This document shows, piece by piece, positions 1-64,000 of a stretch of DNA of 64,000 bases (the first letter of the stretch is position 1; each line of letters starts with the position of its first letter). The notes under the pieces are model-generated. The model did not search any database, was not told the origin of the DNA, and worked only from the letters and a program-made list of their open reading frames with translations. Origin of the DNA: Prochlorococcus sp. AG-418-G18 (GTDB taxonomy: Bacteria > Cyanobacteriota > Cyanobacteriia > PCC-6307 > Cyanobiaceae); the NCBI GenBank assembly GCA_003214215.1, contig QCLX01000006.1, positions 1 through 64,000 on the forward strand, read 5' to 3'. The translations under genes were made by a program, and so were the position numbers.

Positions 1-549
1 TTCAATAAAAGTTTTGAAAAATTAGATAGAAAGCAGAAAAGTAAGATAACAACTATTTGGCAAGATTTAAGATTAATAGAAGATCTCTCTGCAGAACAAA
101 ATGTTAATTGTGGACTACTAGCGGAAAACAATTTTTATTTCGCTTTTAAAAATTTGCTAAATATAAGTTCTTTTAAGAAGGCGCATAAATATATGCAATT
201 ATGTAGACTTCATAAATCTGTTTACGACGAAAAAATCAGAAAACTATCTGGGGGGCAAAAACAAAGGGTGGCTATAGCTAGATCATTAATTCAAGGATCA
301 AATATATTACTTGCAGATGAGCCTTTTAATAATTTAGATCCTAAATTGATAACAACAATTAAAAACCTGCTGCTAGAAAATGTAGATAAAAAAAATACAA
401 AAAAATCCCCAAAGACGGCATTAGTTGCATTACATAGATTAGATTTACTTAAGGATTTCGATAAAGTTATTGGAATAAGGGATGGTAAAATTTTTTTCAA
501 TATAAAAAGAAATAACTTAAATAAGCTTCATTTAGAGAAAATATATTAA
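1..549 (+). CDS. phnC: Phosphonate/phosphite ABC transporter ATP-binding protein, 5' end outside window
   Basis: ATPase that would drive uptake of phosphonates or phosphite at the inner membrane. The frame is open from base 1, so the Walker A region is cut off by the window edge. Visible parts in order are a Q-loop (WQDLRLIEDLSAEQNV, about visible residues 20-37), the ABC signature LSGGQKQRVAIARSL (82-96), Walker B ILLADEP (102-108) and an H-loop histidine near 145. The stop lies 4 bases before the phnE start, so the two genes are cotranscribed. The substrate-binding gene phnD is presumably upstream, outside the window. The phosphonate assignment rests on the PhnE-like partner and the PhnC-like Q-loop region; the true substrate cannot be read from the sequence. 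Confidence 0.85.
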   Translation, partial: FNKSFEKLDRKQKSKITTIWQDLRLIEDLSAEQNVNCGLLAENNFYFAFKNLLNISSFKKAHKYMQLCRLHKSVYDEKIRKLSGGQKQRVAIARSLIQGSNILLADEPFNNLDPKLITTIKNLLLENVDKKNTKKSPKTALVALHRLDLLKDFDKVIGIRDGKIFFNIKRNNLNKLHLEKIY

Positions 550-553
550 TTAG

Positions 554-2056
554 TTGAATAAATTAAAATTAAACTATACCTCATTATCTTTTCTTCCAAT
601 TTTGGTATGCATACCTCTAGGGTATCAATTAATAAAAAATATTCATTTTGGAGGATTTAAATTATTCCAAGAATTCTTATTTTCTGCATTTAATCCCAAG
701 ATCGATAATGAAATTATTATTACCGTAATTAATCGATTAAATGAAACTATCTTAATTGGTTTTTTTAGTTGGTTAGTAAGTATTATTTTTGGAGCAATTT
801 TTGGAATAATATCCTCAAATATTTTTTATAAAATCTTTAATATTCCAAATTTTTTTTACCGCATAATAAGGTTTTTTCTAACAATAATTAGATCTATTCA
901 TGAAGTGGTTTGGGGAATATTATTAATGCAAATATATGGCATAAATTTCTCAATTGGAATAATAGCTATATGTATACCTTATATTGCCGTAAATTCAAAA
1001 GTTTTTGCTGAACAATTAGAAACTATTGACTACAAAAGATTTGAATCTATAAATCAAATAAATGCACCTAAATTTTCTTCTTTATTAACTATAGTATGGA
1101 ATCCAATAATAAATACATTTAAAAACTTTGGTTTATATCGATTAGAGTGTTCAATAAGAAGTACAGTGATTTTAGGACTTTTTGGGATTGGAGGAATAGG
1201 TACTAGTATTTTTTTATCTTTCCAAACTTTGAATTTTAGGGAGTTATGGACTTATTTGTGGTCCTTAGCAATTTTGATAATTCTTTCTAGATTAATATTC
1301 AAAAAAATAAAATTTAATACTACAAATAAAATCCTATCTATATTTTTTATTGCAGTTTTTTTCATAACAATTTTATTTTCTTTTTCATATTTTCTTTATT
1401 TTATTTTTAATAATAATTTTGAAAATTTTAATTCCGTTAGTTCTCTATTTAAATCAAGCTCAGATTTAGGATTATTTCATTTCTTAAAACTTATATTAGA
1501 AACAATAATTTTAAGTCTTTTATCAACAGGAATCGCAATTAGTTTACCTCCAGCAGTAATAGGAATTTTTAATAACAAAGCTTCTAAAATTTTTATAAAA
1601 TTTTTTGCATTTTTATTACGTTTAATACCTACACCTGTAATACTTCTAATTCTATTAACTTTTAATAATCCTTCTTTATCTTTAGCAGCTTTAACATTAG
1701 GTCTTCACAACGCTGGCATTACAAGCAAATTACTTTTTACAAATCTAGAAAGCCAAGACAGGAGAAATTACATTGCAATGAAATCTCTAGGAATCTCAAA
1801 AAAGACTAGTTGGCTTTTAGGTTTATTTTCTCAACAAGCAAAAAGTTACTTAGCATATTGCGCTTATAGATCTGACATTATTATTAGAGAAACTGCAATT
1901 GTTGGGGTCATTGGAAGTGTTGGTCTAGGTTGGCAATTGCAAGAATCTCTAAGTTCCTTCGCATGGCAAGAAGTTACAATAGTTTTGATAGCTTATAGCT
2001 CCATTGCAATAGTTGGCGAATTAATAAATGGTAAGATCAAAAATAGTTTAACTTGA
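554..2056 (+). CDS. phnE: Phosphonate-type ABC transporter permease, two fused permease domains
   Basis: Membrane channel of the PhnCDE importer. At 500 residues it is about twice a single PhnE, and it contains two permease units. Each ends in a similar cytoplasmic-loop motif: RSTVILGLFGIGGIGTS near residues 205-221 and RETAIVGVIGSVGLGWQ near 443-460. About a dozen hydrophobic helices are visible, with an internal linker around residues 270-310. The start is TTG, 4 bases after the phnC stop; no ATG lies nearby, and the N terminus leads directly into the first membrane segment. A single polypeptide with both halves fits the one-permease-gene transporters annotated as phnE in Prochlorococcus. 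Substrate preference remains an inference. Confidence 0.85.
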   Translation: MNKLKLNYTSLSFLPILVCIPLGYQLIKNIHFGGFKLFQEFLFSAFNPKIDNEIIITVINRLNETILIGFFSWLVSIIFGAIFGIISSNIFYKIFNIPNFFYRIIRFFLTIIRSIHEVVWGILLMQIYGINFSIGIIAICIPYIAVNSKVFAEQLETIDYKRFESINQINAPKFSSLLTIVWNPIINTFKNFGLYRLECSIRSTVILGLFGIGGIGTSIFLSFQTLNFRELWTYLWSLAILIILSRLIFKKIKFNTTNKILSIFFIAVFFITILFSFSYFLYFIFNNNFENFNSVSSLFKSSSDLGLFHFLKLILETIILSLLSTGIAISLPPAVIGIFNNKASKIFIKFFAFLLRLIPTPVILLILLTFNNPSLSLAALTLGLHNAGITSKLLFTNLESQDRRNYIAMKSLGISKKTSWLLGLFSQQAKSYLAYCAYRSDIIIRETAIVGVIGSVGLGWQLQESLSSFAWQEVTIVLIAYSSIAIVGELINGKIKNSLT

Positions 2057-2096
2057 TTTGTAAGAATAATTTGTTGAATCAAGTAATTATTTTTTC
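2051..2096 (+). terminator. Possible intrinsic terminator after phnE
   Basis: ACTTGATT (2051-2058) pairs perfectly with AATCAAGT (2077-2084), followed by a T-rich run at 2088-2095. The stem overlaps the phnE stop codon and the loop is long (18 nt), so this is a weak candidate. Confidence 0.35.
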
Positions 2097-2104
2097 TGGT
2101 TATA

Positions 2105-2749
2105 GTGATTAGTTTACCAAAACAGCTAGTTGTAATTGGAGATAGCTCAGTTTATGGATGGGGAGATAATGAAGGTGGCGGATGGTGTGAGAGGCTTAGA
2201 AAAGATTGGTGCAACAACAAAAATGGACCAGTAATTTATCAACTTGGCGTAAGGGGAGATGGGATAGAAAAAGTTTCATCTAGATGGGAAAAAGAATGGT
2301 CATCTAGAGGAGAAACTAGAAGAAATAAACCTAAAGCAATCCTGCTTAATGTTGGTCTTAACGACACTGCAGCAATTGGTCAGAAAAACGGAAGGCATCA
2401 ATTAGATATAGATGGATTTGAATATGGATTAGAGAGACTTATTAATGCAATGAATTCTCAAACAAATGTCTTTGTTATTGGATTGACACCTGTTGAAGAA
2501 AGCAAAATGCCGTTTGCAGGATGTCTATGGTACTCAAATGATTTTTGTAATTCTTATGAAAGGAGAATGGAGGAAGTATGCCTCAATCAGAATGTCCCAT
2601 TTCTTCCTACTTTTAGAGAAATGTACTCTGATAAAAGGAGTAAAAATTGGATTACGCATGATGGGATTCATCTAAATTCCGAAGGTCATTTCTGGCTTTT
2701 CCAAAGACTGAAGAGCTGGGAGATTCTTACAAAATGGAAGGAATCCTAG
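2105..2749 (+). CDS. SGNH/GDSL-family hydrolase
   Basis: Predicted esterase or lipase-like hydrolase of 214 residues. The block I Ser motif VVIGDSSVYGWG lies at residues 10-21, a block III-like NVGLND at about 82-87, and the C-terminal Asp/His pair in HDGIHLNSEGH at about 184-194. Together these give the SGNH catalytic set. There is no signal peptide, so it is probably cytoplasmic. The start is GTG, giving an N terminus one strand before the GDS motif as usual for the family. It is separated from phnE by a possible terminator and converges on the DUF92 gene. The substrate is unknown. Confidence 0.8.
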   Translation: MISLPKQLVVIGDSSVYGWGDNEGGGWCERLRKDWCNNKNGPVIYQLGVRGDGIEKVSSRWEKEWSSRGETRRNKPKAILLNVGLNDTAAIGQKNGRHQLDIDGFEYGLERLINAMNSQTNVFVIGLTPVEESKMPFAGCLWYSNDFCNSYERRMEEVCLNQNVPFLPTFREMYSDKRSKNWITHDGIHLNSEGHFWLFQRLKSWEILTKWKES

Positions 2750-2765
2750 GCCTTTCATAATATTT

Positions 2766-3509
2766 TTAATTTAAAAAATATGAATATAAAATAAGAGCAA
2801 ACATAGCAAAAATAGAAGCAATGCTTGTCTGAATAGCATTTACCAATTCATTACTTAATTTATATTTGTTTTGAAATTTAGCACCAATAATACTTTCAGA
2901 AAGTGTTGCCAAGAATCCAGAAACTACAACAACTATAAAGTGAGATTTTGTAGAAATAATTGATAGACGAAGCATTATAAAAGCCATAAATATTGATCCC
3001 AAAACACTAGCTAATGTTCCTTCTATACTTATTCCTCCTTCAGTTCCTCTCTCAACCTTTTTAAGTGAAGTAATTAAATATGTTTCTTTACCAAATCTTT
3101 TTCCAATTTCACTGCCAAAAGTATCCGCCAACTTTGCAGCAAAACTTGCAGCAAAACCTACTTTAAAAATCACTAAGTTGGCAGCATTAAATTTGGTCAT
3201 AATGGCAAGAAATAATCCTGTAGCTGCAGAGCCCCACACATTCTCAGGACCTCTTCTCCCATCTCTTTTTTCAGCTATACCTTGTTCTTTTTTAAATTTA
3301 AAACCTATTTTGGTAACGAGAGATCCAAATAATAAATAAATTACAACGGACATCCATCCCTGCCAAGACAAACATCCCCACAAAATTGTGCCTAAAATTC
3401 CTGCACTTATCCAACCACTTTTTGTCATCAAAGGAATCTTGCAAAATATATAAATCAAAATAAAATTAATGCAAAAACCTATAAAAAATTGATTTCTAAT
3501 TAAATCCAT
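2766..3509 (-). CDS. DUF92 (TIGR00297) membrane protein, VTE6-type phytyl-phosphate kinase candidate
   Basis: Integral membrane protein of 247 residues with about six hydrophobic segments. The conserved DUF92 features KLADTFGSEIGKRFGK (about 126-141) and the following GTEGGISIEGTLAS stretch are present. In plants, and in a Synechocystis homologue, members of this family phosphorylate phytyl phosphate to phytyl diphosphate, salvaging phytol from chlorophyll for tocopherol and phylloquinone. That role is plausible here because the same window encodes phylloquinone genes. It sits 5 bases downstream of rsmE on the same strand, so rsmE and this gene are probably cotranscribed. The family call is firm; the kinase activity is transferred from homologues. 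Confidence 0.75.
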   Translation of the reverse strand: MDLIRNQFFIGFCINFILIYIFCKIPLMTKSGWISAGILGTILWGCLSWQGWMSVVIYLLFGSLVTKIGFKFKKEQGIAEKRDGRRGPENVWGSAATGLFLAIMTKFNAANLVIFKVGFAASFAAKLADTFGSEIGKRFGKETYLITSLKKVERGTEGGISIEGTLASVLGSIFMAFIMLRLSIISTKSHFIVVVVSGFLATLSESIIGAKFQNKYKLSNELVNAIQTSIASIFAMFALILYSYFLN

Positions 3510-3514
3510 ATTTT

Positions 3515-4288
3515 CTAATGCCTTAATTTCAAATCAATTCTCCACTGATTTAGAATTGATGATGCGTTAATACTAGCCGTTGAAGTTCTTAAGATAGTGT
3601 CTGCAAGTTTAACAAAGGTAACATTATTTTTATTAAAAAAATCAATTTCTTTAGAGGACCAACCCCCTTCAGGGCCAATTACATTCCAAAAAATACCTCC
3701 TTTTTTATTTACAAATTCTTGTTGTTTTCTTAACCATTGATTTAAGTCATAACTAGTATCTTCTCTAGTTATAGAAATTGAAACTCTTTCTTGATTATCT
3801 CTACTTTTTAGCCATTCAATAATATCCATACCATTTAAAATAGACGGTTTCCATAATCTCTCACTTTGCTCAACAGCTTCTTTGATAATTGAATTCCATC
3901 TCAAAAGTTTTCTAGAAAAATTTAAATTTTTGTTTACCTGTCTTTCAGAAAATAATGGCTGAATAAAATCAATTCCTATTTCAGTACACATTTTTAAAAT
4001 ATCCTCAAAACCACTTTTTGGTATAACAACAGCTATGCCCAATAAGAAAATTTCTTGTTTTTGAAATAAGTAAGGTTTTTTTAATTGAATTATTTCTAAA
4101 CAATCATTTTTAACTTTTGTAGCTTTCCATAATGAACCCTCTCCGTTAGCTATAAATATTTCTTTACCATTTTTTATCCTCATTACTTTATTTATATAAT
4201 GATCTTCTTCTTTAGAAAGTTCTAAATTATTGTTCTTAATATTTTCAATTCTTTCAGGGGAAATAATTAATCTTGTTAAGTCTTCCAT
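3515..4288 (-). CDS. rsmE: 16S rRNA (uracil-1498-N3)-methyltransferase RsmE
   Basis: Methylates U1498 of 16S rRNA in the 30S subunit. The 257-residue protein has the N-terminal PUA-like region (DHYINKVMRIKNG, about 28-40) and the C-terminal SPOUT knot with WNVIGPEGGWS (about 201-211) and the closing LRTSTASINA motif (about 236-245) that forms the SAM-binding knot. Length is close to the family's usual 240-250 residues. It lies between the DUF3531 gene (9-base gap) and the DUF92 gene (5-base gap), all on the minus strand, which suggests one transcript. Confidence 0.9.
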   Translation of the reverse strand: MEDLTRLIISPERIENIKNNNLELSKEEDHYINKVMRIKNGKEIFIANGEGSLWKATKVKNDCLEIIQLKKPYLFQKQEIFLLGIAVVIPKSGFEDILKMCTEIGIDFIQPLFSERQVNKNLNFSRKLLRWNSIIKEAVEQSERLWKPSILNGMDIIEWLKSRDNQERVSISITREDTSYDLNQWLRKQQEFVNKKGGIFWNVIGPEGGWSSKEIDFFNKNNVTFVKLADTILRTSTASINASSILNQWRIDLKLRH

Positions 4289-4297
4289 CTAAAACAC

Positions 4298-4741
4298 TTA
4301 ATCTTTGAAAACTAAATCTTCATGTTCTTCAATTACCCAATCATTATTTTCACCCCCAATAATTAACTCTTCGATTTTTACATAATTATTTGATATCTCA
4401 TTTAAAGAATTAATTAATATATCTATTGAAATGGAGTCTGAAGTTCCAAAATCAACCCAACATCTTCCCCACAGGTTTTGATATTCCATGATTCCTAAAT
4501 TATGCATTAAGGCTGGAAGAGATGCGTTTTTTTGGTCATTATCGTAGGACATCCAACTTAGATCGGAACCCTCTTCATGAGTTTGCAAATTTTCAGAATT
4601 AAATCCACCTAACCTTCCTAAAACGTACCAACTATCAAAAACACCATCTAAATAATTTTTTTCATCTTGAGTTGGTGATTCTGAAAACCTGATCCATATC
4701 CAACAATTAAAGGGATCAACTTCCCTAAAAATAATATTCAT
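4298..4741 (-). CDS. DUF3531 family protein
   Basis: A 147-residue soluble acidic protein of the cyanobacterial/plastid DUF3531 family. Recognised by the aromatic N-terminal block (REVDPFNCWIWIRF, residues 6-19), the LDGVFDSWYVLGRLGG segment and the WGRCWVDFGTSD block near 90-101. Its function is unknown. It is probably the first gene of the minus-strand unit with rsmE and the DUF92 gene, and it is divergent from the ABC ATPase gene across 83 bases that must hold both promoters. Confidence 0.7.
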   Translation of the reverse strand: MNIIFREVDPFNCWIWIRFSESPTQDEKNYLDGVFDSWYVLGRLGGFNSENLQTHEEGSDLSWMSYDNDQKNASLPALMHNLGIMEYQNLWGRCWVDFGTSDSISIDILINSLNEISNNYVKIEELIIGGENNDWVIEEHEDLVFKD

Positions 4742-4824
4742 ATTGACTAATAACTTTTTAGATCTACAGCTATTATAAGTAAGTTATTACTAGATTAAAA
4801 TTCATACTTATAACTTAATTAATA

Positions 4825-5472
4825 ATGCTTGATTTAAAAGAAATATCTTATCAACCCCAAACTGGTGAAAGAAAAATACTAAACAATTTAAATTTAAAAG
4901 TTCATGAAAATGAAATCATTTTAATTTGCGGCAATAGTGGTTCTGGGAAAACAACACTACTCGAAATAATAAGTGGATTAACAAATCCACAAAAAGGTAA
5001 AATTACTTGGAAGAATAAAATTTTATCTCCTAGACAAAGAAGATGGTTTTGTGGAGTAGTTTTTCAATTTCCTGAAAGATACTTTATAGGTACAACCATT
5101 GGGAAAGAATTAAAAATAGGCCATAAATCTTTAAGAGAAAAAAATATAGAAATAGTTTTAAATAAAGTTGGTTTAAAAAAAATTAATCTGACCCAACCAC
5201 CAGAACAACTAAGTGGCGGACAACAAAGAAGATTAGCTGTAGCAGTTCAACTTCTTAGAAACCCCTCAATTCTTTTACTTGATGAACCAACTGCTGGATT
5301 AGACTACTCAATGAGAAATGATGTGAAGAATTTAATTCTTGATTTAAAAAATAACAATACAATTATTATTGTTACTCATGAACCTGCCTTATTTGAGGGA
5401 ATTCCTTCTAGGATATTATTCTTGGAAAAAGGGAAAATCAAAAATTTCATGAAAGAAAATCATGCAGGATAG
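4825..5472 (+). CDS. ABC transporter ATP-binding protein, ECF/cobalt-like
   Basis: ATPase subunit of 215 residues with Walker [10 protein letters not shown] (about 37-45), signature [14 protein letters not shown] (about 130-143), Walker [13 protein letters not shown] (about 150-161) and an H-loop TH near 183. The Q-loop segment [13 protein letters not shown] resembles ECF-type (EcfA/CbiO) ATPases and the plastid ABCI11-like group. No permease or binding protein is encoded nearby, so the partner and substrate are unknown. Its end overlaps the hslO start by 11 bases, implying translational coupling with that redox chaperone. Confidence 0.8.
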
Positions 5473-6370
5473 GATAGTTCGGGCTACTGCAGCAAATGGA
5501 GGAATAAGATTAGTTGCTGTCTTAACAACAGAATCTTCTTTAGAAGCAAAAAAAAGACACGGTCTTTCTTATCTGACAACCTGTATCTTAGGAAGAGCCT
5601 TTAGTGCTTCACTGCTTTTAGCAAGCTCGATGAAGATAATGCATGGGAGAGTTACTTTAAGAGTTAGATCTGACGGACCTTTAAAAGGATTACTAGTTGA
5701 TGCAGGTAGAGACGGAAAAGTTAGGGGTTATGTAGGTAATCCTAATTTAGAATTAGACCTAGTCAAAATAAGCAATAATAAATATTCTTTTGATTTCACA
5801 AAAGCAATAGGTACAGGATATTTAAATGTAATTAGAGATAGTGGATTTGGAGAACCCTTTACAAGCACTGTTGAATTAGTAAATGGAAATATTGCTGAAG
5901 ACTTAGCTTCATATTTATATCATTCAGAGCAAACTCCCTCTGCTGTATTTATTGGAGAAAAAATTCAAAATAAAAGTGTTATTTGTAGTGGTGGCTTGTT
6001 AGCTCAAGTTCTACCTAAAAAAGATACTGACCCTCTACTTGTCTCACTACTTGAAGAAAGATGTAAAGAAATTAATTCTTTCAGCGAAGATCTATTTAAG
6101 TCAAAAGATAATCTTCTTTCGTTAATTAGAGATATATTTCCCGATATTGACGATAAATCTATCTCTGAAAAAGCTCGTTCCCAAAAAGTTAGTTTTAAAT
6201 GCAAGTGTTCCAAACAAAGAAGTTTGAATGCGATGAAAATGCTTGATAAGAGCGAGTTAGAGGACATCCTCAAGAAAGATGGCAAAGCAGAGTTAGTTTG
6301 TGAATTTTGTAAGAATAAATATCTTATAAATTATGAAGAAATTAAATCGATGATAGAAAATAAATCATAA
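5462..6370 (+). CDS. hslO: Hsp33 redox-regulated chaperone
   Basis: Cytosolic holdase chaperone switched on by oxidation. The 302-residue protein has the N-terminal Hsp33 core ([14 protein letters not shown] near the start, then [15 protein letters not shown] and the [11 protein letters not shown] block) and the C-terminal zinc switch made of a CKC pair near 247-249 and a CEFC pair near 280-283. All four cysteines of the C-X-C/C-X2-C zinc site are present. It starts inside the end of the ABC ATPase gene and ends 6 bases into the convergent CPP1-like gene. Oxidative-stress protection fits a surface-ocean phototroph. Confidence 0.9.
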
Positions 6371-7039
6371 AAAAATTACGCCTAGCCATAAAATAACCAT
6401 GGCTGGAATACTTTGTATTTTTTGTATTGATAAAGAGTTGTTTGATACTTCCTGAATGAAAGAATTATTTTCAAGCAATCCACCAAATATTAATCCTATC
6501 GAGAGAAAGGTAACACTCCAACCCAGAGAACCTATAAATCTTTTCCCCGATTTAATTTGAGTATAGGTAAGAATTAATGTTGAGATAGAGAGTAAAAGTC
6601 TATTATTAGAGTCTGGACTGATAACTAACAAAATCAAAAATAATAGCCCAATAGATATTTTTATTGAAAGATTATCAAAAGAGGGAGTGGTTATTTTTGG
6701 CAGACTGTATTGACTTGAGTTCTTAGAGTTATTATTTAAATTTTTTATCTTAGAAAGCAGTGGGAAATTATTATTGGTAAATTGATTAATTTGTTTTTCT
6801 TTTTTTGAGGCACTCACAGCTCCATAGCTTACATTTCCTGATTGCCTAGCTTTCAAACTCCCCATGAGTAATTGATCAAAGGAAGACTCTATTTTCGCTT
6901 TCAAAATTAAATCTTCACCAGCCTCTTTAACTTTAATATCTCTAGCCTTCTGAATATCCTCAAAAGCAGCCCCTTCCTGTACACCTAAAATTTCATAAGG
7001 TGATTTTTCGTTATTGTTTTTACTACTGTTTGAGTCCAA
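6365..7039 (-). CDS. CPP1-like chaperone-like membrane protein
   Basis: A 224-residue protein with an N-terminal J-like segment ([20 protein letters not shown], about 13-32) that lacks the HPD motif of true DnaJ proteins. A polar linker follows, then three or four C-terminal hydrophobic segments (about 125-224). This layout matches the CPP1-like family; plant CPP1 stabilises light-dependent protochlorophyllide reductase. A similar role in chlorophyll synthesis is an inference from the family. Its 3' end overlaps the convergent hslO by 6 bases. Confidence 0.7.
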
Positions 7040-7090
7040 AATTTTTTACCAATACTAACAGATTAACCAATTTTATAATCCATTAAGACT

Positions 7091-8728
7091 TTATAAAACA
7101 ATTGGTTCGACTCCACTAACAACGGGAGCAACTTTGTTTAAATTTAATTGATTATTGTCTTCAACGAATTGATTTAGATTCCACTCATTTTTGAAAAGAA
7201 TAACTGGCCTATTCCAACAATCTTTAACTATTTTACAATTGAATATTCTGCCTAGTTTTTCAATGGCTGGCCATCCATCAGAAATCCATCTAGCCAATTG
7301 ATATGGCATTGCTTCAAGATTTGCATCTACACCATATTCACTTTTTAATCTGTGAGTTACTACCTCCAACTGCAATTGACCAACGGCTGCGAGTATAGGG
7401 TCTCTTTTGCTCTCATCAAAGTCATAAAGAATCTGAACAGCACCTTCTTCTCGCAGTTCATTAACACCCTTTCTAAAGTTTTTAAATGCTGAGGGATTTG
7501 GATTTCTTAGCCAGCTGAATATTTCTGGACTAAAGGATGGTATGCCCTCATATTCCAGATGAGCACCGGTATAAAGAGTATCTCCAATAGAAAACATCCC
7601 TGGATTATTTAAACCAATAACATCTCCGGGATAGGCATCATCAACTACTTCTCTATCTTGCCCAAATATTTTTTGTGGTCTTGATAATCTGATTGTTTTC
7701 CCAGTTCTGGAATGTTTAACTGACATATCCTTTTCAAATTTGCCACTACAAACTCTTATAAAAGCAACCCTATCTCTGTGCTTTGGATCCATATTTGCCT
7801 GAAGCTTAAACACAAACCCACTAAATTCATCGCTTGCAGGTTCAATATCCCCTTTATTACTATTTCTTGAAGTTGGTTTTTGTGCCATTTTTAAAAAACT
7901 ATCTAAAAATGGTCTTACACCAAAATTAGTCATGGCAGATCCAAAGAAAACTGGGGTTAAAGAGCCATTAAAAACTTTTCCTTTTTCAAATTTCGATCCT
8001 GCCTCATCAAGAACCTCCAATTCTTCAAGTGAGTTTTCAAGTAAATCTTTCTCTACATATTTTGATAGCTCTTTATCTTCAAGACTTAATCTTTTCTCAT
8101 TCGATTGTTTCCCTCTCACAGCTTTATCAAATAGAATCACCTCTCTCGAGAATCTATCAATAACCCCTCTAAATTCCTCGCCACTCCCTATTGGCCAGTT
8201 AATAGGTAAAGTATTTAATCCAAGTTCTGATTCAATTTCATCAAGTAAAGAAAATGGCTCTCTTCCTGGTCTATCCATTTTATTTATGAAAGTAAATATT
8301 GGTATTTTTCGCATCTTGCAAACTTCAAACAATTTTCTAGTTTGAGGTTCTAGTCCTTTAGCAGCATCTTCCAACATAACTGCATTATCAGCAGCAGCTA
8401 ATGTTCTATAAGTATCTTCGGAGAAATCTTGGTGCCCTGGAGTATCTAATAGATTGATTACTGATCTTTCATATTCAAATTGCAATACAGTTGAAGTAAT
8501 AGAAATACCTCTTTGTTTCTCAAGTTCCATCCAGTCTGAAGTAGCTTTTCTTTGATTACCCCTAGCTTTTACTGCTCCTGCCTGTTGAATGGCACCTCCA
8601 TATAAAAGAAGCTTCTCAGTAAGAGTGGTTTTCCCAGCATCTGGATGTGAAATAATAGCAAAATTTCTTCTTTTATTTACCGCATCCAGTATTTCTTTAT
8701 TATTTAGAATTTTAGTACCTAAGCTCAT
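7091..8728 (-). CDS. prfC: Peptide chain release factor 3 (RF3)
   Basis: Translational GTPase that recycles release factors RF1/RF2 after termination. The 545-residue length is typical. G1 [16 protein letters not shown] lies near 26-41, the G2 region includes [10 protein letters not shown]3 is DTPGHQDF near 93-100 and G4 is NKMDR near 148-152. The C-terminal half ([20 protein letters not shown], then [11 protein letters not shown]) matches RF3 rather than EF-G, which is longer. It lies 31 bases downstream of the methyltransferase gene on the same strand. Confidence 0.93.
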
Positions 8729-8759
8729 TTATATAATATAAGCGCCTTTCACTTGGTTC

Positions 8760-9455
8760 TTAAACATTACCATAGACTATTAAATAATTATCACCTTCTT
8801 CAAACACCTCTAAAGAGGATAGATCATTCTCTAAAGTGAAATTTTTTAACTCTTTAAAAGTATAAGAAGCTCTTAAGGATGCATAATAATCATTTGTTAA
8901 AATCTCATTATATTTTTTTGAACATTGTGATTTAAGTTCTAGAGCGGACTTTTCATCTAATGGCCTTTTCAAGTCCTTATGAAAATTTACAGTAATATCA
9001 CTAGACAAACTTCTTATAATGTTGAAGAAATCCTCAAGGTTGGTAATGTGATGAATCAAACTATTACTTACAAGTAAACTAATTCTTTTTTTAATTAAAA
9101 AATCATTAGATTCAATGTTTTTAATATCAGAACAAATATAGCTTAAATTTTTTAATTTTATTTCATCAGTAGAAATCTTTTTATTATATTCTGCTCTTAA
9201 AATCATCTCTTTAGAACCATCTATCCCAACTACTTCAGTATTAGGCCATTTTATCGCTAACTTCTCAGAAATATTTCCTGGACCACATCCTAAATCAACT
9301 ATTAAATCTTTTTCACCTAAAAAAATATTTTTTCTTAAAAGATAATGATTTATTTGATTAATGAGATTAACTTCCCCTTCTGAAAAATCAGCTTCGTCAT
9401 AAGAAATGACCTGCTCTTTTTCTTCCATTAATTCAGGTTCAGGGAATCTTTCCAT
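8760..9455 (-). CDS. Class I SAM-dependent methyltransferase, substrate unknown
   Basis: A 231-residue Rossmann methyltransferase. SAM-binding motif I is LIVDLGCGPGNISEKLA (about 47-63), followed by an acidic motif II residue in EVVGIDGSKEM. A third motif, ISLLVSNSLIHHI, lies near 125-137. No methyl-acceptor domain is recognisable. It is transcribed toward prfC and away from nrdJ. In many cyanobacteria such orphan enzymes remain uncharacterised, and the context gives no clear substrate. Confidence 0.65.
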   Translation of the reverse strand: MERFPEPELMEEKEQVISYDEADFSEGEVNLINQINHYLLRKNIFLGEKDLIVDLGCGPGNISEKLAIKWPNTEVVGIDGSKEMILRAEYNKKISTDEIKLKNLSYICSDIKNIESNDFLIKKRISLLVSNSLIHHITNLEDFFNIIRSLSSDITVNFHKDLKRPLDEKSALELKSQCSKKYNEILTNDYYASLRASYTFKELKNFTLENDLSSLEVFEEGDNYLIVYGNV

Positions 9456-9588
9456 ATACTTTCTTGAAATAAAGATTTCATATTAAACATAATTCTACAC
9501 AAACCGTTAAATAGTGGTAAGAATGGTTGCAGACGCCACAGGTAGAGTTATTCTTCCAGTACGGGTTATTTACATACATTTTTTTATC

Positions 9589-11922
9589 GTGACTGTTGCA
9601 CCAAATAAAGCTTCTTCAGAGAGCAATTCCAATAATCTTAAAAAAGATGACTTCCCAAAGACTGCTCCAGCTGCTTATCCTGTGTTTTTCAGGTCTTACA
9701 GCAGGAAAACTTCCTCTGGCAAAAGGGAGAACTGGAGTGAAGTAGGTGAAAGAAATTTATCAGGCTTAAAAGAATTAGGAAAACTTTCTGATGAAGAATT
9801 GATCCTAATGAGAGAGATGCAAAGTAACCAAAAAGCCCAACCTTCAGGGAGATGGTTATGGATTGGAGGAACTCCTTGGATTAATAAAAACCAAAATTTC
9901 TCTGGGGCATACAACTGTACTTCAACAAACTTAATTGATTGGGAAGCCTTCGCTTTGATGATGGACTTAGCAATGATGGGGTGTGGGACAGGTGCAATAA
10001 TTGAACCTCATTTTATAAACAATTTACCTACGGTAATAAACAAAATAAATATTAAATCAGTTAGTGAAGTTGGAATCACTCCTAAAGATCAAAGGGAAGA
10101 AAAATCATCATTAGAAATCAAAGGGAAAGACCTTCATATCAAAGTTGGAGATAGCAGAAGAGGATGGGTAGATAGCTATAAATATCTTCTTGAGGCATCA
10201 AGTAACGAGAGTCTTGAAAGAGAAATTGATGTTTATATTGATTTGGGAGATATTAGGCCTGCTGGAGAATCATTAAAAGGTTTTGGTGGTATGGCAAATC
10301 CTATCAAATTGAAAGATCTTTACTCTAGAGTCGCATCACTGCTTGGAAAGGCAATTGGCAGGAAATTAAGTACAGTAGAGTGTTGTTTATTAATTGATGA
10401 AGCTGCAGTAACCATAGTTGCTGGGAATATAAGAAGAAGTGCTGGAATGAGACAATTTGCTTCAGATGATAAAGAAGCAGCATCAGCAAAAGAAAATTTA
10501 TGGAGTCAAGATGAGAATGGCAATTGGAGAATAGATCCTGAAAAAGATGCCCTTAGGATGGCCAATCATACCAGGGTTTACCATACAAAACCCACTTACC
10601 AAACTGTTTTGGATGCAGTAACAAAACAATTTCATTCAGGTGAGGGAGCCATTCAATTTGCTCCAGAAGCAATCGCGAGGTCAAATGCAGATATTCTCAA
10701 AGATGATGAATTGAGAAAGGAATTTATTGAAATCTACTCAGAACAAGGCAAGGATGAAGCGAGAAATTGGTTAAATAGTAGTTATGGTCCTTTTTCAGAA
10801 GAAGAATTAGACCACAGGATGAGCCGATATGGACTTAACCCTTGCGGGGAGATCTTGGGCAACGATTTCCACTGCAATTTAGCTGAAGTTCATTTAAATC
10901 AGATTGATCCAGGAAATTTTGAAGAGCAAAAAAAAGCTTTTAAAGCAGCCGCTCTTTCTGTAGCATGCTTACTTAATCATGAATTTGAAGTTGAGCGTTA
11001 CAGAAAAAGTAGGGAATATGATCCTATTGTAGGAGTAAGTTTCACTGGATTATTTGATTTTTGTGTCCATGCCTTTGGGACGCCATGGTTGAAATGGTGG
11101 GAAGCAGGAAGGCCAAATAGTGAAGAAGGAAAGGTTTTCAAGGAGAAGGAAGCTAAATTCCTAGATTCTTGGAGAAAAATAGTAAAAGAAACTGTCTGGG
11201 AATATTGTGATAAACATAATCTAAGGAGACCAAATAGATGCACAACAGTACAGCCAGCTGGTACTAAAAGTCTACTTACTGGAGCAGCTCCAGGATGGCA
11301 TCCTCCTAAGGCTCAAAGATTTATTAGAAGAATAACTTTCAGAAAAAATGATCCAATCGCTTTAGCTTGCATGGATTATGGTTACTCAGTGGTACCATCT
11401 CAATCTGATAAAGATGAAAATGGTTGCTTACTCGATAATCCATTTGATCCAAGATGTACCGAATGGTTAGTTGAAATCCCTACAGAAGTTAGCTGGGCAA
11501 ATATAGATGGTGCAGACCAAATAGACATCAATAATTTCTCAGCACTAGCTCAATTTGATTTTTACATGCAAGTGCAGAAATATTACACAGAGCATAATAC
11601 CTCTGCAACCGTAGAATTTAGAGAAAATGAAATCGAGGATTTAGCTAAGGCTATTCATAATGCAATAGAAAATAATGAGGGATATATTTCAGCGGCATTG
11701 CTAGCTCGATTTAGTGCTAACGCTACTTTCCCTAGATTACCCTTTGAACCAATAAGTAAAGATGAATATATATCATTGCAAAATAAAGTAATAGAAAGGA
11801 AAGTTAATAACGATTTCTTTGATGCTCTTAATAAATATGATGTTGGAGAACTATCTGAAGCAGGGCCAGCAGGTTGTGATTCAGATAAGTGCTTACTTCC
11901 TCTTGCTAAACCAAAAGATTAA
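9589..11922 (+). CDS. nrdJ: Adenosylcobalamin-dependent (class II) ribonucleoside-triphosphate reductase
   Basis: Makes deoxyribonucleotides from ribonucleoside triphosphates using a B12-derived radical, so the cell depends on (pseudo)cobalamin. The catalytic loop NPCGEI lies at about residues 416-421 and carries the Asn, thiyl Cys and Glu triad. Other blocks are GCGTGAIIEP (substrate region) and TVQPAGTKSLLTGAAPG. A C-terminal CDSDKC pair (about 762-767) is the redox shuttle. I place the start at the GTG at 9589 (777 residues). An upstream in-frame GTG at 9514 adds 25 residues with untypical composition and no family support. This region is divergent from the methyltransferase gene. Confidence 0.9.
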   Translation: MTVAPNKASSESNSNNLKKDDFPKTAPAAYPVFFRSYSRKTSSGKRENWSEVGERNLSGLKELGKLSDEELILMREMQSNQKAQPSGRWLWIGGTPWINKNQNFSGAYNCTSTNLIDWEAFALMMDLAMMGCGTGAIIEPHFINNLPTVINKINIKSVSEVGITPKDQREEKSSLEIKGKDLHIKVGDSRRGWVDSYKYLLEASSNESLEREIDVYIDLGDIRPAGESLKGFGGMANPIKLKDLYSRVASLLGKAIGRKLSTVECCLLIDEAAVTIVAGNIRRSAGMRQFASDDKEAASAKENLWSQDENGNWRIDPEKDALRMANHTRVYHTKPTYQTVLDAVTKQFHSGEGAIQFAPEAIARSNADILKDDELRKEFIEIYSEQGKDEARNWLNSSYGPFSEEELDHRMSRYGLNPCGEILGNDFHCNLAEVHLNQIDPGNFEEQKKAFKAAALSVACLLNHEFEVERYRKSREYDPIVGVSFTGLFDFCVHAFGTPWLKWWEAGRPNSEEGKVFKEKEAKFLDSWRKIVKETVWEYCDKHNLRRPNRCTTVQPAGTKSLLTGAAPGWHPPKAQRFIRRITFRKNDPIALACMDYGYSVVPSQSDKDENGCLLDNPFDPRCTEWLVEIPTEVSWANIDGADQIDINNFSALAQFDFYMQVQKYYTEHNTSATVEFRENEIEDLAKAIHNAIENNEGYISAALLARFSANATFPRLPFEPISKDEYISLQNKVIERKVNNDFFDALNKYDVGELSEAGPAGCDSDKCLLPLAKPKD

Positions 11923-12010
11923 ATTTTGAATTATTTGTAAATAAAAAATATAAATTAGTTTTTAAAAATTTAATTTATGGCTACCTCTTAAATAGGGACA
12001 TAAATTATTT

Positions 12011-12277
12011 ATGACATTAAGCTTAAATATTGGGAACTTTTTTAATGATTCCTCAAGTCATGCTTTAGTGGATGAACTAAGAAAAAGAACCTCAGAAGAA
12101 GATATTTTAGATTTTGAGGAGAAATTTAACTCCAAAAACGAAAAAAATCTACACGTATATATATGTAGATTTCTAAAAAATAGATCAATATCCAGAGGCC
12201 TAGCATCTAGATGGTTAATAACCATAATTGAAAACAAAGAATCAAAAATTGATGCTTTGCAAAAATCAAAAAATTAG
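12011..12277 (+). CDS. Hypothetical protein, 88 residues
   Basis: Not recognised beyond looking like a conserved picocyanobacterial small protein. It is charged, lacks membrane segments, and has a helical middle (ELRKRTSEEDILDFEEKF). The last part (RSISRGLASRWLITIIENKE) could form amphipathic helices. Its stop codon overlaps the stop of the convergent 64-residue gene. It lies 88 bases after nrdJ with no strong terminator between them, so cotranscription is possible. Confidence 0.55.
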   Translation: MTLSLNIGNFFNDSSSHALVDELRKRTSEEDILDFEEKFNSKNEKNLHVYICRFLKNRSISRGLASRWLITIIENKESKIDALQKSKN

Positions 12278-12468
12278 GTCAGCCCTGATAGTTTCCATAG
12301 AGCAATTCCAAAAATTGAGAATCCCATGATAAAAGTAAAAGCTAAAGCATTTACCAATTGAACCTTATCATTCATTCTGTTTGCGAATGGTAATAATTGA
12401 GCAAATAATGGAGTCTCTTCAACTAATGCAGATTTTTTTACGGTAGGTTTTTTGCTTCTAGAAAACAT
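12274..12468 (-). CDS. Small single-span membrane protein
   Basis: A 64-residue protein with a basic N terminus (SRSKKPTVKKS) and one hydrophobic segment at about residues 38-59 (LVNALAFTFIMGFSIFGIAL). Such small thylakoid or plasma-membrane proteins are frequent in Prochlorococcus. The segment lacks the ExxNGRxAM motif of high-light-inducible proteins, so I do not call it Hli. Its last bases overlap the convergent 88-residue gene. Confidence 0.55.
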   Translation of the reverse strand: MFSRSKKPTVKKSALVEETPLFAQLLPFANRMNDKVQLVNALAFTFIMGFSIFGIALWKLSGLT

Positions 12469-12664
12469 AAAACAAATTTTATAATCTTAAGAATTTTACA
12501 TTTAAAAGTTCATTAAATAAAAAATACTTCTCAAAAACGAACAAAATGTAACCTGTAAGCGATTACTCTGTGATTTTGATAAGTATTTTTATCAGAAACC
12601 TAATCTATCATTAATATATTAAGTTTATTTATTAAAAACCTAGACAAATAATTTTAATGGATGT

Positions 12665-12768
12665 TATTATAGATTTGTAGCAACCGCTACCAAAACGTTC
12701 AACTTGCGTATAGCAAGCCGCAAATCGACTTAAGCCATGGAACGGGGACTTAAGCGAAACCGGAGCTA
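12665..12768 (+). promoter_or_regulatory. Candidate glutamine-II (Downstream-peptide) riboswitch with upstream -10 element
   Basis: This 306-base gene-free stretch (12469-12774) ends in a structured leader. CGTTC (12696-12700) pairs with GAACG (12740-12744). Inside lies a hairpin CTTGC-GTATA-GCAAG (12703-12717). The self-complementary CTTAAG occurs at 12729-12734 and again at 12749-12754, so the two can pair across the outer stem as a pseudoknot. A GGAG ribosome site (12762-12765) follows, then a very short ORF. This order (outer GTTC/GAAC stem, hairpin, pseudoknot, tiny ORF) matches the Downstream-peptide class, which senses glutamine. TATTAT at 12665-12670 is a plausible -10 box. I saw nothing else firm in 12469-12660. 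Confidence 0.65.
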
Positions 12769-12774
12769 AAAAAA

Positions 12775-12876
12775 ATGACTCTAATTTACAGAGGACAAAA
12801 GTACGTCCAGAACAAAGAAGCAGCTAAAAAGCAGCACAATGAACTAACTTATAGAGGGAAAACTTACACAAGTTAG
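12775..12876 (+). CDS. 33-residue peptide downstream of the riboswitch, DUF4278-like
   Basis: The ORF starts at ATG nine bases after GGAG and encodes 33 residues with two copies of a YRGxxY unit: IYRGQKYV at the N terminus and TYRGKTYT at the C terminus. A charged stretch (NKEAAKKQHN) joins them. The repeated unit resembles DUF4278 peptides. The ORF is tightly framed by a structured leader and an intrinsic terminator, so it is a one-gene transcript. Peptides in this position are expected to act in nitrogen control if the riboswitch call is right; that function is inferred. Confidence 0.7.
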   Translation: MTLIYRGQKYVQNKEAAKKQHNELTYRGKTYTS

Positions 12877-12895
12877 TTTATTTAACCCTTAAATA

Positions 12896-12923
12896 GAAAA
12901 AGCCACTTTTAGTGGCTTTTTTA
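12896..12923 (+). terminator. Intrinsic terminator of the riboswitch-peptide unit
   Basis: AAAAAGCCACT (from 12896) pairs with AGTGGCTTTTTT across a short T loop, forming a strong hairpin ending in a T tract. It lies about 20 bases after the peptide stop codon. Confidence 0.85.
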
Positions 12924-13011
12924 TTGTCCATTCTTAAACTAAAAAACAACTTAATACTTCTCACAAGCATTAAAGTAATATGATTCAATTGCATTTATAT
13001 ATTAGATAACT

Positions 13012-13161
13012 ATGGCAGACCAAAAACCTTTATTTAAAGCACCTTATGACATAAAAGATGTAAGTGCTCTTTTCGCCATAGTTGCCTTCGTTTTAATAAT
13101 CGCTGCAATAGTTGGGAATAACTTATTTGGTTTATTTCAACAAAATGTCAACTTTGGGTGA
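13012..13161 (+). CDS. 49-residue single-span membrane protein
   Basis: Starts at ATG 13012 and encodes a short polar N terminus (MADQKPLFKAPYDIKD) followed by one membrane helix at about residues 18-41. The clean reading frame, the small acidic-basic head and the helix look like a genuine small membrane protein, but no family is recognised. It is isolated between the terminator and the tRNA-Ser gene, so it should have its own promoter in 12924-13011. Confidence 0.5.
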   Translation: MADQKPLFKAPYDIKDVSALFAIVAFVLIIAAIVGNNLFGLFQQNVNFG

Positions 13162-13361
13162 ATTTTTTTGGAAGCAGACTAGATTTTTTGTGGACTAAAT
13201 TTGACTAATAAATAGATTGTTATAACGATTTAACTCATCATTTAATAAAAATTCCTATCTCAAACTAGTTTCTTGAAATAATTTTTAAATCTTTGAATTT
13301 ATAGACTGTGACTAATTTCTTATGTTATAGTTTTTAAGTTCAATAAAACTGAAGAACCCGT

Positions 13362-13448
13362 GGAGGGGTGGTCGAGTGGTTTAAGGCTCTAGTCTTGAAA
13401 ACTAGCGTATCTGCAAGGGTACCGTGGGTTCGAATCCCACCCCCTCCG
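13362..13448 (+). tRNA. tRNA-Ser(TGA)
   Basis: Full class II tRNA. The acceptor stem GGAGGGG/CCCCTCC spans 13362-13368 and 13441-13447 with discriminator G 13448. The anticodon stem CTAGT/ACTAG encloses the loop CTTGAAA with anticodon TGA at 13396-13398. A long variable arm (GTATC/GGTAC) follows, then a T arm GTGGG-TTCGAAT-CCCAC. No CCA is encoded. Its 3' end serves as one boundary of the adjacent inserted segment. Confidence 0.97.
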
Positions 13449-13450
13449 TT
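13437..13450 (+). repeat. Left attachment-like repeat in the tRNA-Ser 3' end
   Basis: CCACCCCCTCCGTT covers the end of the T stem, the 3' acceptor strand and two following bases. An identical 14-bp copy lies at 15293-15306. Such a GC-rich exact repeat is very unlikely by chance in this A+T-rich sequence and is what site-specific integration at a tRNA leaves behind. Confidence 0.8.
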
Positions 13451-13468
13451 TTAGAAGATGTCAGAATA

Positions 13469-13510
13469 TACTATTTTTGTCTCAGAAAATCTGAGATGCC
13501 AAGTATAGTA
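13469..13510. repeat. Nested inverted repeat directly after the tRNA
   Basis: TCTCAG (13480-13485) and CTGAGA (13491-13496) form a hairpin with an AAAAT loop. Outside it, TACTAT (13469-13474) and ATAGTA (13505-13510) are also inverted. It could be a recombinase-binding region or a processing/termination hairpin for the tRNA transcript; there is no strong T tract after it. Confidence 0.45.
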
Positions 13511-13792
13511 ACTTAAATTACAAATTAAATTTATTTCTTAGTTTTATTAAAACGCTTATTTTACTTTTTAAAAACCTAAAAATTTTATCTCCTTTATTGA
13601 GAATAGCACTTATAAAAATCAATAAAACTTTTAGGAAAAAATAAAAAATAAGCAAAATATATTAAATAAGTTTGTAAATTAAAATACAAATTATTTGATC
13701 AATTTTCATCTCAACTAATAGAACATCTTTTTTTTATGAAGTGTCTAAAAGTTTAAAATTTAATTTGCTTTTTTTAATTAAAACTTTGTTTA

Positions 13793-14752
13793 ATGAAAAA
13801 AATTAATTTTAAAGATTCTGGATTTTTTTTTGATGCATCCCAATTTTCCAATAAAAAAAGATTTGGCGGACATGCCCCAGTAATCATAGATATTATTAAA
13901 AATAAACTAGAAATGGTTTTGGGAGTATATGAAGAAAGAAATAGAACTTACATTTCTAGAATTACATTAAAAATTGATATTGAAAATAACAAACCAAAAT
14001 TTTCAGTACTTAATCAAAATGTAGATAACGAATTTATAAAAAGGGGAGATATAGGTTCTTATTCTGAATATGGAATAATACCAAGTTGTTCTATTAAAGT
14101 TAAAAATAGATACGCACTGTATACTATTGGATTCGATTCCAGAAACAAAGAAATATTTCATGTTGCATCCGGTCTGGCATATTTAGATAATAAATTTAAT
14201 TTAATAGAGCATTTACCAGGCCCAGTACTTGAAAGATCTGTAAATGATGCTTGTTTTTCATCTAGTCCTTTTGTATTTAAAGATAGTAAAAGTTTTAAGA
14301 TTCTTTATGTATCTTCATCACATTATGGCTCAATCGGCAATGAAAAATATCATCACTACTACTCAATTAAAATGAGGGAATCACAAAGTGAAAATATTAT
14401 CCCAATTAATTCAATCGAACTAATACCTCCAACAAATTCTCTTGAATATGCAATTGCAAGGCCCTCTTTAACTTTTATTGATAAAAAATATTTCCTTTTC
14501 TATTGCAAAAGAATTAATGAAATTAGTAACGACTATATGATTTTTTGCCGAAAATCTAAAGAATTAAAAGATTTTCCCCAAAAGGAAGATTATTTTGTAT
14601 CAATAAATAACTTAAATGATAAAAACTTTTCTGATTGTCAGTGTTATCCAAATATTTTCAGATTTGAAAAATTTTTAATGATGTTTATAAATGGGAAGAA
14701 ATATGGAAGGACTGGATTTAGAATTGCATATTGTTATCAAGATGATCTTTAG
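13793..14752 (+). CDS. Five-bladed beta-propeller protein, glycosidase (GH43/GH32)-like
   Basis: A 319-residue protein with no signal peptide. Repeated blade-like segments contain FGGHAPVIID (about 21-30), a SSPFVFKDSKSFKILYVSS strand pair, ARPSLTFIDKKYFLFYCKR and a final CYPNIFRFEKFLMMFINGKK. The pattern (aromatic strand, polar turn, Y/F-rich strand) resembles the five-bladed propeller enzymes often found in surface-polysaccharide clusters. I cannot identify catalytic acids, so it may be a glycosidase, a glycosyltransferase-associated domain or a binding protein. It is the only intact cargo gene of the tRNA-anchored segment and is more A+T-rich than the core genes. Confidence 0.5.
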   Translation: MKKINFKDSGFFFDASQFSNKKRFGGHAPVIIDIIKNKLEMVLGVYEERNRTYISRITLKIDIENNKPKFSVLNQNVDNEFIKRGDIGSYSEYGIIPSCSIKVKNRYALYTIGFDSRNKEIFHVASGLAYLDNKFNLIEHLPGPVLERSVNDACFSSSPFVFKDSKSFKILYVSSSHYGSIGNEKYHHYYSIKMRESQSENIIPINSIELIPPTNSLEYAIARPSLTFIDKKYFLFYCKRINEISNDYMIFCRKSKELKDFPQKEDYFVSINNLNDKNFSDCQCYPNIFRFEKFLMMFINGKKYGRTGFRIAYCYQDDL

Positions 14753-14894
14753 AAAAATTAAAACAGAAAATATAGTTCTCCATGGCGAGAAAAATCGATT
14801 TTGTTTAGAAGCAATATATGCTTTAATACTGGCCGGAAAGTCATTTACAAATTTAAACTTTAATCAACCAAAAGAACTTTTATTAAATGAATGA
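14742..14894 (+). CDS. 50-residue ORF overlapping the propeller gene, possibly a fragment
   Basis: Begins at ATG 14742 inside the last codons of the propeller gene (11-base overlap) and ends 8 bases into the following broken frame. The product (MIFRKIKTENIVLHGEKNRF and on) has a helical alanine/leucine stretch but no recognised family. The overlap suggests translational coupling, but it could equally be the tail of a longer lost gene. Confidence 0.35.
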   Translation: MIFRKIKTENIVLHGEKNRFCLEAIYALILAGKSFTNLNFNQPKELLLNE

Positions 14895-15283
14895 TAGAAA
14901 AGTAAGAACTGAGATTCAGAAATGGTTAGATAACACTTAGGATAATTTCCCTCCAGAGTTCTTTATAACCATTCACTACAAAGACTTACCAACAAAGATT
15001 GAAAGAGCGAAAGAACATATTAGTCACTTCAATAATGTCTTGTTTCGTAAGTTTCAGGGAGTCTCCAGAAGTGTGAAAGTTCCTCCAATTACAAAGTGGA
15101 TAATGGTTGAACACTTTCACGAAGTTAATCCAATGACAATAAAGAGTAAGGGTGGATTACCTAAACGAAAATAATTTTTTGTATTATAGAGATAAGTATG
15201 AGTGGGATAAAGAATTAGATGATGTTGGTGATTCTTATATAATTAAGGTTGGATACTGTGTCAGTTCAGTTCATTCTGTTTAG
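14887..15283 (+). pseudogene. Broken reading frame in the element, possible replication-type protein
   Basis: From ATG 14887 the frame runs to an in-frame TAG at 14938-14940, continues open to TAA at 15172-15174, then shifts by one base and stays open to TAG 15281-15283. The joined product would be about 130 residues. Segments such as FPPEFFITIHYKDLP, HISHFNNVLFRKFQG and KWIMVEHFHEVNP faintly recall Rep-like (HUH) proteins of small elements, but the resemblance is weak. It stops 10 bases before the right repeat, the place where integration or replication genes usually sit. Confidence 0.45.
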
Positions 15284-15292
15284 ACTTTACTT

Positions 15293-15306
15293 CCACCCCC
15301 TCCGTT
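15293..15306 (+). repeat. Right attachment-like repeat, copy of the tRNA-Ser 3' end
   Basis: CCACCCCCTCCGTT repeats 13437-13450 exactly. The flanking bases differ on both sides, so the duplication is limited to 14 bp. No tRNA can be folded around this copy. Confidence 0.8.
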
Positions 15307-15377
15307 CAAATAAAAAGAACCGAATAATATAAACGCCCTTTTAAAACGTACTTGTTAGGATAGATTTTATTTAGATT

Positions 15378-15578
15378 ATGAGTAAAGGATTTGCCACAGA
15401 TAATTTAATATCCAAAAAATCGAAAAAAAAAGTTATTTCAAATGAACCGCAAGGAAGATTAATATCTTGGTCTCCTTGGCCACCTGCTAATTTTCAAACA
15501 CGATATCCTGCTTTCCCTTTTGTTCTTACAATATTGATTGTAGTAATCGGGCAATGGTACCTTTCTCTACTTAGGTGA
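15378..15578 (+). CDS. 66-residue single-span membrane protein
   Basis: Basic N terminus (ISKKSKKKVIS) followed by an aromatic/proline block (SWSPWPPANFQTRYPAF) and a C-terminal membrane helix at about residues 46-64. No family is recognised. It is the first gene after the right repeat, so it belongs to the ancestral chromosome beside tRNA-Ser. It may be cotranscribed with the next membrane-protein gene 54 bases downstream. Confidence 0.55.
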   Translation: MSKGFATDNLISKKSKKKVISNEPQGRLISWSPWPPANFQTRYPAFPFVLTILIVVIGQWYLSLLR

Positions 15579-15632
15579 CCCGAAACTGTTTTTTGTATTT
15601 AAATTAGGATAAATTAAGTTTTAGAATTTATT

Positions 15633-16217
15633 TTGTTTTTTTCAATTTTATTATTTGCCCACTTTCAAGCGGCAATCATCCCAATATTATTAGGTATTAG
15701 ATCGATCAATAAATTCAAACATATAAGAAAGAACAAATTGATACCTTTCGGTTTTATTTTTTTAGGATTGGCATCGATTTCTGAAATGATAGATCATACC
15801 CAAACATCTTGGATTTATGTAGATCACTCCTCTTTATTTAATTGGTTATTTTATTCTTTCCTATCTTTAGGTCTAACATGTTTATCAATATCAGTTATAA
15901 AAAATAAATTTATTCAAAAAACTAATTTTTGCATTTCTTTATGTTCAATAATCTCATATTTTTTATTTGATAAAACTATTGCTCTTCTTTTTCAAGTAAT
16001 AATAAGTATCCTTCTAATTATAAATTGGCAAAGGGTTTTTAAAGATTGGCTTTTTATTCTTTACCCAATATTTGGTATTATTTTTACGACTTTCTTTGGC
16101 ACAAGGCTCTCAATTAGTGGCGATCAATTTTGGCATGTTTTAATAGGTCCATCTGGAACAATTAGCGTTCTTACCTTTTATTTAGTATTGAAGAGATCGG
16201 ACAAAAAATTCACTTAA
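15633..16217 (+). CDS. Multi-span membrane protein, unknown function
   Basis: A 194-residue protein with about six hydrophobic segments across nearly the whole length. Polar features include EMIDHTQTSWIYVDHSS in an early loop and a conserved-looking GDQFWHVLIGPSG before the last helix; the histidines near membrane faces could bind a metal or cofactor. The start is TTG and no nearby ATG fits. It is followed 7 bases later by a secreted-protein gene, suggesting a two-gene unit. Confidence 0.6.
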   Translation: MFFSILLFAHFQAAIIPILLGIRSINKFKHIRKNKLIPFGFIFLGLASISEMIDHTQTSWIYVDHSSLFNWLFYSFLSLGLTCLSISVIKNKFIQKTNFCISLCSIISYFLFDKTIALLFQVIISILLIINWQRVFKDWLFILYPIFGIIFTTFFGTRLSISGDQFWHVLIGPSGTISVLTFYLVLKRSDKKFT

Positions 16218-16224
16218 GATTCTT

Positions 16225-16554
16225 ATGAAAATATTTATATTTGTAAGTTTTATAGTGTGCTTAGTCACAATAATCTCTCCAGTTGAAATCTTTGCTGATA
16301 CGGCACTTGATGTTTACATGAATGATTTTTATTCTAAATCGAATGAAGCTAGCCAGATTCTTAAAGAAATCGAAAATAGTCTAAAAGAGGGATCAAGAAA
16401 AAAAGTATGCTCTAGGCAAAGAGAGGCCGCAAGATTAGGTCTATTAGCTAATAAATCATTAATTAAAGCCTTTGAAGTAGAGGGGGCTAATCCGCCAATG
16501 CAAGCAATAAAGGCAAGTCAACAAAGATGGGAATCTATTCTGAATGAGTGCTGA
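16225..16554 (+). CDS. Small exported protein with signal peptide
   Basis: A 109-residue protein with a clear N-terminal signal peptide (hydrophobic residues 3-20, likely cleavage after IFADT or nearby). The mature part is helical and charged. It has two cysteines, KKVCSRQREAARLG and the final NEC, that could form a disulfide in the periplasm or thylakoid lumen. No family name is recognised. It follows the membrane-protein gene by 7 bases. Confidence 0.6.
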   Translation: MKIFIFVSFIVCLVTIISPVEIFADTALDVYMNDFYSKSNEASQILKEIENSLKEGSRKKVCSRQREAARLGLLANKSLIKAFEVEGANPPMQAIKASQQRWESILNEC

Positions 16555-16581
16555 AGAAAGTCAGTAAATCTATAAATCTTT

Positions 16582-17016
16582 TTAAATTTGCATTCTTACA
16601 GATTTACTAATTAAGGGAATTTCAGGTTCAACTCCAAAAATACATTGAGAACTCGAATAAATAAAAATACATAGTGTAAATATAAAAATTATTGAGCCTA
16701 ATTCAACTATGGGAAATATTCTCAAGAGATATGAAATTATTATCAAAGCAATATCAATAAGTAATGCTTGGCATGCGTTATATCTAACGAAATAGGGAAC
16801 ATTTGGATTTCTTGCTAATCCAGCAAACAAAACTATAAATAATAAAAAACTACCAAAAGGCAAAGATTTTTCAATTATTGCTATCGGGAAAGTTAGAAAT
16901 AGTAGTATTTTTAAAAATGAATATTTATAGAACAAATAATATCCAAAAGGTATTGATGCCTTTAATGGCAAAGTATACAAAAATACTGATGAGAGTCTTT
17001 GGAATATCTGATTCAA
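16582..17016 (-). CDS. Tic20/Ycf60-like membrane protein
   Basis: A 144-residue protein with four predicted membrane helices and the family hallmark YFVRYNACQALLIDIAL near residues 75-91. The plastid relatives Tic20 and Ycf60 take part in protein import across the inner envelope; the cyanobacterial role is unknown. The start is TTG. A 9-bp perfect inverted repeat (16563-16571 and 16600-16608) spans its 3' end, where it meets the convergent exported-protein gene. Confidence 0.75.
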   Translation of the reverse strand: MNQIFQRLSSVFLYTLPLKASIPFGYYLFYKYSFLKILLFLTFPIAIIEKSLPFGSFLLFIVLFAGLARNPNVPYFVRYNACQALLIDIALIIISYLLRIFPIVELGSIIFIFTLCIFIYSSSQCIFGVEPEIPLISKSVRMQI

Positions 17017-17149
17017 TATATTATTGAAATTTCGTATTCATATTTTAACCAAATTTTTTGAACTTAATAAAAAAACCTAGTTTCGAAAAAATTAACTTTG
17101 GCAGATGGTTATTAAATATTAGATAATTGATTAAGGTTCATAATTCAAA

Positions 17150-17539
17150 ATGCGTATCCTACATACAATGTTGAGGGTTGGAGATTTAGATAAATCCATT
17201 GATTTCTACGTCAATAGATTAGGAATGAATTTATTGCGAAAAAAGGATTACCCTCATGGAAAATTCACTTTGGCATTTGTTGGTTATGGCTCAGAAAAAG
17301 AAAACACAGTGATTGAACTAACTTATAACTGGGACAAAAAGTCTGAAGACTATGAGCTTGGAGATAAATATGGTCATATAGCTATTGGGGTAAAAGATAT
17401 TAATCTAATTTGCCAAGGATTAGAAAATAATGGATGTAAAATAACAACCAAACCTAAAACAATGAAGAACAGTACTACTGTCTTGGCTTTTGTAGAGGAT
17501 CCTGATGGTTATAAAATCGAACTTATTGAAAGAGATTAA
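17150..17539 (+). CDS. gloA: Lactoylglutathione lyase (glyoxalase I)
   Basis: Converts the methylglyoxal-glutathione adduct to S-lactoylglutathione in the cytosol. The 129-residue length and all four metal ligands fit the small bacterial type: His in [14 protein letters not shown] (about residue 5), Glu in [10 protein letters not shown] (about 56), His in YGHIAIGV (about 76) and Glu in YKIELIE (about 124). The nickel/cobalt type is expected for this short form. It stands alone, followed by 274 bases that contain a tandem-repeat operator candidate. Confidence 0.92.
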
Positions 17540-17724
17540 AAGCCTAGAAGTCTTTAATTAAATAAACAAATAATTAAATTTTGAAAAAAGAGAATTATCT
17601 AATATATCTTTTTCAATAAAAAAATATCTATAAGACCATATTGGATAGATTCTGCAGTTTTAAATTGTTGTAAAAGATTATTTCGAAGATGAGGAATTAT
17701 TAAAAATTAAATTTAGATTTTATA

Positions 17725-17784
17725 AAATCTATATTAAATCTATATTAAATCTATTTTGAATACATAGACAATCTATATAGATTT
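17725..17784. promoter_or_regulatory. Tandem 11-bp repeats and palindrome, candidate operator
   Basis: AAATCTATATT occurs twice in direct tandem (17725-17735 and 17736-17746), followed by AAATCTATTTT (17747-17757, one mismatch). A perfect palindrome AATCTATATAGATT follows at about 17770-17783. The spacing is about one helical turn, so the three repeats face the same side of the DNA. The array sits 30-90 bases before a gene with a ribbon-helix-helix-like segment, the usual layout for autoregulation. The rest of the 274-base gap (17540-17724) shows only A+T-rich sequence. Confidence 0.55.
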
Positions 17785-17813
17785 ATATAATATAGAATTA
17801 TCGCATAAAGCTT

Positions 17814-18311
17814 ATGCCTAGTAATTGGTCAAAAATAAGAGATGAATGGCTTGATAGAACCGCTGTTGCTAAAGATGATGCTAAATGGGCATTAGAAGCT
17901 TTAATTAATTCTGAAGAAGAGTTATTTGAAATAGAACAAAAAATAAAGAATAAAGAGGACGCTATAAGCCAAGTAAAATTTTTGAAGAAAAAGGTTAAAG
18001 AAACTATTTCCTCTAAAGAAATTAGTCTCGATGATATTGCATTAAATACTTCAAATTCAAACAAGGTACAGATCTCAGTACCATCAAATCTTACTTATCT
18101 TTTGAAAGTTTGGGCAGCAGCAGAAGGAAGAGATCTATCAAGTGTTGCTTTTCAATGTTTAGAAACTGGTATAAGAGAAATGAAAAGCAAAGGTTCAATA
18201 CCTTCAGTAGCAGTAAATAGATATGACTCGGCCTGTCAAAAGAGGATTGCACTAGCAGAAGTAAACAATCTATTGGAGAAATACGAAATAGCTCAGAATG
18301 AAATCAAATAA
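17814..18311 (+). CDS. Protein with a ribbon-helix-helix-like segment, possible DNA-binding regulator
   Basis: A 165-residue protein. Residues 1-65 are charged and likely coiled-coil. Residues about 83-120 (QISVPSNLTYLLKVWAAAEG, then DLSSVAFQCLETGIREM) have the strand-helix-helix pattern of ribbon-helix-helix proteins, in which the short strand contacts DNA. A second helical tail follows. The tandem 11-bp repeats just upstream suit such a dimer-array binder. The next gene begins 3 bases after its stop. No family was recognised with certainty. Confidence 0.5.
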   Translation: MPSNWSKIRDEWLDRTAVAKDDAKWALEALINSEEELFEIEQKIKNKEDAISQVKFLKKKVKETISSKEISLDDIALNTSNSNKVQISVPSNLTYLLKVWAAAEGRDLSSVAFQCLETGIREMKSKGSIPSVAVNRYDSACQKRIALAEVNNLLEKYEIAQNEIK

Positions 18312-18313
18312 TT

Positions 18314-18706
18314 ATGAATAACAGAAAAATCATTAAAGGATATACAAAATTAATTTCATCAAGGTTTAATGAAGTTACTTCTATAGATAAATTCAAAGAT
18401 GGAGTAATTTATACTCTTTATTCTGATGAATTTAATTCACTTAAAGTTGGGTTTGCTGAAAATGATAAGGTTCTAGAAAAAAAATTATCAAGTGATGCAT
18501 TGATATTATTAGATATGAAAAAAGGCAACAAGAAAGATCTATATTTATTAATAACCACTCTAAAAGAACTTGGTATCAAATATTCAGACAATTTTCATTT
18601 CAAATACTCAAGTTCTGTAATGAGACATTTATCGACTTTAGGTTGGCCTGTTGGAAGATCACTTTATAAACAAAGAAAGATTAAAAAAGAACTTCTATGT
18701 GCATAA
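18314..18706 (+). CDS. Hypothetical protein, possibly GIY-YIG/T5orf172-like
   Basis: A 130-residue basic soluble protein. The segment GVIYTLYSDEFNSLKVGFAE (about residues 30-49) resembles the first strands of T5orf172/Mug113 domains (IYxL...KVG), and the rest (helical, then MRHLSTLGWPVG) could complete a small alpha-beta fold. The expected catalytic residues cannot be confirmed. It is linked to the ribbon-helix-helix-like gene by a 2-base gap, so the two are one transcript. Confidence 0.4.
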   Translation: MNNRKIIKGYTKLISSRFNEVTSIDKFKDGVIYTLYSDEFNSLKVGFAENDKVLEKKLSSDALILLDMKKGNKKDLYLLITTLKELGIKYSDNFHFKYSSSVMRHLSTLGWPVGRSLYKQRKIKKELLCA

Positions 18707-18708
18707 AT

Positions 18709-19182
18709 TTAAATGTAATCGCACTCTAAAGTTTCTCTGGTTTCTCTATTTGTGATTGGATTAGTTCCAGTGGCACTTTCACAAAATTTCCTAATAATAT
18801 CTTTTGGCAAAAAAACATTTGTGAAGTCTGCGCCTTGTATTTTTACATTTTCAAACTGGGTACTATAAGCAAAAGAATCCTCCAAGTTAGTATTTGATAA
18901 ATCTGTTCCATCTAAAACAGCTGAGTCTAAAGTTACTTCTCTTAAGTTGGAGTTACTTAAATTAGTATCTTTCAATTTTGCTCCATAAAGAGTCGCATTT
19001 TGGAGCTCACAACCTGATAAATTGGCATCTTGTAAATCAGTCAAATAGAAAGTTGCTCCTTTTAAATCAGATCCAGAAAAATCAGCCCCTACCAAGGATT
19101 GTTTACCATAATCCAACGCAGCGAAGCTTCTAAAAGGGAGGGTTAAAACAATTATTAAAAAAGTTAGAATTATTAATCTCAT
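18709..19182 (-). CDS. Exported pentapeptide-repeat protein
   Basis: A 157-residue protein with an N-terminal signal peptide (hydrophobic residues 3-20, FAALDYG after it). About eighteen pentapeptides of the A(D/N)Lxx type follow, for example LVGADFSGSDLKGATF and LSGCELQNATLYGAKL, forming a right-handed beta-helix. After it come a capping segment and two C-terminal cysteines (KFCESATG and ETLECDYI) that may pair. Likely periplasmic or lumenal, where several cyanobacterial pentapeptide proteins reside. Function is unknown. Confidence 0.8.
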   Translation of the reverse strand: MRLIILTFLIIVLTLPFRSFAALDYGKQSLVGADFSGSDLKGATFYLTDLQDANLSGCELQNATLYGAKLKDTNLSNSNLREVTLDSAVLDGTDLSNTNLEDSFAYSTQFENVKIQGADFTNVFLPKDIIRKFCESATGTNPITNRETRETLECDYI

Positions 19183-19289
19183 TTGTTTGAGTGATATTTC
19201 AATAAATTCTAACTTCTTAAGCTGAAATCTAAAAATTAATTATTTACTGAATGCTATATTTATTGAAATAGCAAATCACGAACTAGGTT

Positions 19290-20930
19290 TTGGATATAAG
19301 TCCCTATGATGCAATTGTTGTTGGTTCTGGAGCTACAGGTGGAATAGCAGCACTTACATTGGCAGAAAAAGGGATCAAAGTTTTAGTAATAGAAGCAGGG
19401 CCTCAATTTAAAAGGCATGAAGCTAGTAATCATGAGCCAAAAAATACATTTAAAAGATTATCAGGAGTTTTAACAAAAAAACATGCCAATCAATGCCAAC
19501 ATCCTGGTTATTGGAAAAATAATCCTGACTTATATTCAAATGAATTGAAACATCCTTATGACTTCCCCAAAAAAAAGCCATTTCTTTGGACCCAAGGTAA
19601 GCAATATGGGGGAAGATCATTAACGTGGGGAGGCATAACATTAAGACTTTCCTCAGAAGATTTTCATCCGGCTAAAAAAGACGGCTTCGGACCAAACTGG
19701 CCTATTTCATACGAAGAACTCGCCCCTCACTATGATTTTATTGAAAATTTTTGTGGAATTTATGGACGAAAAGATGATATCAATGAAGTCCCAAACGGTA
19801 AATATATTGGTGACATTCCTCTTACAGAAAACGAAAATATTTTTGGTAGCAAAGTTAAATCAAAATTAAACTATCCATTTATCCAATCAAGAGGATTTGA
19901 CCGAAATTCATCAGTAAAAGAGAAAAAATGGCCCAAGTCCTCTAGCGTAGGAAGCTCTTTAAAAAAAGCTTTAGATACTGGAAATGTACAAATAATCTCT
20001 AATTACCTAGTGGAGTCTTTTGAGATTAACAAGACAACAGAGCTTGCCTCAAAACTAACGATTGTGAACCTAGAAAATGGATACAAAGAAATATTGGATT
20101 GTGATTTAATTCTTCTTTGCGCATCAACAATTTCAACACTGAGAATATTACTGAATTCAGAATATAAAACAAATTCCTCAGGTTTTAAAGATAATTCTGG
20201 GAAATTAGGTAAATACCTTATGGACCATATATCTATCTGTAGATTTTTTTCAGTCCCAAAAACAAAAAACTCAGAAAAACCATTAGATAATCCTCCCGAT
20301 CTTTCTGGAGCGGGGAGCTTCTTTATTCCATTCGGTTCAAATTTACCAAAAATTGACGACATAAATTTCCATAGAGGTTATGGAATTTGGGGAGCAATTG
20401 ATCGATTAGGGATACCTAAATTTTTGCAAAAAGACACAAACACATCCATTGGCTTTCTTATTGCCCATGGCGAAGTCCTCCCTAGAGAGAAAAACTCAGT
20501 TTCTCTCTCAAAAAAAACAGATGAATGGGGTATCCCAATTCCCCACATTGAATTCGAATGGAGCGATAATGAGTTAAATATGGCCAAACATATGGAAAAC
20601 ACAATACGAAAATCAATAAAAGCTGCAAGTGGAGAAATTAAAAATATTGATGAACTCATAAACATCCCATTAGGGAGTTTATTTACAAAAAATTTGATCG
20701 CACTCTCAGATAATCCCCCTCCTCCAGGATATTACATACATGAAGTAGGAGGGGCACCAATGGGAACTAATGAAGAAAATAGCGTGGTTGATAAATTAAA
20801 TAGAATATGGAGATGCAAAAATGTACTTGTGCTCGATGGAGCTTGCTGGCCAACTTCATCTTGGCAAAGCCCCACACTTACAATGATGGCCTTGTGTAGG
20901 AGAGCGTGCCTAAATATTAAAAAGATTTAG
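19290..20930 (+). CDS. GMC-family FAD-dependent oxidoreductase
   Basis: A 546-residue flavoprotein of the glucose-methanol-choline family. The dinucleotide motif is YDAIVVGSGATGGIAALTLA (about 6-25), followed by the GGRSLTWGGITLR FAD loop (about 109-121). The C-terminal motif LDGACWPTSSWQSPTLTMMA contains the flavin-side loop. A His residue in YIHEVGGAPMGT (about 488) fits the catalytic position. The start is TTG. The substrate is unknown; candidates in the family include alcohols and sugars. Its stop overlaps the convergent DUF2811 gene by 14 bases. Confidence 0.8.
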   Translation: MDISPYDAIVVGSGATGGIAALTLAEKGIKVLVIEAGPQFKRHEASNHEPKNTFKRLSGVLTKKHANQCQHPGYWKNNPDLYSNELKHPYDFPKKKPFLWTQGKQYGGRSLTWGGITLRLSSEDFHPAKKDGFGPNWPISYEELAPHYDFIENFCGIYGRKDDINEVPNGKYIGDIPLTENENIFGSKVKSKLNYPFIQSRGFDRNSSVKEKKWPKSSSVGSSLKKALDTGNVQIISNYLVESFEINKTTELASKLTIVNLENGYKEILDCDLILLCASTISTLRILLNSEYKTNSSGFKDNSGKLGKYLMDHISICRFFSVPKTKNSEKPLDNPPDLSGAGSFFIPFGSNLPKIDDINFHRGYGIWGAIDRLGIPKFLQKDTNTSIGFLIAHGEVLPREKNSVSLSKKTDEWGIPIPHIEFEWSDNELNMAKHMENTIRKSIKAASGEIKNIDELINIPLGSLFTKNLIALSDNPPPPGYYIHEVGGAPMGTNEENSVVDKLNRIWRCKNVLVLDGACWPTSSWQSPTLTMMALCRRACLNIKKI

Positions 20931-21174
20931 AGGGAGTAAATAGTTGATTTAAATAAATTTCTGAAACAGAATTATCATTACATCCGTTTTGCATCAGAAA
21001 AGTAGCTAATGCTGAATTTATAAGCTTGTATTGATCCCAAGTAGGGTTACTTAATACGAAATCTTTCATAGTGTTGTAAAGAGTTTCTGAAAGCTCTGTT
21101 TCTAAAGAGACTTTATTTGAAGAGCACTCTACCAGTTTCTTATCAGTTAAATTTGATTGGCTGATTTGATCCAT
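20917..21174 (-). CDS. DUF2811 family protein
   Basis: A small acidic protein of 85 residues. The DUF2811 core is VSLETELSETLYNTMKDFVL, then NPTWDQYKLINSALATFLMQ and a terminal IYLNQLF helix. I chose the internal ATG at 21174 because the family core starts soon after it. An in-frame ATG at 21255 would add 27 residues rich in hydrophobic and basic residues without family support. The function of DUF2811 is unknown. Confidence 0.65.
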   Translation of the reverse strand: MDQISQSNLTDKKLVECSSNKVSLETELSETLYNTMKDFVLSNPTWDQYKLINSALATFLMQNGCNDNSVSEIYLNQLFTPSKSF

Positions 21175-21270
21175 AAAATTTATAATTTTCTGCCTCCCTA
21201 TAATGATATTTTTTTCTAAAAAAATCAAAAAAAAATCTGCATATGAACTTTTCAAATTATCAAATGAGAC

Positions 21271-21489
21271 TCAAGTTATAAGTTGGTTTTTAAAAAATTT
21301 GCTTTTAAAATAAGGAAATTGATTAGATCTTAATGAAAAGTCAACAATAATGTTGAAGTCCTGTTTTTTATAAAAACTGCTGGGATTTCTAATCCAATGT
21401 GGATTTGGACGTGGAAAAGAACCTGTAAATTGTGGAAAATCTAGCTCAAAATACTTTCTAGATTTTGTATTAGGAATACTTATATACAC
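21271..21489 (-). CDS. Hypothetical protein, 72 residues
   Basis: Begins at GTG and encodes an aromatic, proline-containing protein (SRKYFELDFPQFTGSFPRPN, then a basic tail). No membrane segment and no family recognised. It lies between the chelatase and DUF2811 genes on the same strand, and composition is compatible with a real small gene, but the support is only the open frame. Confidence 0.35.
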   Translation of the reverse strand: MYISIPNTKSRKYFELDFPQFTGSFPRPNPHWIRNPSSFYKKQDFNIIVDFSLRSNQFPYFKSKFFKNQLIT

Positions 21490-21528
21490 TGAGTCTATTA
21501 AGACTTAGTCGAGAAAGAGACAGATGAT

Positions 21529-22677
21529 TCAGTTATTTTCAACGGATTTTCTTAAGATTTGGTCTTCATTAGGCAAGCGAAGCGTGACAGGGCCCAAGGG
21601 GTGGTTTGAATTTGGATAAATACTATGGTGATGGTGATTATGTTCATCTTGATGTACCTCCAAATGTTCATGTTCTAAGTAATGACCTCCTCCTGTGTTT
21701 GATTTACCTTGGTTGTGAGTTGGGATTTGATTTTGTATTTCACAAGCACCATTACATTCAGGATCACATAAATCACAGCTGATACCCAAGCCCTCTACAT
21801 GGTCATGATGACTTTCTTGTACCATTCCAACTTCTTTTTCAAAGCCAAATAAATTTGATCTATATTTGCAAGTTGAACAATTCATAAAATTATTACCTTC
21901 GTCATTAAGAATCTCTTCAATCCTTTCTACAAAAGTGTCGACCACATAAGACTGTGATGCAAGATATTTTGCATGTATAAATGAAATATTTGGATTATTA
22001 ATCGCGACTAAATCACTTTGCCTTTTTATTCTTGTAACAAGAACACCTGAGAAAAGGAAATAAGGGAAAATAATTATATTTTTATAACCAAGTCTCACAA
22101 CATTTCTCAAGCCAGGTTCAACAAGAGGGAAAGTTACTCCAGAAAAAACTGTTTCCCCCCACCCTAAACCAATACCCTCTACGATCATTCTCGTAATTTT
22201 AGAAACATTGGAATTCGCATCTGGGTCAGAGGAGCCTCTACCAACAACAACTAATAATGATTCTTCAGGCTTAAGAGTTTTATTTTGTTTAAATATATCT
22301 TTTACTCTTTCACAAGCTGCACTAATCATTAAATTATTAATACCTAATTCTCTTCCATAGATTATTTCAATACCAGTTTTACTTGAATAATTCTTAAGCA
22401 AGCTCGGTATATCATTTTTCACATGGCCAGCAGCGAAAAGCATTGCGGGTATTGCAATTACTTTTTTTATAGAATTATCTTTTAACTTGTCTAGCGCATC
22501 AACAATTGAAGGTTTAGCAAATTCCAAGAAACCAAATTCAACTAAAAAATTTGGATATCTTTTTTGGATGAGATTGGTTAATTCTTGAAATTCATTAATG
22601 GCTAATTTATTTCTACTCCCGTGTCCACAGATAAGAATCGCAAATTGATTATTTAACTTCGAATCTAAATTATCCAA
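21529..22677 (-). CDS. CbiX/SirB-type chelatase with C-terminal Cys and His-rich region
   Basis: Predicted to insert cobalt or iron into sirohydrochlorin, feeding siroheme or the cobalamin needed by NrdJ. Two CbiX repeats are visible: FAILICGHGSRNK and, in the second half, LLVVVGRGSSDPDAN. The catalytic-type His appears in AMLFAAGHVKND. The last 100 residues add CSTCKY, SCDLCDPECNGAC and a tail with HYLEHEHLEVHQDEHNHHHH, suited to metal binding or storage, possibly with an iron-sulfur site. I place the start at TTG 22677. A longer frame to 22758 would overlap the divergent gene and adds an unlikely N terminus. Confidence 0.75.
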   Translation of the reverse strand: MDNLDSKLNNQFAILICGHGSRNKLAINEFQELTNLIQKRYPNFLVEFGFLEFAKPSIVDALDKLKDNSIKKVIAIPAMLFAAGHVKNDIPSLLKNYSSKTGIEIIYGRELGINNLMISAACERVKDIFKQNKTLKPEESLLVVVGRGSSDPDANSNVSKITRMIVEGIGLGWGETVFSGVTFPLVEPGLRNVVRLGYKNIIIFPYFLFSGVLVTRIKRQSDLVAINNPNISFIHAKYLASQSYVVDTFVERIEEILNDEGNNFMNCSTCKYRSNLFGFEKEVGMVQESHHDHVEGLGISCDLCDPECNGACEIQNQIPTHNQGKSNTGGGHYLEHEHLEVHQDEHNHHHHSIYPNSNHPLGPVTLRLPNEDQILRKSVENN

Positions 22678-22724
22678 TATTAAATTATTACTTATACCAT
22701 AATAGTAAAGAACAATATTATGTA

Positions 22725-24005
22725 GTGAAAAAAAATAATAATTTGCTTGAAATTCCAAATATTAACTCAAAGGACGCAAAGTTAAAGAAATTAATTTATA
22801 AAGTAGATGATTCCTTATTTAATAAGGAAAATTATTCTAAGGAAAAATTCGAGCACCTTTGCGTTTGTAGTGGAGGTACAACCTCTAGCTGTGCAAAAAA
22901 TGGTTTTACAACTCTTGATCTAAGAAAAAATCACAGCAAAATTCACCTTGATAGAAAAAGCAATTTAGTAACAATTGGAGGTGGTGTAATAATGGGGGAT
23001 CTAGTAAATCATTTACAAAAACATAATCGAAGTTTCCCAATTGGACTTTCTAAACTTCCTGGGGCAGGCTATATACTTACTGGTGGAGTAAGCCCGCTCA
23101 GTAGAGCCTATGGATTAGCCATTGATAATATTGAATCAATTAAAGGGTTCTTGGGTAATGGCAGATTTATCTCGTTAAAAAAAAATCAAATAAATCCAAA
23201 AGATCAATTGATTTGGGAAGCAATTAAAGGCGCAGCTCCCTTCTTCTCAATCATTACCGAAATAGAACTTAAAACTATCCAATCTAATCCAATTAAGGTT
23301 ATAGAAGGATTTGTAAATCTAAATGAACTTTCAGAAATAATAAAACTATCAGAGGAATTTCCAGAAAATATTAGTCTTCAATGGATTTATGCCCAAAAAA
23401 TTTACATATATATTTTTGCTGAACTCAAAAATAATTTAGAGGATAAAATAACAGAAGAATTCCTAATGATTCTAGACAAATTTCCTACTCTAGAAAAACA
23501 ATTTTATGAGAGCTTTAACAAAATAAATTTCTTCCCAAAGGAATTGAATTTGTATGAGTTGAATGCAAATAACCATTCTGAGGTAATTAGTCTTCTTGGA
23601 GAAGATTTAAAAAATGATATCCCAATTTTCATAAAATGTTTGGATGAAATAATGGATAATAAACCTAATAATTCCTGTTATGTTGCTTCTCAACAATTAG
23701 GTTGTAAAACTAAAAAGTTAAATCATGGCTCAAGCTTTTTTGTTCATAGAAAAAGTACTTGGAAACCATGGATATATGCATCATGGAAAAAAAATGATCT
23801 TCAAGAAAAAGAAGTTGCTTTGGAATGGATTTATAAATCGTGGAGCAAGCTAAAAATATTTTATCCAAATGTTCACTTAGCCCAATTGCATAATCATTTG
23901 GATTCTCATGAGGAAGAAATTACATTAGCTTTTGGGAATAGAATGAATGAATTAAAAAATTTAAAGAATATTTTTGACCCACAAGGTATTTTGCCTCCTT
24001 TATGA
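22725..24005 (+). CDS. FAD-binding oxidase (PCMH/VAO-type)
   Basis: A 426-residue flavoprotein with the FAD-binding fold seen in CVCSGGTTSSCAKNGFTTLD (about 47-66), VTIGGGVIMGDLVNHLQKH and LPGAGYILTGGVSPLSRAYG (about 111-130). The C terminus ends with the family-like FDPQGILPPL. It belongs to the VAO/PCMH group with glycolate- or aldonolactone-oxidase-like members; the substrate cannot be read. The start is GTG, divergent from the chelatase gene across about 47 bases. It is followed by the SulP transporter after 30 bases. Confidence 0.75.
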   Translation: MKKNNNLLEIPNINSKDAKLKKLIYKVDDSLFNKENYSKEKFEHLCVCSGGTTSSCAKNGFTTLDLRKNHSKIHLDRKSNLVTIGGGVIMGDLVNHLQKHNRSFPIGLSKLPGAGYILTGGVSPLSRAYGLAIDNIESIKGFLGNGRFISLKKNQINPKDQLIWEAIKGAAPFFSIITEIELKTIQSNPIKVIEGFVNLNELSEIIKLSEEFPENISLQWIYAQKIYIYIFAELKNNLEDKITEEFLMILDKFPTLEKQFYESFNKINFFPKELNLYELNANNHSEVISLLGEDLKNDIPIFIKCLDEIMDNKPNNSCYVASQQLGCKTKKLNHGSSFFVHRKSTWKPWIYASWKKNDLQEKEVALEWIYKSWSKLKIFYPNVHLAQLHNHLDSHEEEITLAFGNRMNELKNLKNIFDPQGILPPL

Positions 24006-24035
24006 GGTAACTTCATAATTATAAAGAAAATCAAA

Positions 24036-25601
24036 ATGTCAAATTTCTCAAGATATTTATCTAAAAATTGGTTAAATGATCCAAAGTCAAATATCCTCTC
24101 TGGCTTAGTTGTTGCATTTGCAATGATCCCAGAAGCAATTGCTTTTTCAGGTATAGCTGGTGTAGATCCTAAAGTTGGCCTTTTTGGTGCATTTTGCTTA
24201 TCTATAACAATTGCGATTGTTGGAGGAAGAAGGGGTATGATCACTTCTGCCACTGGTTCAACAGCTCTTTTGATGACTGGACTTGTTGCCTATGGAGAGT
24301 CACAAGCCCCTGGATTAGGAGTCCCATATCTTATTGCAGCAGGAATATTAACTGGAATTTTCCAAATTCTTTGGGGATATTTAAGACTTGCCTACCAAAT
24401 GCGGTTCGTGCCAACAGGAGTATTAAGTGGATTTGTAAATGCACTGGCACTTTTAATATTTCAAGCACAACTACCTCAATTAGGAATTGGTATTAAAAAA
24501 TCAAAAGAATTAGTTGAACAAACTTTAAGTCAATATCCAGTTAACTCCCAGATTCCAGTAGTTTGGATCCTTGTAATCCTAGGATTAGTAATTATCTATG
24601 GGCTTCCAAAAATCACAAAAGTAATCCCATCTCAACTTATCGCAATAGTAGTAATAACTCTTCTAAGCATATTCTTTAATCTAGATGTCCCAACGGTTAG
24701 CGATTTGGGTAAATTACCTGATGGATTACCAAGTATTTCTCTTCCTTTTGGATCAATAGAAAATGGGAAAGTACCTTTTAGTCTTGAAACATTAGGGATA
24801 ATTTTACCGACCTCACTTGCAATATCTCTCGTGGGTTTAATGGAAACCTTTTTAACTCAAGATATTTTAGACGATGTAACTGATACAAGTTCTAATAAAA
24901 ATAAAGAAGCAAGAGGACAGGGAATAGCAAATATTGTGGCATCTTTATTTGGTGGAATGGCTGGATGCGCCTTAGTTGGGCAATCCGTAATGAATACTGA
25001 GAATGGTGGTAAATCTAGATTATCAACCCTCTCCTCAGGTATATCACTCCTAATTATGATCATACTCTTGAAGTCTTGGATTGGAGCGATACCAATGGCT
25101 GCTTTAGTAGCAATCATGATAACAATTGCAATAAGTACGGCAGATATAAATGGATTAAAAAATATTAGAAAGATACCTAAAAGCGATACTGCAGTCATGC
25201 TTATGACTTTTGCAGTTACTATGCTTACAAAACCTCATAATCTTGCACTTGGAGTTATTGCAGGAGTGGCATTAGCTGCAATTCTTTTCAGCAGAAAAGT
25301 CGCAAAAGTTATAACTGTCGCAAGATTGAAAGAAAACAATTTGACTACATACAAAGTAAAAGGACAATTATTTTTTGTAAGTAAAATTTATTTTTTACAA
25401 GGATTTGAAATTCATGAACATCCAGAAAATATCATAATTGATATGTCTTTAGCTCATATTTGGGATCAAAGTGGCGTTGTTGCTCTTGAGCAAATTATTA
25501 GAAAATTCCAAAATGGGGGTTCTAAAGTTGAAATTGTAGGATTAAATAAAGAAAGTCTTAACTTATTTGAGAGACTAGGTGGTGTAGAAAGTGCTCATTA
25601 A
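24036..25601 (+). CDS. SulP-family anion transporter with STAS domain
   Basis: An integral membrane transporter of 521 residues. The SulP core shows NILSGLVVAFAMIPEAIAFS (about 19-38), GGRRGMITSATGSTALLMT and the conserved NIVASLFGGMAGCALVGQS block (about 296-314), with about 12 helices. A C-terminal STAS domain begins near residue 430 and includes IIDMSLAHIWDQSGVVALE. Cyanobacterial members import bicarbonate (BicA) or sulfate; bicarbonate is the more interesting option here, but the sequence alone does not decide. It ends 7 bases before the convergent metA stop. Confidence 0.85.
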   Translation: MSNFSRYLSKNWLNDPKSNILSGLVVAFAMIPEAIAFSGIAGVDPKVGLFGAFCLSITIAIVGGRRGMITSATGSTALLMTGLVAYGESQAPGLGVPYLIAAGILTGIFQILWGYLRLAYQMRFVPTGVLSGFVNALALLIFQAQLPQLGIGIKKSKELVEQTLSQYPVNSQIPVVWILVILGLVIIYGLPKITKVIPSQLIAIVVITLLSIFFNLDVPTVSDLGKLPDGLPSISLPFGSIENGKVPFSLETLGIILPTSLAISLVGLMETFLTQDILDDVTDTSSNKNKEARGQGIANIVASLFGGMAGCALVGQSVMNTENGGKSRLSTLSSGISLLIMIILLKSWIGAIPMAALVAIMITIAISTADINGLKNIRKIPKSDTAVMLMTFAVTMLTKPHNLALGVIAGVALAAILFSRKVAKVITVARLKENNLTTYKVKGQLFFVSKIYFLQGFEIHEHPENIIIDMSLAHIWDQSGVVALEQIIRKFQNGGSKVEIVGLNKESLNLFERLGGVESAH

Positions 25602-25607
25602 AAAGAG

Positions 25608-26498
25608 TTAATTAAGACTAACTTGTTGATAACAAAACCAAAGCCATTGCTGAAAAAGTAAATTCCTATGAGATCTCCAAGCAGTTTTTGAACTATTTAG
25701 ATCAAAATTTTCAGGAAGAGGAACATCTCCCTTTTCTTTGTCTCTCTCAATTTCACTAATAATTCTATGCACCGTATATTCAGGATGACCTAAATGCATA
25801 AGTTGTTTTTGATCATTAGATTCAAATATTGTATATCCGACGTTTTCTCCATAAGCTAGCAAATTCAATTTCCCTTCTTTTTGGGCCTTCTCCATCTCCA
25901 AATCTGGTAATCCTGCAAATCTACTTTGAGGACAAATAAATTCATCATCTTGTGTACCCATCAAAGGATGGCCAGGAACAAGACTTTTTAAAGGGAATAC
26001 CCCAAATAATTTCCTATCAAAAACTTTCTTATCAACACCTGCCAAATAAGCCAGCGCAAAGCCAGCCCAACATAATCCAAGAGTACTCGCACAAGAAGTT
26101 CTAGCTTCATTTACAATTTTCACAAATTCCTCCCAATACTTAACATCCTCAAAGGCTAAGTGCTCAATAGGCGCTCCAGTAATAATGATTCCATCTAAAG
26201 GTTCCGGATTATTTGCTTCCTCCCAAGTAATGTATAGATTATTCAGATGATTAAGATCCCATGTTTTATAAGTATGAGTTTTAAGCTTTATCCAAACTGG
26301 CTCTATTTGAAGAGGGGATAAACCAAGTGGATGTAGTAAGTTAAATTCATACTGCTTGCCAAGAGGCATGATATTCAATATCCCAATCCTAAGAGGACGT
26401 ATATCCTGTCTTTTTGCTAATTCTGGTTCGATCCAGGATATATGATTTTTTTCAACATCACTTATCTTGTGATAGTTACTAGGAATTATTAAAGCCAA
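25608..26498 (-). CDS. metA: Homoserine O-acyltransferase (MetA family)
   Basis: First committed step of methionine synthesis, acylating homoserine with acetyl- or succinyl-CoA. The 296-residue protein has the MetA blocks PLRIGILNIMPLGKQYEFNL (about 35-54), IIITGAPIEHLAFEDVKYWE (about 103-122), the nucleophile Cys in TLGLCWAGFALAY (about 139-151) and the LMHLGHPEY His motif. It lies 13 bases downstream of metY on the same strand; the two enzymes act consecutively. The start is TTG. Whether acetyl- or succinyl-CoA is used cannot be settled from sequence; the MetY partner favours acetyl. Confidence 0.9.
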   Translation of the reverse strand: MALIIPSNYHKISDVEKNHISWIEPELAKRQDIRPLRIGILNIMPLGKQYEFNLLHPLGLSPLQIEPVWIKLKTHTYKTWDLNHLNNLYITWEEANNPEPLDGIIITGAPIEHLAFEDVKYWEEFVKIVNEARTSCASTLGLCWAGFALAYLAGVDKKVFDRKLFGVFPLKSLVPGHPLMGTQDDEFICPQSRFAGLPDLEMEKAQKEGKLNLLAYGENVGYTIFESNDQKQLMHLGHPEYTVHRIISEIERDKEKGDVPLPENFDLNSSKTAWRSHRNLLFQQWLWFCYQQVSLN

Positions 26499-26511
26499 TA
26501 AATCTCCTTTT

Positions 26512-27855
<1,344 letters not shown>

Positions 27856-27911
27856 CTATTATCTATTTAACTTAAAAATGTCCGAAAAAAAAACAAAAAA
27901 AAAATAAATAT

Positions 27912-28571
27912 TTATAAATCCTTTTTTAATGAAGGGTAATTATCATTCATATATGAACTTAAATCATCTTTTATAGCAGATCGGAGTTTCTCAATATTTA
28001 CAGAATCAATTATTGGAAAAGTTTTATTAGCCTCAGGATCTTTTTCAGTAATAGATTTCCAATTCTTACCAACATCTTTTTCAGAGTTATTTAGAATCTC
28101 ATCAAAATTGAAAGCCTTATCGTTATTTATAGCGTCAAATTCGCTAAAAGCCTTATTTATGAGCTCCTTTCTATTTTCGAATAGATTTTTGGCTTTTAAA
28201 GTATCTGGAAGACCCATAACTGGTTGCAATTCCTTAAGAAGTTTTATTTCCTCTTCAATTAAGAGTGTCCAAACACCATGTTTATTTTTTGGAAGATTAG
28301 AATTACTAAAAATATTAATTTCCTCGAGGTAAAAATTTAACCATAAATAATATGATTTTTCTTCAATAGTTTTTTTAGTGGATATCTTTTTATTTTGGAT
28401 TTTTGGGAGTAACTTTTCTGCTTTTTTTAAAAAATGTCTGTCTTCTCTTTCTAAATTTATTAATCCCCATCTTTGACTGTATTCCCATAAATCTTCGTAT
28501 CTTGTTAAGTCTTCTTGATTCCAACCAAGAGCTTTCAGTTCATGAGAACGATGTGATAATTCCTTTTTCAA
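27912..28571 (-). CDS. Hypothetical protein, 219 residues
   Basis: Acidic, helix-rich soluble protein with many Trp/Tyr residues in its first half (LWEYSQRWGLINLEREDRHF). Later parts carry alternating Lys/Glu helices (LIEEEIKLLKELQPVMGLPD) and a C-terminal SYMNDNYPSL. No motif is recognised; it looks like a conserved marine-cyanobacterial protein. It sits upstream of metY on the same strand, separated by a poly-A/T-rich 71-base gap, so its expression is probably separate. Confidence 0.55.
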   Translation of the reverse strand: MKKELSHRSHELKALGWNQEDLTRYEDLWEYSQRWGLINLEREDRHFLKKAEKLLPKIQNKKISTKKTIEEKSYYLWLNFYLEEINIFSNSNLPKNKHGVWTLLIEEEIKLLKELQPVMGLPDTLKAKNLFENRKELINKAFSEFDAINNDKAFNFDEILNNSEKDVGKNWKSITEKDPEANKTFPIIDSVNIEKLRSAIKDDLSSYMNDNYPSLKKDL

Positions 28572-28663
28572 AAAAACCTTTTAAAACCATAATAATTCTA
28601 ACCCCGCAATCAAGATTAGTAAATAAATGAACATCCTAGCGTTTTATTAAATTAAACAAATAA

Positions 28664-30172
28664 TCAATTATTAAAATAATTATTAATAATTTTCAATACA
28701 TTGATATAACTTGGATTTTTTTTTGAAATTTGATTACTAGATTCATTATTTTTAAGATCATTTTCGTCTTTATTAATAAACAATTTCTTGTAAAGGTTTT
28801 CAATATCATTAAAAAGATAATCTCCTTTTAATTTTTCATTGAGTTCTAAAGATGATTCAGATTTCACAGATTCTTGGCAAAAATTAGTGATTTCTTCTGA
28901 ACTAATTAAAACCTTATAAATTTCTTTTTTTTCTTCTGAATTTGCATTAAAGCATAAATAAATCATATTTATCATCGAACAATTATTATTTTTGATTTTG
29001 AATTCTTTATAAATTTCTGGCCAAAATTTTAAAGATTTTAAACCTTCTAAACCTCCTTGCCTGAGAGAGTATTTGTCACACCAATTTACGAATTCTGATA
29101 CATCTTTTGGACATCTTTTGAGTTGCAAAAGCATATCTGATAAGACTTGTCCTGCTTGAAAATTCCGTGTTGGTTTGCCTTCAGTTGGCAGAGTCATACT
29201 CCCTAAGACATCTGCCTTAACAGCATTTAATTGAGAAAAAGTATAATCTCCTTTTTCACAAAATTTATCATTAATTATTTCCTTTGCACTAATTATTTCT
29301 TCACCATAACCAAGTTCTTTTAATGAAAGATATTTATTCTCTAATTTATTTTCTTTTCTAACTTGTAATGATACTGATGCGGCTTGATCTAAACATTGAG
29401 TTAACAAAATCGTATTAATCGTAGGCAGCATTCCAGGCTTATCGGAATGAAAGTTATTTACAAAACCTGCAAATATGGATGAGATATTTTTTATTGATTT
29501 TATATATTGACATTCAATATTATGAACTCCTGGAGAAACTTGAATTTTCGGCGACAATTGATTTAAAATTCGAGCTCCTATTAAAGCAATTAGGGCATCA
29601 GGATGACAGAAATTTGCAGTAAAACTATCATTAGGATTTCGTAAAGCTCCATGACGATGAAATCCTGTAAAAAAAGCTAAATTTGGATATTTATTACAGA
29701 GAATAAAAGGTTTTTTATTTTTTTTATCAATACAAAAGGAACCGACAAGACAGCCAAGAACCACATTTTCTCTTTTTAAAGTTTTTCTAAGTTCTAAAGC
29801 ATGTTTAACATCATCTTGTATGTGATTACTGTTTGAAGCAAGAATAACTATTTCGCACCCCAAGAGAAGATCTTTTAGATCAAAAGACTTTCTTATTCCA
29901 TCTGATGAATAATGTCCCATTTTCTTAATCTTTTCAATAGTCTCATTATCCATATTAGAAAGAACATCATTTGAGAAAGCACCTAACAAATCTCTATCTT
30001 CCCTAGGAGCTAAGAGAATATTATTTGATTTTCCATGCATAGCACAGTTGTATGCTAATGATGCGGGATACAAACCAACACTGTAGAATCCAACTTTACT
30101 GTTCTCTATATTTTTAATTAATGAATAAAAATATTTTTCATCATTTATGTTTTCTATCAAATTATTCTTCAT
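28664..30172 (-). CDS. Glycerol-3-phosphate-dehydrogenase-like NAD-binding protein
   Basis: A 502-residue protein with an N-terminal Rossmann-like segment (KVGFYSVGLYPASLAYNCAM, about 26-45) and an EIVILASNSNHIQDDV loop like the second NAD-binding strand of GpsA-type dehydrogenases. The middle LGYGEEIISAKEIINDKF and VKADVLGSMTLPTEGKPT differ from GpsA, and the length exceeds its usual 330 residues. It is divergent from the StpA-like phosphatase gene with 176 bases between. A link to glycerol-phosphate or compatible-solute metabolism is an inference from this pairing. Confidence 0.5.
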   Translation of the reverse strand: MKNNLIENINDEKYFYSLIKNIENSKVGFYSVGLYPASLAYNCAMHGKSNNILLAPREDRDLLGAFSNDVLSNMDNETIEKIKKMGHYSSDGIRKSFDLKDLLLGCEIVILASNSNHIQDDVKHALELRKTLKRENVVLGCLVGSFCIDKKNKKPFILCNKYPNLAFFTGFHRHGALRNPNDSFTANFCHPDALIALIGARILNQLSPKIQVSPGVHNIECQYIKSIKNISSIFAGFVNNFHSDKPGMLPTINTILLTQCLDQAASVSLQVRKENKLENKYLSLKELGYGEEIISAKEIINDKFCEKGDYTFSQLNAVKADVLGSMTLPTEGKPTRNFQAGQVLSDMLLQLKRCPKDVSEFVNWCDKYSLRQGGLEGLKSLKFWPEIYKEFKIKNNNCSMINMIYLCFNANSEEKKEIYKVLISSEEITNFCQESVKSESSLELNEKLKGDYLFNDIENLYKKLFINKDENDLKNNESSNQISKKNPSYINVLKIINNYFNN

Positions 30173-30348
30173 TTTTGGAAATTCTTGATAATTTTTTTAA
30201 TTTCTTATCCATACCAACTTTTATCTACATTAAAGCAATTCTTGACGATAGCAAATTATTTATTGTAAACATTGAATCTTTTAATTTATAATTTCAATGA
30301 AAAATGAAAATTAAATTAAAAGAGAAATAATTATAAATATGGGGATAT

Positions 30349-31560
30349 ATGGAAAGTAATTTAAAGGTACAAAAACAATTAATTTCTTCTAAAAATATCT
30401 TGATTATTCAAGACATAGACGGAGTTTGTATCCCTTTAGTCAAAGATCCAATGACTAGAAAGTTAGAATCAAAATATATCTATGCAGTAAAAAAATTTGC
30501 AGATGAATTCTTTGTATTAACTTGCGGGGAACATGAAGGTCCAAGAGGGGTTAACAGAATAATAGAAAGGAGTTTAAAGAGCACTACTGAGCCTAGAAAC
30601 AAAGAACTATATTTAAGAGGTTTAGCAGCCTGTGGAGTAGAGTATCAAGACAACAAAGGTCAAATAAGTTTCGAAGGAGTCTCAGAAGAAGAACTAAATT
30701 TTTTATCTAAAGTACCAGGTTTAATAAGACCAAAATTTAATTTTATAGTTAAGAATATTTTTCCTGAACTTAGCCAAGAAGAGATCAATTTTCACGCAGT
30801 AAAATCAATATGTGAAACACGTTTCTCGCCAACTATTAATTTCAATAGTCTATTTGATTTAGTTCATAAAGATTCTGATAAAAGAAAGCTTATTCAAATT
30901 AGTTTTGAAAAAATGATGAATGAAATCATCTTAAAAGCTGAATCCGAAGGGCTCAAAAACTCATTTTTCCTTCATATTTCACCAAATTTAGGAAATAAAA
31001 ATGGTAGAGAAACAATTAAACTATCTTCTAAATATGATATAGGGTCAACAGACATACAATTACTTATTAGGGGAGCAGTTAAAGATTCTGGAGTTTTATT
31101 TCTTTTAAATAAATTTATTGCGGATAAAACTGGTAAAGCTCCTTTTGGAAGCAATTTTAATTTTAGAAAATCTCCAAATTCTATTAAGGAAAAAATTAAT
31201 TTATGCAAAAGAACTATTCAAAAAGAAGATATGCCTTTAATTGTAGGAGTTGGTGACACAGTAACCTCAAAAAAAAATAATGGCAAAGAAAATTATTTAA
31301 GAGGTGGAAGTGACAGGTCTTTTCTAGAATTTATACAAATATTAGGAAATGAATTTGGTATTGAGAATAAAATAATTTTTGTAGATAGTAGTTCTGGTGA
31401 AGTTGAAAGACCCTCTACAAAAAAAACTGGTTTGATAGGGATCAGTGATGTTTATGACAACTTAAAGTTTGACATGATTTTTAAAAATGGTCCCAAAGAA
31501 TACATAAGTTGGTTTATTGAACTTGCTAGTAAGAGATCAAATTTAAAACAAAATAGTTGA
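30349..31560 (+). CDS. stpA: Glucosylglycerol-3-phosphatase-like protein (StpA/GgpP family)
   Basis: In salt-tolerant cyanobacteria this enzyme dephosphorylates glucosylglycerol phosphate, giving the osmolyte glucosylglycerol. The 403-residue protein has the HAD-type nucleophile motif IIQDIDGVCIPLV (about 20-32), the family segment FFVLTCGEHEGPRGVNRIIE and a late GVGDTVTSKKNNGKENYLRG (about 299-318) carrying the metal-binding Asp. The synthase gene ggpS is not in this window, and many high-light Prochlorococcus are thought to lack it, so the real substrate may differ. A GGGG ribosome site lies 5-8 bases before the ATG. Confidence 0.7.
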   Translation: MESNLKVQKQLISSKNILIIQDIDGVCIPLVKDPMTRKLESKYIYAVKKFADEFFVLTCGEHEGPRGVNRIIERSLKSTTEPRNKELYLRGLAACGVEYQDNKGQISFEGVSEEELNFLSKVPGLIRPKFNFIVKNIFPELSQEEINFHAVKSICETRFSPTINFNSLFDLVHKDSDKRKLIQISFEKMMNEIILKAESEGLKNSFFLHISPNLGNKNGRETIKLSSKYDIGSTDIQLLIRGAVKDSGVLFLLNKFIADKTGKAPFGSNFNFRKSPNSIKEKINLCKRTIQKEDMPLIVGVGDTVTSKKNNGKENYLRGGSDRSFLEFIQILGNEFGIENKIIFVDSSSGEVERPSTKKTGLIGISDVYDNLKFDMIFKNGPKEYISWFIELASKRSNLKQNS

Positions 31561-31600
31561 CTTTTTAATTCTCGAATGACAATTTATAAATGATAGATTC

Positions 31601-32533
31601 ATGAAAGTAAAATTTCCCTCAATAAATAAAGAGCCTATAGAAACATTGCAAATTAACATAGGTTATAAATGCAATCAGGCTTGTAAGCATTGTCATGTCA
31701 ATTCGAGTCCCCTAAGGACTGAAAAGATGTCCAATGAAATGATATCTCTTATTCCAAAGATAATTGAAAAATACAAAATTAAGACTTTAGATATTACAGG
31801 AGGTGCGCCGGAACTTCACCCAGAATTTAAAAACCTAATAACCAGTTTAAGAACAACACAAGTTGAAATTATTGATAGGTGCAATTTGACAATTTTCTTT
31901 GAAGAAGGTTATGAAGATCTTCCTCAATTTCTTGCAAAGAATAAAGTGATAGTTACTGCTTCGCTACCATGTTATGAAAAAAATAATGTTGATTTTCAAC
32001 GGGGTTTTGGGGTTTTTGAAAAAAGTATTAATGCCATAAAAATTCTTAATGATTTAGGCTATGGGAAAAAAGAAAATGGATTACAATTAAATCTTGTTTA
32101 CAATCCTGTAAGCCCAATTCTTCCTCCTTCGCAGGAAATATTGGAGAAGGATTATAAAAAAATATTATTCGAAAAATACAATATCGTTTTTAATAATTTA
32201 TACACAATAACTAATATGCCAATAAATAGATATGAAGAATCTCTTAAAAGAGAAGGGAAACTAAATACTTATTACAAATTACTAAAAGAAAATTTTAATG
32301 AAAAAAATTTAGAAAATCTTATGTGTAAAAAGACAATTAGCGTAAATTGGCTAGGAGAAATTTATGATTGTGATTTTAACCAACAGATAAATTTCCGAGA
32401 GAATAAAGGACCAAAGACACTTTTTGATCTATTGGATGAATCATTTACTTTTGACTACGAGGTGGCTGTTAAAGAACATTGTTTTGCTTGCACTGCAGGT
32501 GCAGGGTCAAGTTGTGGAGGGACTTTAAGTTAA
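31601..32533 (+). CDS. Radical SAM protein, ArsS-like
   Basis: A 310-residue radical SAM enzyme with the cluster motif CNQACKHCH (about 24-32) and the LDITGGAPELHPEF glycine motif (about 61-74). It also has the ArsS-type C-terminal region, in which CKKTISVNWLGEIYDCDFNQ and a final HCFACTAGAGSSCGG carry extra cysteines. Relatives (TIGR04167) add a 5'-deoxyadenosyl group to arsenic in arsenosugar synthesis, and some carry selenocysteine in the tail; here the codons are Cys. It is the next gene after stpA (40-base gap). Arsenic as substrate is an inference. Confidence 0.75.
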   Translation: MKVKFPSINKEPIETLQINIGYKCNQACKHCHVNSSPLRTEKMSNEMISLIPKIIEKYKIKTLDITGGAPELHPEFKNLITSLRTTQVEIIDRCNLTIFFEEGYEDLPQFLAKNKVIVTASLPCYEKNNVDFQRGFGVFEKSINAIKILNDLGYGKKENGLQLNLVYNPVSPILPPSQEILEKDYKKILFEKYNIVFNNLYTITNMPINRYEESLKREGKLNTYYKLLKENFNEKNLENLMCKKTISVNWLGEIYDCDFNQQINFRENKGPKTLFDLLDESFTFDYEVAVKEHCFACTAGAGSSCGGTLS

Positions 32534-32539
32534 AACCTG

Positions 32540-32995
32540 CTAAATGCAATTAGGACAAATAGCTCTTACATTTAAAGATGATTCAATTAGTTTAAAACCA
32601 TTAACTTTTGCTGCAACTTTGCCTGCCTTTAAAACTTCGTCATTCTCGAATTCTTCTGTTCTTCCGCACCTAATGCAAATTAAATGATGATGATCAGGGG
32701 TGTCGTTACTAAGCAACTCATATCTGTGGCCACCCTCACTGAGTTCTAATTCATGGAGCAAACCCATTTGTACTAAAAGTCTTAAAGTTCTATAAATCGT
32801 TGCGAGTGAAACTTTGGAACTTGATTTAACTAACTTTTCATGAACCTCTTCAGCACTAAGATGCTTTCCAGAACCAATATTTTCAAATAAATTAAGAACC
32901 TTAAGCCTCTGAGGAGTTAACCTCTTCCCATCTTTATGTAAACCATCCCCAAGAGGAGATGTAAAAACATTGTATTGAGAGGATAATGACAACAA
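32540..32995 (-). CDS. Fur-family metal-dependent transcriptional regulator
   Basis: A 151-residue repressor with a winged-helix domain (RLTPQRLKVLNLFENI, then SLATIYRTLRLLVQMGL) and the metal-binding C terminus DHHHLICIRCGRTEEF plus ICPNC. Both CxxC pairs of the structural zinc site are present. Family members respond to iron, zinc or peroxide; the sequence does not decide which. The start is TTG. It is divergent from the isochorismatase gene and ends 6 bases before the radical SAM stop. Confidence 0.85.
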   Translation of the reverse strand: MLSLSSQYNVFTSPLGDGLHKDGKRLTPQRLKVLNLFENIGSGKHLSAEEVHEKLVKSSSKVSLATIYRTLRLLVQMGLLHELELSEGGHRYELLSNDTPDHHHLICIRCGRTEEFENDEVLKAGKVAAKVNGFKLIESSLNVRAICPNCI

Positions 32996-33103
32996 TTAAT
33001 CCATGACTATTCTCAATAATAACTCTAGATGAGAGCAAAACAACTTTTTGATTTAAAATATTTACTAAAGTTCTACAAAATATTATGTTGAATATATCTT
33101 TAA

Positions 33104-33679
33104 ATGCGAATGATGAAGGATAATGAAAAATCTTCCGATAAACTATCACAGAAAGTGAATGCTTTACTAATCATAGATGTTCAAGAAAAAATTATAAAAG
33201 CAATATTTAATAAGGATTCAATCATCAAGAACATCAAAAAGCTAATAAATGCTTACCAAATTTTAGATGAAAACATATTTATATCTGAACAGAACCCACT
33301 AAAATTGGGGGTAACCATTCCCGAATTATTACCCAAAGCAGAATTTAGAAAAATCGAAAAAATGGAATTCAGCCTAGCTAAAATAGAAGGATTTTTAAAA
33401 GAACTTAAAAATAAGAAAATTACTAATTTGATAGTTTGTGGTATCGAAACGCATATTTGTATTCAACAAACAGTCCTAGATTGTTTACAAAAAGACTTTG
33501 AAGTGATTCTCATATCAGATGCCATGGGCAGTCGAAATAGAGTAGATCATGAAATTGCACTAAAGAGAATGATGCAGACGGGAGCATTTTTAACAACTAC
33601 TGAATCAATAATTTTTGAATTATGTAAAACTGCTGATAGAAAAGAATTTAAAGAAATTAGAAATATAATAATCAGTTAG
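33104..33679 (+). CDS. Isochorismatase-family cysteine hydrolase
   Basis: A 191-residue hydrolase with the family's catalytic Asp in ALLIIDVQEKI (about 20-30), a Lys in EKMEFSLAKI (about 86-95) and the catalytic Cys in VCGIETHICIQQT (about 111-123), preceded by a GIE cis-peptide. The closest recognisable group is the YcaC-like hydrolases. The reaction is unknown; nicotinamidase-type or other amide substrates are possible. It is divergent from the Fur gene, so both may share regulated promoters. Confidence 0.8.
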   Translation: MRMMKDNEKSSDKLSQKVNALLIIDVQEKIIKAIFNKDSIIKNIKKLINAYQILDENIFISEQNPLKLGVTIPELLPKAEFRKIEKMEFSLAKIEGFLKELKNKKITNLIVCGIETHICIQQTVLDCLQKDFEVILISDAMGSRNRVDHEIALKRMMQTGAFLTTTESIIFELCKTADRKEFKEIRNIIIS

Positions 33680-33756
33680 AGAAAAATCAAGACTGGTTTG
33701 TTACCTAGAGATAATTTAAAATTTTGTTAGATATGAATTTTTAGGTTTTTTTGAAT

Positions 33757-34788
33757 ATGAAATTAGTTACTGAAAACTTCCTTCTGGCAATATCTATTTT
33801 TTTTATTGGCATTTTATTTTCGATAATAATTTCTAAACTTTCAAAATTATGCTTTAAAAAGATCTCCAAACGGACAAAAACAAATTTTGATGATTTTATT
33901 TTTGAGGTGGTCTCTGGAATTGTAAAACCTATAGGTTTCCTCCTCTCCTTTTATTTTTCAATTGACTATTTTTTTACTGATGAAATAACTTTTATCTCTG
34001 TCTTATTAAATATTCTGAAATTATTTATATTGATAATCATTATAAAAGCTCTCAACAAAGTTTTAATCAGATCATTAACAGAATCGACATCGAAAATCGA
34101 TGATTCCTCTATAAGTTCAATGATATCTTCACTTACTCCTCTAATAAAAGCATTAACATGGACTATTGGCTCAATATTTTTCTTACAAAATATAGGTGTT
34201 CAAATGACTGCTATTTGGGCTTTACTCAGTGCAGGGGGTATTGGAGCAGGATTAGCTTTGAAAGATCCAGTTCAGGAGTTTTTTGAATACATAACAATTT
34301 TGCTTGATAAACCTTTTCAAAAAGGTGAGTTTATAAAATCTGATGGAGTTTTAGGAATGGTTGAGAGGGTGGGAGTAAGATCCTCAAGGATAAGAAGTAT
34401 TAATGGAGAAGTAATAGTAATGAGCAACAGTGCTCTAACAAATGGAATAATTTCAAATTACGCACAAATGGAAAAAAGGAGGTTAGTTCATAAATTGGGA
34501 GTTGTTTATGAAACCTCTCCCAAACTTATGAAATTGATTCCAATAATAATTAAAAAAATAGTTGAAGAGACAAAAGATGTATCTTTTGATAGATGTCATT
34601 TCACAGATTTTGGCGACTTCAGTCTTAATTTCGAACTTGTTTATTACATACCAACAAATAATTATCTTGCCGCAATGGAAGCTCAACAATCTATAAATTT
34701 AAAAATAATGGAGGAATTCGCAGTTAATAATATTGAGTTTGCATTCCCAACACAAACCTTAAATATTGAAAGTAACAAAGCCAAATGA
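33757..34788 (+). CDS. Mechanosensitive ion channel, MscS family
   Basis: A 343-residue membrane protein with four to five N-terminal helices, the pore-lining helix ALLSAGGIGAGLALKDPVQE (about 157-176) and the beta-domain KGEFIKSDGVLGMVERVGVR (about 190-209) followed by NGEVIVMSNSALTNGIISNY. It releases osmolytes during hypo-osmotic shock. I prefer ATG 33757; an in-frame TTG two codons earlier is possible. The last 30 bases overlap the 3' end of the convergent POR-like gene. Confidence 0.85.
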   Translation: MKLVTENFLLAISIFFIGILFSIIISKLSKLCFKKISKRTKTNFDDFIFEVVSGIVKPIGFLLSFYFSIDYFFTDEITFISVLLNILKLFILIIIIKALNKVLIRSLTESTSKIDDSSISSMISSLTPLIKALTWTIGSIFFLQNIGVQMTAIWALLSAGGIGAGLALKDPVQEFFEYITILLDKPFQKGEFIKSDGVLGMVERVGVRSSRIRSINGEVIVMSNSALTNGIISNYAQMEKRRLVHKLGVVYETSPKLMKLIPIIIKKIVEETKDVSFDRCHFTDFGDFSLNFELVYYIPTNNYLAAMEAQQSINLKIMEEFAVNNIEFAFPTQTLNIESNKAK

Positions 34789-35760
34789 TTCGCATATCTC
34801 TTCACTTAAAATCCATAGTTTTGAAGCCAACTCAGAACTATTTGCTTCATCACTAATATTACTTTCAACTAATTTATGTTTTTTAAAAGATATAAGTTTA
34901 TTACTTAAATGTATGAAACCAATATTATTTAAATTTGAATCAAGGACAATCATAGAAAGTATCTTTCCAGCATTTTCTATACTTTCAGAAATTCCTAAAA
35001 TATTTTTTGCAGCTTTAGAAAAAATTAAATATCCAAAGAGATTAAAACGTTTACTATATCTAAAAAAACCCGAATCATCATTTGGTATTACGAGACCAGG
35101 GGTCCAAGTAATTACAGAAACTTTACTGGAGGACATTTTTAATTTTTTTTCAAGTTCTTTAGCAAATAAAATATTACATAACTTACTATTTTTATAAGCT
35201 TCATCAGCATTAAAATTTAAAAATTGCCCAGTAACTTTTTTTCTAAAATCAACTAGGTTATTAAGTCCCGCTTTCTTCCCTATATTGCCACCTGAACTTT
35301 TGGGGTCATGAACATCTGATGATGTGATAATGATTCTAGATTCTTCTTTATCTCTAACAAAATCCTTTAGGATATTTACCAAGTAAAAATGTGCAAGATG
35401 ATTCACCGCAAAAGTTAGTTCTATGCATTGTTTTGATACCTTAGGGTAAAAAGAGCCTGTATATTGCAATCCCGCATTTAAAACAACTACATCTAAAAAA
35501 ATCTTTCTACTAGTAAAGTAATCTTTGATTTTTTTAATATTCTCTAGATCTGAAAGATCACAATTTTCAATAATATTTAAAAATTTACTAAGGTAATTTA
35601 TATCAAAATACTTTTCAATTTTTTGGAGAAATGCATTCTTTCTAAATTCGTTTTTTATTACAACATATAAATTATTTTTCGTCTTAAGTAAATTAATAAT
35701 GGCAAAAAAACCTATACCTGAATTACCTCCAGTAATTAAAATATTTTTATTTTTAATCAT
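34759..35760 (-). CDS. Short-chain dehydrogenase, protochlorophyllide-reductase-like
   Basis: A 333-residue SDR protein with NILITGGNSGIGFFAIINLL (about 5-24), NAGLQYTG, a Ser in IIITSSDVHDPKSSG and the catalytic Tyr/Lys in AYKNSKLCNILFAKEL (about 197-212). The last residues, LASKLWILSEEICESFGF, match the C-terminal end typical of light-dependent protochlorophyllide reductase (POR). The rest is divergent, so it is a POR-like relative, not necessarily the main POR. It ends 30 bases inside the convergent MscS gene. Confidence 0.7.
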   Translation of the reverse strand: MIKNKNILITGGNSGIGFFAIINLLKTKNNLYVVIKNEFRKNAFLQKIEKYFDINYLSKFLNIIENCDLSDLENIKKIKDYFTSRKIFLDVVVLNAGLQYTGSFYPKVSKQCIELTFAVNHLAHFYLVNILKDFVRDKEESRIIITSSDVHDPKSSGGNIGKKAGLNNLVDFRKKVTGQFLNFNADEAYKNSKLCNILFAKELEKKLKMSSSKVSVITWTPGLVIPNDDSGFFRYSKRFNLFGYLIFSKAAKNILGISESIENAGKILSMIVLDSNLNNIGFIHLSNKLISFKKHKLVESNISDEANSSELASKLWILSEEICESFGFVTFNI

Positions 35761-35984
35761 TTAAATTCCTTTATTTTTTTTATGATAAAAAAATAAATAA
35801 AGTTTTTTTTATTTTGTAATCTTATAAATTATTGTTAAAACCCCGAAAACTTAGTCACTAGTATTTGTGTAATTTGATTATTATTAATCTACTCTTATTA
35901 CAAGTATTGGATGGAATATAAAAACACAATCGCAGAAATTATACTTTGTTCCATAAATTTCTTTAATCATAAGATTTATATTTA

Positions 35985-37268
35985 ATGTCAAAAGAAAGCA
36001 TGCCAGATGTTCTTGTTTTAGGTGCGGGGCCTGCGGGAATGGCAATTGCATCAGCTTTGGGAAAGGAAAAATTAGATGTTGAAGTTCTTTCTCCAAATGG
36101 ACCAGACGAACCTTGGCCAAACACTTATGGTATTTGGGGGGAAGAAGTTGATCAACTTGGGCTTCAGGATTTACTTGAATATAGATGGAAGAATACTGTA
36201 AGTTTTTTTGGACATGGAGCTTTAGAAGAACAGGACGACGAGAACAAAGCCACAGAGCATTCTCTAGATTATGGACTATTTGATAAGAAGAAACTCCACA
36301 ATTTTTGGTTTAATGAATGTAATAAGTCTTTTATTAAATGGCATCAAGGCTTTGCAAACAAAATACATTATGAAAAATATAAAAGTACAGTAACAACAAA
36401 AGATGGCAAGACTTATTCTGCAAGATTAGTAGTAGATGCAACAGGATATGACCCTGTTTTTCTTAAATTAAAATCGTGTGGTCCTTTAGCAGTACAAACT
36501 TGTTATGGAATAGTGGGTAATTTTAGTAAACCTCCGCTGAAAAAAGGGCAGTTTGTATTAATGGACTATAGAAATGACCATCTTAATGAAGAACAAAGAA
36601 AAGAACCTCCCACTTTTCTTTATGCCATGGATATGGGAAATGGGAAATATTTTCTTGAAGAAACATCTCTTGGTTTAGTAAATCCTCTTACAATGGAAAA
36701 TTTAAAAGAGAGACTGGAGAAGAGGCTATCTTATCGAAATATATCTATTACAAGCATGCAACACGAAGAGCTTGGTTTGTTTCTTCCAATGAATATGCCA
36801 ATACCAGATTTCAAGCAACAAATACTTGGATATGGTGGTGCCGCGTCAATGGTACATCCTGCATCAGGATACTTAATTGGAAATGTTTTAAGAAGAGCTC
36901 CGCTTGTCGCAAAAGCAGTATCAGAAGCAATTAAAAACAAAAATCTTAGTACCTATCATATTGCAAGAAAAGGTTGGGAAACTTTATGGTCAAAAGAATT
37001 AATTAGAAAGAAATCACTTTACCAATTTGGATTAGAAAAACTCATGAGGTTTGACGAAAAACTATTAAGAGAATTTTTTGGCAGTTTTTTCCAACTACCT
37101 AAAAATCAATGGTATGGTTTTTTAACTGATACTCTCTCTTTAAGAGAGATTGTATATGCCATGTGCATAATGTTTATAAAAGCTCCATGGAGTGTAAAGA
37201 AAGGTCTGATGATTATGCATGGTAGAGAGTTTAAAATGTTGCTTAGGATAATATTTCCAAATATATAG
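35985..37268 (+). CDS. crtL: Lycopene cyclase (CrtL family, probably epsilon-type)
   Basis: FAD/NAD-binding enzyme that closes lycopene rings to give alpha- or beta-carotene. The 427-residue protein has the dinucleotide motif VLVLGAGPAGMAIASAL (about 9-25), PWPNTYGIWGEEVDQLGLQD (about 43-62), the catalytic FLEET motif (about 224-228) and LGYGGAASMVHPASGYLIGN near 284-303. Prochlorococcus has two such cyclases; the epsilon-type copy is known to lie a few genes from pcb, as here. Type is therefore inferred partly from gene order. It is followed after 7 bases by an SDR gene. Confidence 0.85.
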   Translation: MSKESMPDVLVLGAGPAGMAIASALGKEKLDVEVLSPNGPDEPWPNTYGIWGEEVDQLGLQDLLEYRWKNTVSFFGHGALEEQDDENKATEHSLDYGLFDKKKLHNFWFNECNKSFIKWHQGFANKIHYEKYKSTVTTKDGKTYSARLVVDATGYDPVFLKLKSCGPLAVQTCYGIVGNFSKPPLKKGQFVLMDYRNDHLNEEQRKEPPTFLYAMDMGNGKYFLEETSLGLVNPLTMENLKERLEKRLSYRNISITSMQHEELGLFLPMNMPIPDFKQQILGYGGAASMVHPASGYLIGNVLRRAPLVAKAVSEAIKNKNLSTYHIARKGWETLWSKELIRKKSLYQFGLEKLMRFDEKLLREFFGSFFQLPKNQWYGFLTDTLSLREIVYAMCIMFIKAPWSVKKGLMIMHGREFKMLLRIIFPNI

Positions 37269-37275
37269 TTTTAAA

Positions 37276-37983
37276 ATGAGGACAATACTTATAAGTGGAG
37301 CAAGTAGAGGTATTGGATTTAATATTGCACATAAAGAATTAAAAGAAGGTAATAGAATTAGTGTTGGGATTAGAGATGTAACATCATTAAAAGGAAGCGT
37401 TATTGATCCAAATAAATGGCCAGAAGGAAGAATTCTAATCAACCACTATGATGCATTAAAAAAAATTACAGCCCAAAATTGGATAAAAAATACAGTAGAT
37501 GAATTTGGAGGATTTGATTCAGTAATAAATTGTTCTGGAGTATTATCGAGAGTTCCTTTCTTATACAAAGATGGTGATGAAGAAGATATTTTAAATACAC
37601 TCAATATCAATTTTTTGGCAATTTGGAATTTATGTAGGCTTTCTTGGGATCAGTTATGTGTCTCAGGCAGAGGAAGAATTATTGTTTTAGTTTCAATGAG
37701 TGGAAAAAGATCCAAAGGAGATTTGGCTGCTTATTCTTCTTCAAAGTTTGCTTTGATGGGATTATGCCAAACAATGAGAAACAAAGGTTGGGATAAAAAT
37801 ATAAGGATTTCTGCAATTTGCCCAAGTTGGGTTAATACAGAAATGGCCCAAAATATCTCTTCACTAGACAAATTAAGCATGACACAGCCTGAAGATATTG
37901 CTGAAATATGCTCAACTTTATTGAAGTTACCTATTCAATCAGTTCCATTTGAAATTGCCTTAAATTGTAATTATGAAATTTAA
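37276..37983 (+). CDS. Short-chain dehydrogenase/reductase
   Basis: A 235-residue SDR with TILISGASRGIGFNIA (about 3-18), an NCSGVLSRVPF loop (about 86-96), catalytic Ser in VLVSMSGKRSKGD and YSSSKFALMGLC (Tyr/Lys, about 155-166). No C-terminal targeting. It starts 7 bases after lycopene cyclase, suggesting cotranscription, but a role in carotenoid chemistry is not shown. Its stop overlaps the convergent GIY-YIG-like gene by 4 bases. Confidence 0.8.
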   Translation: MRTILISGASRGIGFNIAHKELKEGNRISVGIRDVTSLKGSVIDPNKWPEGRILINHYDALKKITAQNWIKNTVDEFGGFDSVINCSGVLSRVPFLYKDGDEEDILNTLNINFLAIWNLCRLSWDQLCVSGRGRIIVLVSMSGKRSKGDLAAYSSSKFALMGLCQTMRNKGWDKNIRISAICPSWVNTEMAQNISSLDKLSMTQPEDIAEICSTLLKLPIQSVPFEIALNCNYEI

Positions 37984-38522
37984 CTTAAATTAAAAATTAA
38001 ATAAGCCATCGAGAGCATTGCAATTGCTATAAATAACCCTTTTATTCGATTAGTTAACAAAGAAAAAAGAGATAGATCTTCAGAAAAGTATCCGCCAAAA
38101 CTACCTGTAATAAACAATATAACCATTGGTAGAGATGCCATTCCAAAAGAATAAGATATAGCTTTTACAAATCCAAAATTTAGATAATTAAAAATAAAGG
38201 AACTTAATGTAAATAATAAAAAAGATGCAAATAGAGTAATGGAAACTTCAGCATCTAAAGTATGAGGCAAGCTTCCCTTTAATTCAAATTGTTTTTTGCA
38301 TTCTCTGATTTGTTTTTTAGAGAGCTTTAAATAACCAGTTTCAGGAATTCTTTGCGACTTATATTTTCTTAGTAATCTTGCTTCAAGAGTTTCTGGCTCC
38401 TTAGTCATAATTGATGTTAATAATTCATCTGGTTTTAGTTTCTTAATTTTCTTTTCAAGATTATCCGTTTTCCCAATTCTATAAAGGTCTCCTACTCTAA
38501 TGAGGTAAACATATCCCGACAT
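37980..38522 (-). CDS. GIY-YIG/T5orf172-like domain fused to membrane helices
   Basis: A 180-residue protein. Residues 1-80 resemble the T5orf172/Mug113 branch of the GIY-YIG fold: GYVYLIRVGDLYRIGKTDNL (about 3-22), then an EARLLRKYKSQRI helix and ETGYLKLSKKQI. Residues about 95-178 form three hydrophobic segments. The combination suggests a membrane-anchored version; the nuclease function is doubtful because only part of the active site is evident. It is widespread among relatives as a short cyanobacterial protein, by my recollection. Confidence 0.55.
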   Translation of the reverse strand: MSGYVYLIRVGDLYRIGKTDNLEKKIKKLKPDELLTSIMTKEPETLEARLLRKYKSQRIPETGYLKLSKKQIRECKKQFELKGSLPHTLDAEVSITLFASFLLFTLSSFIFNYLNFGFVKAISYSFGMASLPMVILFITGSFGGYFSEDLSLFSLLTNRIKGLFIAIAMLSMAYLIFNLS

Positions 38523-38599
38523 TTGCGTTGTAAAATTAATAATACTGTTCCTAATTAGATGATACTAAAAGAATCAAGCAAATTAAAAGTTTTTACAAA

Positions 38600-39259
38600 A
38601 TGACAAATGATATTTTATATTCATTTCGAAGATGTCCATATGCAATTCGTGTTAGATGGGCACTATTAATTTGTGGGATTAAAGTAGAAATAAGAGAAAT
38701 TGATTTAAAAAATAAACCTCTAGATTTCCTAAATAAATCCAAGACAAAAACGGTTCCAATACTTATAAAAAAAAATAGTGAAGTTATTGAAGAAAGTCTT
38801 GAAATCATCTTATGGGCACTATCAGAGTCTAAAAAAGAGAACATTAAATTAATTTATTTTCCTGATAAGAAAAAGGAAAATATTTTTGAAATAATTAATG
38901 AAAACGATAAAGAATTCAAATTTCATTTAGATAGATTTAAATATGCCACAAGATATCAGAATAGTAATGAAGAATTTCATTTTAGGAAGGCGAATAAATT
39001 TATAAAAAGATGGAACGAACTACTTGCACAAAACAAATACTTTTTTGGAGATAAACCCACAATCGCTGATTGGTCTATTTGGCCTTTTGTAAGACAATTT
39101 AGAATCGCTTGTGAAAGTCAAAAAAGAACAAATTATTTCGAGCCCTCAATAAAAAACTGGTTAGATTCGTTTGAGAAAAATAGAGAATTTAAATCTTTAA
39201 TGTATAAATACGAATTATGGGGACCATCCTCTAGAAAGAATTATTTTCCATCTAATTAA
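38600..39259 (+). CDS. Glutathione S-transferase family protein
   Basis: A 219-residue two-domain protein. The N-terminal thioredoxin-like part has YSFRRCPYAIRVRWALLICG (about 7-26), in which a CPYA motif places a Cys where glutaredoxin-like GSTs have theirs. The TVPILI cis-proline and EESLEIILWAL region bind glutathione. The C-terminal helical part includes DKPTIADWSIWPFVRQFRIA (about 152-171), the usual N-capping box. The substrate is unknown. It ends with a 4-base overlap with the convergent 85-residue gene. Confidence 0.8.
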   Translation: MTNDILYSFRRCPYAIRVRWALLICGIKVEIREIDLKNKPLDFLNKSKTKTVPILIKKNSEVIEESLEIILWALSESKKENIKLIYFPDKKKENIFEIINENDKEFKFHLDRFKYATRYQNSNEEFHFRKANKFIKRWNELLAQNKYFFGDKPTIADWSIWPFVRQFRIACESQKRTNYFEPSIKNWLDSFEKNREFKSLMYKYELWGPSSRKNYFPSN

Positions 39260-39513
39260 CTTTCTAACAACTTCCTTTTCTCAATTATTCTTGCTAACTC
39301 CAAAAAATATCCTGCAGTCCTAAATTTTCCTATATTTTTTTCCTTAAAATCAAGATCGCTTCTGATTTCTGCAGTCTCCGCCATAAGCAAATCTAAATCA
39401 TTTGATCCAAGACTATACAATTCACTAAGTTCGATTTCCCTTCCAAGTAAATGACTCCTAAACCACTTCCCTTTATTTTCTTGAGGTGGAATATCGTAGG
39501 AAGTAAATGACAT
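39256..39513 (-). CDS. Conserved small cyanobacterial protein, 85 residues
   Basis: Soluble, charged, with a KWFRSHLLGREIELSELYSL segment (about 16-35) and a helical tail (GYFLELARIIEKRKL). It looks like a conserved cyanobacterial family, but I cannot name it. It is transcribed toward the GST gene (4-base overlap of stops) and lies downstream of no other minus-strand gene except after gltS is excluded by order, so it should carry its own promoter in the 77-base gap before the GST start is excluded; its own promoter must lie in 39514-39548 or within gltS. Confidence 0.5.
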   Translation of the reverse strand: MSFTSYDIPPQENKGKWFRSHLLGREIELSELYSLGSNDLDLLMAETAEIRSDLDFKEKNIGKFRTAGYFLELARIIEKRKLLES

Positions 39514-39548
39514 AAAATAAAATTAAACCTAAAACCATTCTAGGGTTA

Positions 39549-40937
39549 TTATTGAAACTTTTTCATCTCTGTTTTATTAAAAATCAATGCAATAAAAAGA
39601 ATTGCGATCGTAATTAGGGCACAAATTTCTGTCCAATAATCTAATCCAATTTTAGAAATCATTAATGGTGCAAGAACTGTGAATAGTCCCCCAGAAAGAA
39701 TTAACTGAGCAAAAAGCTGTTTTGAAGTAAAAATTGGCAAAGTCTTAGAAATATTTTTAGGATCCGCAAGCCTTAAAAGAAGTAAGCCAGAAGCTACTAC
39801 ACCCGTAGAATTCCCAAACTCTATCAAACTTTTTTCAAACCAATAATCATCAAAAATAAAGTAAGCAAAATAAGCAATGCAGATTAAATTCCAAAATAGC
39901 CCGAAAATAGTAAACACTAAAATAAGTATCCAATTATCAAAAACAACTTCAATATCTAAACTCGCCATAGCTGTAAAAATCAATAAGTCTGTAGATAAAA
40001 TACCAATTTCCCTTTGGAGAATATTTGAAATAAATTCTGTATTTTTGGTTTTTTCTAAAATATATCTAATAAGGAGGGAGCCTATAAGGATAAAAGGGAA
40101 GACTGGTAGTGAAAAAATAATTTCCTTCGAAAAATCACCAAAAGAACTTGAAATATACCTTAAAAATTTTAGGAGCAAAACACCAAAAGAAATTGCCAAA
40201 CCGGCGAATCCAAGATTTATTATAAAAATTCTTAAATCTGCAAAAAGTTCTATCTTATTTTTTTCCTTTGGATTATCTTTTTGTTCAAGAATCTCCTCAG
40301 TATCTGAAAGACCTAAAGTTCTACCAAGAAAAATAAATATACTACCCAATATTGAAGAGGATAAAAGACCCATTGTTGCCATAGCCAAACCGAGATCTAA
40401 ACCATTCGAGAAACCTAGTTTATTAAAACTTTCGCCGATTATTGATGCTGCGCCATGACCGCCCTCAAAACCGACCTCTATTAAACATCCCATTAGAGGA
40501 TTTGTATCCATAGATGGAGGCAGAAAATATCTAACAACTAAACCGCCAACAAAAAACTGTCCGAAACCCAGGGAAAGAGCCAATAGAAATTGATTAAAAA
40601 TTGGTTTAACTAAACCATTTATATTCGGAATAGGTCTTCCCATCATTAAAGTTGCGAAGACTAATGATAAAAGAGGAGTAGGAAAATTACTCCAAACATT
40701 GATTGTTTCTTTTGGCAAAAAGTGTATCGCTCCAAATGGGCCTATTGATATACCTAAAATTCCTGATATAACTGCTATCGGTAAGCCAAACCTTTCAAGT
40801 TGTACAGCTAGTTTAAATTTCCTCCCAAAAATCAACAAAAAAAATATTATTAACAATCCAAAAAAACTTATTAAAAGAGAATTTGAAAAAATATCTTTAT
40901 TCTGTAAAGAAAAAATATTCAATGATTTCAAAAACAT
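39549..40937 (-). CDS. gltS: Sodium/glutamate symporter (GltS family)
   Basis: A 462-residue membrane transporter with about 12 hydrophobic segments. The GltS features PLMGCLIEVGFEGGHGAASI (about 144-163, with the duplicated-repeat GGHG loop) and a second-half EFGNSTGVVASGLLLLRLAD (about 372-391) are clear; both reentrant loops of the family are present. It would import glutamate or a related amino acid with sodium, supporting mixotrophy. Longer than typical 400-residue GltS by a loop near residues 215-240. It is transcribed away from pcb's terminator region. Confidence 0.85.
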   Translation of the reverse strand: MFLKSLNIFSLQNKDIFSNSLLISFFGLLIIFFLLIFGRKFKLAVQLERFGLPIAVISGILGISIGPFGAIHFLPKETINVWSNFPTPLLSLVFATLMMGRPIPNINGLVKPIFNQFLLALSLGFGQFFVGGLVVRYFLPPSMDTNPLMGCLIEVGFEGGHGAASIIGESFNKLGFSNGLDLGLAMATMGLLSSSILGSIFIFLGRTLGLSDTEEILEQKDNPKEKNKIELFADLRIFIINLGFAGLAISFGVLLLKFLRYISSSFGDFSKEIIFSLPVFPFILIGSLLIRYILEKTKNTEFISNILQREIGILSTDLLIFTAMASLDIEVVFDNWILILVFTIFGLFWNLICIAYFAYFIFDDYWFEKSLIEFGNSTGVVASGLLLLRLADPKNISKTLPIFTSKQLFAQLILSGGLFTVLAPLMISKIGLDYWTEICALITIAILFIALIFNKTEMKKFQ

Positions 40938-40977
40938 ATAATTCTAAATCTAAATTATTAAACAAAATTTTTCAAAT

Positions 40978-41007
40978 AAAAAAGGCTCCTATAAGAGGAG
41001 CCTTTTG
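40978..41007 (-). terminator. Intrinsic terminator of pcb
   Basis: AAAAGGCTCCT and AGAGGAGCCTTTT form a strong hairpin with a tiny loop; on the minus strand it is followed by a T-rich tract. It lies about 25 bases after the pcb stop and separates pcb from gltS. Confidence 0.85.
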
Positions 41008-41030
41008 ATATAGGTAATTAAATTTAAGAA

Positions 41031-42089
41031 TTAATCTTTAAGAGTAACTGTTGCACTATCAATATTACTGATAGCATTTGTAACTCTCTTGAAGTCAAAG
41101 CCTAGTGCTCTTAAAGCGTGCCATAGATGGCCTTGAATAAAGAAGAATCCGAAATAGTAATGAACATTAGCTAACCACGCCCTTGAAGTGTACTCACCAT
41201 CAGGAAGATCAACAGTATCTACCCAATAAGGAGAAATACTAAATTTCAATTCAAGTGGTTCACCAAAGAATTCAGTTGGATAAACTGTTGTGTTAGCTGC
41301 GCTCCAGAAGGCTGCAATGATAGCCATCCAGCCTATTCCAGCTAATGACCATGAGAGAACTGCTTCTGCGGAGAGAAGACCTTTACCTTTAAATTTGGTA
41401 TATTCACCAACTTGCTTAGTAGCAATATGCCAAGCACCACCAGTAATCTCAACGAAAGCAAGGAAAGCATGACCTCCCATGACTTCTTCAAGACTATCAA
41501 TAGTCAAAAAGTCTGTCTGATGATTCCAAATTTTGGCCAAATTTAATTCATACTCAACCTGTCTTACAGAACCAATAGCTGGATCATAAATTCCATGTAC
41601 TCTTGCCCATTCGACAAAAGCAATAACTGCGAAACCAAGAATAATTAGATGGTGACCAAGAATAAATGTCAATTTGTCTGGATTATCCCATTCAATATTG
41701 AATTTCCTAGCTCTTGCCACATCAGAATCTTCAAGATTTCCAGGAAGAAGTAAAGAATGTAAAAGTCCCCCTGCTGCTAAAACCATAGAAGAGACTAAGT
41801 GAACTATTGCTATCGCTAGAACAGGTTTAGTATCTCCCATAGCAACACCATTAGCATCGAACCCTATTCCAAGAGTTGCTAAATGAGGAAGAACGATTAG
41901 AGGTTGATGACCCATTGGGACGCTTGGGTCAAATCGTGAAAGTTCAAAAAGGGTGAATGCACCCGCCCAGAAAACAATTAATCCTGCATGAGCTACATGA
42001 GCAGCAATGAATTTTCCTGAGCGATTCGCTACACCTGAATTACCAGCCCACCATCCATAGGTAGTATCTGGATTTCCATAGGTTTGCAT
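41031..42089 (-). CDS. pcb: Divinyl-chlorophyll a/b-binding light-harvesting protein Pcb
   Basis: Main thylakoid antenna of Prochlorococcus, related to IsiA and CP43. The 352-residue protein has six membrane spans with chlorophyll-ligand histidines, for example [20 protein letters not shown] (about 27-46), [40 protein letters not shown] and the final [20 protein letters not shown] (about 309-328). It lacks the large lumenal loop of CP43, as expected for Pcb. It is flanked by a strong terminator and a 330-base upstream region, consistent with a highly expressed single-gene unit. Confidence 0.97.
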
Positions 42090-42419
42090 TTAGGAATTGA
42101 TTAGCTTAAACGTTTTGAGAATACTTTATATTTCACCAAACAGTTGAATTAATAACAAAATTGTAAAGGTTAGTAATCCTAGTAATTACCAAATAAAAAA
42201 TCTTCATAAGGCAATCCAAGAGCAAAGAAGGTAGATTTAATGAAGAAAAATTATTCTCAGAGATATAAGTTTCATAAAATAAACCATTATTTTACAATTC
42301 AAATAATTTTGATAAATTTCATTTTGCTGACATTAAACAATATTTTGTTTCATTAAACCATGCTATTTATTGCCTCATTCTCAAACAATTATTAAATATG
42401 AGATAAGACATCTAATATT
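42090..42419. other. Gene-free region upstream of pcb
   Basis: 330 bases between pcb and the divergent 58-residue gene. It is very A+T-rich and should contain the pcb promoter and 5' leader; TACAAT-like hexamers on the minus strand (around 42157-42162) are possible -10 boxes. I could not assign a unique promoter pair or regulator site. Confidence 0.5.
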
Positions 42420-42596
42420 ATGACTACTTCTCAAGAGTCTTCTAGAAAATTTTCACTAGAAATGAAATCTGAAGTTCATTACAAAAAAGCTGCAAAATCT
42501 TATAGAAAATCAAAACAATATATAAATATGATTAACTTATATCCAACTTTGCAAAACACTCTAATTGAGTGCAAGGATGAGAACCTAATAGAATAA
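42420..42596 (+). CDS. 58-residue basic protein
   Basis: Runs from ATG 42420 to TAA 42594-42596. The product is rich in Lys, Ser and Tyr (HYKKAAKSYRKSKQYINMIN), with no membrane helix, and could be nucleic-acid binding. It stands alone between the pcb upstream region and the convergent HTH-like gene. Support is the open frame and reasonable composition only. Confidence 0.4.
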   Translation: MTTSQESSRKFSLEMKSEVHYKKAAKSYRKSKQYINMINLYPTLQNTLIECKDENLIE

Positions 42597-42642
42597 AAAT
42601 TTGAAATATTTTTCCGAATTAATCAAAAAAATATATTAATTT

Positions 42643-42876
42643 TTAGGCTGCGATATTATAGTTTTCTTCAGAATAAAATTTATTAATTATTTGTCTGCAC
42701 ATTTTTATATTGTATAACGCTTTTGGTTTCCAAGGTTTTTTCTGACCGAGTGGAGAGCTTTTCCAATGAACCCCAGGCTTGAGTATTCCATTTTCACGTA
42801 AAAAAGAAAGTTTAATTTCAGTTATTCCCAGTTTTTCCGCGGTCAACTCAGATGAGCTCCACATATCCCCTAACAT
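42643..42876 (-). CDS. Small HTH-like protein, 77 residues
   Basis: Residues 8-35 (SELTAEKLGITEIKLSFLRE, then GILKPGVHW) look like the helix-turn-helix of MerR/excisionase-type small DNA-binding proteins. A basic loop (SPLGQKKPWKPKA) follows, then a final helix. It may be a small regulator; target unknown. The 133-base gap upstream separates it from the hisS-linked genes. Confidence 0.5.
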   Translation of the reverse strand: MLGDMWSSSELTAEKLGITEIKLSFLRENGILKPGVHWKSSPLGQKKPWKPKALYNIKMCRQIINKFYSEENYNIAA

Positions 42877-43009
42877 TGAATTGAGTAATATTATTAATCC
42901 TTGATAACGTTAATTTTATTTTTTTGAAAGGGGTAAAACTTTTAAATAATTATTAAGTAACAAAAAACCTAGTATTTACAATGAAAAGAGATTTTAAAGA
43001 TTTATAAAA

Positions 43010-43315
43010 TTAAGAAATATTAAATAAAGAATCTTGATTAATGAATATCTCATAGATACCCTCTCCTTTATTGATGGATTTATAGTTCACGTATTCTTCT
43101 GTAATCGATTGATGCTTTGAAAGATTGATCCAACCCTTGTGCCAATTTCCACTATTTATTAATTCTTCGTAAGTAGTTTTTAAGTTAATTTCAGAATCAA
43201 GGACAGAAACCATTAAAAAACTAATATTTCCTTTTTCTTTAGTCTCATTTACTAAAACAAAATGTCTCAATCCATTTATGGTTTTATTAGAAGTCCAGTA
43301 ATTTTCCATAATCAT
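43010..43315 (-). CDS. Tryptophan-rich conserved protein, TIGR02450-like
   Basis: A 101-residue protein. The ENYWTSNKTINGLRHFVLVN start (about 4-23) and the SGNWHKGWINL end of the core resemble the TIGR02450 Trp-rich family (conserved W...NGxRHF...W..GW). Function unknown. Its ATG overlaps the TGA of the preceding 96-residue gene in an ATGA arrangement, so it is translationally coupled to it and thus to hisS. Confidence 0.55.
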   Translation of the reverse strand: MIMENYWTSNKTINGLRHFVLVNETKEKGNISFLMVSVLDSEINLKTTYEELINSGNWHKGWINLSKHQSITEEYVNYKSINKGEGIYEIFINQDSLFNIS

Positions 43316-43602
43316 TTTTTCTTAATTTTCCCCTCAGAATTTTTTCTAGATATTTTCTTATATTCATTTCTAATTTCGTCTAATAAAAGTTTTCTTCTAT
43401 CTAAGTAGTTAACAGAATCTTGTTTTGATAAGTTGTATCTTTCTTTTTTAGTTAAATTCATCCAATTATTAAGATTCTTTTTATTAAAAGTTTTTAATTT
43501 TTTTGCCTTCAAAACTTTTTGTTTTTTATTTAATTTAAGAAGATTCCTTAAATTAAAAAAAATAAATATAAAAAGAAAAATTATCACAAACTTTAATAGC
43601 AT
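43312..43602 (-). CDS. Small single-span, strongly basic protein
   Basis: A 96-residue protein starting at ATG 43602, which shares its first base with the hisS TGA stop. One N-terminal membrane helix (about residues 3-19) is followed by a Lys-rich helical tail (NKKQKVLKAKKLKTFNKKNL and on). A GTG one codon upstream is possible. Its stop overlaps the next start, forming a three-gene chain with hisS. No family recognised. Confidence 0.55.
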   Translation of the reverse strand: MLLKFVIIFLFIFIFFNLRNLLKLNKKQKVLKAKKLKTFNKKNLNNWMNLTKKERYNLSKQDSVNYLDRRKLLLDEIRNEYKKISRKNSEGKIKKK

Positions 43603-44885
43603 CACTTTGCAAGTAAGTTATTATTTATCCACTTTTCTAATTCAATATCATTCTCCATAGATATAACTTCTTCTTCATTCCCATTACCTGATTGATCAAA
43701 TAACCTTATAATAAATTCACCTTTAACTGCCTCATCATCACCAATAACAATAATACTTTTAGATTTTAGTTTATTTGCCTTTTTAAATTGTTTAGAGAAT
43801 GAGGCTCCGCTTAAATCTAACTCAACTAACAAATCATAATTTCTTAATTTTCTAGATAAATCCATTGCTAATGATTCTGCAATTAAGCCTTGATTAATGA
43901 TATAAATATCAGTATTTCTTGGAATTTCAAGCTCTTTTCCTGCGAGTAAAATTAATCTTTCTAAACCAATAGCGAAACCAATTGCAGGGGTATTTGGCCC
44001 TCCCATTTGTTTTATTAGATCGTCGTATCTTCCTCCTCCGCAAACTGTAGCTTGGGAGCCTAGAGCCCCACTAGTAATTTCAAAAGCTGTGTGGGTGTAG
44101 TAATCTAAACCTCTTACAAGATTAAAATTTTCCACATAAGGTATTTTTAAAAACTCTAAATTTTTCTTTAAGTTTGAATATCTTTTATGACTTTTTTCAG
44201 ATAAAAAATCAAATAATCTTGGTGCATTCTTTAAAGCTTTTTGTGTTTGAATATTCTTAGAGTCCAAAATCCGTAAGGGATTTTTAGTAATCCTGTTCTG
44301 AGAATCTAAATCTAGAGAATTTTTATTTATTTCTAACCATTTTAAAAAGGATTTTTGAAAATTTAATCTATCATTAAGATCTCCCAAAGTATTTATTTCA
44401 AGATTAAGTTCTTTTATTCCCAATTTACCTAGGATATCCCAAGCTAAAGAAATAATTTCAACATCACTTCTAACTGAATCGTATCCTATAAACTCAACAC
44501 CTAACTGATGAAACTGTCTTTGCCTACCAGCTTGAGGTCTTTCATATCGAAACATAGGACCCATGTACCAAAGTTTTTGTAGAGGATGATTAGACAACAT
44601 CCCATTTTGTATTAATGCTCGTGCAACGGATGCGGTTCCTTCAGGCCTAAGAGTGCAAGATCTCTCCCCTCTATCAATAAATGTATACATTTCCTTACTG
44701 ACAACATCTGTTCCTTCACCAATTCCTCTTATAAATAATTCGGTCATTTCTAGTATTGGTGTTCTTATTTCATTGATAGATGCTCTTGAAAGCTGCTCTA
44801 ATACAATTTTTTCAACGTTTTGCCACTTTATTAATTGATCAGGCAGCAAATCTACCGTTCCTCTAAGATTTTTTAAGTTATTCAA
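43602..44885 (-). CDS. hisS: Histidyl-tRNA synthetase
   Basis: Class II synthetase of 427 residues. Motif 2 is MFRYERPQAGRQRQFHQLGV (about 111-130). The histidine-specific LVRGLDYYTHTAFEI lies near 261-275 and motif 3 is AIGFAIGLERLILLAG. The C-terminal anticodon domain ends at a TGA that shares a base with the next ATG. It heads a unit with two small genes of unknown function. Divergent from the repeat-protein gene at 44984. Confidence 0.95.
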   Translation of the reverse strand: MNNLKNLRGTVDLLPDQLIKWQNVEKIVLEQLSRASINEIRTPILEMTELFIRGIGEGTDVVSKEMYTFIDRGERSCTLRPEGTASVARALIQNGMLSNHPLQKLWYMGPMFRYERPQAGRQRQFHQLGVEFIGYDSVRSDVEIISLAWDILGKLGIKELNLEINTLGDLNDRLNFQKSFLKWLEINKNSLDLDSQNRITKNPLRILDSKNIQTQKALKNAPRLFDFLSEKSHKRYSNLKKNLEFLKIPYVENFNLVRGLDYYTHTAFEITSGALGSQATVCGGGRYDDLIKQMGGPNTPAIGFAIGLERLILLAGKELEIPRNTDIYIINQGLIAESLAMDLSRKLRNYDLLVELDLSGASFSKQFKKANKLKSKSIIVIGDDEAVKGEFIIRLFDQSGNGNEEEVISMENDIELEKWINNNLLAK

Positions 44886-44983
44886 AGTTCTAGAAAATAA
44901 TTCAAAATTTTTAATTCAAGTAGGAATTAATTTTTAATTAGTTGTTTTGTGAGACAATTTTAATTTAACATTTAGAAAAACTA

Positions 44984-45406
44984 TTGGAAATTAATAAAAA
45001 TAAAGAGACCCTGCATTGCGGTACAAAACCAAAAAAAATTGCTTTTGGAATAGCACCCCTTGGTATAGTTTCAGTAGGAATAGTGCCAATGGGAGTAATA
45101 AGTATTGGAGTAGTCCCAATGGGAGTATTCTCTTTTGGTGCAGTAGCAATGGGAATAGTCAATTTATCAGTAGTTGGGATGGGAATTATCTCTGCTGGGG
45201 TAACGACTATGGGAATATGGGAGTATTCTCCTAATTCTCAAAACAATCATCATAGTCATTCCAAACAAATTTCAAATTCAAGCAAAGAAAATATGATGTC
45301 AGATATATTTAACACTAAACAAGAAGCTGAAAAGGCTGCCTCAAAATACGGATGTATTGGAGCACATAAAATGGGTAAAAAATGGATGCCCTGTAAGATG
45401 CACTAG
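44984..45406 (+). CDS. Glycine-pentapeptide repeat protein with DUF3721-like C terminus
   Basis: A 140-residue protein. Residues about 23-82 consist of some twelve tandem pentapeptides of a G-hydrophobic-hydrophobic-x-hydrophobic type (GIAPL, GIVSV, GIVPM, GVISI, GVVPM and so on), unlike the classic A(D/N)Lxx series. A His/Ser linker follows (NNHHSHSKQ). The C terminus ends with YGCIGAHKMGKKWMPCKMH, resembling DUF3721. The start is TTG. It is probably membrane-associated or forms a hydrophobic beta-helix; function unknown. Confidence 0.6.
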   Translation: MEINKNKETLHCGTKPKKIAFGIAPLGIVSVGIVPMGVISIGVVPMGVFSFGAVAMGIVNLSVVGMGIISAGVTTMGIWEYSPNSQNNHHSHSKQISNSSKENMMSDIFNTKQEAEKAASKYGCIGAHKMGKKWMPCKMH

Positions 45407-45437
45407 ATATTTTTATTAGTCAAAAATTTATTGAATA

Positions 45438-46217
45438 TTAATTCAAAATCTCTACTCTAAAATCAAGATTTTTTGCCTCATCAGTAGTTAATTTTCTTGA
45501 CCAAGCTCCTTGCACAGGACTATTCCATCTAAACCCAGCATTTTTAGCTAAAGATCTATCTTCGTAACTAATAAGCGCCTTATATAAAAACCTCGGTTCG
45601 GTAGCTTTAAGTAAAAGTTCCTCTAAATTATCGCATTTTTTGAAGACCTCAGATATGTAAAAGCAATCAGATAAAGCTCTATGTAAATTCCATACTGGTA
45701 TTGAAAAAGATAAAGCTAGATCAGTTACTGAGGGTCTATTTTTTAGTGACTTTTGAAAAGACCAATTAATATCCTCCAAACTGCATATCCATTTTTTATG
45801 AAGTTTAGGTAATCTTCCTCTCCCAAACCATTTCTTATCAAACTCTACATTATGCGCGACAATGAAATCGGAACAATCAACAAGTTTCAGAAAGAAATTT
45901 AATCCATCCTCCCATGGTTGAGAGATATTAGTTACTTCAGCAGATATGCCATTCACATGTTCGGCTTCATTATCATTAACTGGGAATAAAAATGAAACTT
46001 GTGAAAGAACGCACTTAAAAGATACATCAAACAAAATACAACCTATCTCAATCACTTCATCTTTATTTTCGTCTAAACCTGTTGTTTCAGTATCAAGAAT
46101 TAAAATTTTTTCAATTTTTTTATTTTGATTAGCAACACTCTCTTCAGAGGGATAACTGATAACTTGATCCTGAAGAATATCCAATTGATTTAATTCTTTT
46201 TTGTTAGATAGATCCAA
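45438..46217 (-). CDS. DEDDh 3'-5' exonuclease (DnaQ-like) with C-terminal extension
   Basis: A 259-residue protein. Exo I is ILILDTETTGLDE (about 37-49), Exo II is SDFIVAHNVEFDKKWF (about 115-130) and Exo III has the His in WNLHRALSDCFYISEVF (about 176-192). About 60 C-terminal residues add ISYEDRSLAKNAGFRWN and SRKLTTDEA, a small domain found in related cyanobacterial proteins. It could be a proofreading subunit or a stand-alone nuclease. The start is TTG and the gene is divergent from the DUF1350 gene. Confidence 0.8.
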   Translation of the reverse strand: MDLSNKKELNQLDILQDQVISYPSEESVANQNKKIEKILILDTETTGLDENKDEVIEIGCILFDVSFKCVLSQVSFLFPVNDNEAEHVNGISAEVTNISQPWEDGLNFFLKLVDCSDFIVAHNVEFDKKWFGRGRLPKLHKKWICSLEDINWSFQKSLKNRPSVTDLALSFSIPVWNLHRALSDCFYISEVFKKCDNLEELLLKATEPRFLYKALISYEDRSLAKNAGFRWNSPVQGAWSRKLTTDEAKNLDFRVEILN

Positions 46218-46334
46218 TTAGCTGAAAACACTTTAATTTATATTGACGCATTTAATAAAAATTTCTCTTAAATTAATATTAATTAAAAAACATGATTAGA
46301 AAATAATTTTTTAAACATTTTTAGTTTTTTACAG

Positions 46335-47057
46335 ATGACTTTTACAAAATATCAATTTAATAATTTTTGTTATTGGCCTTCAAACCCAAAAAAAATTGTG
46401 GAATTTATTGGTGGAAGTTATCTAGCTTCTAAACCAGATTTAACTTATAGAAGATTCATAGAGAGTTTAATTAATAAAAACTATGCAGTGCACGCATATA
46501 AATACAATCCACAATTTGATCACCAACAACTTGCTATTAAAGCATGGAGAGATTTCAAGAATTGCCGAATATCTTTATCAAAGAGAATAGGAGCATTAAT
46601 TCCTTCAATAAGAATTGGTCATAGTCTAGGCTGCAAACTCCATCTAATTTCCCCTGATGGTGGAAGAAATTGCGAAAAATTCATATCAATAAGTTTTAAC
46701 AACTTCAGTGCTAACAAATCTATTCCATTATTGAAACAAATTTCTCAAAAATTAGAATTCAATAGTGAATTCAGCCCAAGCCCTGAAAGAACTTTGCGAT
46801 TAATTGAAAAAACATATAATCAAAAAAATAACATCCTAATAAAATTCAACTCAGATGAATTAGATCAAACAGATAGATTATTTTCTTGTCTGAAAGCAAG
46901 AAAAGAAGATAATTCTAAGGGGGTAATGTTAAAAGGTACACACACTATAATTGCAAGCGCTGGACTAAGAGAAAATTTTTTGGGAGACTGGGCAGATGAT
47001 GAATTTAAAAGAAATACTATAAAAAAAATTTCAAATTTAATTGATGAATCTTATTAG
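46335..47057 (+). CDS. DUF1350 family alpha/beta-hydrolase-like protein
   Basis: A 240-residue protein of the cyanobacterial/plant DUF1350 group. It has [20 protein letters not shown] near residues 18-37 and a nucleophile-elbow-like [15 protein letters not shown] (about 92-106). A possible late His is in [13 protein letters not shown] (about 199-211), so a Ser-His hydrolase core is plausible. The substrate is unknown. It ends 4 bases inside the convergent acs gene. Confidence 0.7.
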
Positions 47058-49036
47058 GATAATTCTTTCAGCTTTTCCAAAACAGAACTATCTTCCAGAG
47101 TGCTTATATCACCGCTAATTTTTTCTCCAGCAGCCAAAGATCTTAAAATTCGCCTCATAATTTTTCCACTACGTGTTTTTGGAAGAGAGTCAGAAATTAT
47201 AATTTTTTCAGGCTTTGCGATAATTCCAATTTCATTAACAACATGTTTCTTTAGATTCTCTACTAATTCTGAAGAACCGTTCACGTCTTTCTCTAGAGAT
47301 ACAAAAGCAACTATAACTTCACCTTTCAAATCATCTTTTTTGCCAACTACTGCAGACTCTGCAACTGATTTATGACTTACCAATGCAGATTCTATTTCCA
47401 TTGTTCCTAACCGATGTCCTGAAACACTTATGACATCATCAACTCTTCCCATAATCCATATATATCCATCTTCATCAATGCGTGCTCCATCTCCAGCAAA
47501 ATAAACATTTTTTTCTCCTTTAAAGGAAATATATTCCCAATAACTCTCCAAATATCTCTCTGAGTTTCCGTGAATTGTTCTCATCATTCCTGGCCAAGGT
47601 TTCTTAATAATTAAATAGCCACCCTCGTTCTCCTTAACCTTTTCTCCATTCTTATCGACAATTTCAACTTCGATGCCTGGCAGAGGTAAAGTAGCTGAAC
47701 CTGGCTTTGTAGCAACGACTCCGGGCAAGGGACTTATCATCACACCACCAGTTTCAGTTTGCCACCAAGTATCAACAATAGGGCATTTATCTTTACCAAT
47801 AACATCCTTGTACCAAATCCATGCTTCAGGATTAATTGGTTCTCCAACTGTGCCCAAAAGTCTAAGACTCTCCAAATTATATTTATCAGGTATTTCACGC
47901 CCAGACTTCATAAATGCTCTTATTGCAGTTGGTGCAGTATAAAAAATAGAAACCTTATATTTTTGGACAATTTCCCAAAAAGCCCCTAAATTTGAGGGTC
48001 TTGGCACTCCCTCATACATTAAGGTTGTAGCACCATTAGATAAAGGGCCATAAACTATGTAACTATGACCTGTAATCCAACCAACATCAGCAGTACACCA
48101 GTAAATATCGTCATCTTTTAAGTCAAAAATCCATTTAAATGTCAAATGGGACCAAAGATTGTAGCCACCTGTGGTGTGAACTACACCTTTGGGCTTTCCA
48201 GTAGATCCTGAAGTATAAAGAATAAAAAGCCTATCTTCGCTATTCATTATTTCTGGTTCACAATGATCTTTTTGATCTTTTAATAATTCGTGCCACCAAA
48301 AATCTCTATCATCAACCATCGAAATATTTTTTTGGGATCGTCGTACAACAACTACTTTTTCAACAACTTTATCTGCCCCACTTTCAATGGCCGCATCAAC
48401 TGCTTTCTTAAGTTCAATCACTTTATCTTTTCTAAAGCCACCATCAGCAGTAATAACAAATCTAGCGTTTCCATCAATCAACCTATCTTTTAAGGCTTCT
48501 GAAGAAAATCCTCCGAAGACAACTGAATGAGGCGCGCCAATTCTTGCACAAGCCAACATCGCAAACATCGCTTCAGGAATCATAGGCATATAAATACATA
48601 CCAAATCTCCTTTTTTTACACCAATTGCTTTTAATGCATTAGCTGCTTTACATACCTCTTTTAGAAGTTCTTCGTAAGTATATTTTTTGCTATCTCCGGG
48701 TTCGCCTTCCCATATAAGTGCAGTCTTTCCTCCAAGACCGCTATTAATGTGTCTATCTAAGCAGTTATATGTAATATTGAGTTTCCCTTCTTTGAACCAT
48801 TTAAAAAAGGGGGCATTTTTGTTATCTAATACAGTTTGGAATGGCTCAAACCAATCTAATTCGGATTTTGCGAAAGATTCCCAAAATTGAATGGGATTAT
48901 CTGATGCTTGTTTTTTTAGACTTTGTAATTCTTCTTGACTACTAATATTTGAGTTTTCTGCAAAATTCTTTGATGGAGGGAAAATTCTCTTTTCTTCAAG
49001 TATGTTATTGATTGAATTTTTTTTATCTAATGACAT
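47054..49036 (-). CDS. acs: Acetyl-CoA synthetase
   Basis: Makes acetyl-CoA from acetate, ATP and CoA. The 660-residue length is typical. The AMP-binding P-loop is [20 protein letters not shown] (about 265-284), then [16 protein letters not shown] (about 409-424). The C-terminal catalytic Lys is in [15 protein letters not shown] (about 620-634). It probably ends the minus-strand group that begins at comB, although the 93-base gap before sds may carry its own promoter. Confidence 0.95.
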
Positions 49037-49129
49037 TAAATAAATCTATGCTTAATAAATTTAGTCGAAAAAATTAAAGTTTTCAAAAATTTTAATATTA
49101 ATTTAGCTCAAAGATTTATTTTAAAAGAT

Positions 49130-50101
49130 CTAATAAATACGGCTTAGAACAAATTCTGGAAGAGCCATTAAAGCTCTTTTATATTCTGAATCAGGAAGCC
49201 AGACTATAGCCTCTTTAGAAAGCATTGCAAAATCCTCAGCTAATTTTCTGGAACTTTCAATAGCTTTAGAATTCATGATGATATTAAGAGCATCATCTAA
49301 ATCATCTTTTTCAGCAAGTTCTCTATTTATAAGAACTGACAATTTTTTATTTTCTTCTAAGGCATATAAAACTGGGGCGGTAAGATAACCGCTAGCAAGA
49401 TCACTTACAGCAGGCTTTCCAAGTTGTTTATCATTTCCAGTAAAGTCAAGAATGTCATCTACAACTTGGAATGCTAAACCAATATTTTTGCCAAAATCAT
49501 ACAACGAGGTTAAGTTTTCGTCATTAATACCACTCAAAACTCCAGCAGCTTTACAACTATTGGCTATTAATGATGCTGTTTTACAATAACTTTTGTTGAT
49601 GTATTTGGAAAAAGATTGAGCCGAATCAAATCTATTTAAATTTTGTTTAATTTCACCCTCTGCTAAATCCATTATTACTCTACTAAGTAATTTAACTACA
49701 TCTACATTGTCAAGATTTGCTAGGTGCCAACTTGCTTGAGCGAATAAAAAGTCACCCGCCAAAACAGCTACTCTGGTATTAAATCTGCTATGAACTGTAT
49801 CTACTCCTCTTCTTGTGGAAGCCTCATCAACAACATCATCATGGACTAATGAGGCTGTATGAATCATCTCAGTTATTTCAGCAAGCCTTTTATGTTTGCT
49901 TGTCAAGCAGAATTCAGGAGATATAGCTTTTGAAATCAATAGAACTATACCAGGCCTCAACCTTTTTCCCCCAGCACTAAAAAGGTGTTCTGCAGCTGCT
50001 TGAAGAATTGGATGACCAGCTCCTATTAGATTTTTCAGTTCTAAAATAAGATCATCAAGATCATTTTCAACTGGTTGTAGTAGCTCTGTTACTGTATTCA
50101 T
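49130..50101 (-). CDS. sds: Polyprenyl (probably solanesyl) diphosphate synthase
   Basis: Chain-elongating prenyltransferase for the plastoquinone side chain. The 323-residue protein has the first Asp-rich motif LVHDDVVDEASTRRG (about 89-103, DDVVDE) and the second AFQVVDDILDFTGN (DDILD, about 215-219). The bulky-residue-free region before the first motif is compatible with a long-chain product. It lies 27 bases after murI in a probable operon. Product length (C45) is inferred from family and cyanobacterial biology. Confidence 0.88.
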   Translation of the reverse strand: MNTVTELLQPVENDLDDLILELKNLIGAGHPILQAAAEHLFSAGGKRLRPGIVLLISKAISPEFCLTSKHKRLAEITEMIHTASLVHDDVVDEASTRRGVDTVHSRFNTRVAVLAGDFLFAQASWHLANLDNVDVVKLLSRVIMDLAEGEIKQNLNRFDSAQSFSKYINKSYCKTASLIANSCKAAGVLSGINDENLTSLYDFGKNIGLAFQVVDDILDFTGNDKQLGKPAVSDLASGYLTAPVLYALEENKKLSVLINRELAEKDDLDDALNIIMNSKAIESSRKLAEDFAMLSKEAIVWLPDSEYKRALMALPEFVLSRIY

Positions 50102-50128
50102 GATTGACCTCTTCTATATCTTAAGGAA

Positions 50129-50923
50129 TCAAACATTACTTCGGAGGTTAACCAACCTAATTTCTTTATTAATCCCAAGCCAAAATTTTACTTTATTGGA
50201 AAACTCATCTCTTCCTGAAGTAACAAAAAATTTTACATTTCCGAAAGAAATTCTCTCATAGCGGTCAGTTTTTGGAATAGCAAAAGATTCATTAAATTTT
50301 TTTATTAATGCTACCGATGGATCAATAATTTTTATATTTGAATCTAATTTTTTTCTTAAAAATTCATAAATTAAAGGATAGTGACTACATCCAAGTATTA
50401 ATTCTTCAATATTTTTGTTTATTAGTTGTCCTAAGTATAAGTCTGAAAGACTATTTAACTTATCAAGATTTAATTTTTCTTTTTCAATTTCTGATACTAA
50501 TTCTGGACATTCTTGCTGAAATATTATCATATTCTCTTTTTTAGAATTGATAGCTTTCTTGTAATACGATGATCGAACAGTTGTTTGTGTTGCTAGGACA
50601 CCAATTATTTGTTTATTAACTATTTCCGATACTGAGTTTATAAGGTCAAAACAAGGGACCTTTAAATTATCTTCTAGAATATCAAGCGCACACGCATTTG
50701 TAGTGTTACAAGCAACTAAAAGTGCATCCAAATTCTTATCAATAAAAAAAGTACAAATCTCCTTTGCAATTAATCTTATCTCTTTAAAATTTTTACTCCC
50801 ATAAGGTATTCTTTTTGTATCCGCCAAATAAAAAACTTCTACATCTTCACGTGTTTTTAGTAAAGAATTAAGGATAGTAAAACCACCTATTCCGCTATCA
50901 AATATACCTATTTTAAGTTTCAC
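50129..50923 (-). CDS. murI: Glutamate racemase
   Basis: Supplies D-glutamate for peptidoglycan. The 264-residue protein has the first catalytic Cys in ALLVACNTTNACALDI (about 69-84) and the second in LILGCSHYPLIYEF (about 178-191), with the GIFDSGIGGFTIL start. The GTG start at 50923 overlaps the amidase stop (GTGA), so translation is coupled. The enzyme works directly upstream of the murF step encoded elsewhere in this window. Confidence 0.92.
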   Translation of the reverse strand: MKLKIGIFDSGIGGFTILNSLLKTREDVEVFYLADTKRIPYGSKNFKEIRLIAKEICTFFIDKNLDALLVACNTTNACALDILEDNLKVPCFDLINSVSEIVNKQIIGVLATQTTVRSSYYKKAINSKKENMIIFQQECPELVSEIEKEKLNLDKLNSLSDLYLGQLINKNIEELILGCSHYPLIYEFLRKKLDSNIKIIDPSVALIKKFNESFAIPKTDRYERISFGNVKFFVTSGRDEFSNKVKFWLGINKEIRLVNLRSNV

Positions 50924-52005
50924 CCTACTTTATCTAGATATTCGAGGATGCCTTTTGCAATTGCATAGGCTAATCTTTTTCGATGGGTTATTTTTTCTAA
51001 TCTTCTTGCATCTAATCTTCCCGTTAAAAATCCGATTTCTACAAGGACTGCAGGCATCCTAGTATTTTTAATCACATAAAATCGACCTTGTTTAACTCCT
51101 CGATCAGGACTCCCAGGGGAAACTCTTAAAATTTGTTTTTGAATTCTTTTCGCGAGTAATCTTCCTCTCCACCCTCTGTAATAAAAGGTTTCCAATCCAT
51201 TTATGTCCCTTCTTTTACCTCTTGAGGCATTTGCATGAATACTTACAAAGATATCTGCATCCGAATTATTAGCAATGGAAACTCTTGGAGGTAAATCCAA
51301 ATCAACGTCATTTGTTCTGGTCAATCTTACTTTGACACCTTTCTCAGAAAGTAAATTTTTAACCTTTTTTGAAATCTCTAGAACAACATCTGTTTCTCTA
51401 ATACCACCAATACCTATTGCTCCCGGATCAGGTCCTCCATGCCCTGGATCGATTACAACCTCAAACTTGTTTCGTTTTACCTCTGGTAGTTTCAAGTAAC
51501 TATAATTGTTTTTCTTCTTATGAATTAAATTTTGATTTGCTTTGATATTTCCTCTTTTCTTTTCAACTAAACCTTCACCAATCTTTTTAAATGAATATTT
51601 TGGGTTAAATAGTTTAATTCTCCATCTATTTTGATCTAAGCCAACCATTTGCCAAGTCAAAGGTTTCAAATAAGTGTCTTCTTTAAATTCAATTACTAAT
51701 CTTGTTTTACCCTTATTTGGTTTACCTAATCTAATTTCTTTTATTGGACCATTACCTTTTATTATTCTGGGATTTTTTAATTCTCCTGAAAAATCTACCC
51801 AGAATCTGTCCCCATATATTTGGTTAGCCTTCTGAAAATATGCTTTTAAATTTGAATTTGATTTGGTTCTTAATTCTAAAACCCCATTAGTGTTTATCGC
51901 CCATGCAGCCAGAACACTTGAAGATTTAACTGGGATTATTGAAGAATTTAAAAATAAAAAAACGGATAAATAACGAAAAAGTTTATTATCTAAAAACTTT
52001 ATCAT
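50920..52005 (-). CDS. N-acetylmuramoyl-L-alanine amidase with AMIN domain (AmiC-type)
   Basis: Cuts the peptide from glycan in septal peptidoglycan. The 361-residue protein has an N-terminal signal/anchor (hydrophobic about 12-34) and an AMIN-type domain (about 40-130). The zinc amidase part begins at VVIDPGHGGPDPGAIG (His and following, about 182-197) and includes ETDVVLEIS (Glu), DIFVSIHANAS (His) and VLVEIGFLTG. The ATG overlaps the nitrilase stop by one base and its own stop overlaps murI, so the three are coupled. Confidence 0.9.
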   Translation of the reverse strand: MIKFLDNKLFRYLSVFLFLNSSIIPVKSSSVLAAWAINTNGVLELRTKSNSNLKAYFQKANQIYGDRFWVDFSGELKNPRIIKGNGPIKEIRLGKPNKGKTRLVIEFKEDTYLKPLTWQMVGLDQNRWRIKLFNPKYSFKKIGEGLVEKKRGNIKANQNLIHKKKNNYSYLKLPEVKRNKFEVVIDPGHGGPDPGAIGIGGIRETDVVLEISKKVKNLLSEKGVKVRLTRTNDVDLDLPPRVSIANNSDADIFVSIHANASRGKRRDINGLETFYYRGWRGRLLAKRIQKQILRVSPGSPDRGVKQGRFYVIKNTRMPAVLVEIGFLTGRLDARRLEKITHRKRLAYAIAKGILEYLDKVG

Positions 52006-52832
52006 TAGTTTGAAAACAATTTGTTTTTTCTATGTTTAAGGCTTGGCATCTGCTCCCTAATTTTCTTTACTCTTTCTTTATCAGCAGGTGCTATTGCAGC
52101 TCCCTGAGTTTTTCCGGCATCAGATAAAACTGTCCCCCAAGGATCAATTACCATTGCATGGCCATGACTTTGCCTTCTCCCATAATGAATTCCAGTTTGA
52201 GCTGGAGCGACGACATATGCTGTATTCTCAATTGCTCTTGCTTGTAATAGGATTTGCCAATGATCTTTTCCAGTGAATGCTGTAAAAGCTGCGGGAATCA
52301 TAATTAGCTCTGCTCCATTCGAAGACAAATATCTATAAAGTTCAGGAAATCTAACGTCGTAACAAATCGATAATCCTATTTTGCATAAACCAGGGACATC
52401 TACGACAGGTGGATACTCTGCCCCAGATAAAATAGTGGACGATTCCTTGTATAAATTTCCATCTGGCAAATCAACATCAAACAAGTGAATCTTGTCGTAT
52501 TTTGCCAAAATCTGTCCATCTTTCCCAAATAAGGCTGACCTATTAAAAGTATGGCTGCCATCACCCGCAGGGACAGGATATCCTCCTCCCAATAGAAATA
52601 TTTGATATCTTTGAGACATGGTTTTTAGAAAATTTGCACACTTTTCTGACAATTCAGAAGCTAATCTAAGTTTTTCATCATCTCCTCCTAAAAAAGCAAA
52701 ATTCTCAGGTAATCCTATTAACTCAGCACCTCTTCTAGCAGCTAATTCAATCTGTTCTTCTGCTTCAGTAAAATTTGCTTCAACATTTGAAGTACTTGTA
52801 ATTTGCAATGCAGCTACCAAAAAATCAGTCAA
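52005..52832 (-). CDS. Nitrilase-family carbon-nitrogen hydrolase (Nit1-like)
   Basis: A 275-residue amidohydrolase with the Glu-Lys-Cys triad: Glu in LIGLPENFAFLG (about 38-49), Lys in KYDKIHLFDVDLP (about 109-121) and Cys in IGLSICYDVRFPELYRYLS (about 151-169). The Nit1-like group includes omega-amidase and deaminated-glutathione amidase, which repair metabolic by-products; either may apply. The start is TTG. It is downstream of comB by 30 bases and coupled to the amidase gene. Confidence 0.85.
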   Translation of the reverse strand: MTDFLVAALQITSTSNVEANFTEAEEQIELAARRGAELIGLPENFAFLGGDDEKLRLASELSEKCANFLKTMSQRYQIFLLGGGYPVPAGDGSHTFNRSALFGKDGQILAKYDKIHLFDVDLPDGNLYKESSTILSGAEYPPVVDVPGLCKIGLSICYDVRFPELYRYLSSNGAELIMIPAAFTAFTGKDHWQILLQARAIENTAYVVAPAQTGIHYGRRQSHGHAMVIDPWGTVLSDAGKTQGAAIAPADKERVKKIREQMPSLKHRKNKLFSN

Positions 52833-52862
52833 GACTTTACTCCTAATGAACCAACTCGTAAA

Positions 52863-53594
52863 TCATGAAGCATGAATCACACCTCTTTCAACTTGAGCTG
52901 GAACAATGTCTAAGCAATCAAGTTCAGAGCAACATTTAAAATCATCCTCATAATCTCCAAGACTTGTCAATCTTTTGCCATGGGTTGCTGTTTTTAAACA
53001 TTTCAAAATATCATTTTTCCAGAAGTCCCAAAGTGCCAAAGCAGCTTGTAATTCGTCATTCAAAATATTAATTTCGAAATCACAGTTCTGTTTCAGGTAT
53101 GAGGCCAAAGCACCAGCAGCTAAAGAATCCTCAAGCGAATAAGAGTCTTCCCAACCACTACCAAGTATTAAAACATTTTCGCTTTTTAATGAAATGATTT
53201 TTTCAGCAACTGCTTTCCTATTTGGGAGACCCATAGCAAATAAATGCTTAGCATTTTGAACTTTTTGCAATGATTTTGTCCCATTAGTAGTACTCATAAA
53301 TAGTCTTTTACCACAAACAACTTTTTTCGTAACTGATAATGGAGAATTTCCTAAATCAAAGCCCTCAATCTTCTTTCCGCCTCTCTCTCCAAGCATTAGT
53401 CTCTTTTCGGGTTGCCACTTAATTGCAGATTCTTTTAATAAATCTAAATCTGCAAAAACTTGTATTGAATCAGCTCCATTTTTCAAAGCCCAGGAAATTG
53501 TTGTTGTAGCTCTTAAAACATCAATGACCACTGCAATGTCTGGACTATTTTCTGGAACATCCTTTGCAACGTGATAATAAGTAAGATTAATAAT
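52863..53594 (-). CDS. comB: 2-phosphosulfolactate phosphatase, non-standard start likely
   Basis: Family enzyme dephosphorylating 2-phosphosulfolactate, first known from coenzyme M synthesis; the cyanobacterial role is unclear. The core VVIDVLRATTTISWALKNGA, then LGERGGKKIEGFDLGNSP and STTNGTKSLQ, is clear. The nearest standard start (GTG 53531) would cut off about 21 residues that align with the family N terminus (NLTYYHVAKDVPENSPDIA). The open frame upstream offers only ATT (53594 and 53591) or CTG (53597), and an in-frame TAG lies just beyond. I give the ATT start, about 243 residues, a typical length. Confidence 0.75.
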   Translation of the reverse strand: MINLTYYHVAKDVPENSPDIAVVIDVLRATTTISWALKNGADSIQVFADLDLLKESAIKWQPEKRLMLGERGGKKIEGFDLGNSPLSVTKKVVCGKRLFMSTTNGTKSLQKVQNAKHLFAMGLPNRKAVAEKIISLKSENVLILGSGWEDSYSLEDSLAAGALASYLKQNCDFEINILNDELQAALALWDFWKNDILKCLKTATHGKRLTSLGDYEDDFKCCSELDCLDIVPAQVERGVIHAS

Positions 53595-53725
53595 CAGATC
53601 CCTTTTCTAAATTTATTATAGAAAACAGTTACTTAATTTGATTATTTTTTTTTAAAAAACAAACTTATTGATAATATATAACTAATTTGTTTTTACAGAA
53701 ATTTTATCAAGTATTTAATTTGAAA

Positions 53726-55036
53726 ATGAATAATATCCGCACAATAAAAGGTGGAGTTAATTTAAAAGGAAAATTAAAAGTACCTGGAGATAAATCTATT
53801 TCTCATAGAGCTTTAATAATAGGAAGTATTGCTAAGGGTGAGACGACTATTGAGGGGTTCTTACATTCTGAAGATCCACTTTCAACTGCTGATTGTCTTA
53901 GAAAATTAGGTGTAAATATACCAGAAATAAAAAAAAATGAGCCTTTTACGATTTCAGGATTGGGTCTTGATGGATTTAAAGAGCCCAAAGAAATTCTAAA
54001 TTGTGGTAACTCGGGAACCACCATGAGATTATTAATGGGGTTACTTGCCGGTCAAGAAGGCAAGAATTTCATCCTAACAGGTGACATCTCTCTTAATGAA
54101 AGGCCAATGGGGAGAGTGGGCAAACCGTTATCTTTGATGGGTGGCAAAATTTCTGGCAGAGAAAAAGGAAACAAAGCTCCAATCTCAATTGATGGGAATA
54201 AACTAAAAGGGTGCGTTATTGGAACCCCTGTAGCTAGTGCTCAAATAAAATCTGCAATCTTATTGGCAGGCCTCAAAGCTTCTGGAACAACTTCTGTTAT
54301 TGAACCAGCATCTTCAAGAGATCATACTGAAAGAATGTTAAAAGCATTTGGAGCAAACATCAGTATCAGAGGAGAATTAGGAAGGAATATAGTTATCAAG
54401 TCAGGGGGTAACTTAATTGGTCAGAGAATATTGATTCCTGGAGACATAAGCTCTGCTTCTTTTTGGATGATTGCGGCATCTATTGTTCCAAATTCAGAGG
54501 TTTTAATTCAGAATGTCGGACTAAATCCCACTAGAACAGGGATTTTAGATGTAATGGATTCAATGGGGTGCAATTATGAGATTTTAGATGAATCTACTAT
54601 TGCAGGTGAACCTATTGGATCTATTAAAGTAAAGACTGCAAATAATTTAAGATCATTCACTATTGAAGGAGATATTCTCCCAAAACTTATAGATGAAATT
54701 CCTATCCTTACTGTAGCTGCCTGTTTTTGTAATGGAGTTTCTGAAATTAAAGATGCACAAGAATTAAGAGTTAAGGAGACAGATCGATTAAAAGTCATGG
54801 CACTACAGTTACAAAAATTCGGTGCTGAAATAACAGAAAAAGAGGATGGGTTAATTATTAATGGACAATCAAAATTTCATTCTGCGGAGGTAGACAGCGA
54901 GACAGATCATCGAGTAGCGATGAGTCTTGCTATTGCTTCACTTCTTGCCAAAGGTACCTCAAAAATCATGAGAGCAGATGCAGCTAGCGTCTCTTATCCC
55001 ACTTTTTGGGAAGAGCTGGCCAAATTAACTAACTAG
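53726..55036 (+). CDS. aroA: 3-phosphoshikimate 1-carboxyvinyltransferase (EPSP synthase)
   Basis: Sixth step of the shikimate pathway. The 436-residue protein has [16 protein letters not shown] (about 18-33), [20 protein letters not shown] (about 92-111) and the catalytic Asp/Glu region [15 protein letters not shown] start at ATG 53726; an upstream TTG would add 13 residues without support. It heads a plus-strand unit with the mnmC-like and glmU genes and is divergent from comB. Confidence 0.95.
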
Positions 55037-55049
55037 CCTTAAAAAGTTT

Positions 55050-55955
55050 TTGTCTGAATTAAAAGAAGTTTTAACTAAAGATGGTAGTTACTCTTTAAGA
55101 AGTGAATTTTTTAAAGAGAACTTCCATAGTTTATTGGGCGCATTGGAGGAAACAAAATCAAAGTTTACAGCTACTTCCAATTTGCAAAGATTTAAGGGTA
55201 AATCTCTTAATGTTTTGGATATATGTTTTGGTTTAGGATACAATTCCGCTTCATTATTAAATGAATTAATAAAACAAAAATCATATTTAAATTTGTATGC
55301 GTTGGAGATTGATAAAAAACCTCTTGAATATTCGCTTAGAAATGAATCTTTCCTTAAATTATGGGCTCCAAAAGTCAAAACAATATTTGAATCACTGTAT
55401 CGAACAAATTACTTTGAGGATCAATTTTTTAAGTGCAGTGTTTTGTGGGGTGATGCTAGAGAAAAAATCAACATAATTTCTTCAACTATTAAATTCGATC
55501 TGATTTATTTAGATGGTTTTTCTCCTCAAAAATGCCCACAAGTATGGACAATTGATTTTTTATCTAAAGTCACAGAAAATCTTAATTCTGAGGGTTATTT
55601 AATAACTTATTCTTCTTCGGCTGCAGTGAGAAAAACTTTAAGAAATCTTGGATTAGAAATTTTCACTATTAAGCCAAATTCTAAAAACAGAACTTTTTGG
55701 AGTCAGGGAACTGTCGCAATATCAAAATTTGATAAAAATAAATTGAACCCTAATCTCAATTTTGAAAAGTTATCTTTAATGGAAGAAGAGCATCTCTTAA
55801 CTAAAGCTAGTATTCCATATAGAGATCAAGATTTGAACTCAAGTAAAGACGATATAATCAGGGCAAGATTAGATGAGCAACTATTATCAAATCTATTACC
55901 TACAAATAAATGGAGAGAGAAGTGGGGAATGACGAAGTTATCCGTTAAGAGTTAG
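55050..55955 (+). CDS. MnmC-type tRNA 5-aminomethyl-2-thiouridine methyltransferase domain protein
   Basis: A 301-residue protein of the stand-alone MnmC methyltransferase (MnmD/DUF752) type. SAM-binding motifs are [20 protein letters not shown] (about 53-72), [14 protein letters not shown] and the [20 protein letters not shown] block (about 150-169) that is diagnostic for the family. [15 protein letters not shown] segment follows. It would complete the mnm5s2U modification of certain tRNA wobble bases. The start is TTG. It follows aroA by 13 bases. Confidence 0.8.
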
Positions 55956-55980
55956 ATTTAAATTAGGATTTCAAATAAAC

Positions 55981-57330
55981 ATGTTAAGTGTTGCGATATT
56001 AGCGGCAGGCAAGGGTACCAGGATGGAAAGCTCATTGCCGAAAGTTTTACATAAAATTTCTGGCAAAAGTCTTCTACAAAGAGTAATTGATTCATGTGTC
56101 GAATTAAAACCTGATAAAATCTTCGTAATTACTGGACACAAATCAAAAGAAGTACAAAAGTCAATCCCAAACGATAAAAAAATCCATTTTGTTGTTCAAG
56201 AACCTCAATCAGGAACAGGTCATGCTATCCAAGTACTTTGTAAAGAAGTAAAAAAACATGAAGGAAAACTTTTAGTACTTAACGGCGATGTGCCACTCAT
56301 TAGTCCTAGTACTCTAAAAAGACTTTTGTATCTTCACGATTCAAAAAATGCTGATGTTTCTTTAATTTCGACAAAGAAAACAAATCCTCATGGATATGGC
56401 AGAGTTTTTTTGAAGGGTGATTTTATAGAGAGAATTGTTGAAGAAAAAGATTGCAATGATCTAGAAAGAGAAAATCCATTAATAAATGCAGGTGTTTACT
56501 GTTTTAACTGGGGTAACTTATCAGAAATAATTAATACCTTGCAAAGCAATAATAATCAAAAAGAGATTTACTTAACAGATACAATCTCTTTGCTAAAAAA
56601 TTCCTTAAGTCTCGAGGTAGAGGATAATGGAGAGCTTCAAGGAATTAATAACAGAATTCAACTATCAGAGTGCGAGGAATATATTCAGAATTCAATTAAA
56701 GAAAAACATATGCTTAATGGTGTAACTTTTATAAATAAAGCAAGTTGTTCAATTAGTGAAGAAGCTGAAATTGATAAGGATGTAATCATAGAGGCTAATA
56801 CACATATAAGAGGAAATACAAAAATAAATAGTAATTGCATTATTGGACCAAATACTTTTATTGAGAATTCTAATGTGGGATTAAATTGTGAAATTTCAAA
56901 CTCTACTGTTTATGCTTCTCAGATAATGGATAATATAACAATTGGCCCTTATAGTCATATAAGACCTAATTCCAAAATATCTTCCTTTAGCAAAATAGGT
57001 AATTTTGTTGAAATCAAAAATAGTCAATTAGACGAAGAATCTAAAGTAAACCATTTAAGTTATATTGGCGATTCTATTATTGGAAGATCTACAAATATTG
57101 GAGCAGGTACTATTACTGCAAATTTTGATGGTCAGAAAAAACATCAAACAAAAATTGGTAAAAATTCCAGTATTGGTGCAAATACAGTTTTTGTAGCACC
57201 AATAAATCTAGGGGAATCAGTTACTACAGGAGCTGGTTCAGTTATCACAAAAGACTCCAAAGATAATTCATTAGCAATCTCAAGAACTAAGCAAGTAAAT
57301 ATAGAAAATTGGGAAAGAAAGAAATCCTGA
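55981..57330 (+). CDS. glmU: Bifunctional N-acetylglucosamine-1-phosphate uridyltransferase/acetyltransferase
   Basis: Makes UDP-GlcNAc for peptidoglycan and lipopolysaccharide. The 449-residue protein has the N-terminal pyrophosphorylase motif [18 protein letters not shown] (about 7-24) and [12 protein letters not shown]-terminal left-handed beta-helix of hexapeptides ([23 protein letters not shown] near 376-388) carries the acetyltransferase. It ends 1 base before the convergent murF stop. Clustering with murF suits shared substrate supply. Confidence 0.95.
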
Positions 57331-57331
57331 T

Positions 57332-58705
57332 CTAGTTAATTAATTCAATAATTTTTTCAAGTTGCCAACATCTGCTCCCTTTTATAAGAATAGAATCACC
57401 TTTCTTTGTAGATTTGTTTATCTCTTGAGGTACATCTTTAATGTTATTTAAAACCAAGAATTTTTTCTTATCTTTTAGATAATTGGTATAAATTTTTTCA
57501 TTTTTTTTATCGCAAATAAATAAACACTTTTTTATATCTGAATTATTTATTAAGTTGAATATTTCTTTGTGATATTTTTCGGATTCTTTTCCCAATTCTT
57601 GCATACTTCCAAATATGAAAAATTTATTTCTCGGTTTATCAAGCAGGTTTTTAATACATGCTTTTACTGACTCTGGCGAAGCATTATATGATTCATCATA
57701 TATTGTTGTTTTTACTGATTTGAGAATTTTATTCCTTCCACCTAAACTTACAAAATCAAATTTATTGAAACTTGCAAAATCAATGCCTAGCTCTTTCGCA
57801 ACTGCATAAGCAAATAAGAAATTCGAAGCATTGTGAAATCCCTCAAATGAAATTTCAAAGGTATTTTCTTCAATTAAAATTGTTTTATTAGAAGGTTTAT
57901 AAAATCCTTGCAAATTATCATCTTTCTTAAAACTCTCCTTTTGATTTTCTATATTTAATAGTTTTACTTTTATCACTCTACCTTTCCAAAATTCTTTTAA
58001 AGTTTGTTCTAGGAATGGATCATTTGCTGGAATTATTACAACTCCTTCTGGATTTAAGAACTTACTAATTTCACACTTTGCATAAGTAATATTTTTTTTT
58101 GAGCCTAACAATCCAATATGAGCTTTACCAATGTTAGTAATAACTGCAACATCGGGTTCACTATATTTAGATAAATTCTCAATCTGTCCAAGACCTCTCA
58201 TTCCCATCTCAAGAACTAAAGCTTTATCCTCTACATCCGTAGCAAGAATAGTAAGACCAACTCCAATCTCATTATTGAAATTTGCATGAGATAATTTAAT
58301 TCTTCCAAGTTTATTTAAAACTCCACCAATCATTTCTTTTGTTGTTGTTTTACCCACAGAACCAGTTATTGCGACAACAGGGATATTTAATTTTTTTCTT
58401 TTTAGCAATGCTAATTTTTGAAATGCCTCTAATGTGTCATTTACAACCCAATAAGGAAAATTACTAGGAAGTAATCTCTGCATCCCTTTTTTAATTACTA
58501 CTGACTTAACTCCTTTATCTAAAACATCTGGAAGAAAATTATGTCCGTCAAAAGTTTTACCCTCTATAGCTATAAAAAGATCATTTTTAGATAAAGTTCT
58601 ACTATCAATACTTATATTTTTAAAATTTAAAAAATCTCTTTTCCCCTTGCTCAGATTTTTAATATCCCCCAAAACATTGTTTAATTCTGATAAAGAGAAT
58701 TCCAT
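57332..58705 (-). CDS. murF: UDP-MurNAc-tripeptide--D-alanyl-D-alanine ligase
   Basis: Adds D-Ala-D-Ala to the cytoplasmic peptidoglycan precursor. The 457-residue Mur ligase has the P-loop VVAITGSVGKTTTKEMIGGV (about 109-128), LSHANFNNEIGVGLTILA (about 137-154) and the C-terminal YDESYNASPESVKACIKNLL block (about 336-355). An N-terminal substrate domain with SIDSRTLSKNDLFIAIEG is present. It is last in the menD-menB-glgA-murF order on the minus strand. Confidence 0.93.
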   Translation of the reverse strand: MEFSLSELNNVLGDIKNLSKGKRDFLNFKNISIDSRTLSKNDLFIAIEGKTFDGHNFLPDVLDKGVKSVVIKKGMQRLLPSNFPYWVVNDTLEAFQKLALLKRKKLNIPVVAITGSVGKTTTKEMIGGVLNKLGRIKLSHANFNNEIGVGLTILATDVEDKALVLEMGMRGLGQIENLSKYSEPDVAVITNIGKAHIGLLGSKKNITYAKCEISKFLNPEGVVIIPANDPFLEQTLKEFWKGRVIKVKLLNIENQKESFKKDDNLQGFYKPSNKTILIEENTFEISFEGFHNASNFLFAYAVAKELGIDFASFNKFDFVSLGGRNKILKSVKTTIYDESYNASPESVKACIKNLLDKPRNKFFIFGSMQELGKESEKYHKEIFNLINNSDIKKCLFICDKKNEKIYTNYLKDKKKFLVLNNIKDVPQEINKSTKKGDSILIKGSRCWQLEKIIELIN

Positions 58706-58717
58706 TAAAATATTAAG

Positions 58718-60169
58718 TCATACTTTTTTTAAAGATGGATCAGCCGATTGACCGTAAGAAAATTTTTCAACCTCAGCAACATCAGGTGATGGTTCTTTTA
58801 TTCCACAAACATCTTTATACATAATTTCGTATTCGAGTGCAGATCTTTGCCAACTAAACTCTTGACTCATTGCTCTTTTTTGCAATAATTTCCAACTATC
58901 TTTATGCCTAAAGGCTTCCCAAGACCTTACTAAAGATGTATAGAAATCTATAGGTTCAAAGCGATCAAAGCAAAAACCTGTACCACTATTATTTTCTGGA
59001 TCATGAGGTAAAACTGTATCAACTAAACCTCCTACTCGCCTTACTATTGGGATAGAACCATATCTCATAGCAAGTAGTTGACTAATGCCACAAGGTTCAA
59101 ATCTACTTGGCATTAAAAATGCATCAGAGCCACCATAGATAAGCCTTGATAAAGAATCATCATAGGTAAGAAATACTGAGAATCTTCCTGGGTAATCTAA
59201 TGCCAGTTGCCATAATCCAGACTCTAAATATCTATCTCCAGTACCTAAAACAGCAATTTGAGCATCTGTATAGGCTAATAGTCTTCTTGAAACTTGTAAA
59301 AGTAAGTCAACACCTTTCTGATCAACTAACCTACTGACCATACCTAAAAGATATTTTTTAGAATTTACTTCGAGACCCATTTCTCTCTGCAGAATTTTTT
59401 TATTTTCTAGCCTATTTTCTAAATTCTTAATACTGAATTTTGCAGGTAAAACTGGATCTTTGGCTGGATTCCATGAATCAAGATCTATGCCATTAAGAAT
59501 CCCCCTTAATTTACCTGAAATGTAATTAAGTAATCCATCGAGGCTTTCCCCGTATTCATAGGTTTTAATCTCATCTGCATAAGTAGGAGAAACAGCATTG
59601 ACCCTATCTGCATATAACATCGCCGCAGCCATTGTGTGGTCTCCATGCATATACCAAGGACACCAAGTCATTTTTTCAAGTTTCCACCTCCATGGGCCTT
59701 GGTATTTTAAATTATGAATTGTGAAGACAGTACTAATTTCGGGGTCCTGATGCATCCATACAGGAATCATTCCAGTGTGCCAATCATGGCAATGGAGAAC
59801 TTGAGGTTTCCAACAATTCCAGGAAAATTCTGCAGTGGCACTAGCAAAAAATGTAAAGCGCCAATCCTCATTTTCGCCTCCGTATATTTGATCAGAGTCA
59901 AATGTTGGATGACCCACTAGGTAAATCACATAATTATGAATGGGATGTTTTGCTTCATATACGGCAAAATCAGTGCCCATTGTATTTGCTCTAAAGACTG
60001 GTTCATTCGATACCTCTAAAAGACTCCACAATTTTCCATATCCCGGAATTATTACCCTTACATCGTGACCAAGTTTTATCAAAGATGGAGGTAACGAACC
60101 CACCACATCTCCCATACCTCCAACTTTGATCATTGGAGCACATTCGGCAGCGGCAAGAAGAATTCTCAT
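58718..60169 (-). CDS. glgA: Glycogen synthase (ADP-glucose type)
   Basis: Extends glycogen from ADP-glucose. The 483-residue GT5 enzyme begins with [20 protein letters not shown] (about 7-26, KxGG substrate motif), has [16 protein letters not shown] (about 126-141), [16 protein letters not shown], and the catalytic [20 protein letters not shown] (about 363-382). It stores fixed carbon for the night. It lies between menB (36-base gap) and murF (12-base gap) and so probably shares their transcript. Confidence 0.95.
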
Positions 60170-60205
60170 TGATAATTATTTAAAAAAGTTCTTTTGAAAA
60201 GAAAA

Positions 60206-61063
60206 CTAGGGTGTCCACTTATAGTCAGAGAAGTCTGGTGGACGCTTTTCAAGAAAGGCATCTCTACCTTCTTGGGCTTCTTCAGTCGAATAGAATAATT
60301 GAGTTGCATATCCAGATAATTCCTGAATACCGGCAATCCCATCATTCTCCGCATTGAATGAAGCTTTAAGAATACGAATAGCAGTTGGACTATTTCGTAA
60401 AATCTCTCTTGCCCAGATTACACCCTCAGCTTCTAATTCTTCAATCTTTGTAATTGCATTTATCAAGCCCATCTCAAGAGCTTCCTTGGAATTATATTTT
60501 CTACATAAAAACCAAATTTCTTTTGCTTTTCTTTGACCAACAAGCCTTGCTAAATAACTAGATCCAAAACCGGCATCAAAACTACCAACTCTTGGGCCTG
60601 TTTGACCAAATATTGCATTTTCAGAGGCGATACTTAGATCACAAATTAAATGAAGTACCTGTCCTCCTCCAATTGCAAAACCGGGGACTAAGGCAATAAC
60701 CACTTTAGGCAAACTTCTGATTAATCTTTGAAGTTCAAGTACATTTAATCTCTGCTTCCCTTCATCATTTTTATACCCATTTTTACCCCTTACACTCTGA
60801 TCACCTCCAGAACAAAAAGAATAAATGCCTTTCTTGTCAGGTCCCGCACCTGTAAAGAGAACTACGCCTATAGTTTCATCATTTCTTACGATATCAAATG
60901 CGTCAATGAGTTCATCTACAGTTTGTGGCCTAAATGCATTTCTTTTTTCAGGCCGATTAATTGCAATTCTCGCAATTCCCTCATCTGATTTGTGAAACAA
61001 TATATCCTCATAAGATTTGCACTCTGACCAATTTAAAGTTGTTTTCCCAGGTAATACTTTCAT
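60206..61063 (-). CDS. menB: 1,4-dihydroxy-2-naphthoyl-CoA synthase
   Basis: Ring closure in phylloquinone synthesis, the photosystem I cofactor. The 285-residue crotonase-fold protein has [20 protein letters not shown] (about 34-53), [17 protein letters not shown] (about 79-95), the oxyanion region [20 protein letters not shown] and the conserved [20 protein letters not shown] (about 150-169), which is diagnostic of MenB. It follows menD by 35 bases. Confidence 0.95.
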
Positions 61064-61098
61064 GAAATCTAATTATTCAAAAATAGAAAATGATAAAT

Positions 61099-62862
61099 TT
61101 AACTGCCAATTATTTTTTCTAGCAGGGCATTTTTTTCGCAAATTTCATTTTCTGGATCAACATCAACTTTAATTATTACAGATTTCTGGATAGAAATGCT
61201 CCAATCAAATGCCTCTCGTAATTTTTTAAAATTTGCAACGCTTTTAAAGCTTACCTGATAGCCCTCTGCGAGTTTTGGCCAGTTTATTTCTTTTGGCATA
61301 AGAAACAGTTTTTTTAAATCATCTTCTTTTAAATTTTTTTTATAAATACGATTAAATATATTTCCGCCATTATTATTTATTAGAAGAATTGTTAAATTCA
61401 TGTCGATTGAATTTTCAATCAGCCAACCGTTTATATCATGAATAAAAGCCAAATCTCCAGTCACAAGAAGTAGAGGATTTTTAATTCTAGAAATACCTAA
61501 TGCAAGAGATAAAGTACCGTCTATACCAGAAGCGCCCCTAAAGCTGAAACAGTTTCTTGTTAAAGTACCATTCTCAGAAAATGTGAGCCAATCTCTAATT
61601 GGGCTACTTGCGGAGAGCATTATAGGATTTTCAGCTGGCCAAAGTTTTGGGACAAGGTTTGCAAGCATATACTCAGTAATTTGATTATCTTGAGTAATTT
61701 CCTCTTTTAAAACCCCTCTAATCTTCTCGCCTTCATCTATAAGATCTAAAGCCATTGGAGTAAGAGATTTTTTGTTTTTTTCGTTAATTGATAATTCTTC
61801 TAGCAATAGAGTAGTAAAATTTGAAAGCCCAAAATCATATTCAAATGATTTTTTTATTGGGTCCAATTTTCTATAGTTTTTTTCTTTTATAAGAATTTGT
61901 ATACCTTCGAAAGTTGTTAAAAATTTCTCCAAATCAATTGAAGATGACATGGGGCCAAGCCTCAAAAGTTGATGACAATTTATTGAATTTTTATTTTTTC
62001 TTAAGACTAATTCCCAATTCACAACTAATCCTCTCAAATCAGAATTAACTCCTGAAACAGGATCAGCAAATACTGGCCAACCAGTAATTTCTTGCAATCT
62101 TTCTAAAGATTTATTGAAAGAAATTAAATCATTTATGGAACCTTGATAGGGACCTACCAAAATAATGCCGGATTCATCTAAATTTAAATTTTTTGAAATT
62201 TCTAAGAATTTGTTTTTATCAGATTTTATTTCAACTTCCTGAAATATATATTTTTTCTTTAAATAAATTCTTTCAAAAACCTCTAAAACATTTTTTTTAT
62301 TTAAAAGTGAAATACCTAACGGCTTATCAATAGGAATATTTAAATGAATAGGCCCAGGGAAAGTTGATATTTGTTTCTCAGTAATTCGAACTAAATTCAG
62401 GATTTCGTTTTCTTCTGTTTCATGAAGTCCATTTAGATTTGTACTTAAAACCCTTCTGCAGACTGAAGTCAAAAAATCTTCTTGATTTACTGTTTGATTA
62501 GCGCCACAATCTTTTAATCCTAAGGGTCTATCAGCAGTAAGAAATATAATACCTTTACAAGATCGGTCTGCCTCAACTGCTGCTGGCAATAAGTTACTTA
62601 CGGCTGTCCCAGAAGTGGTAATAACTAAAGAAAGATTACCTGATGCAGCAGAAATCCCAAGAGAGTGGAATCCCGCAGATCTCTCATCTATTGAATTAAA
62701 AATATTTACCCGTCCTAATTTATTTAATTCTCCAGCAGCTATCGCTAGGGGTGCTGATCTACTACCTGGACATAGTATTAAATTTTGAACTCCTATTTTT
62801 ATTAAGAGATTTAAAAGTTGTAAACTTCTAAGAAAATTTTTGCATTCAATAGAGGATGTCAT
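61099..62862 (-). CDS. menD: SEPHCHC synthase (MenD)
   Basis: Thiamine-diphosphate enzyme committing isochorismate to phylloquinone. The 587-residue protein has [19 protein letters not shown] (about 28-46), the activating Glu in [15 protein letters not shown], and the C-terminal TPP motif [13 protein letters not shown] (about 469-481) followed by [11 protein letters not shown]. It heads the menD-menB-glgA-murF unit and is divergent from lepB across about 50 bases. Confidence 0.94.
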
Positions 62863-62912
62863 AATTTATATAAATGCTTTGGGATTTTCCTTATAACTGA
62901 ATTAAATAAAAC

Positions 62913-63497
62913 ATGTCTACAACTCAAGAAAAAAGAAATTCAATAATAAAGGATTTAAAAAATCTTTTAATCTGGATATCTATAGCTTTAATTATACGAT
63001 GGCAGGTTATAGAGCCAAGATGGATCCCCTCCGGTTCAATGCTTCCAACTCTTCAAATACAAGATAAAATTCTTGTTGAGAAAGTAACTCCCAAAATCAC
63101 TTCCAAATCAAATCTTTCAAAATTAAAAAATAAAATAGTTGTTTTTAACGTTCCGGAGCAATTAATTAATGCTGGTTATGAAGCAGATACTGCACTAATA
63201 AAGAGAGTAATTGGAATACCTGGAGACAAAGTAGAAGTAAGAGACGGTAACCTTTACTTAAATGATATCGCTCAAAAAAATTACGTTTTTGACAAAAATA
63301 TTAATTATTCTATAGGGCCTTTTATTGTCCCAGAAGAGTCATTATGGGTGATGGGAGATAATAGAAATAACAGTATGGACTCACATATTTGGGGATTTTT
63401 ACCATTTGAGAAGATTATTGGTAAAGCTATTTTTAGATATTGGCCGTTTAATAAAATTGGACCTATTCGGTTCCCTGCCCTTAATAATTTAGATTAA
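62913..63497 (+). CDS. lepB: Signal peptidase I
   Basis: Removes signal peptides at the plasma or thylakoid membrane. The 194-residue protein has one N-terminal anchor (about 18-34), the catalytic Ser in IPSGSMLPTLQIQDKILVEK (about 37-56), the Lys in ALIKRVIGIPGDKVEVRDG (about 90-108) and WVMGDNRNNSMDSHIWGFLP (about 145-164). This is the usual compact cyanobacterial form. Confidence 0.95.
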   Translation: MSTTQEKRNSIIKDLKNLLIWISIALIIRWQVIEPRWIPSGSMLPTLQIQDKILVEKVTPKITSKSNLSKLKNKIVVFNVPEQLINAGYEADTALIKRVIGIPGDKVEVRDGNLYLNDIAQKNYVFDKNINYSIGPFIVPEESLWVMGDNRNNSMDSHIWGFLPFEKIIGKAIFRYWPFNKIGPIRFPALNNLD

Positions 63498-63542
63498 TGG
63501 GTGCGTGATGTTGTAGGGTTTTTATATCTTGAAGTTGTAGAA

Positions 63543-63878
63543 ATGTTTAATCCAGAATTTCTTGCTACTGAAAATAATGATCCAAACGATGAGAATGATT
63601 TAATCCAATATTTACAAAAACAATCTCCAGAAGTTTTGCAAAGAGTAGCAAAATCAGCTAGTGAAGATATTCAAGAAATTATTAGACATAATGTTCAAGG
63701 TCTTCTTGGAATGCTTCCTTCAGATCAATTTGATGTAAAAATAACATCTTCAAAAGACAACATTGCTAATTTATTATCTTCTGCAATGATGACAGGATAT
63801 TTCTTAAGACAAATGGAGCAAAGAAAAGAGCTGGAACAAACTCTTAAAAATGATGAGAACATGTCTATTGAAGAATAA
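63543..63878 (+). CDS. DUF760 family protein
   Basis: A 111-residue soluble protein. The DUF760 core is IQYLQKQSPEVLQRVAKSAS, then EDIQEIIRHNVQGLLGMLPS, with a following MMTGYFLRQMEQR helix. Found in cyanobacteria and plastids; function unknown. I start at ATG 63543; an in-frame GTG at 63501 would add 14 residues outside the family core. It follows lepB by 45 bases and is convergent with the partial gene at the window edge. Confidence 0.7.
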   Translation: MFNPEFLATENNDPNDENDLIQYLQKQSPEVLQRVAKSASEDIQEIIRHNVQGLLGMLPSDQFDVKITSSKDNIANLLSSAMMTGYFLRQMEQRKELEQTLKNDENMSIEE

Positions 63879-63884
63879 TTGTTT

Positions 63885-64000
63885 TTAAAGATTTACTTCT
63901 TCAGGAATTATTCCTAGTTCAAACAACTTTTTATATAAACTCATCAAAAATTTATTATCCTCAGGAAGTTTTTCCCACTTTTGGGAATTAATTTCATTAA
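63885..64000 (-). CDS. 3' end of an unidentified gene, continues beyond window
   Basis: On the minus strand the frame is open from the window edge to a TAA at 63885-63887, giving 37 visible residues (SQKWEKLPEDNKFLMSLYKK, then LFELGIIPEEVNL). The composition fits real coding sequence and the stop lies 6 bases from the DUF760 stop, as for other convergent pairs here. No family can be named from this tail. Confidence 0.55.
   Translation of the reverse strand, partial: NEINSQKWEKLPEDNKFLMSLYKKLFELGIIPEEVNL

Follow-up and report, generated by a model that had tools for sequence, protein, structure and literature searches.

The window, a stretch of 64,000 nucleotides from Prochlorococcus sp. AG-418-G18, contains an intact tRNA-Ser(TGA) gene whose 3' end is repeated 1.8 kb downstream. 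The features of this locus are given below, where G000 is the genome of the window, G026 is Prochlorococcus sp. AG-355-P18 and the C numbers are contigs.

13012 to 13161, plus strand: conserved gene of 49 aa in the left flank (ORF with many matches in the genus)
13361 to 13449, plus strand: tRNA-Ser(TGA), intact, the integration target (ARAGORN; Rfam tRNA, 57.3 bits, 13362-13448)
13437 to 13450, plus strand: left core repeat (attL core), CCACCCCCTCCGTT, an exact repeat present as a single copy in genomes with an uninterrupted site
13451 to 13498, no strand: truncated left arm, common with G026, aligned to G026:C25 directly after the tRNA
13793 to 14752, plus strand: cargo gene of 319 aa (ORF), predicted five-bladed beta-propeller of glycosidase type
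14767 to 14873, plus strand: fragment of an AMP-binding (adenylation) enzyme gene, 74% DNA identity to G000:C4:26544-26650
14887 to 15180, plus strand: broken copy of a 190-aa rep-like gene with one TAG and one TAA inside, 87% identical to G026 residues 1-98
15165 to 15211, no strand: micro-inverted 47-bp piece of the rep-like gene region, corresponding to G026:C13:1904-1950, on the strand opposite to the neighbouring segment
15218 to 15292, no strand: right arm (attR side) with one GTTGGTGAT iteron, 84% identical over 75 bp to G026:C13:5935-6019
15293 to 15306, plus strand: right core repeat (attR core), CCACCCCCTCCGTT, an exact repeat also found at G026:C13:6020-6033
15307 to 15632, no strand: conserved right flank, part of the joined-flank query, lying directly 3' of the tRNA in genomes with an uninterrupted site

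An earlier, sequence-only reading of this DNA had claimed that the 14 bp at the tRNA 3' end recur at 15293-15306, and the recurrence was found to be exact. CCACCCCCTCCGTT has exact copies at 13437-13450 and 15293-15306 and at no other place in the window, and the left copy ends at 13450, one base beyond the tRNA 3' end. From the base composition, 1.6e-5 exact copies of the 14-mer are expected per 64 kb on both strands. When up to three mismatches were allowed, four matches were obtained in the window versus a mean of 0.82 in shuffled sequences, and four were reached in one of 100 shuffles, so that the exact match alone is informative. The interval is therefore bounded as a tRNA-targeted element is, an intact tRNA lying on one side and its 3' end being directly repeated on the other.

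The insert between the two repeats (13451-15292) measures 1842 bp with 26% GC and harbors a single intact ORF of 319 aa (13793-14752), 3' of which the coding sequence is broken. These data agree with the description of the interval as gene-poor, with one cargo gene and a broken frame, and the broken part consists of two separate things, the AMP-ligase gene fragment and the copy of the 190-aa-type gene.

Pfam and PDB sequence searches with the cargo protein of the window gave nothing above the cut-off, and no relative was found in phage records. Of the five AF2 models, the best (pLDDT 70.6, against 38-48 for the others; pTM 0.78) has a fold similar to that of glycosidases with a five-bladed propeller, the best Foldseek match being BT_0996 (E 3.2e-8, TM-score 0.59). 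The protein is present in three of the 266 genomes of the genus set, its own included, with identities of 29% in G216 and 25% in G145. These two homologs gave matches above the cut-off to GH130 (9.7e-7) and GH32N (1.4e-6), and both lie among genes of surface-polysaccharide type, as judged by eye from the translations. The G216 cluster includes an AMP-binding gene (2.3e-20), weaker matches below the Pfam cut-off to formyltransferase and acyl-carrier domains, and a neighbour which looks WbqC-like by eye; the WbqC profile match itself was obtained with the copy on contig C4 of the window's own genome. The counterpart of the AMP-binding fragment lies on the same contig C4, within a 526-aa ORF matching PF00501 in a region of polysaccharide type. 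The predicted fold and the relatives of the cargo protein suggest that it probably functions in surface-glycan metabolism and, together with the AMP-binding fragment, that some of the genes of a surface-glycan set were probably once part of the element.

The 190-aa protein was detected in four of the 266 genomes, namely those of the window, G026, G221 and G179, and it has conserved HFHE and HTHT motifs. Some weak Foldseek matches of its model (pLDDT 52) were to AAV and pMV158 Rep domains, but none reached E<=0.001; it may be a rolling-circle (HUH) replication initiator, and we call it no more than rep-like. Relatives were neither confirmed in IMG/VR nor found in phage records.

The state of the site in the genus was analyzed in the 266 genomes with a query of 596 nt in which both window flanks were joined without the insert. 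At E<=1e-20, 201 of the 266 genomes matched. A separate search with 12980-13450 gave many matches spanning query positions 1-178, the region which holds the 49-aa gene. A site was called uninterrupted when one alignment ran from query base 1-7 through the junction to base 596, and this was the case in at least 15 of 266 genomes (G046, G131, G235, G084, G003, G262, G033, G108, G191, G129, G013, G139, G152, G098 and G211), each with one exact 14-mer. In G119, an alignment with 76% identity also spans the junction, from query position 10 to 585. Local alignments in G046, G013 and G084, taken as examples, revealed that the end of the left flank and the start of the right flank are the same 14 bp, so that these relatives are joined exactly at the repeat. 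A complete tRNA directly joined to the right flank was counted in at least 66 of the 266 genomes among the matches listed, some of which have inserted DNA 5' of the tRNA. The exact 14-mer is present in 130/266 genomes and in two copies in 15/266; in 14 of these 15, a single contig carries both copies on one strand at a distance of 249-2246 bp, and G026 has them on two different contigs. As a control, the reversed pattern was absent from all 266 genomes.

A search with the insert itself in 200 genomes, its own included, gave some match at E<=0.001 in 122 of them, nearly all short and weak. Besides its own genome, strong matches were restricted to G026 (best 1.1e-136; next best genome 5.1e-6). 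On contig C25 of G026, the left flank and the tRNA are followed by 48 bp matching window positions 13451-13498. Contig C13 carries the equivalent of window 15218-15292 together with the second copy of the 14-mer and the right flank and, inside this right end, a 65-aa AlpA-type protein (9.9e-12), a 426-aa tyrosine integrase (Phage_integrase, 2.2e-8), a 216-aa serine recombinase (resolvase, 5.6e-23) and the unbroken 190-aa protein. With regard to a possible phage satellite, which would be marked by capsid, packaging or other morphogenesis genes of phage origin, eight proteins were scanned, seven from this contig and the window cargo; the named matches were integrase, excisionase and DNA invertase, and the others belong to families of unknown function or to none. 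Since the sequence is interrupted between C25 and C13, neither the junction nor the total length of the element is visible; should both contigs belong together, as is presumed, its length would be at least 7.6 kb. The G026 element is apparently intact.

The sequence-only reading had named as support an empty site joining 13450 to 15307, or a larger element between the same repeats; the first was found in the uninterrupted genomes and the second in G026, with the same ends. Neither of the outcomes it had named against itself was encountered: the content is not common to all strains, strong matches being limited as above, and the relative which carries the segment has the second repeat as well.

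The same reading had proposed a remnant deprived of its integrase but with its cargo kept, and this proposal is also supported. With the G026 integrase as a query, no match at E<=1e-20 was obtained in the window's own genome (1.15 Mb, 66% complete). No genome was found in which the window insert contains the integrase. As an integrase lies inside the sister element of G026 and none lies inside the window insert, the latter is filed as a remnant and not as an active element. In G221 and G179, the 190-aa protein is encoded near an integrase of the G026 type and a serine recombinase, and these elements adjoin tRNA-Ser(CGA) and tRNA-Asn(GTT), respectively. The G179 element measures 7962 bp including the 13-bp copies of the tRNA-Asn 3' end; an exact search for at least 10 bases did not reveal a second tRNA-Ser(CGA) end bounding the G221 element. 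At tRNA-Ser(TGA) itself, a 6.1-kb insert in G049 harbors an integrase 44% identical to that of G026.

Comparison with G026 highlighted damage in both arms of the window insert. The left-arm match ends after 48 bp, where G026 continues with three GTTGGTGAT iterons, and the right arm is devoid of a 10-bp repeat unit and of the second iteron present in G026. The iterons thus number three in the left arm and two in the right arm of G026; in the window, none was found on the left (13437-13800) and one on the right. They are candidate binding sites of the integrase. Between the arms, a rep-like segment of 310 bp is inverted relative to the right end. The 47-bp piece, which in G026 is bounded by TTTATCAC and GTGATAAA, has been re-inverted at an 8-bp inverted repeat, and the DNA which follows up to the right arm is missing. 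A simple inversion was rejected as the origin of this order because the 47-bp piece is opposite to its neighbour, which fits either a fold-back or two events. The serine recombinase was considered as a conceivable cause of the inversion. The inverted junction, the micro-inversion and the deletion could be natural or could be artefacts of single-cell amplification, whereas the point changes should not be expected from amplification.

To place the window among other inserts, the DNA from the tRNA or core to the right flank was measured at 47 sites, including the window and excluding G026. They had been picked for an interrupted 3' side among the matches listed or for two cores, and the frequency of occupation cannot be estimated from them. 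Of these inserts, 39 are shorter than 3 kb. An HMM made with 23 integrases related to that of G026, which other recombinase families could escape, matched one of the 47, that of G049. Among the 86 insert ORFs of at least 100 aa, 20 were compared one by one with Pfam; no integrase was found and three matched nothing. A scan of all 86 gave 70 families, and among the 25 commonest of these is EcoRV, matched by one ORF of the 86. Restriction-modification genes are present in the larger inserts of G091, G090 and G181, and a D12-type DNA methyltransferase in that of G201.

Several inserts have ends in common and different cargo. In G145 and G004, the insert is reduced to its two ends (235 bp), and nearly full-length matches to this 235-bp insert, as sequence matches alone, were also obtained in G116 and G157. 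Conversely, a 163-aa cargo gene is found within two end types, in G222 and G241, with 84% DNA identity. The shortest inserts, 92 bp in G149 and 97 bp in G061, may be scars instead of inserts. Thirteen two-core inserts were compared with the window; by a string test, the left core is not preceded by an intact tRNA in G070 and G180, perhaps due to tandem elements.

Paired iterons were sought in 41 inserts, obtained by dropping the seven of 47 shorter than 520 bp and adding G026 from its two contigs. The filter retained any 7-mer occurring two or more times in both the leftmost 330 and the rightmost 180 bases, with at least three different letters and at least three G/C. A paired 7-mer was present in 12 of 41 inserts, G026 included, versus 21 of 1640 mispaired sides, and none of 20,000 random pairings reached 12 paired inserts, a comparison in which the inserts are partly related and non-randomly chosen. 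By this strict filter, which misses the TGTGTTTGGG iterons of G170 and G070, no pair was found in 29/41 inserts, including that of the window. At tRNA-Asn, the G179 element is laid out in the same way, its repeat being another one, GTTCTGG, in 3 + 2 copies. Lambda-type integrases have arm sites, and the paired-iteron layout looks, by analogy, like the layout of such sites. A pattern consisting of one core and the left arm gave no match in IMG/VR, and there is thus no sign there of packaged copies.

Taken together, we consider it highly probable that 13451-15292 represents what decay has left of an integrative element at the tRNA-Ser(TGA) 3' end. An element would have been inserted there, presumably by a tyrosine integrase, the 14 bp at the tRNA end serving as the crossover core and the tRNA being left intact. 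In AG-355-P18, a larger sister survives at this site. In the lineage of the window, the integrase, the serine recombinase and the AlpA-type protein would have been lost by internal deletion and rearrangement; the rep-like gene is broken, the left arm truncated and the right arm shortened, and one cargo gene, probably of surface-glycan metabolism, is still intact. Owing to the lost genes and the damaged arms, the window element is probably no longer able to excise. As the genome of the window is 66% complete, an intact copy may lie elsewhere in it.

A chance origin of the 14-bp repeat, or its origin as an unrelated piece of tRNA within ordinary intergenic sequence, was rejected and has a negligible probability: a conserved tRNA end can be matched by chance over a short length, and matches with three mismatches do occur in the window, but the expectation of 1.6e-5 exact copies, the site uninterrupted exactly at the repeat in at least 15 genomes and the ends in common with an integrase-bearing sister element all argue against it. 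The internal structure, for its part, might be a chimera of amplification or assembly, the real genome having a longer element at this place. Fold-back inversion with an adjoining deletion is a typical artefact of single-cell amplification, and the three AG- sample codes among these genomes presumably denote single-cell genomes; the window contains an inverted segment which folds back at an 8-bp inverted repeat and adjoins a deletion, in a genome of 40 contigs and 66% completeness. However, point differences such as the TAG in the rep-like gene and those of the divergent arms should not result from a chimera, both outer ends match G026 independently, and the 1.15 Mb of the window's genome gave no integrase match, so that a chimera appears quite improbable.

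It is also rather unlikely that the insert is still alive as a non-autonomous cargo cassette, whose two arms and cores would allow a related integrase from another element to excise and move it. Nearly all measured inserts are devoid of a detected integrase (HMM, 1/47) and several have common ends; inserts reduced to these ends exist (G145 and G004, 235 bp, with the nearly full-length matches of G116 and G157); and in the window, the two cores persist, as do the outer portions of the arms. The missing iteron pair may not matter, as a strict pair is absent from 29/41 inserts; by itself it is no proof that the window insert is dead, and the confidence in the dead remnant is slightly reduced on this account. 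Yet, compared with G026, none of the three iterons of the left arm and a single one of the two of the right arm persist in the window, and its right arm is shorter by the 10-bp unit.

While retaining the decayed remnant as the explanation of the window, we put forward a tentative picture of the site, to which we give a minor but real chance. The tRNA-Ser(TGA) 3' end would host small, mostly integrase-less cargo cassettes, each with two attP-like arms and many with paired clusters of 11-12-bp iterons particular to the element, the cargo being swapped between arms and the cassettes being moved by an iteron-matched integrase; the window insert would be a dead member. In such a picture, some cassettes would be arms alone (235 bp), and the cargo would comprise restriction-modification systems, surface-glycan genes and small proteins.

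Integrative elements at tRNAs of Prochlorococcus reportedly include the tycheposons of Hackl et al. (2023, in Cell), which are said to use a tyrosine recombinase of a deep-branching clade and, in the published set, seven tRNAs. Islands which have kept their ends and lost their recombinase, such as MITE-like or integrase-less mobilisable islands, may be moved in trans. The window resembles the latter by analogy, its ends being kept, its recombinase lost and movement in trans conceivable, and differs from them by arms damaged in comparison with the sister. Tycheposons are treated in PMC10872708, PMC11389934, PMC12416821 and PMC10187409, and the first of these gives a length of 4-200 kb. The host genus, the tRNA integration site and the presence of cargo are the same here, as is the tyrosine recombinase in sister elements; the window insert lies at a tRNA as tycheposons do, but it has no recombinase and its 1842 bp are below the 4-200 kb which PMC10872708 indicates.

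The preprint PMC10187409 describes a picocyanobacterial element with an integrase distinct from those of tycheposons, located near tRNA-Phe or tRNA-Cys and often beside a small serine recombinase. The combination of tyrosine integrase and small serine recombinase, the tRNA-linked island and the variable cargo, including restriction-modification, are shared with the elements reported here, whereas the tRNAs differ, being Ser(TGA), Ser(CGA) and Asn(GTT). In tRNA-targeted islands in general (Islander, PMC4383910), the end points are recognized by the intact target gene on one side and a displaced piece of it on the other, as in the window, which differs by having no integrase gene; the window looks like the remnant of such an island. 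No description of integrase-less tRNA cassettes in Prochlorococcus was found among titles and abstract openings, and one may still exist in print.

An uninterrupted site, a larger relative and a remnant at one place make a well-delimited case of the death of a mobile element which leaves its cargo behind, in a host among the most abundant organisms of the ocean. Through its cargo, the element is linked to sugars of the cell surface, which can serve phages as receptors. The survey suggests that few inserts at tRNA-Ser(TGA) have their own integrase and that some have paired iterons particular to the element; if this is true, the helper integrase of each cassette would be predictable from sequence, a prediction which can be tested.

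The history of the site was followed on a tree of the 1.9-kb left flank from 30 genomes, the best matches of the left-flank search. The empty state requires six changes on it, at least four of which are forced by well-supported branches, so that on this tree the occupation of the site has changed several times. All three site states together require 10 changes versus a shuffled mean of 14.3, and for the empty state, 10 of 500 shuffles were as low as observed. The states are more clustered than when shuffled, and the pattern is accordingly, as read from this tree, partly inherited. The window and G026 are not neighbours, the support for the placement of the window being modest (82/79).

A second mode of interruption was observed at the same tRNA. 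In G156, G147, G192, G163, G056, G159 and G180, the left-flank match stops at 13403-13412, just past the anticodon, and an intact tRNA is present further downstream. As the match is lost shortly past the anticodon, elements seem to enter this tRNA via the anticodon region as well.

The element ends at tRNA-Ser(TGA) were also found with no gene between them: the inserts of about 235 bp in G145 (locus L079, 6958-7192) and G004 (L189) consist of both ends. Nearly full-length matches to this ends-only insert were detected, as sequence matches alone, in G116 (L222) and G157 (L227). In G222 (contig C1, 126072-126172; L245), the right core of the first insert is also where a second left arm begins. 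This points to tandem elements at one tRNA in this genome.

The inserts of G222 (L192) and G241 (L196) have in common a cargo gene coding for 163 aa, with 84% DNA identity, whereas the end types around this gene differ between the two. On these sequence comparisons, it looks as if cargo had been swapped between element ends. Moreover, the motif AATGAAACGCTT, variants included, is repeated in the inserts of G052, G222, G223, G241 and G038, in each case at a cargo ORF end or close to one, and reads as the opening of an MKR... frame. These copies could represent a joint, or else what is left of a single family of small secreted proteins. Restriction-modification type genes were present in the inserts of G090 (L202), G091 (L209), G181 (L201) and G201 (L190), in which no integrase was found by the integrase HMM. 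The cargo remains of the window are related to a polysaccharide-type gene cluster of its own genome (G000, contig C4; L035, 3477-10672), which contains WbqC and AMP-ligase genes and of which further genes were assigned by eye.

Three elements encode a rep-like protein of 190-209 aa, at the following positions:
L034, 1667-2239: 190-209-aa protein
L124, 10430-11059: 190-209-aa protein
L125, 9189-9773: 190-209-aa protein
The HFHE and HTHT motifs are conserved in the three proteins, and an integrase and a serine recombinase are encoded close to the gene in all three elements. This protein is a possible HUH-type replication protein, a reading that the fold analysis did not confirm.

At seven loci (L069, L081, L082, L068, L071, L070 and L078), the left-flank match ends shortly past the anticodon and the intact tRNA lies downstream; such an arrangement would correspond to a second integration mode at tRNA-Ser(TGA). 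The left flank of the window has a Glutamine-II riboswitch upstream of it, at 12693-12754 (69 bits versus a gathering score of 33).
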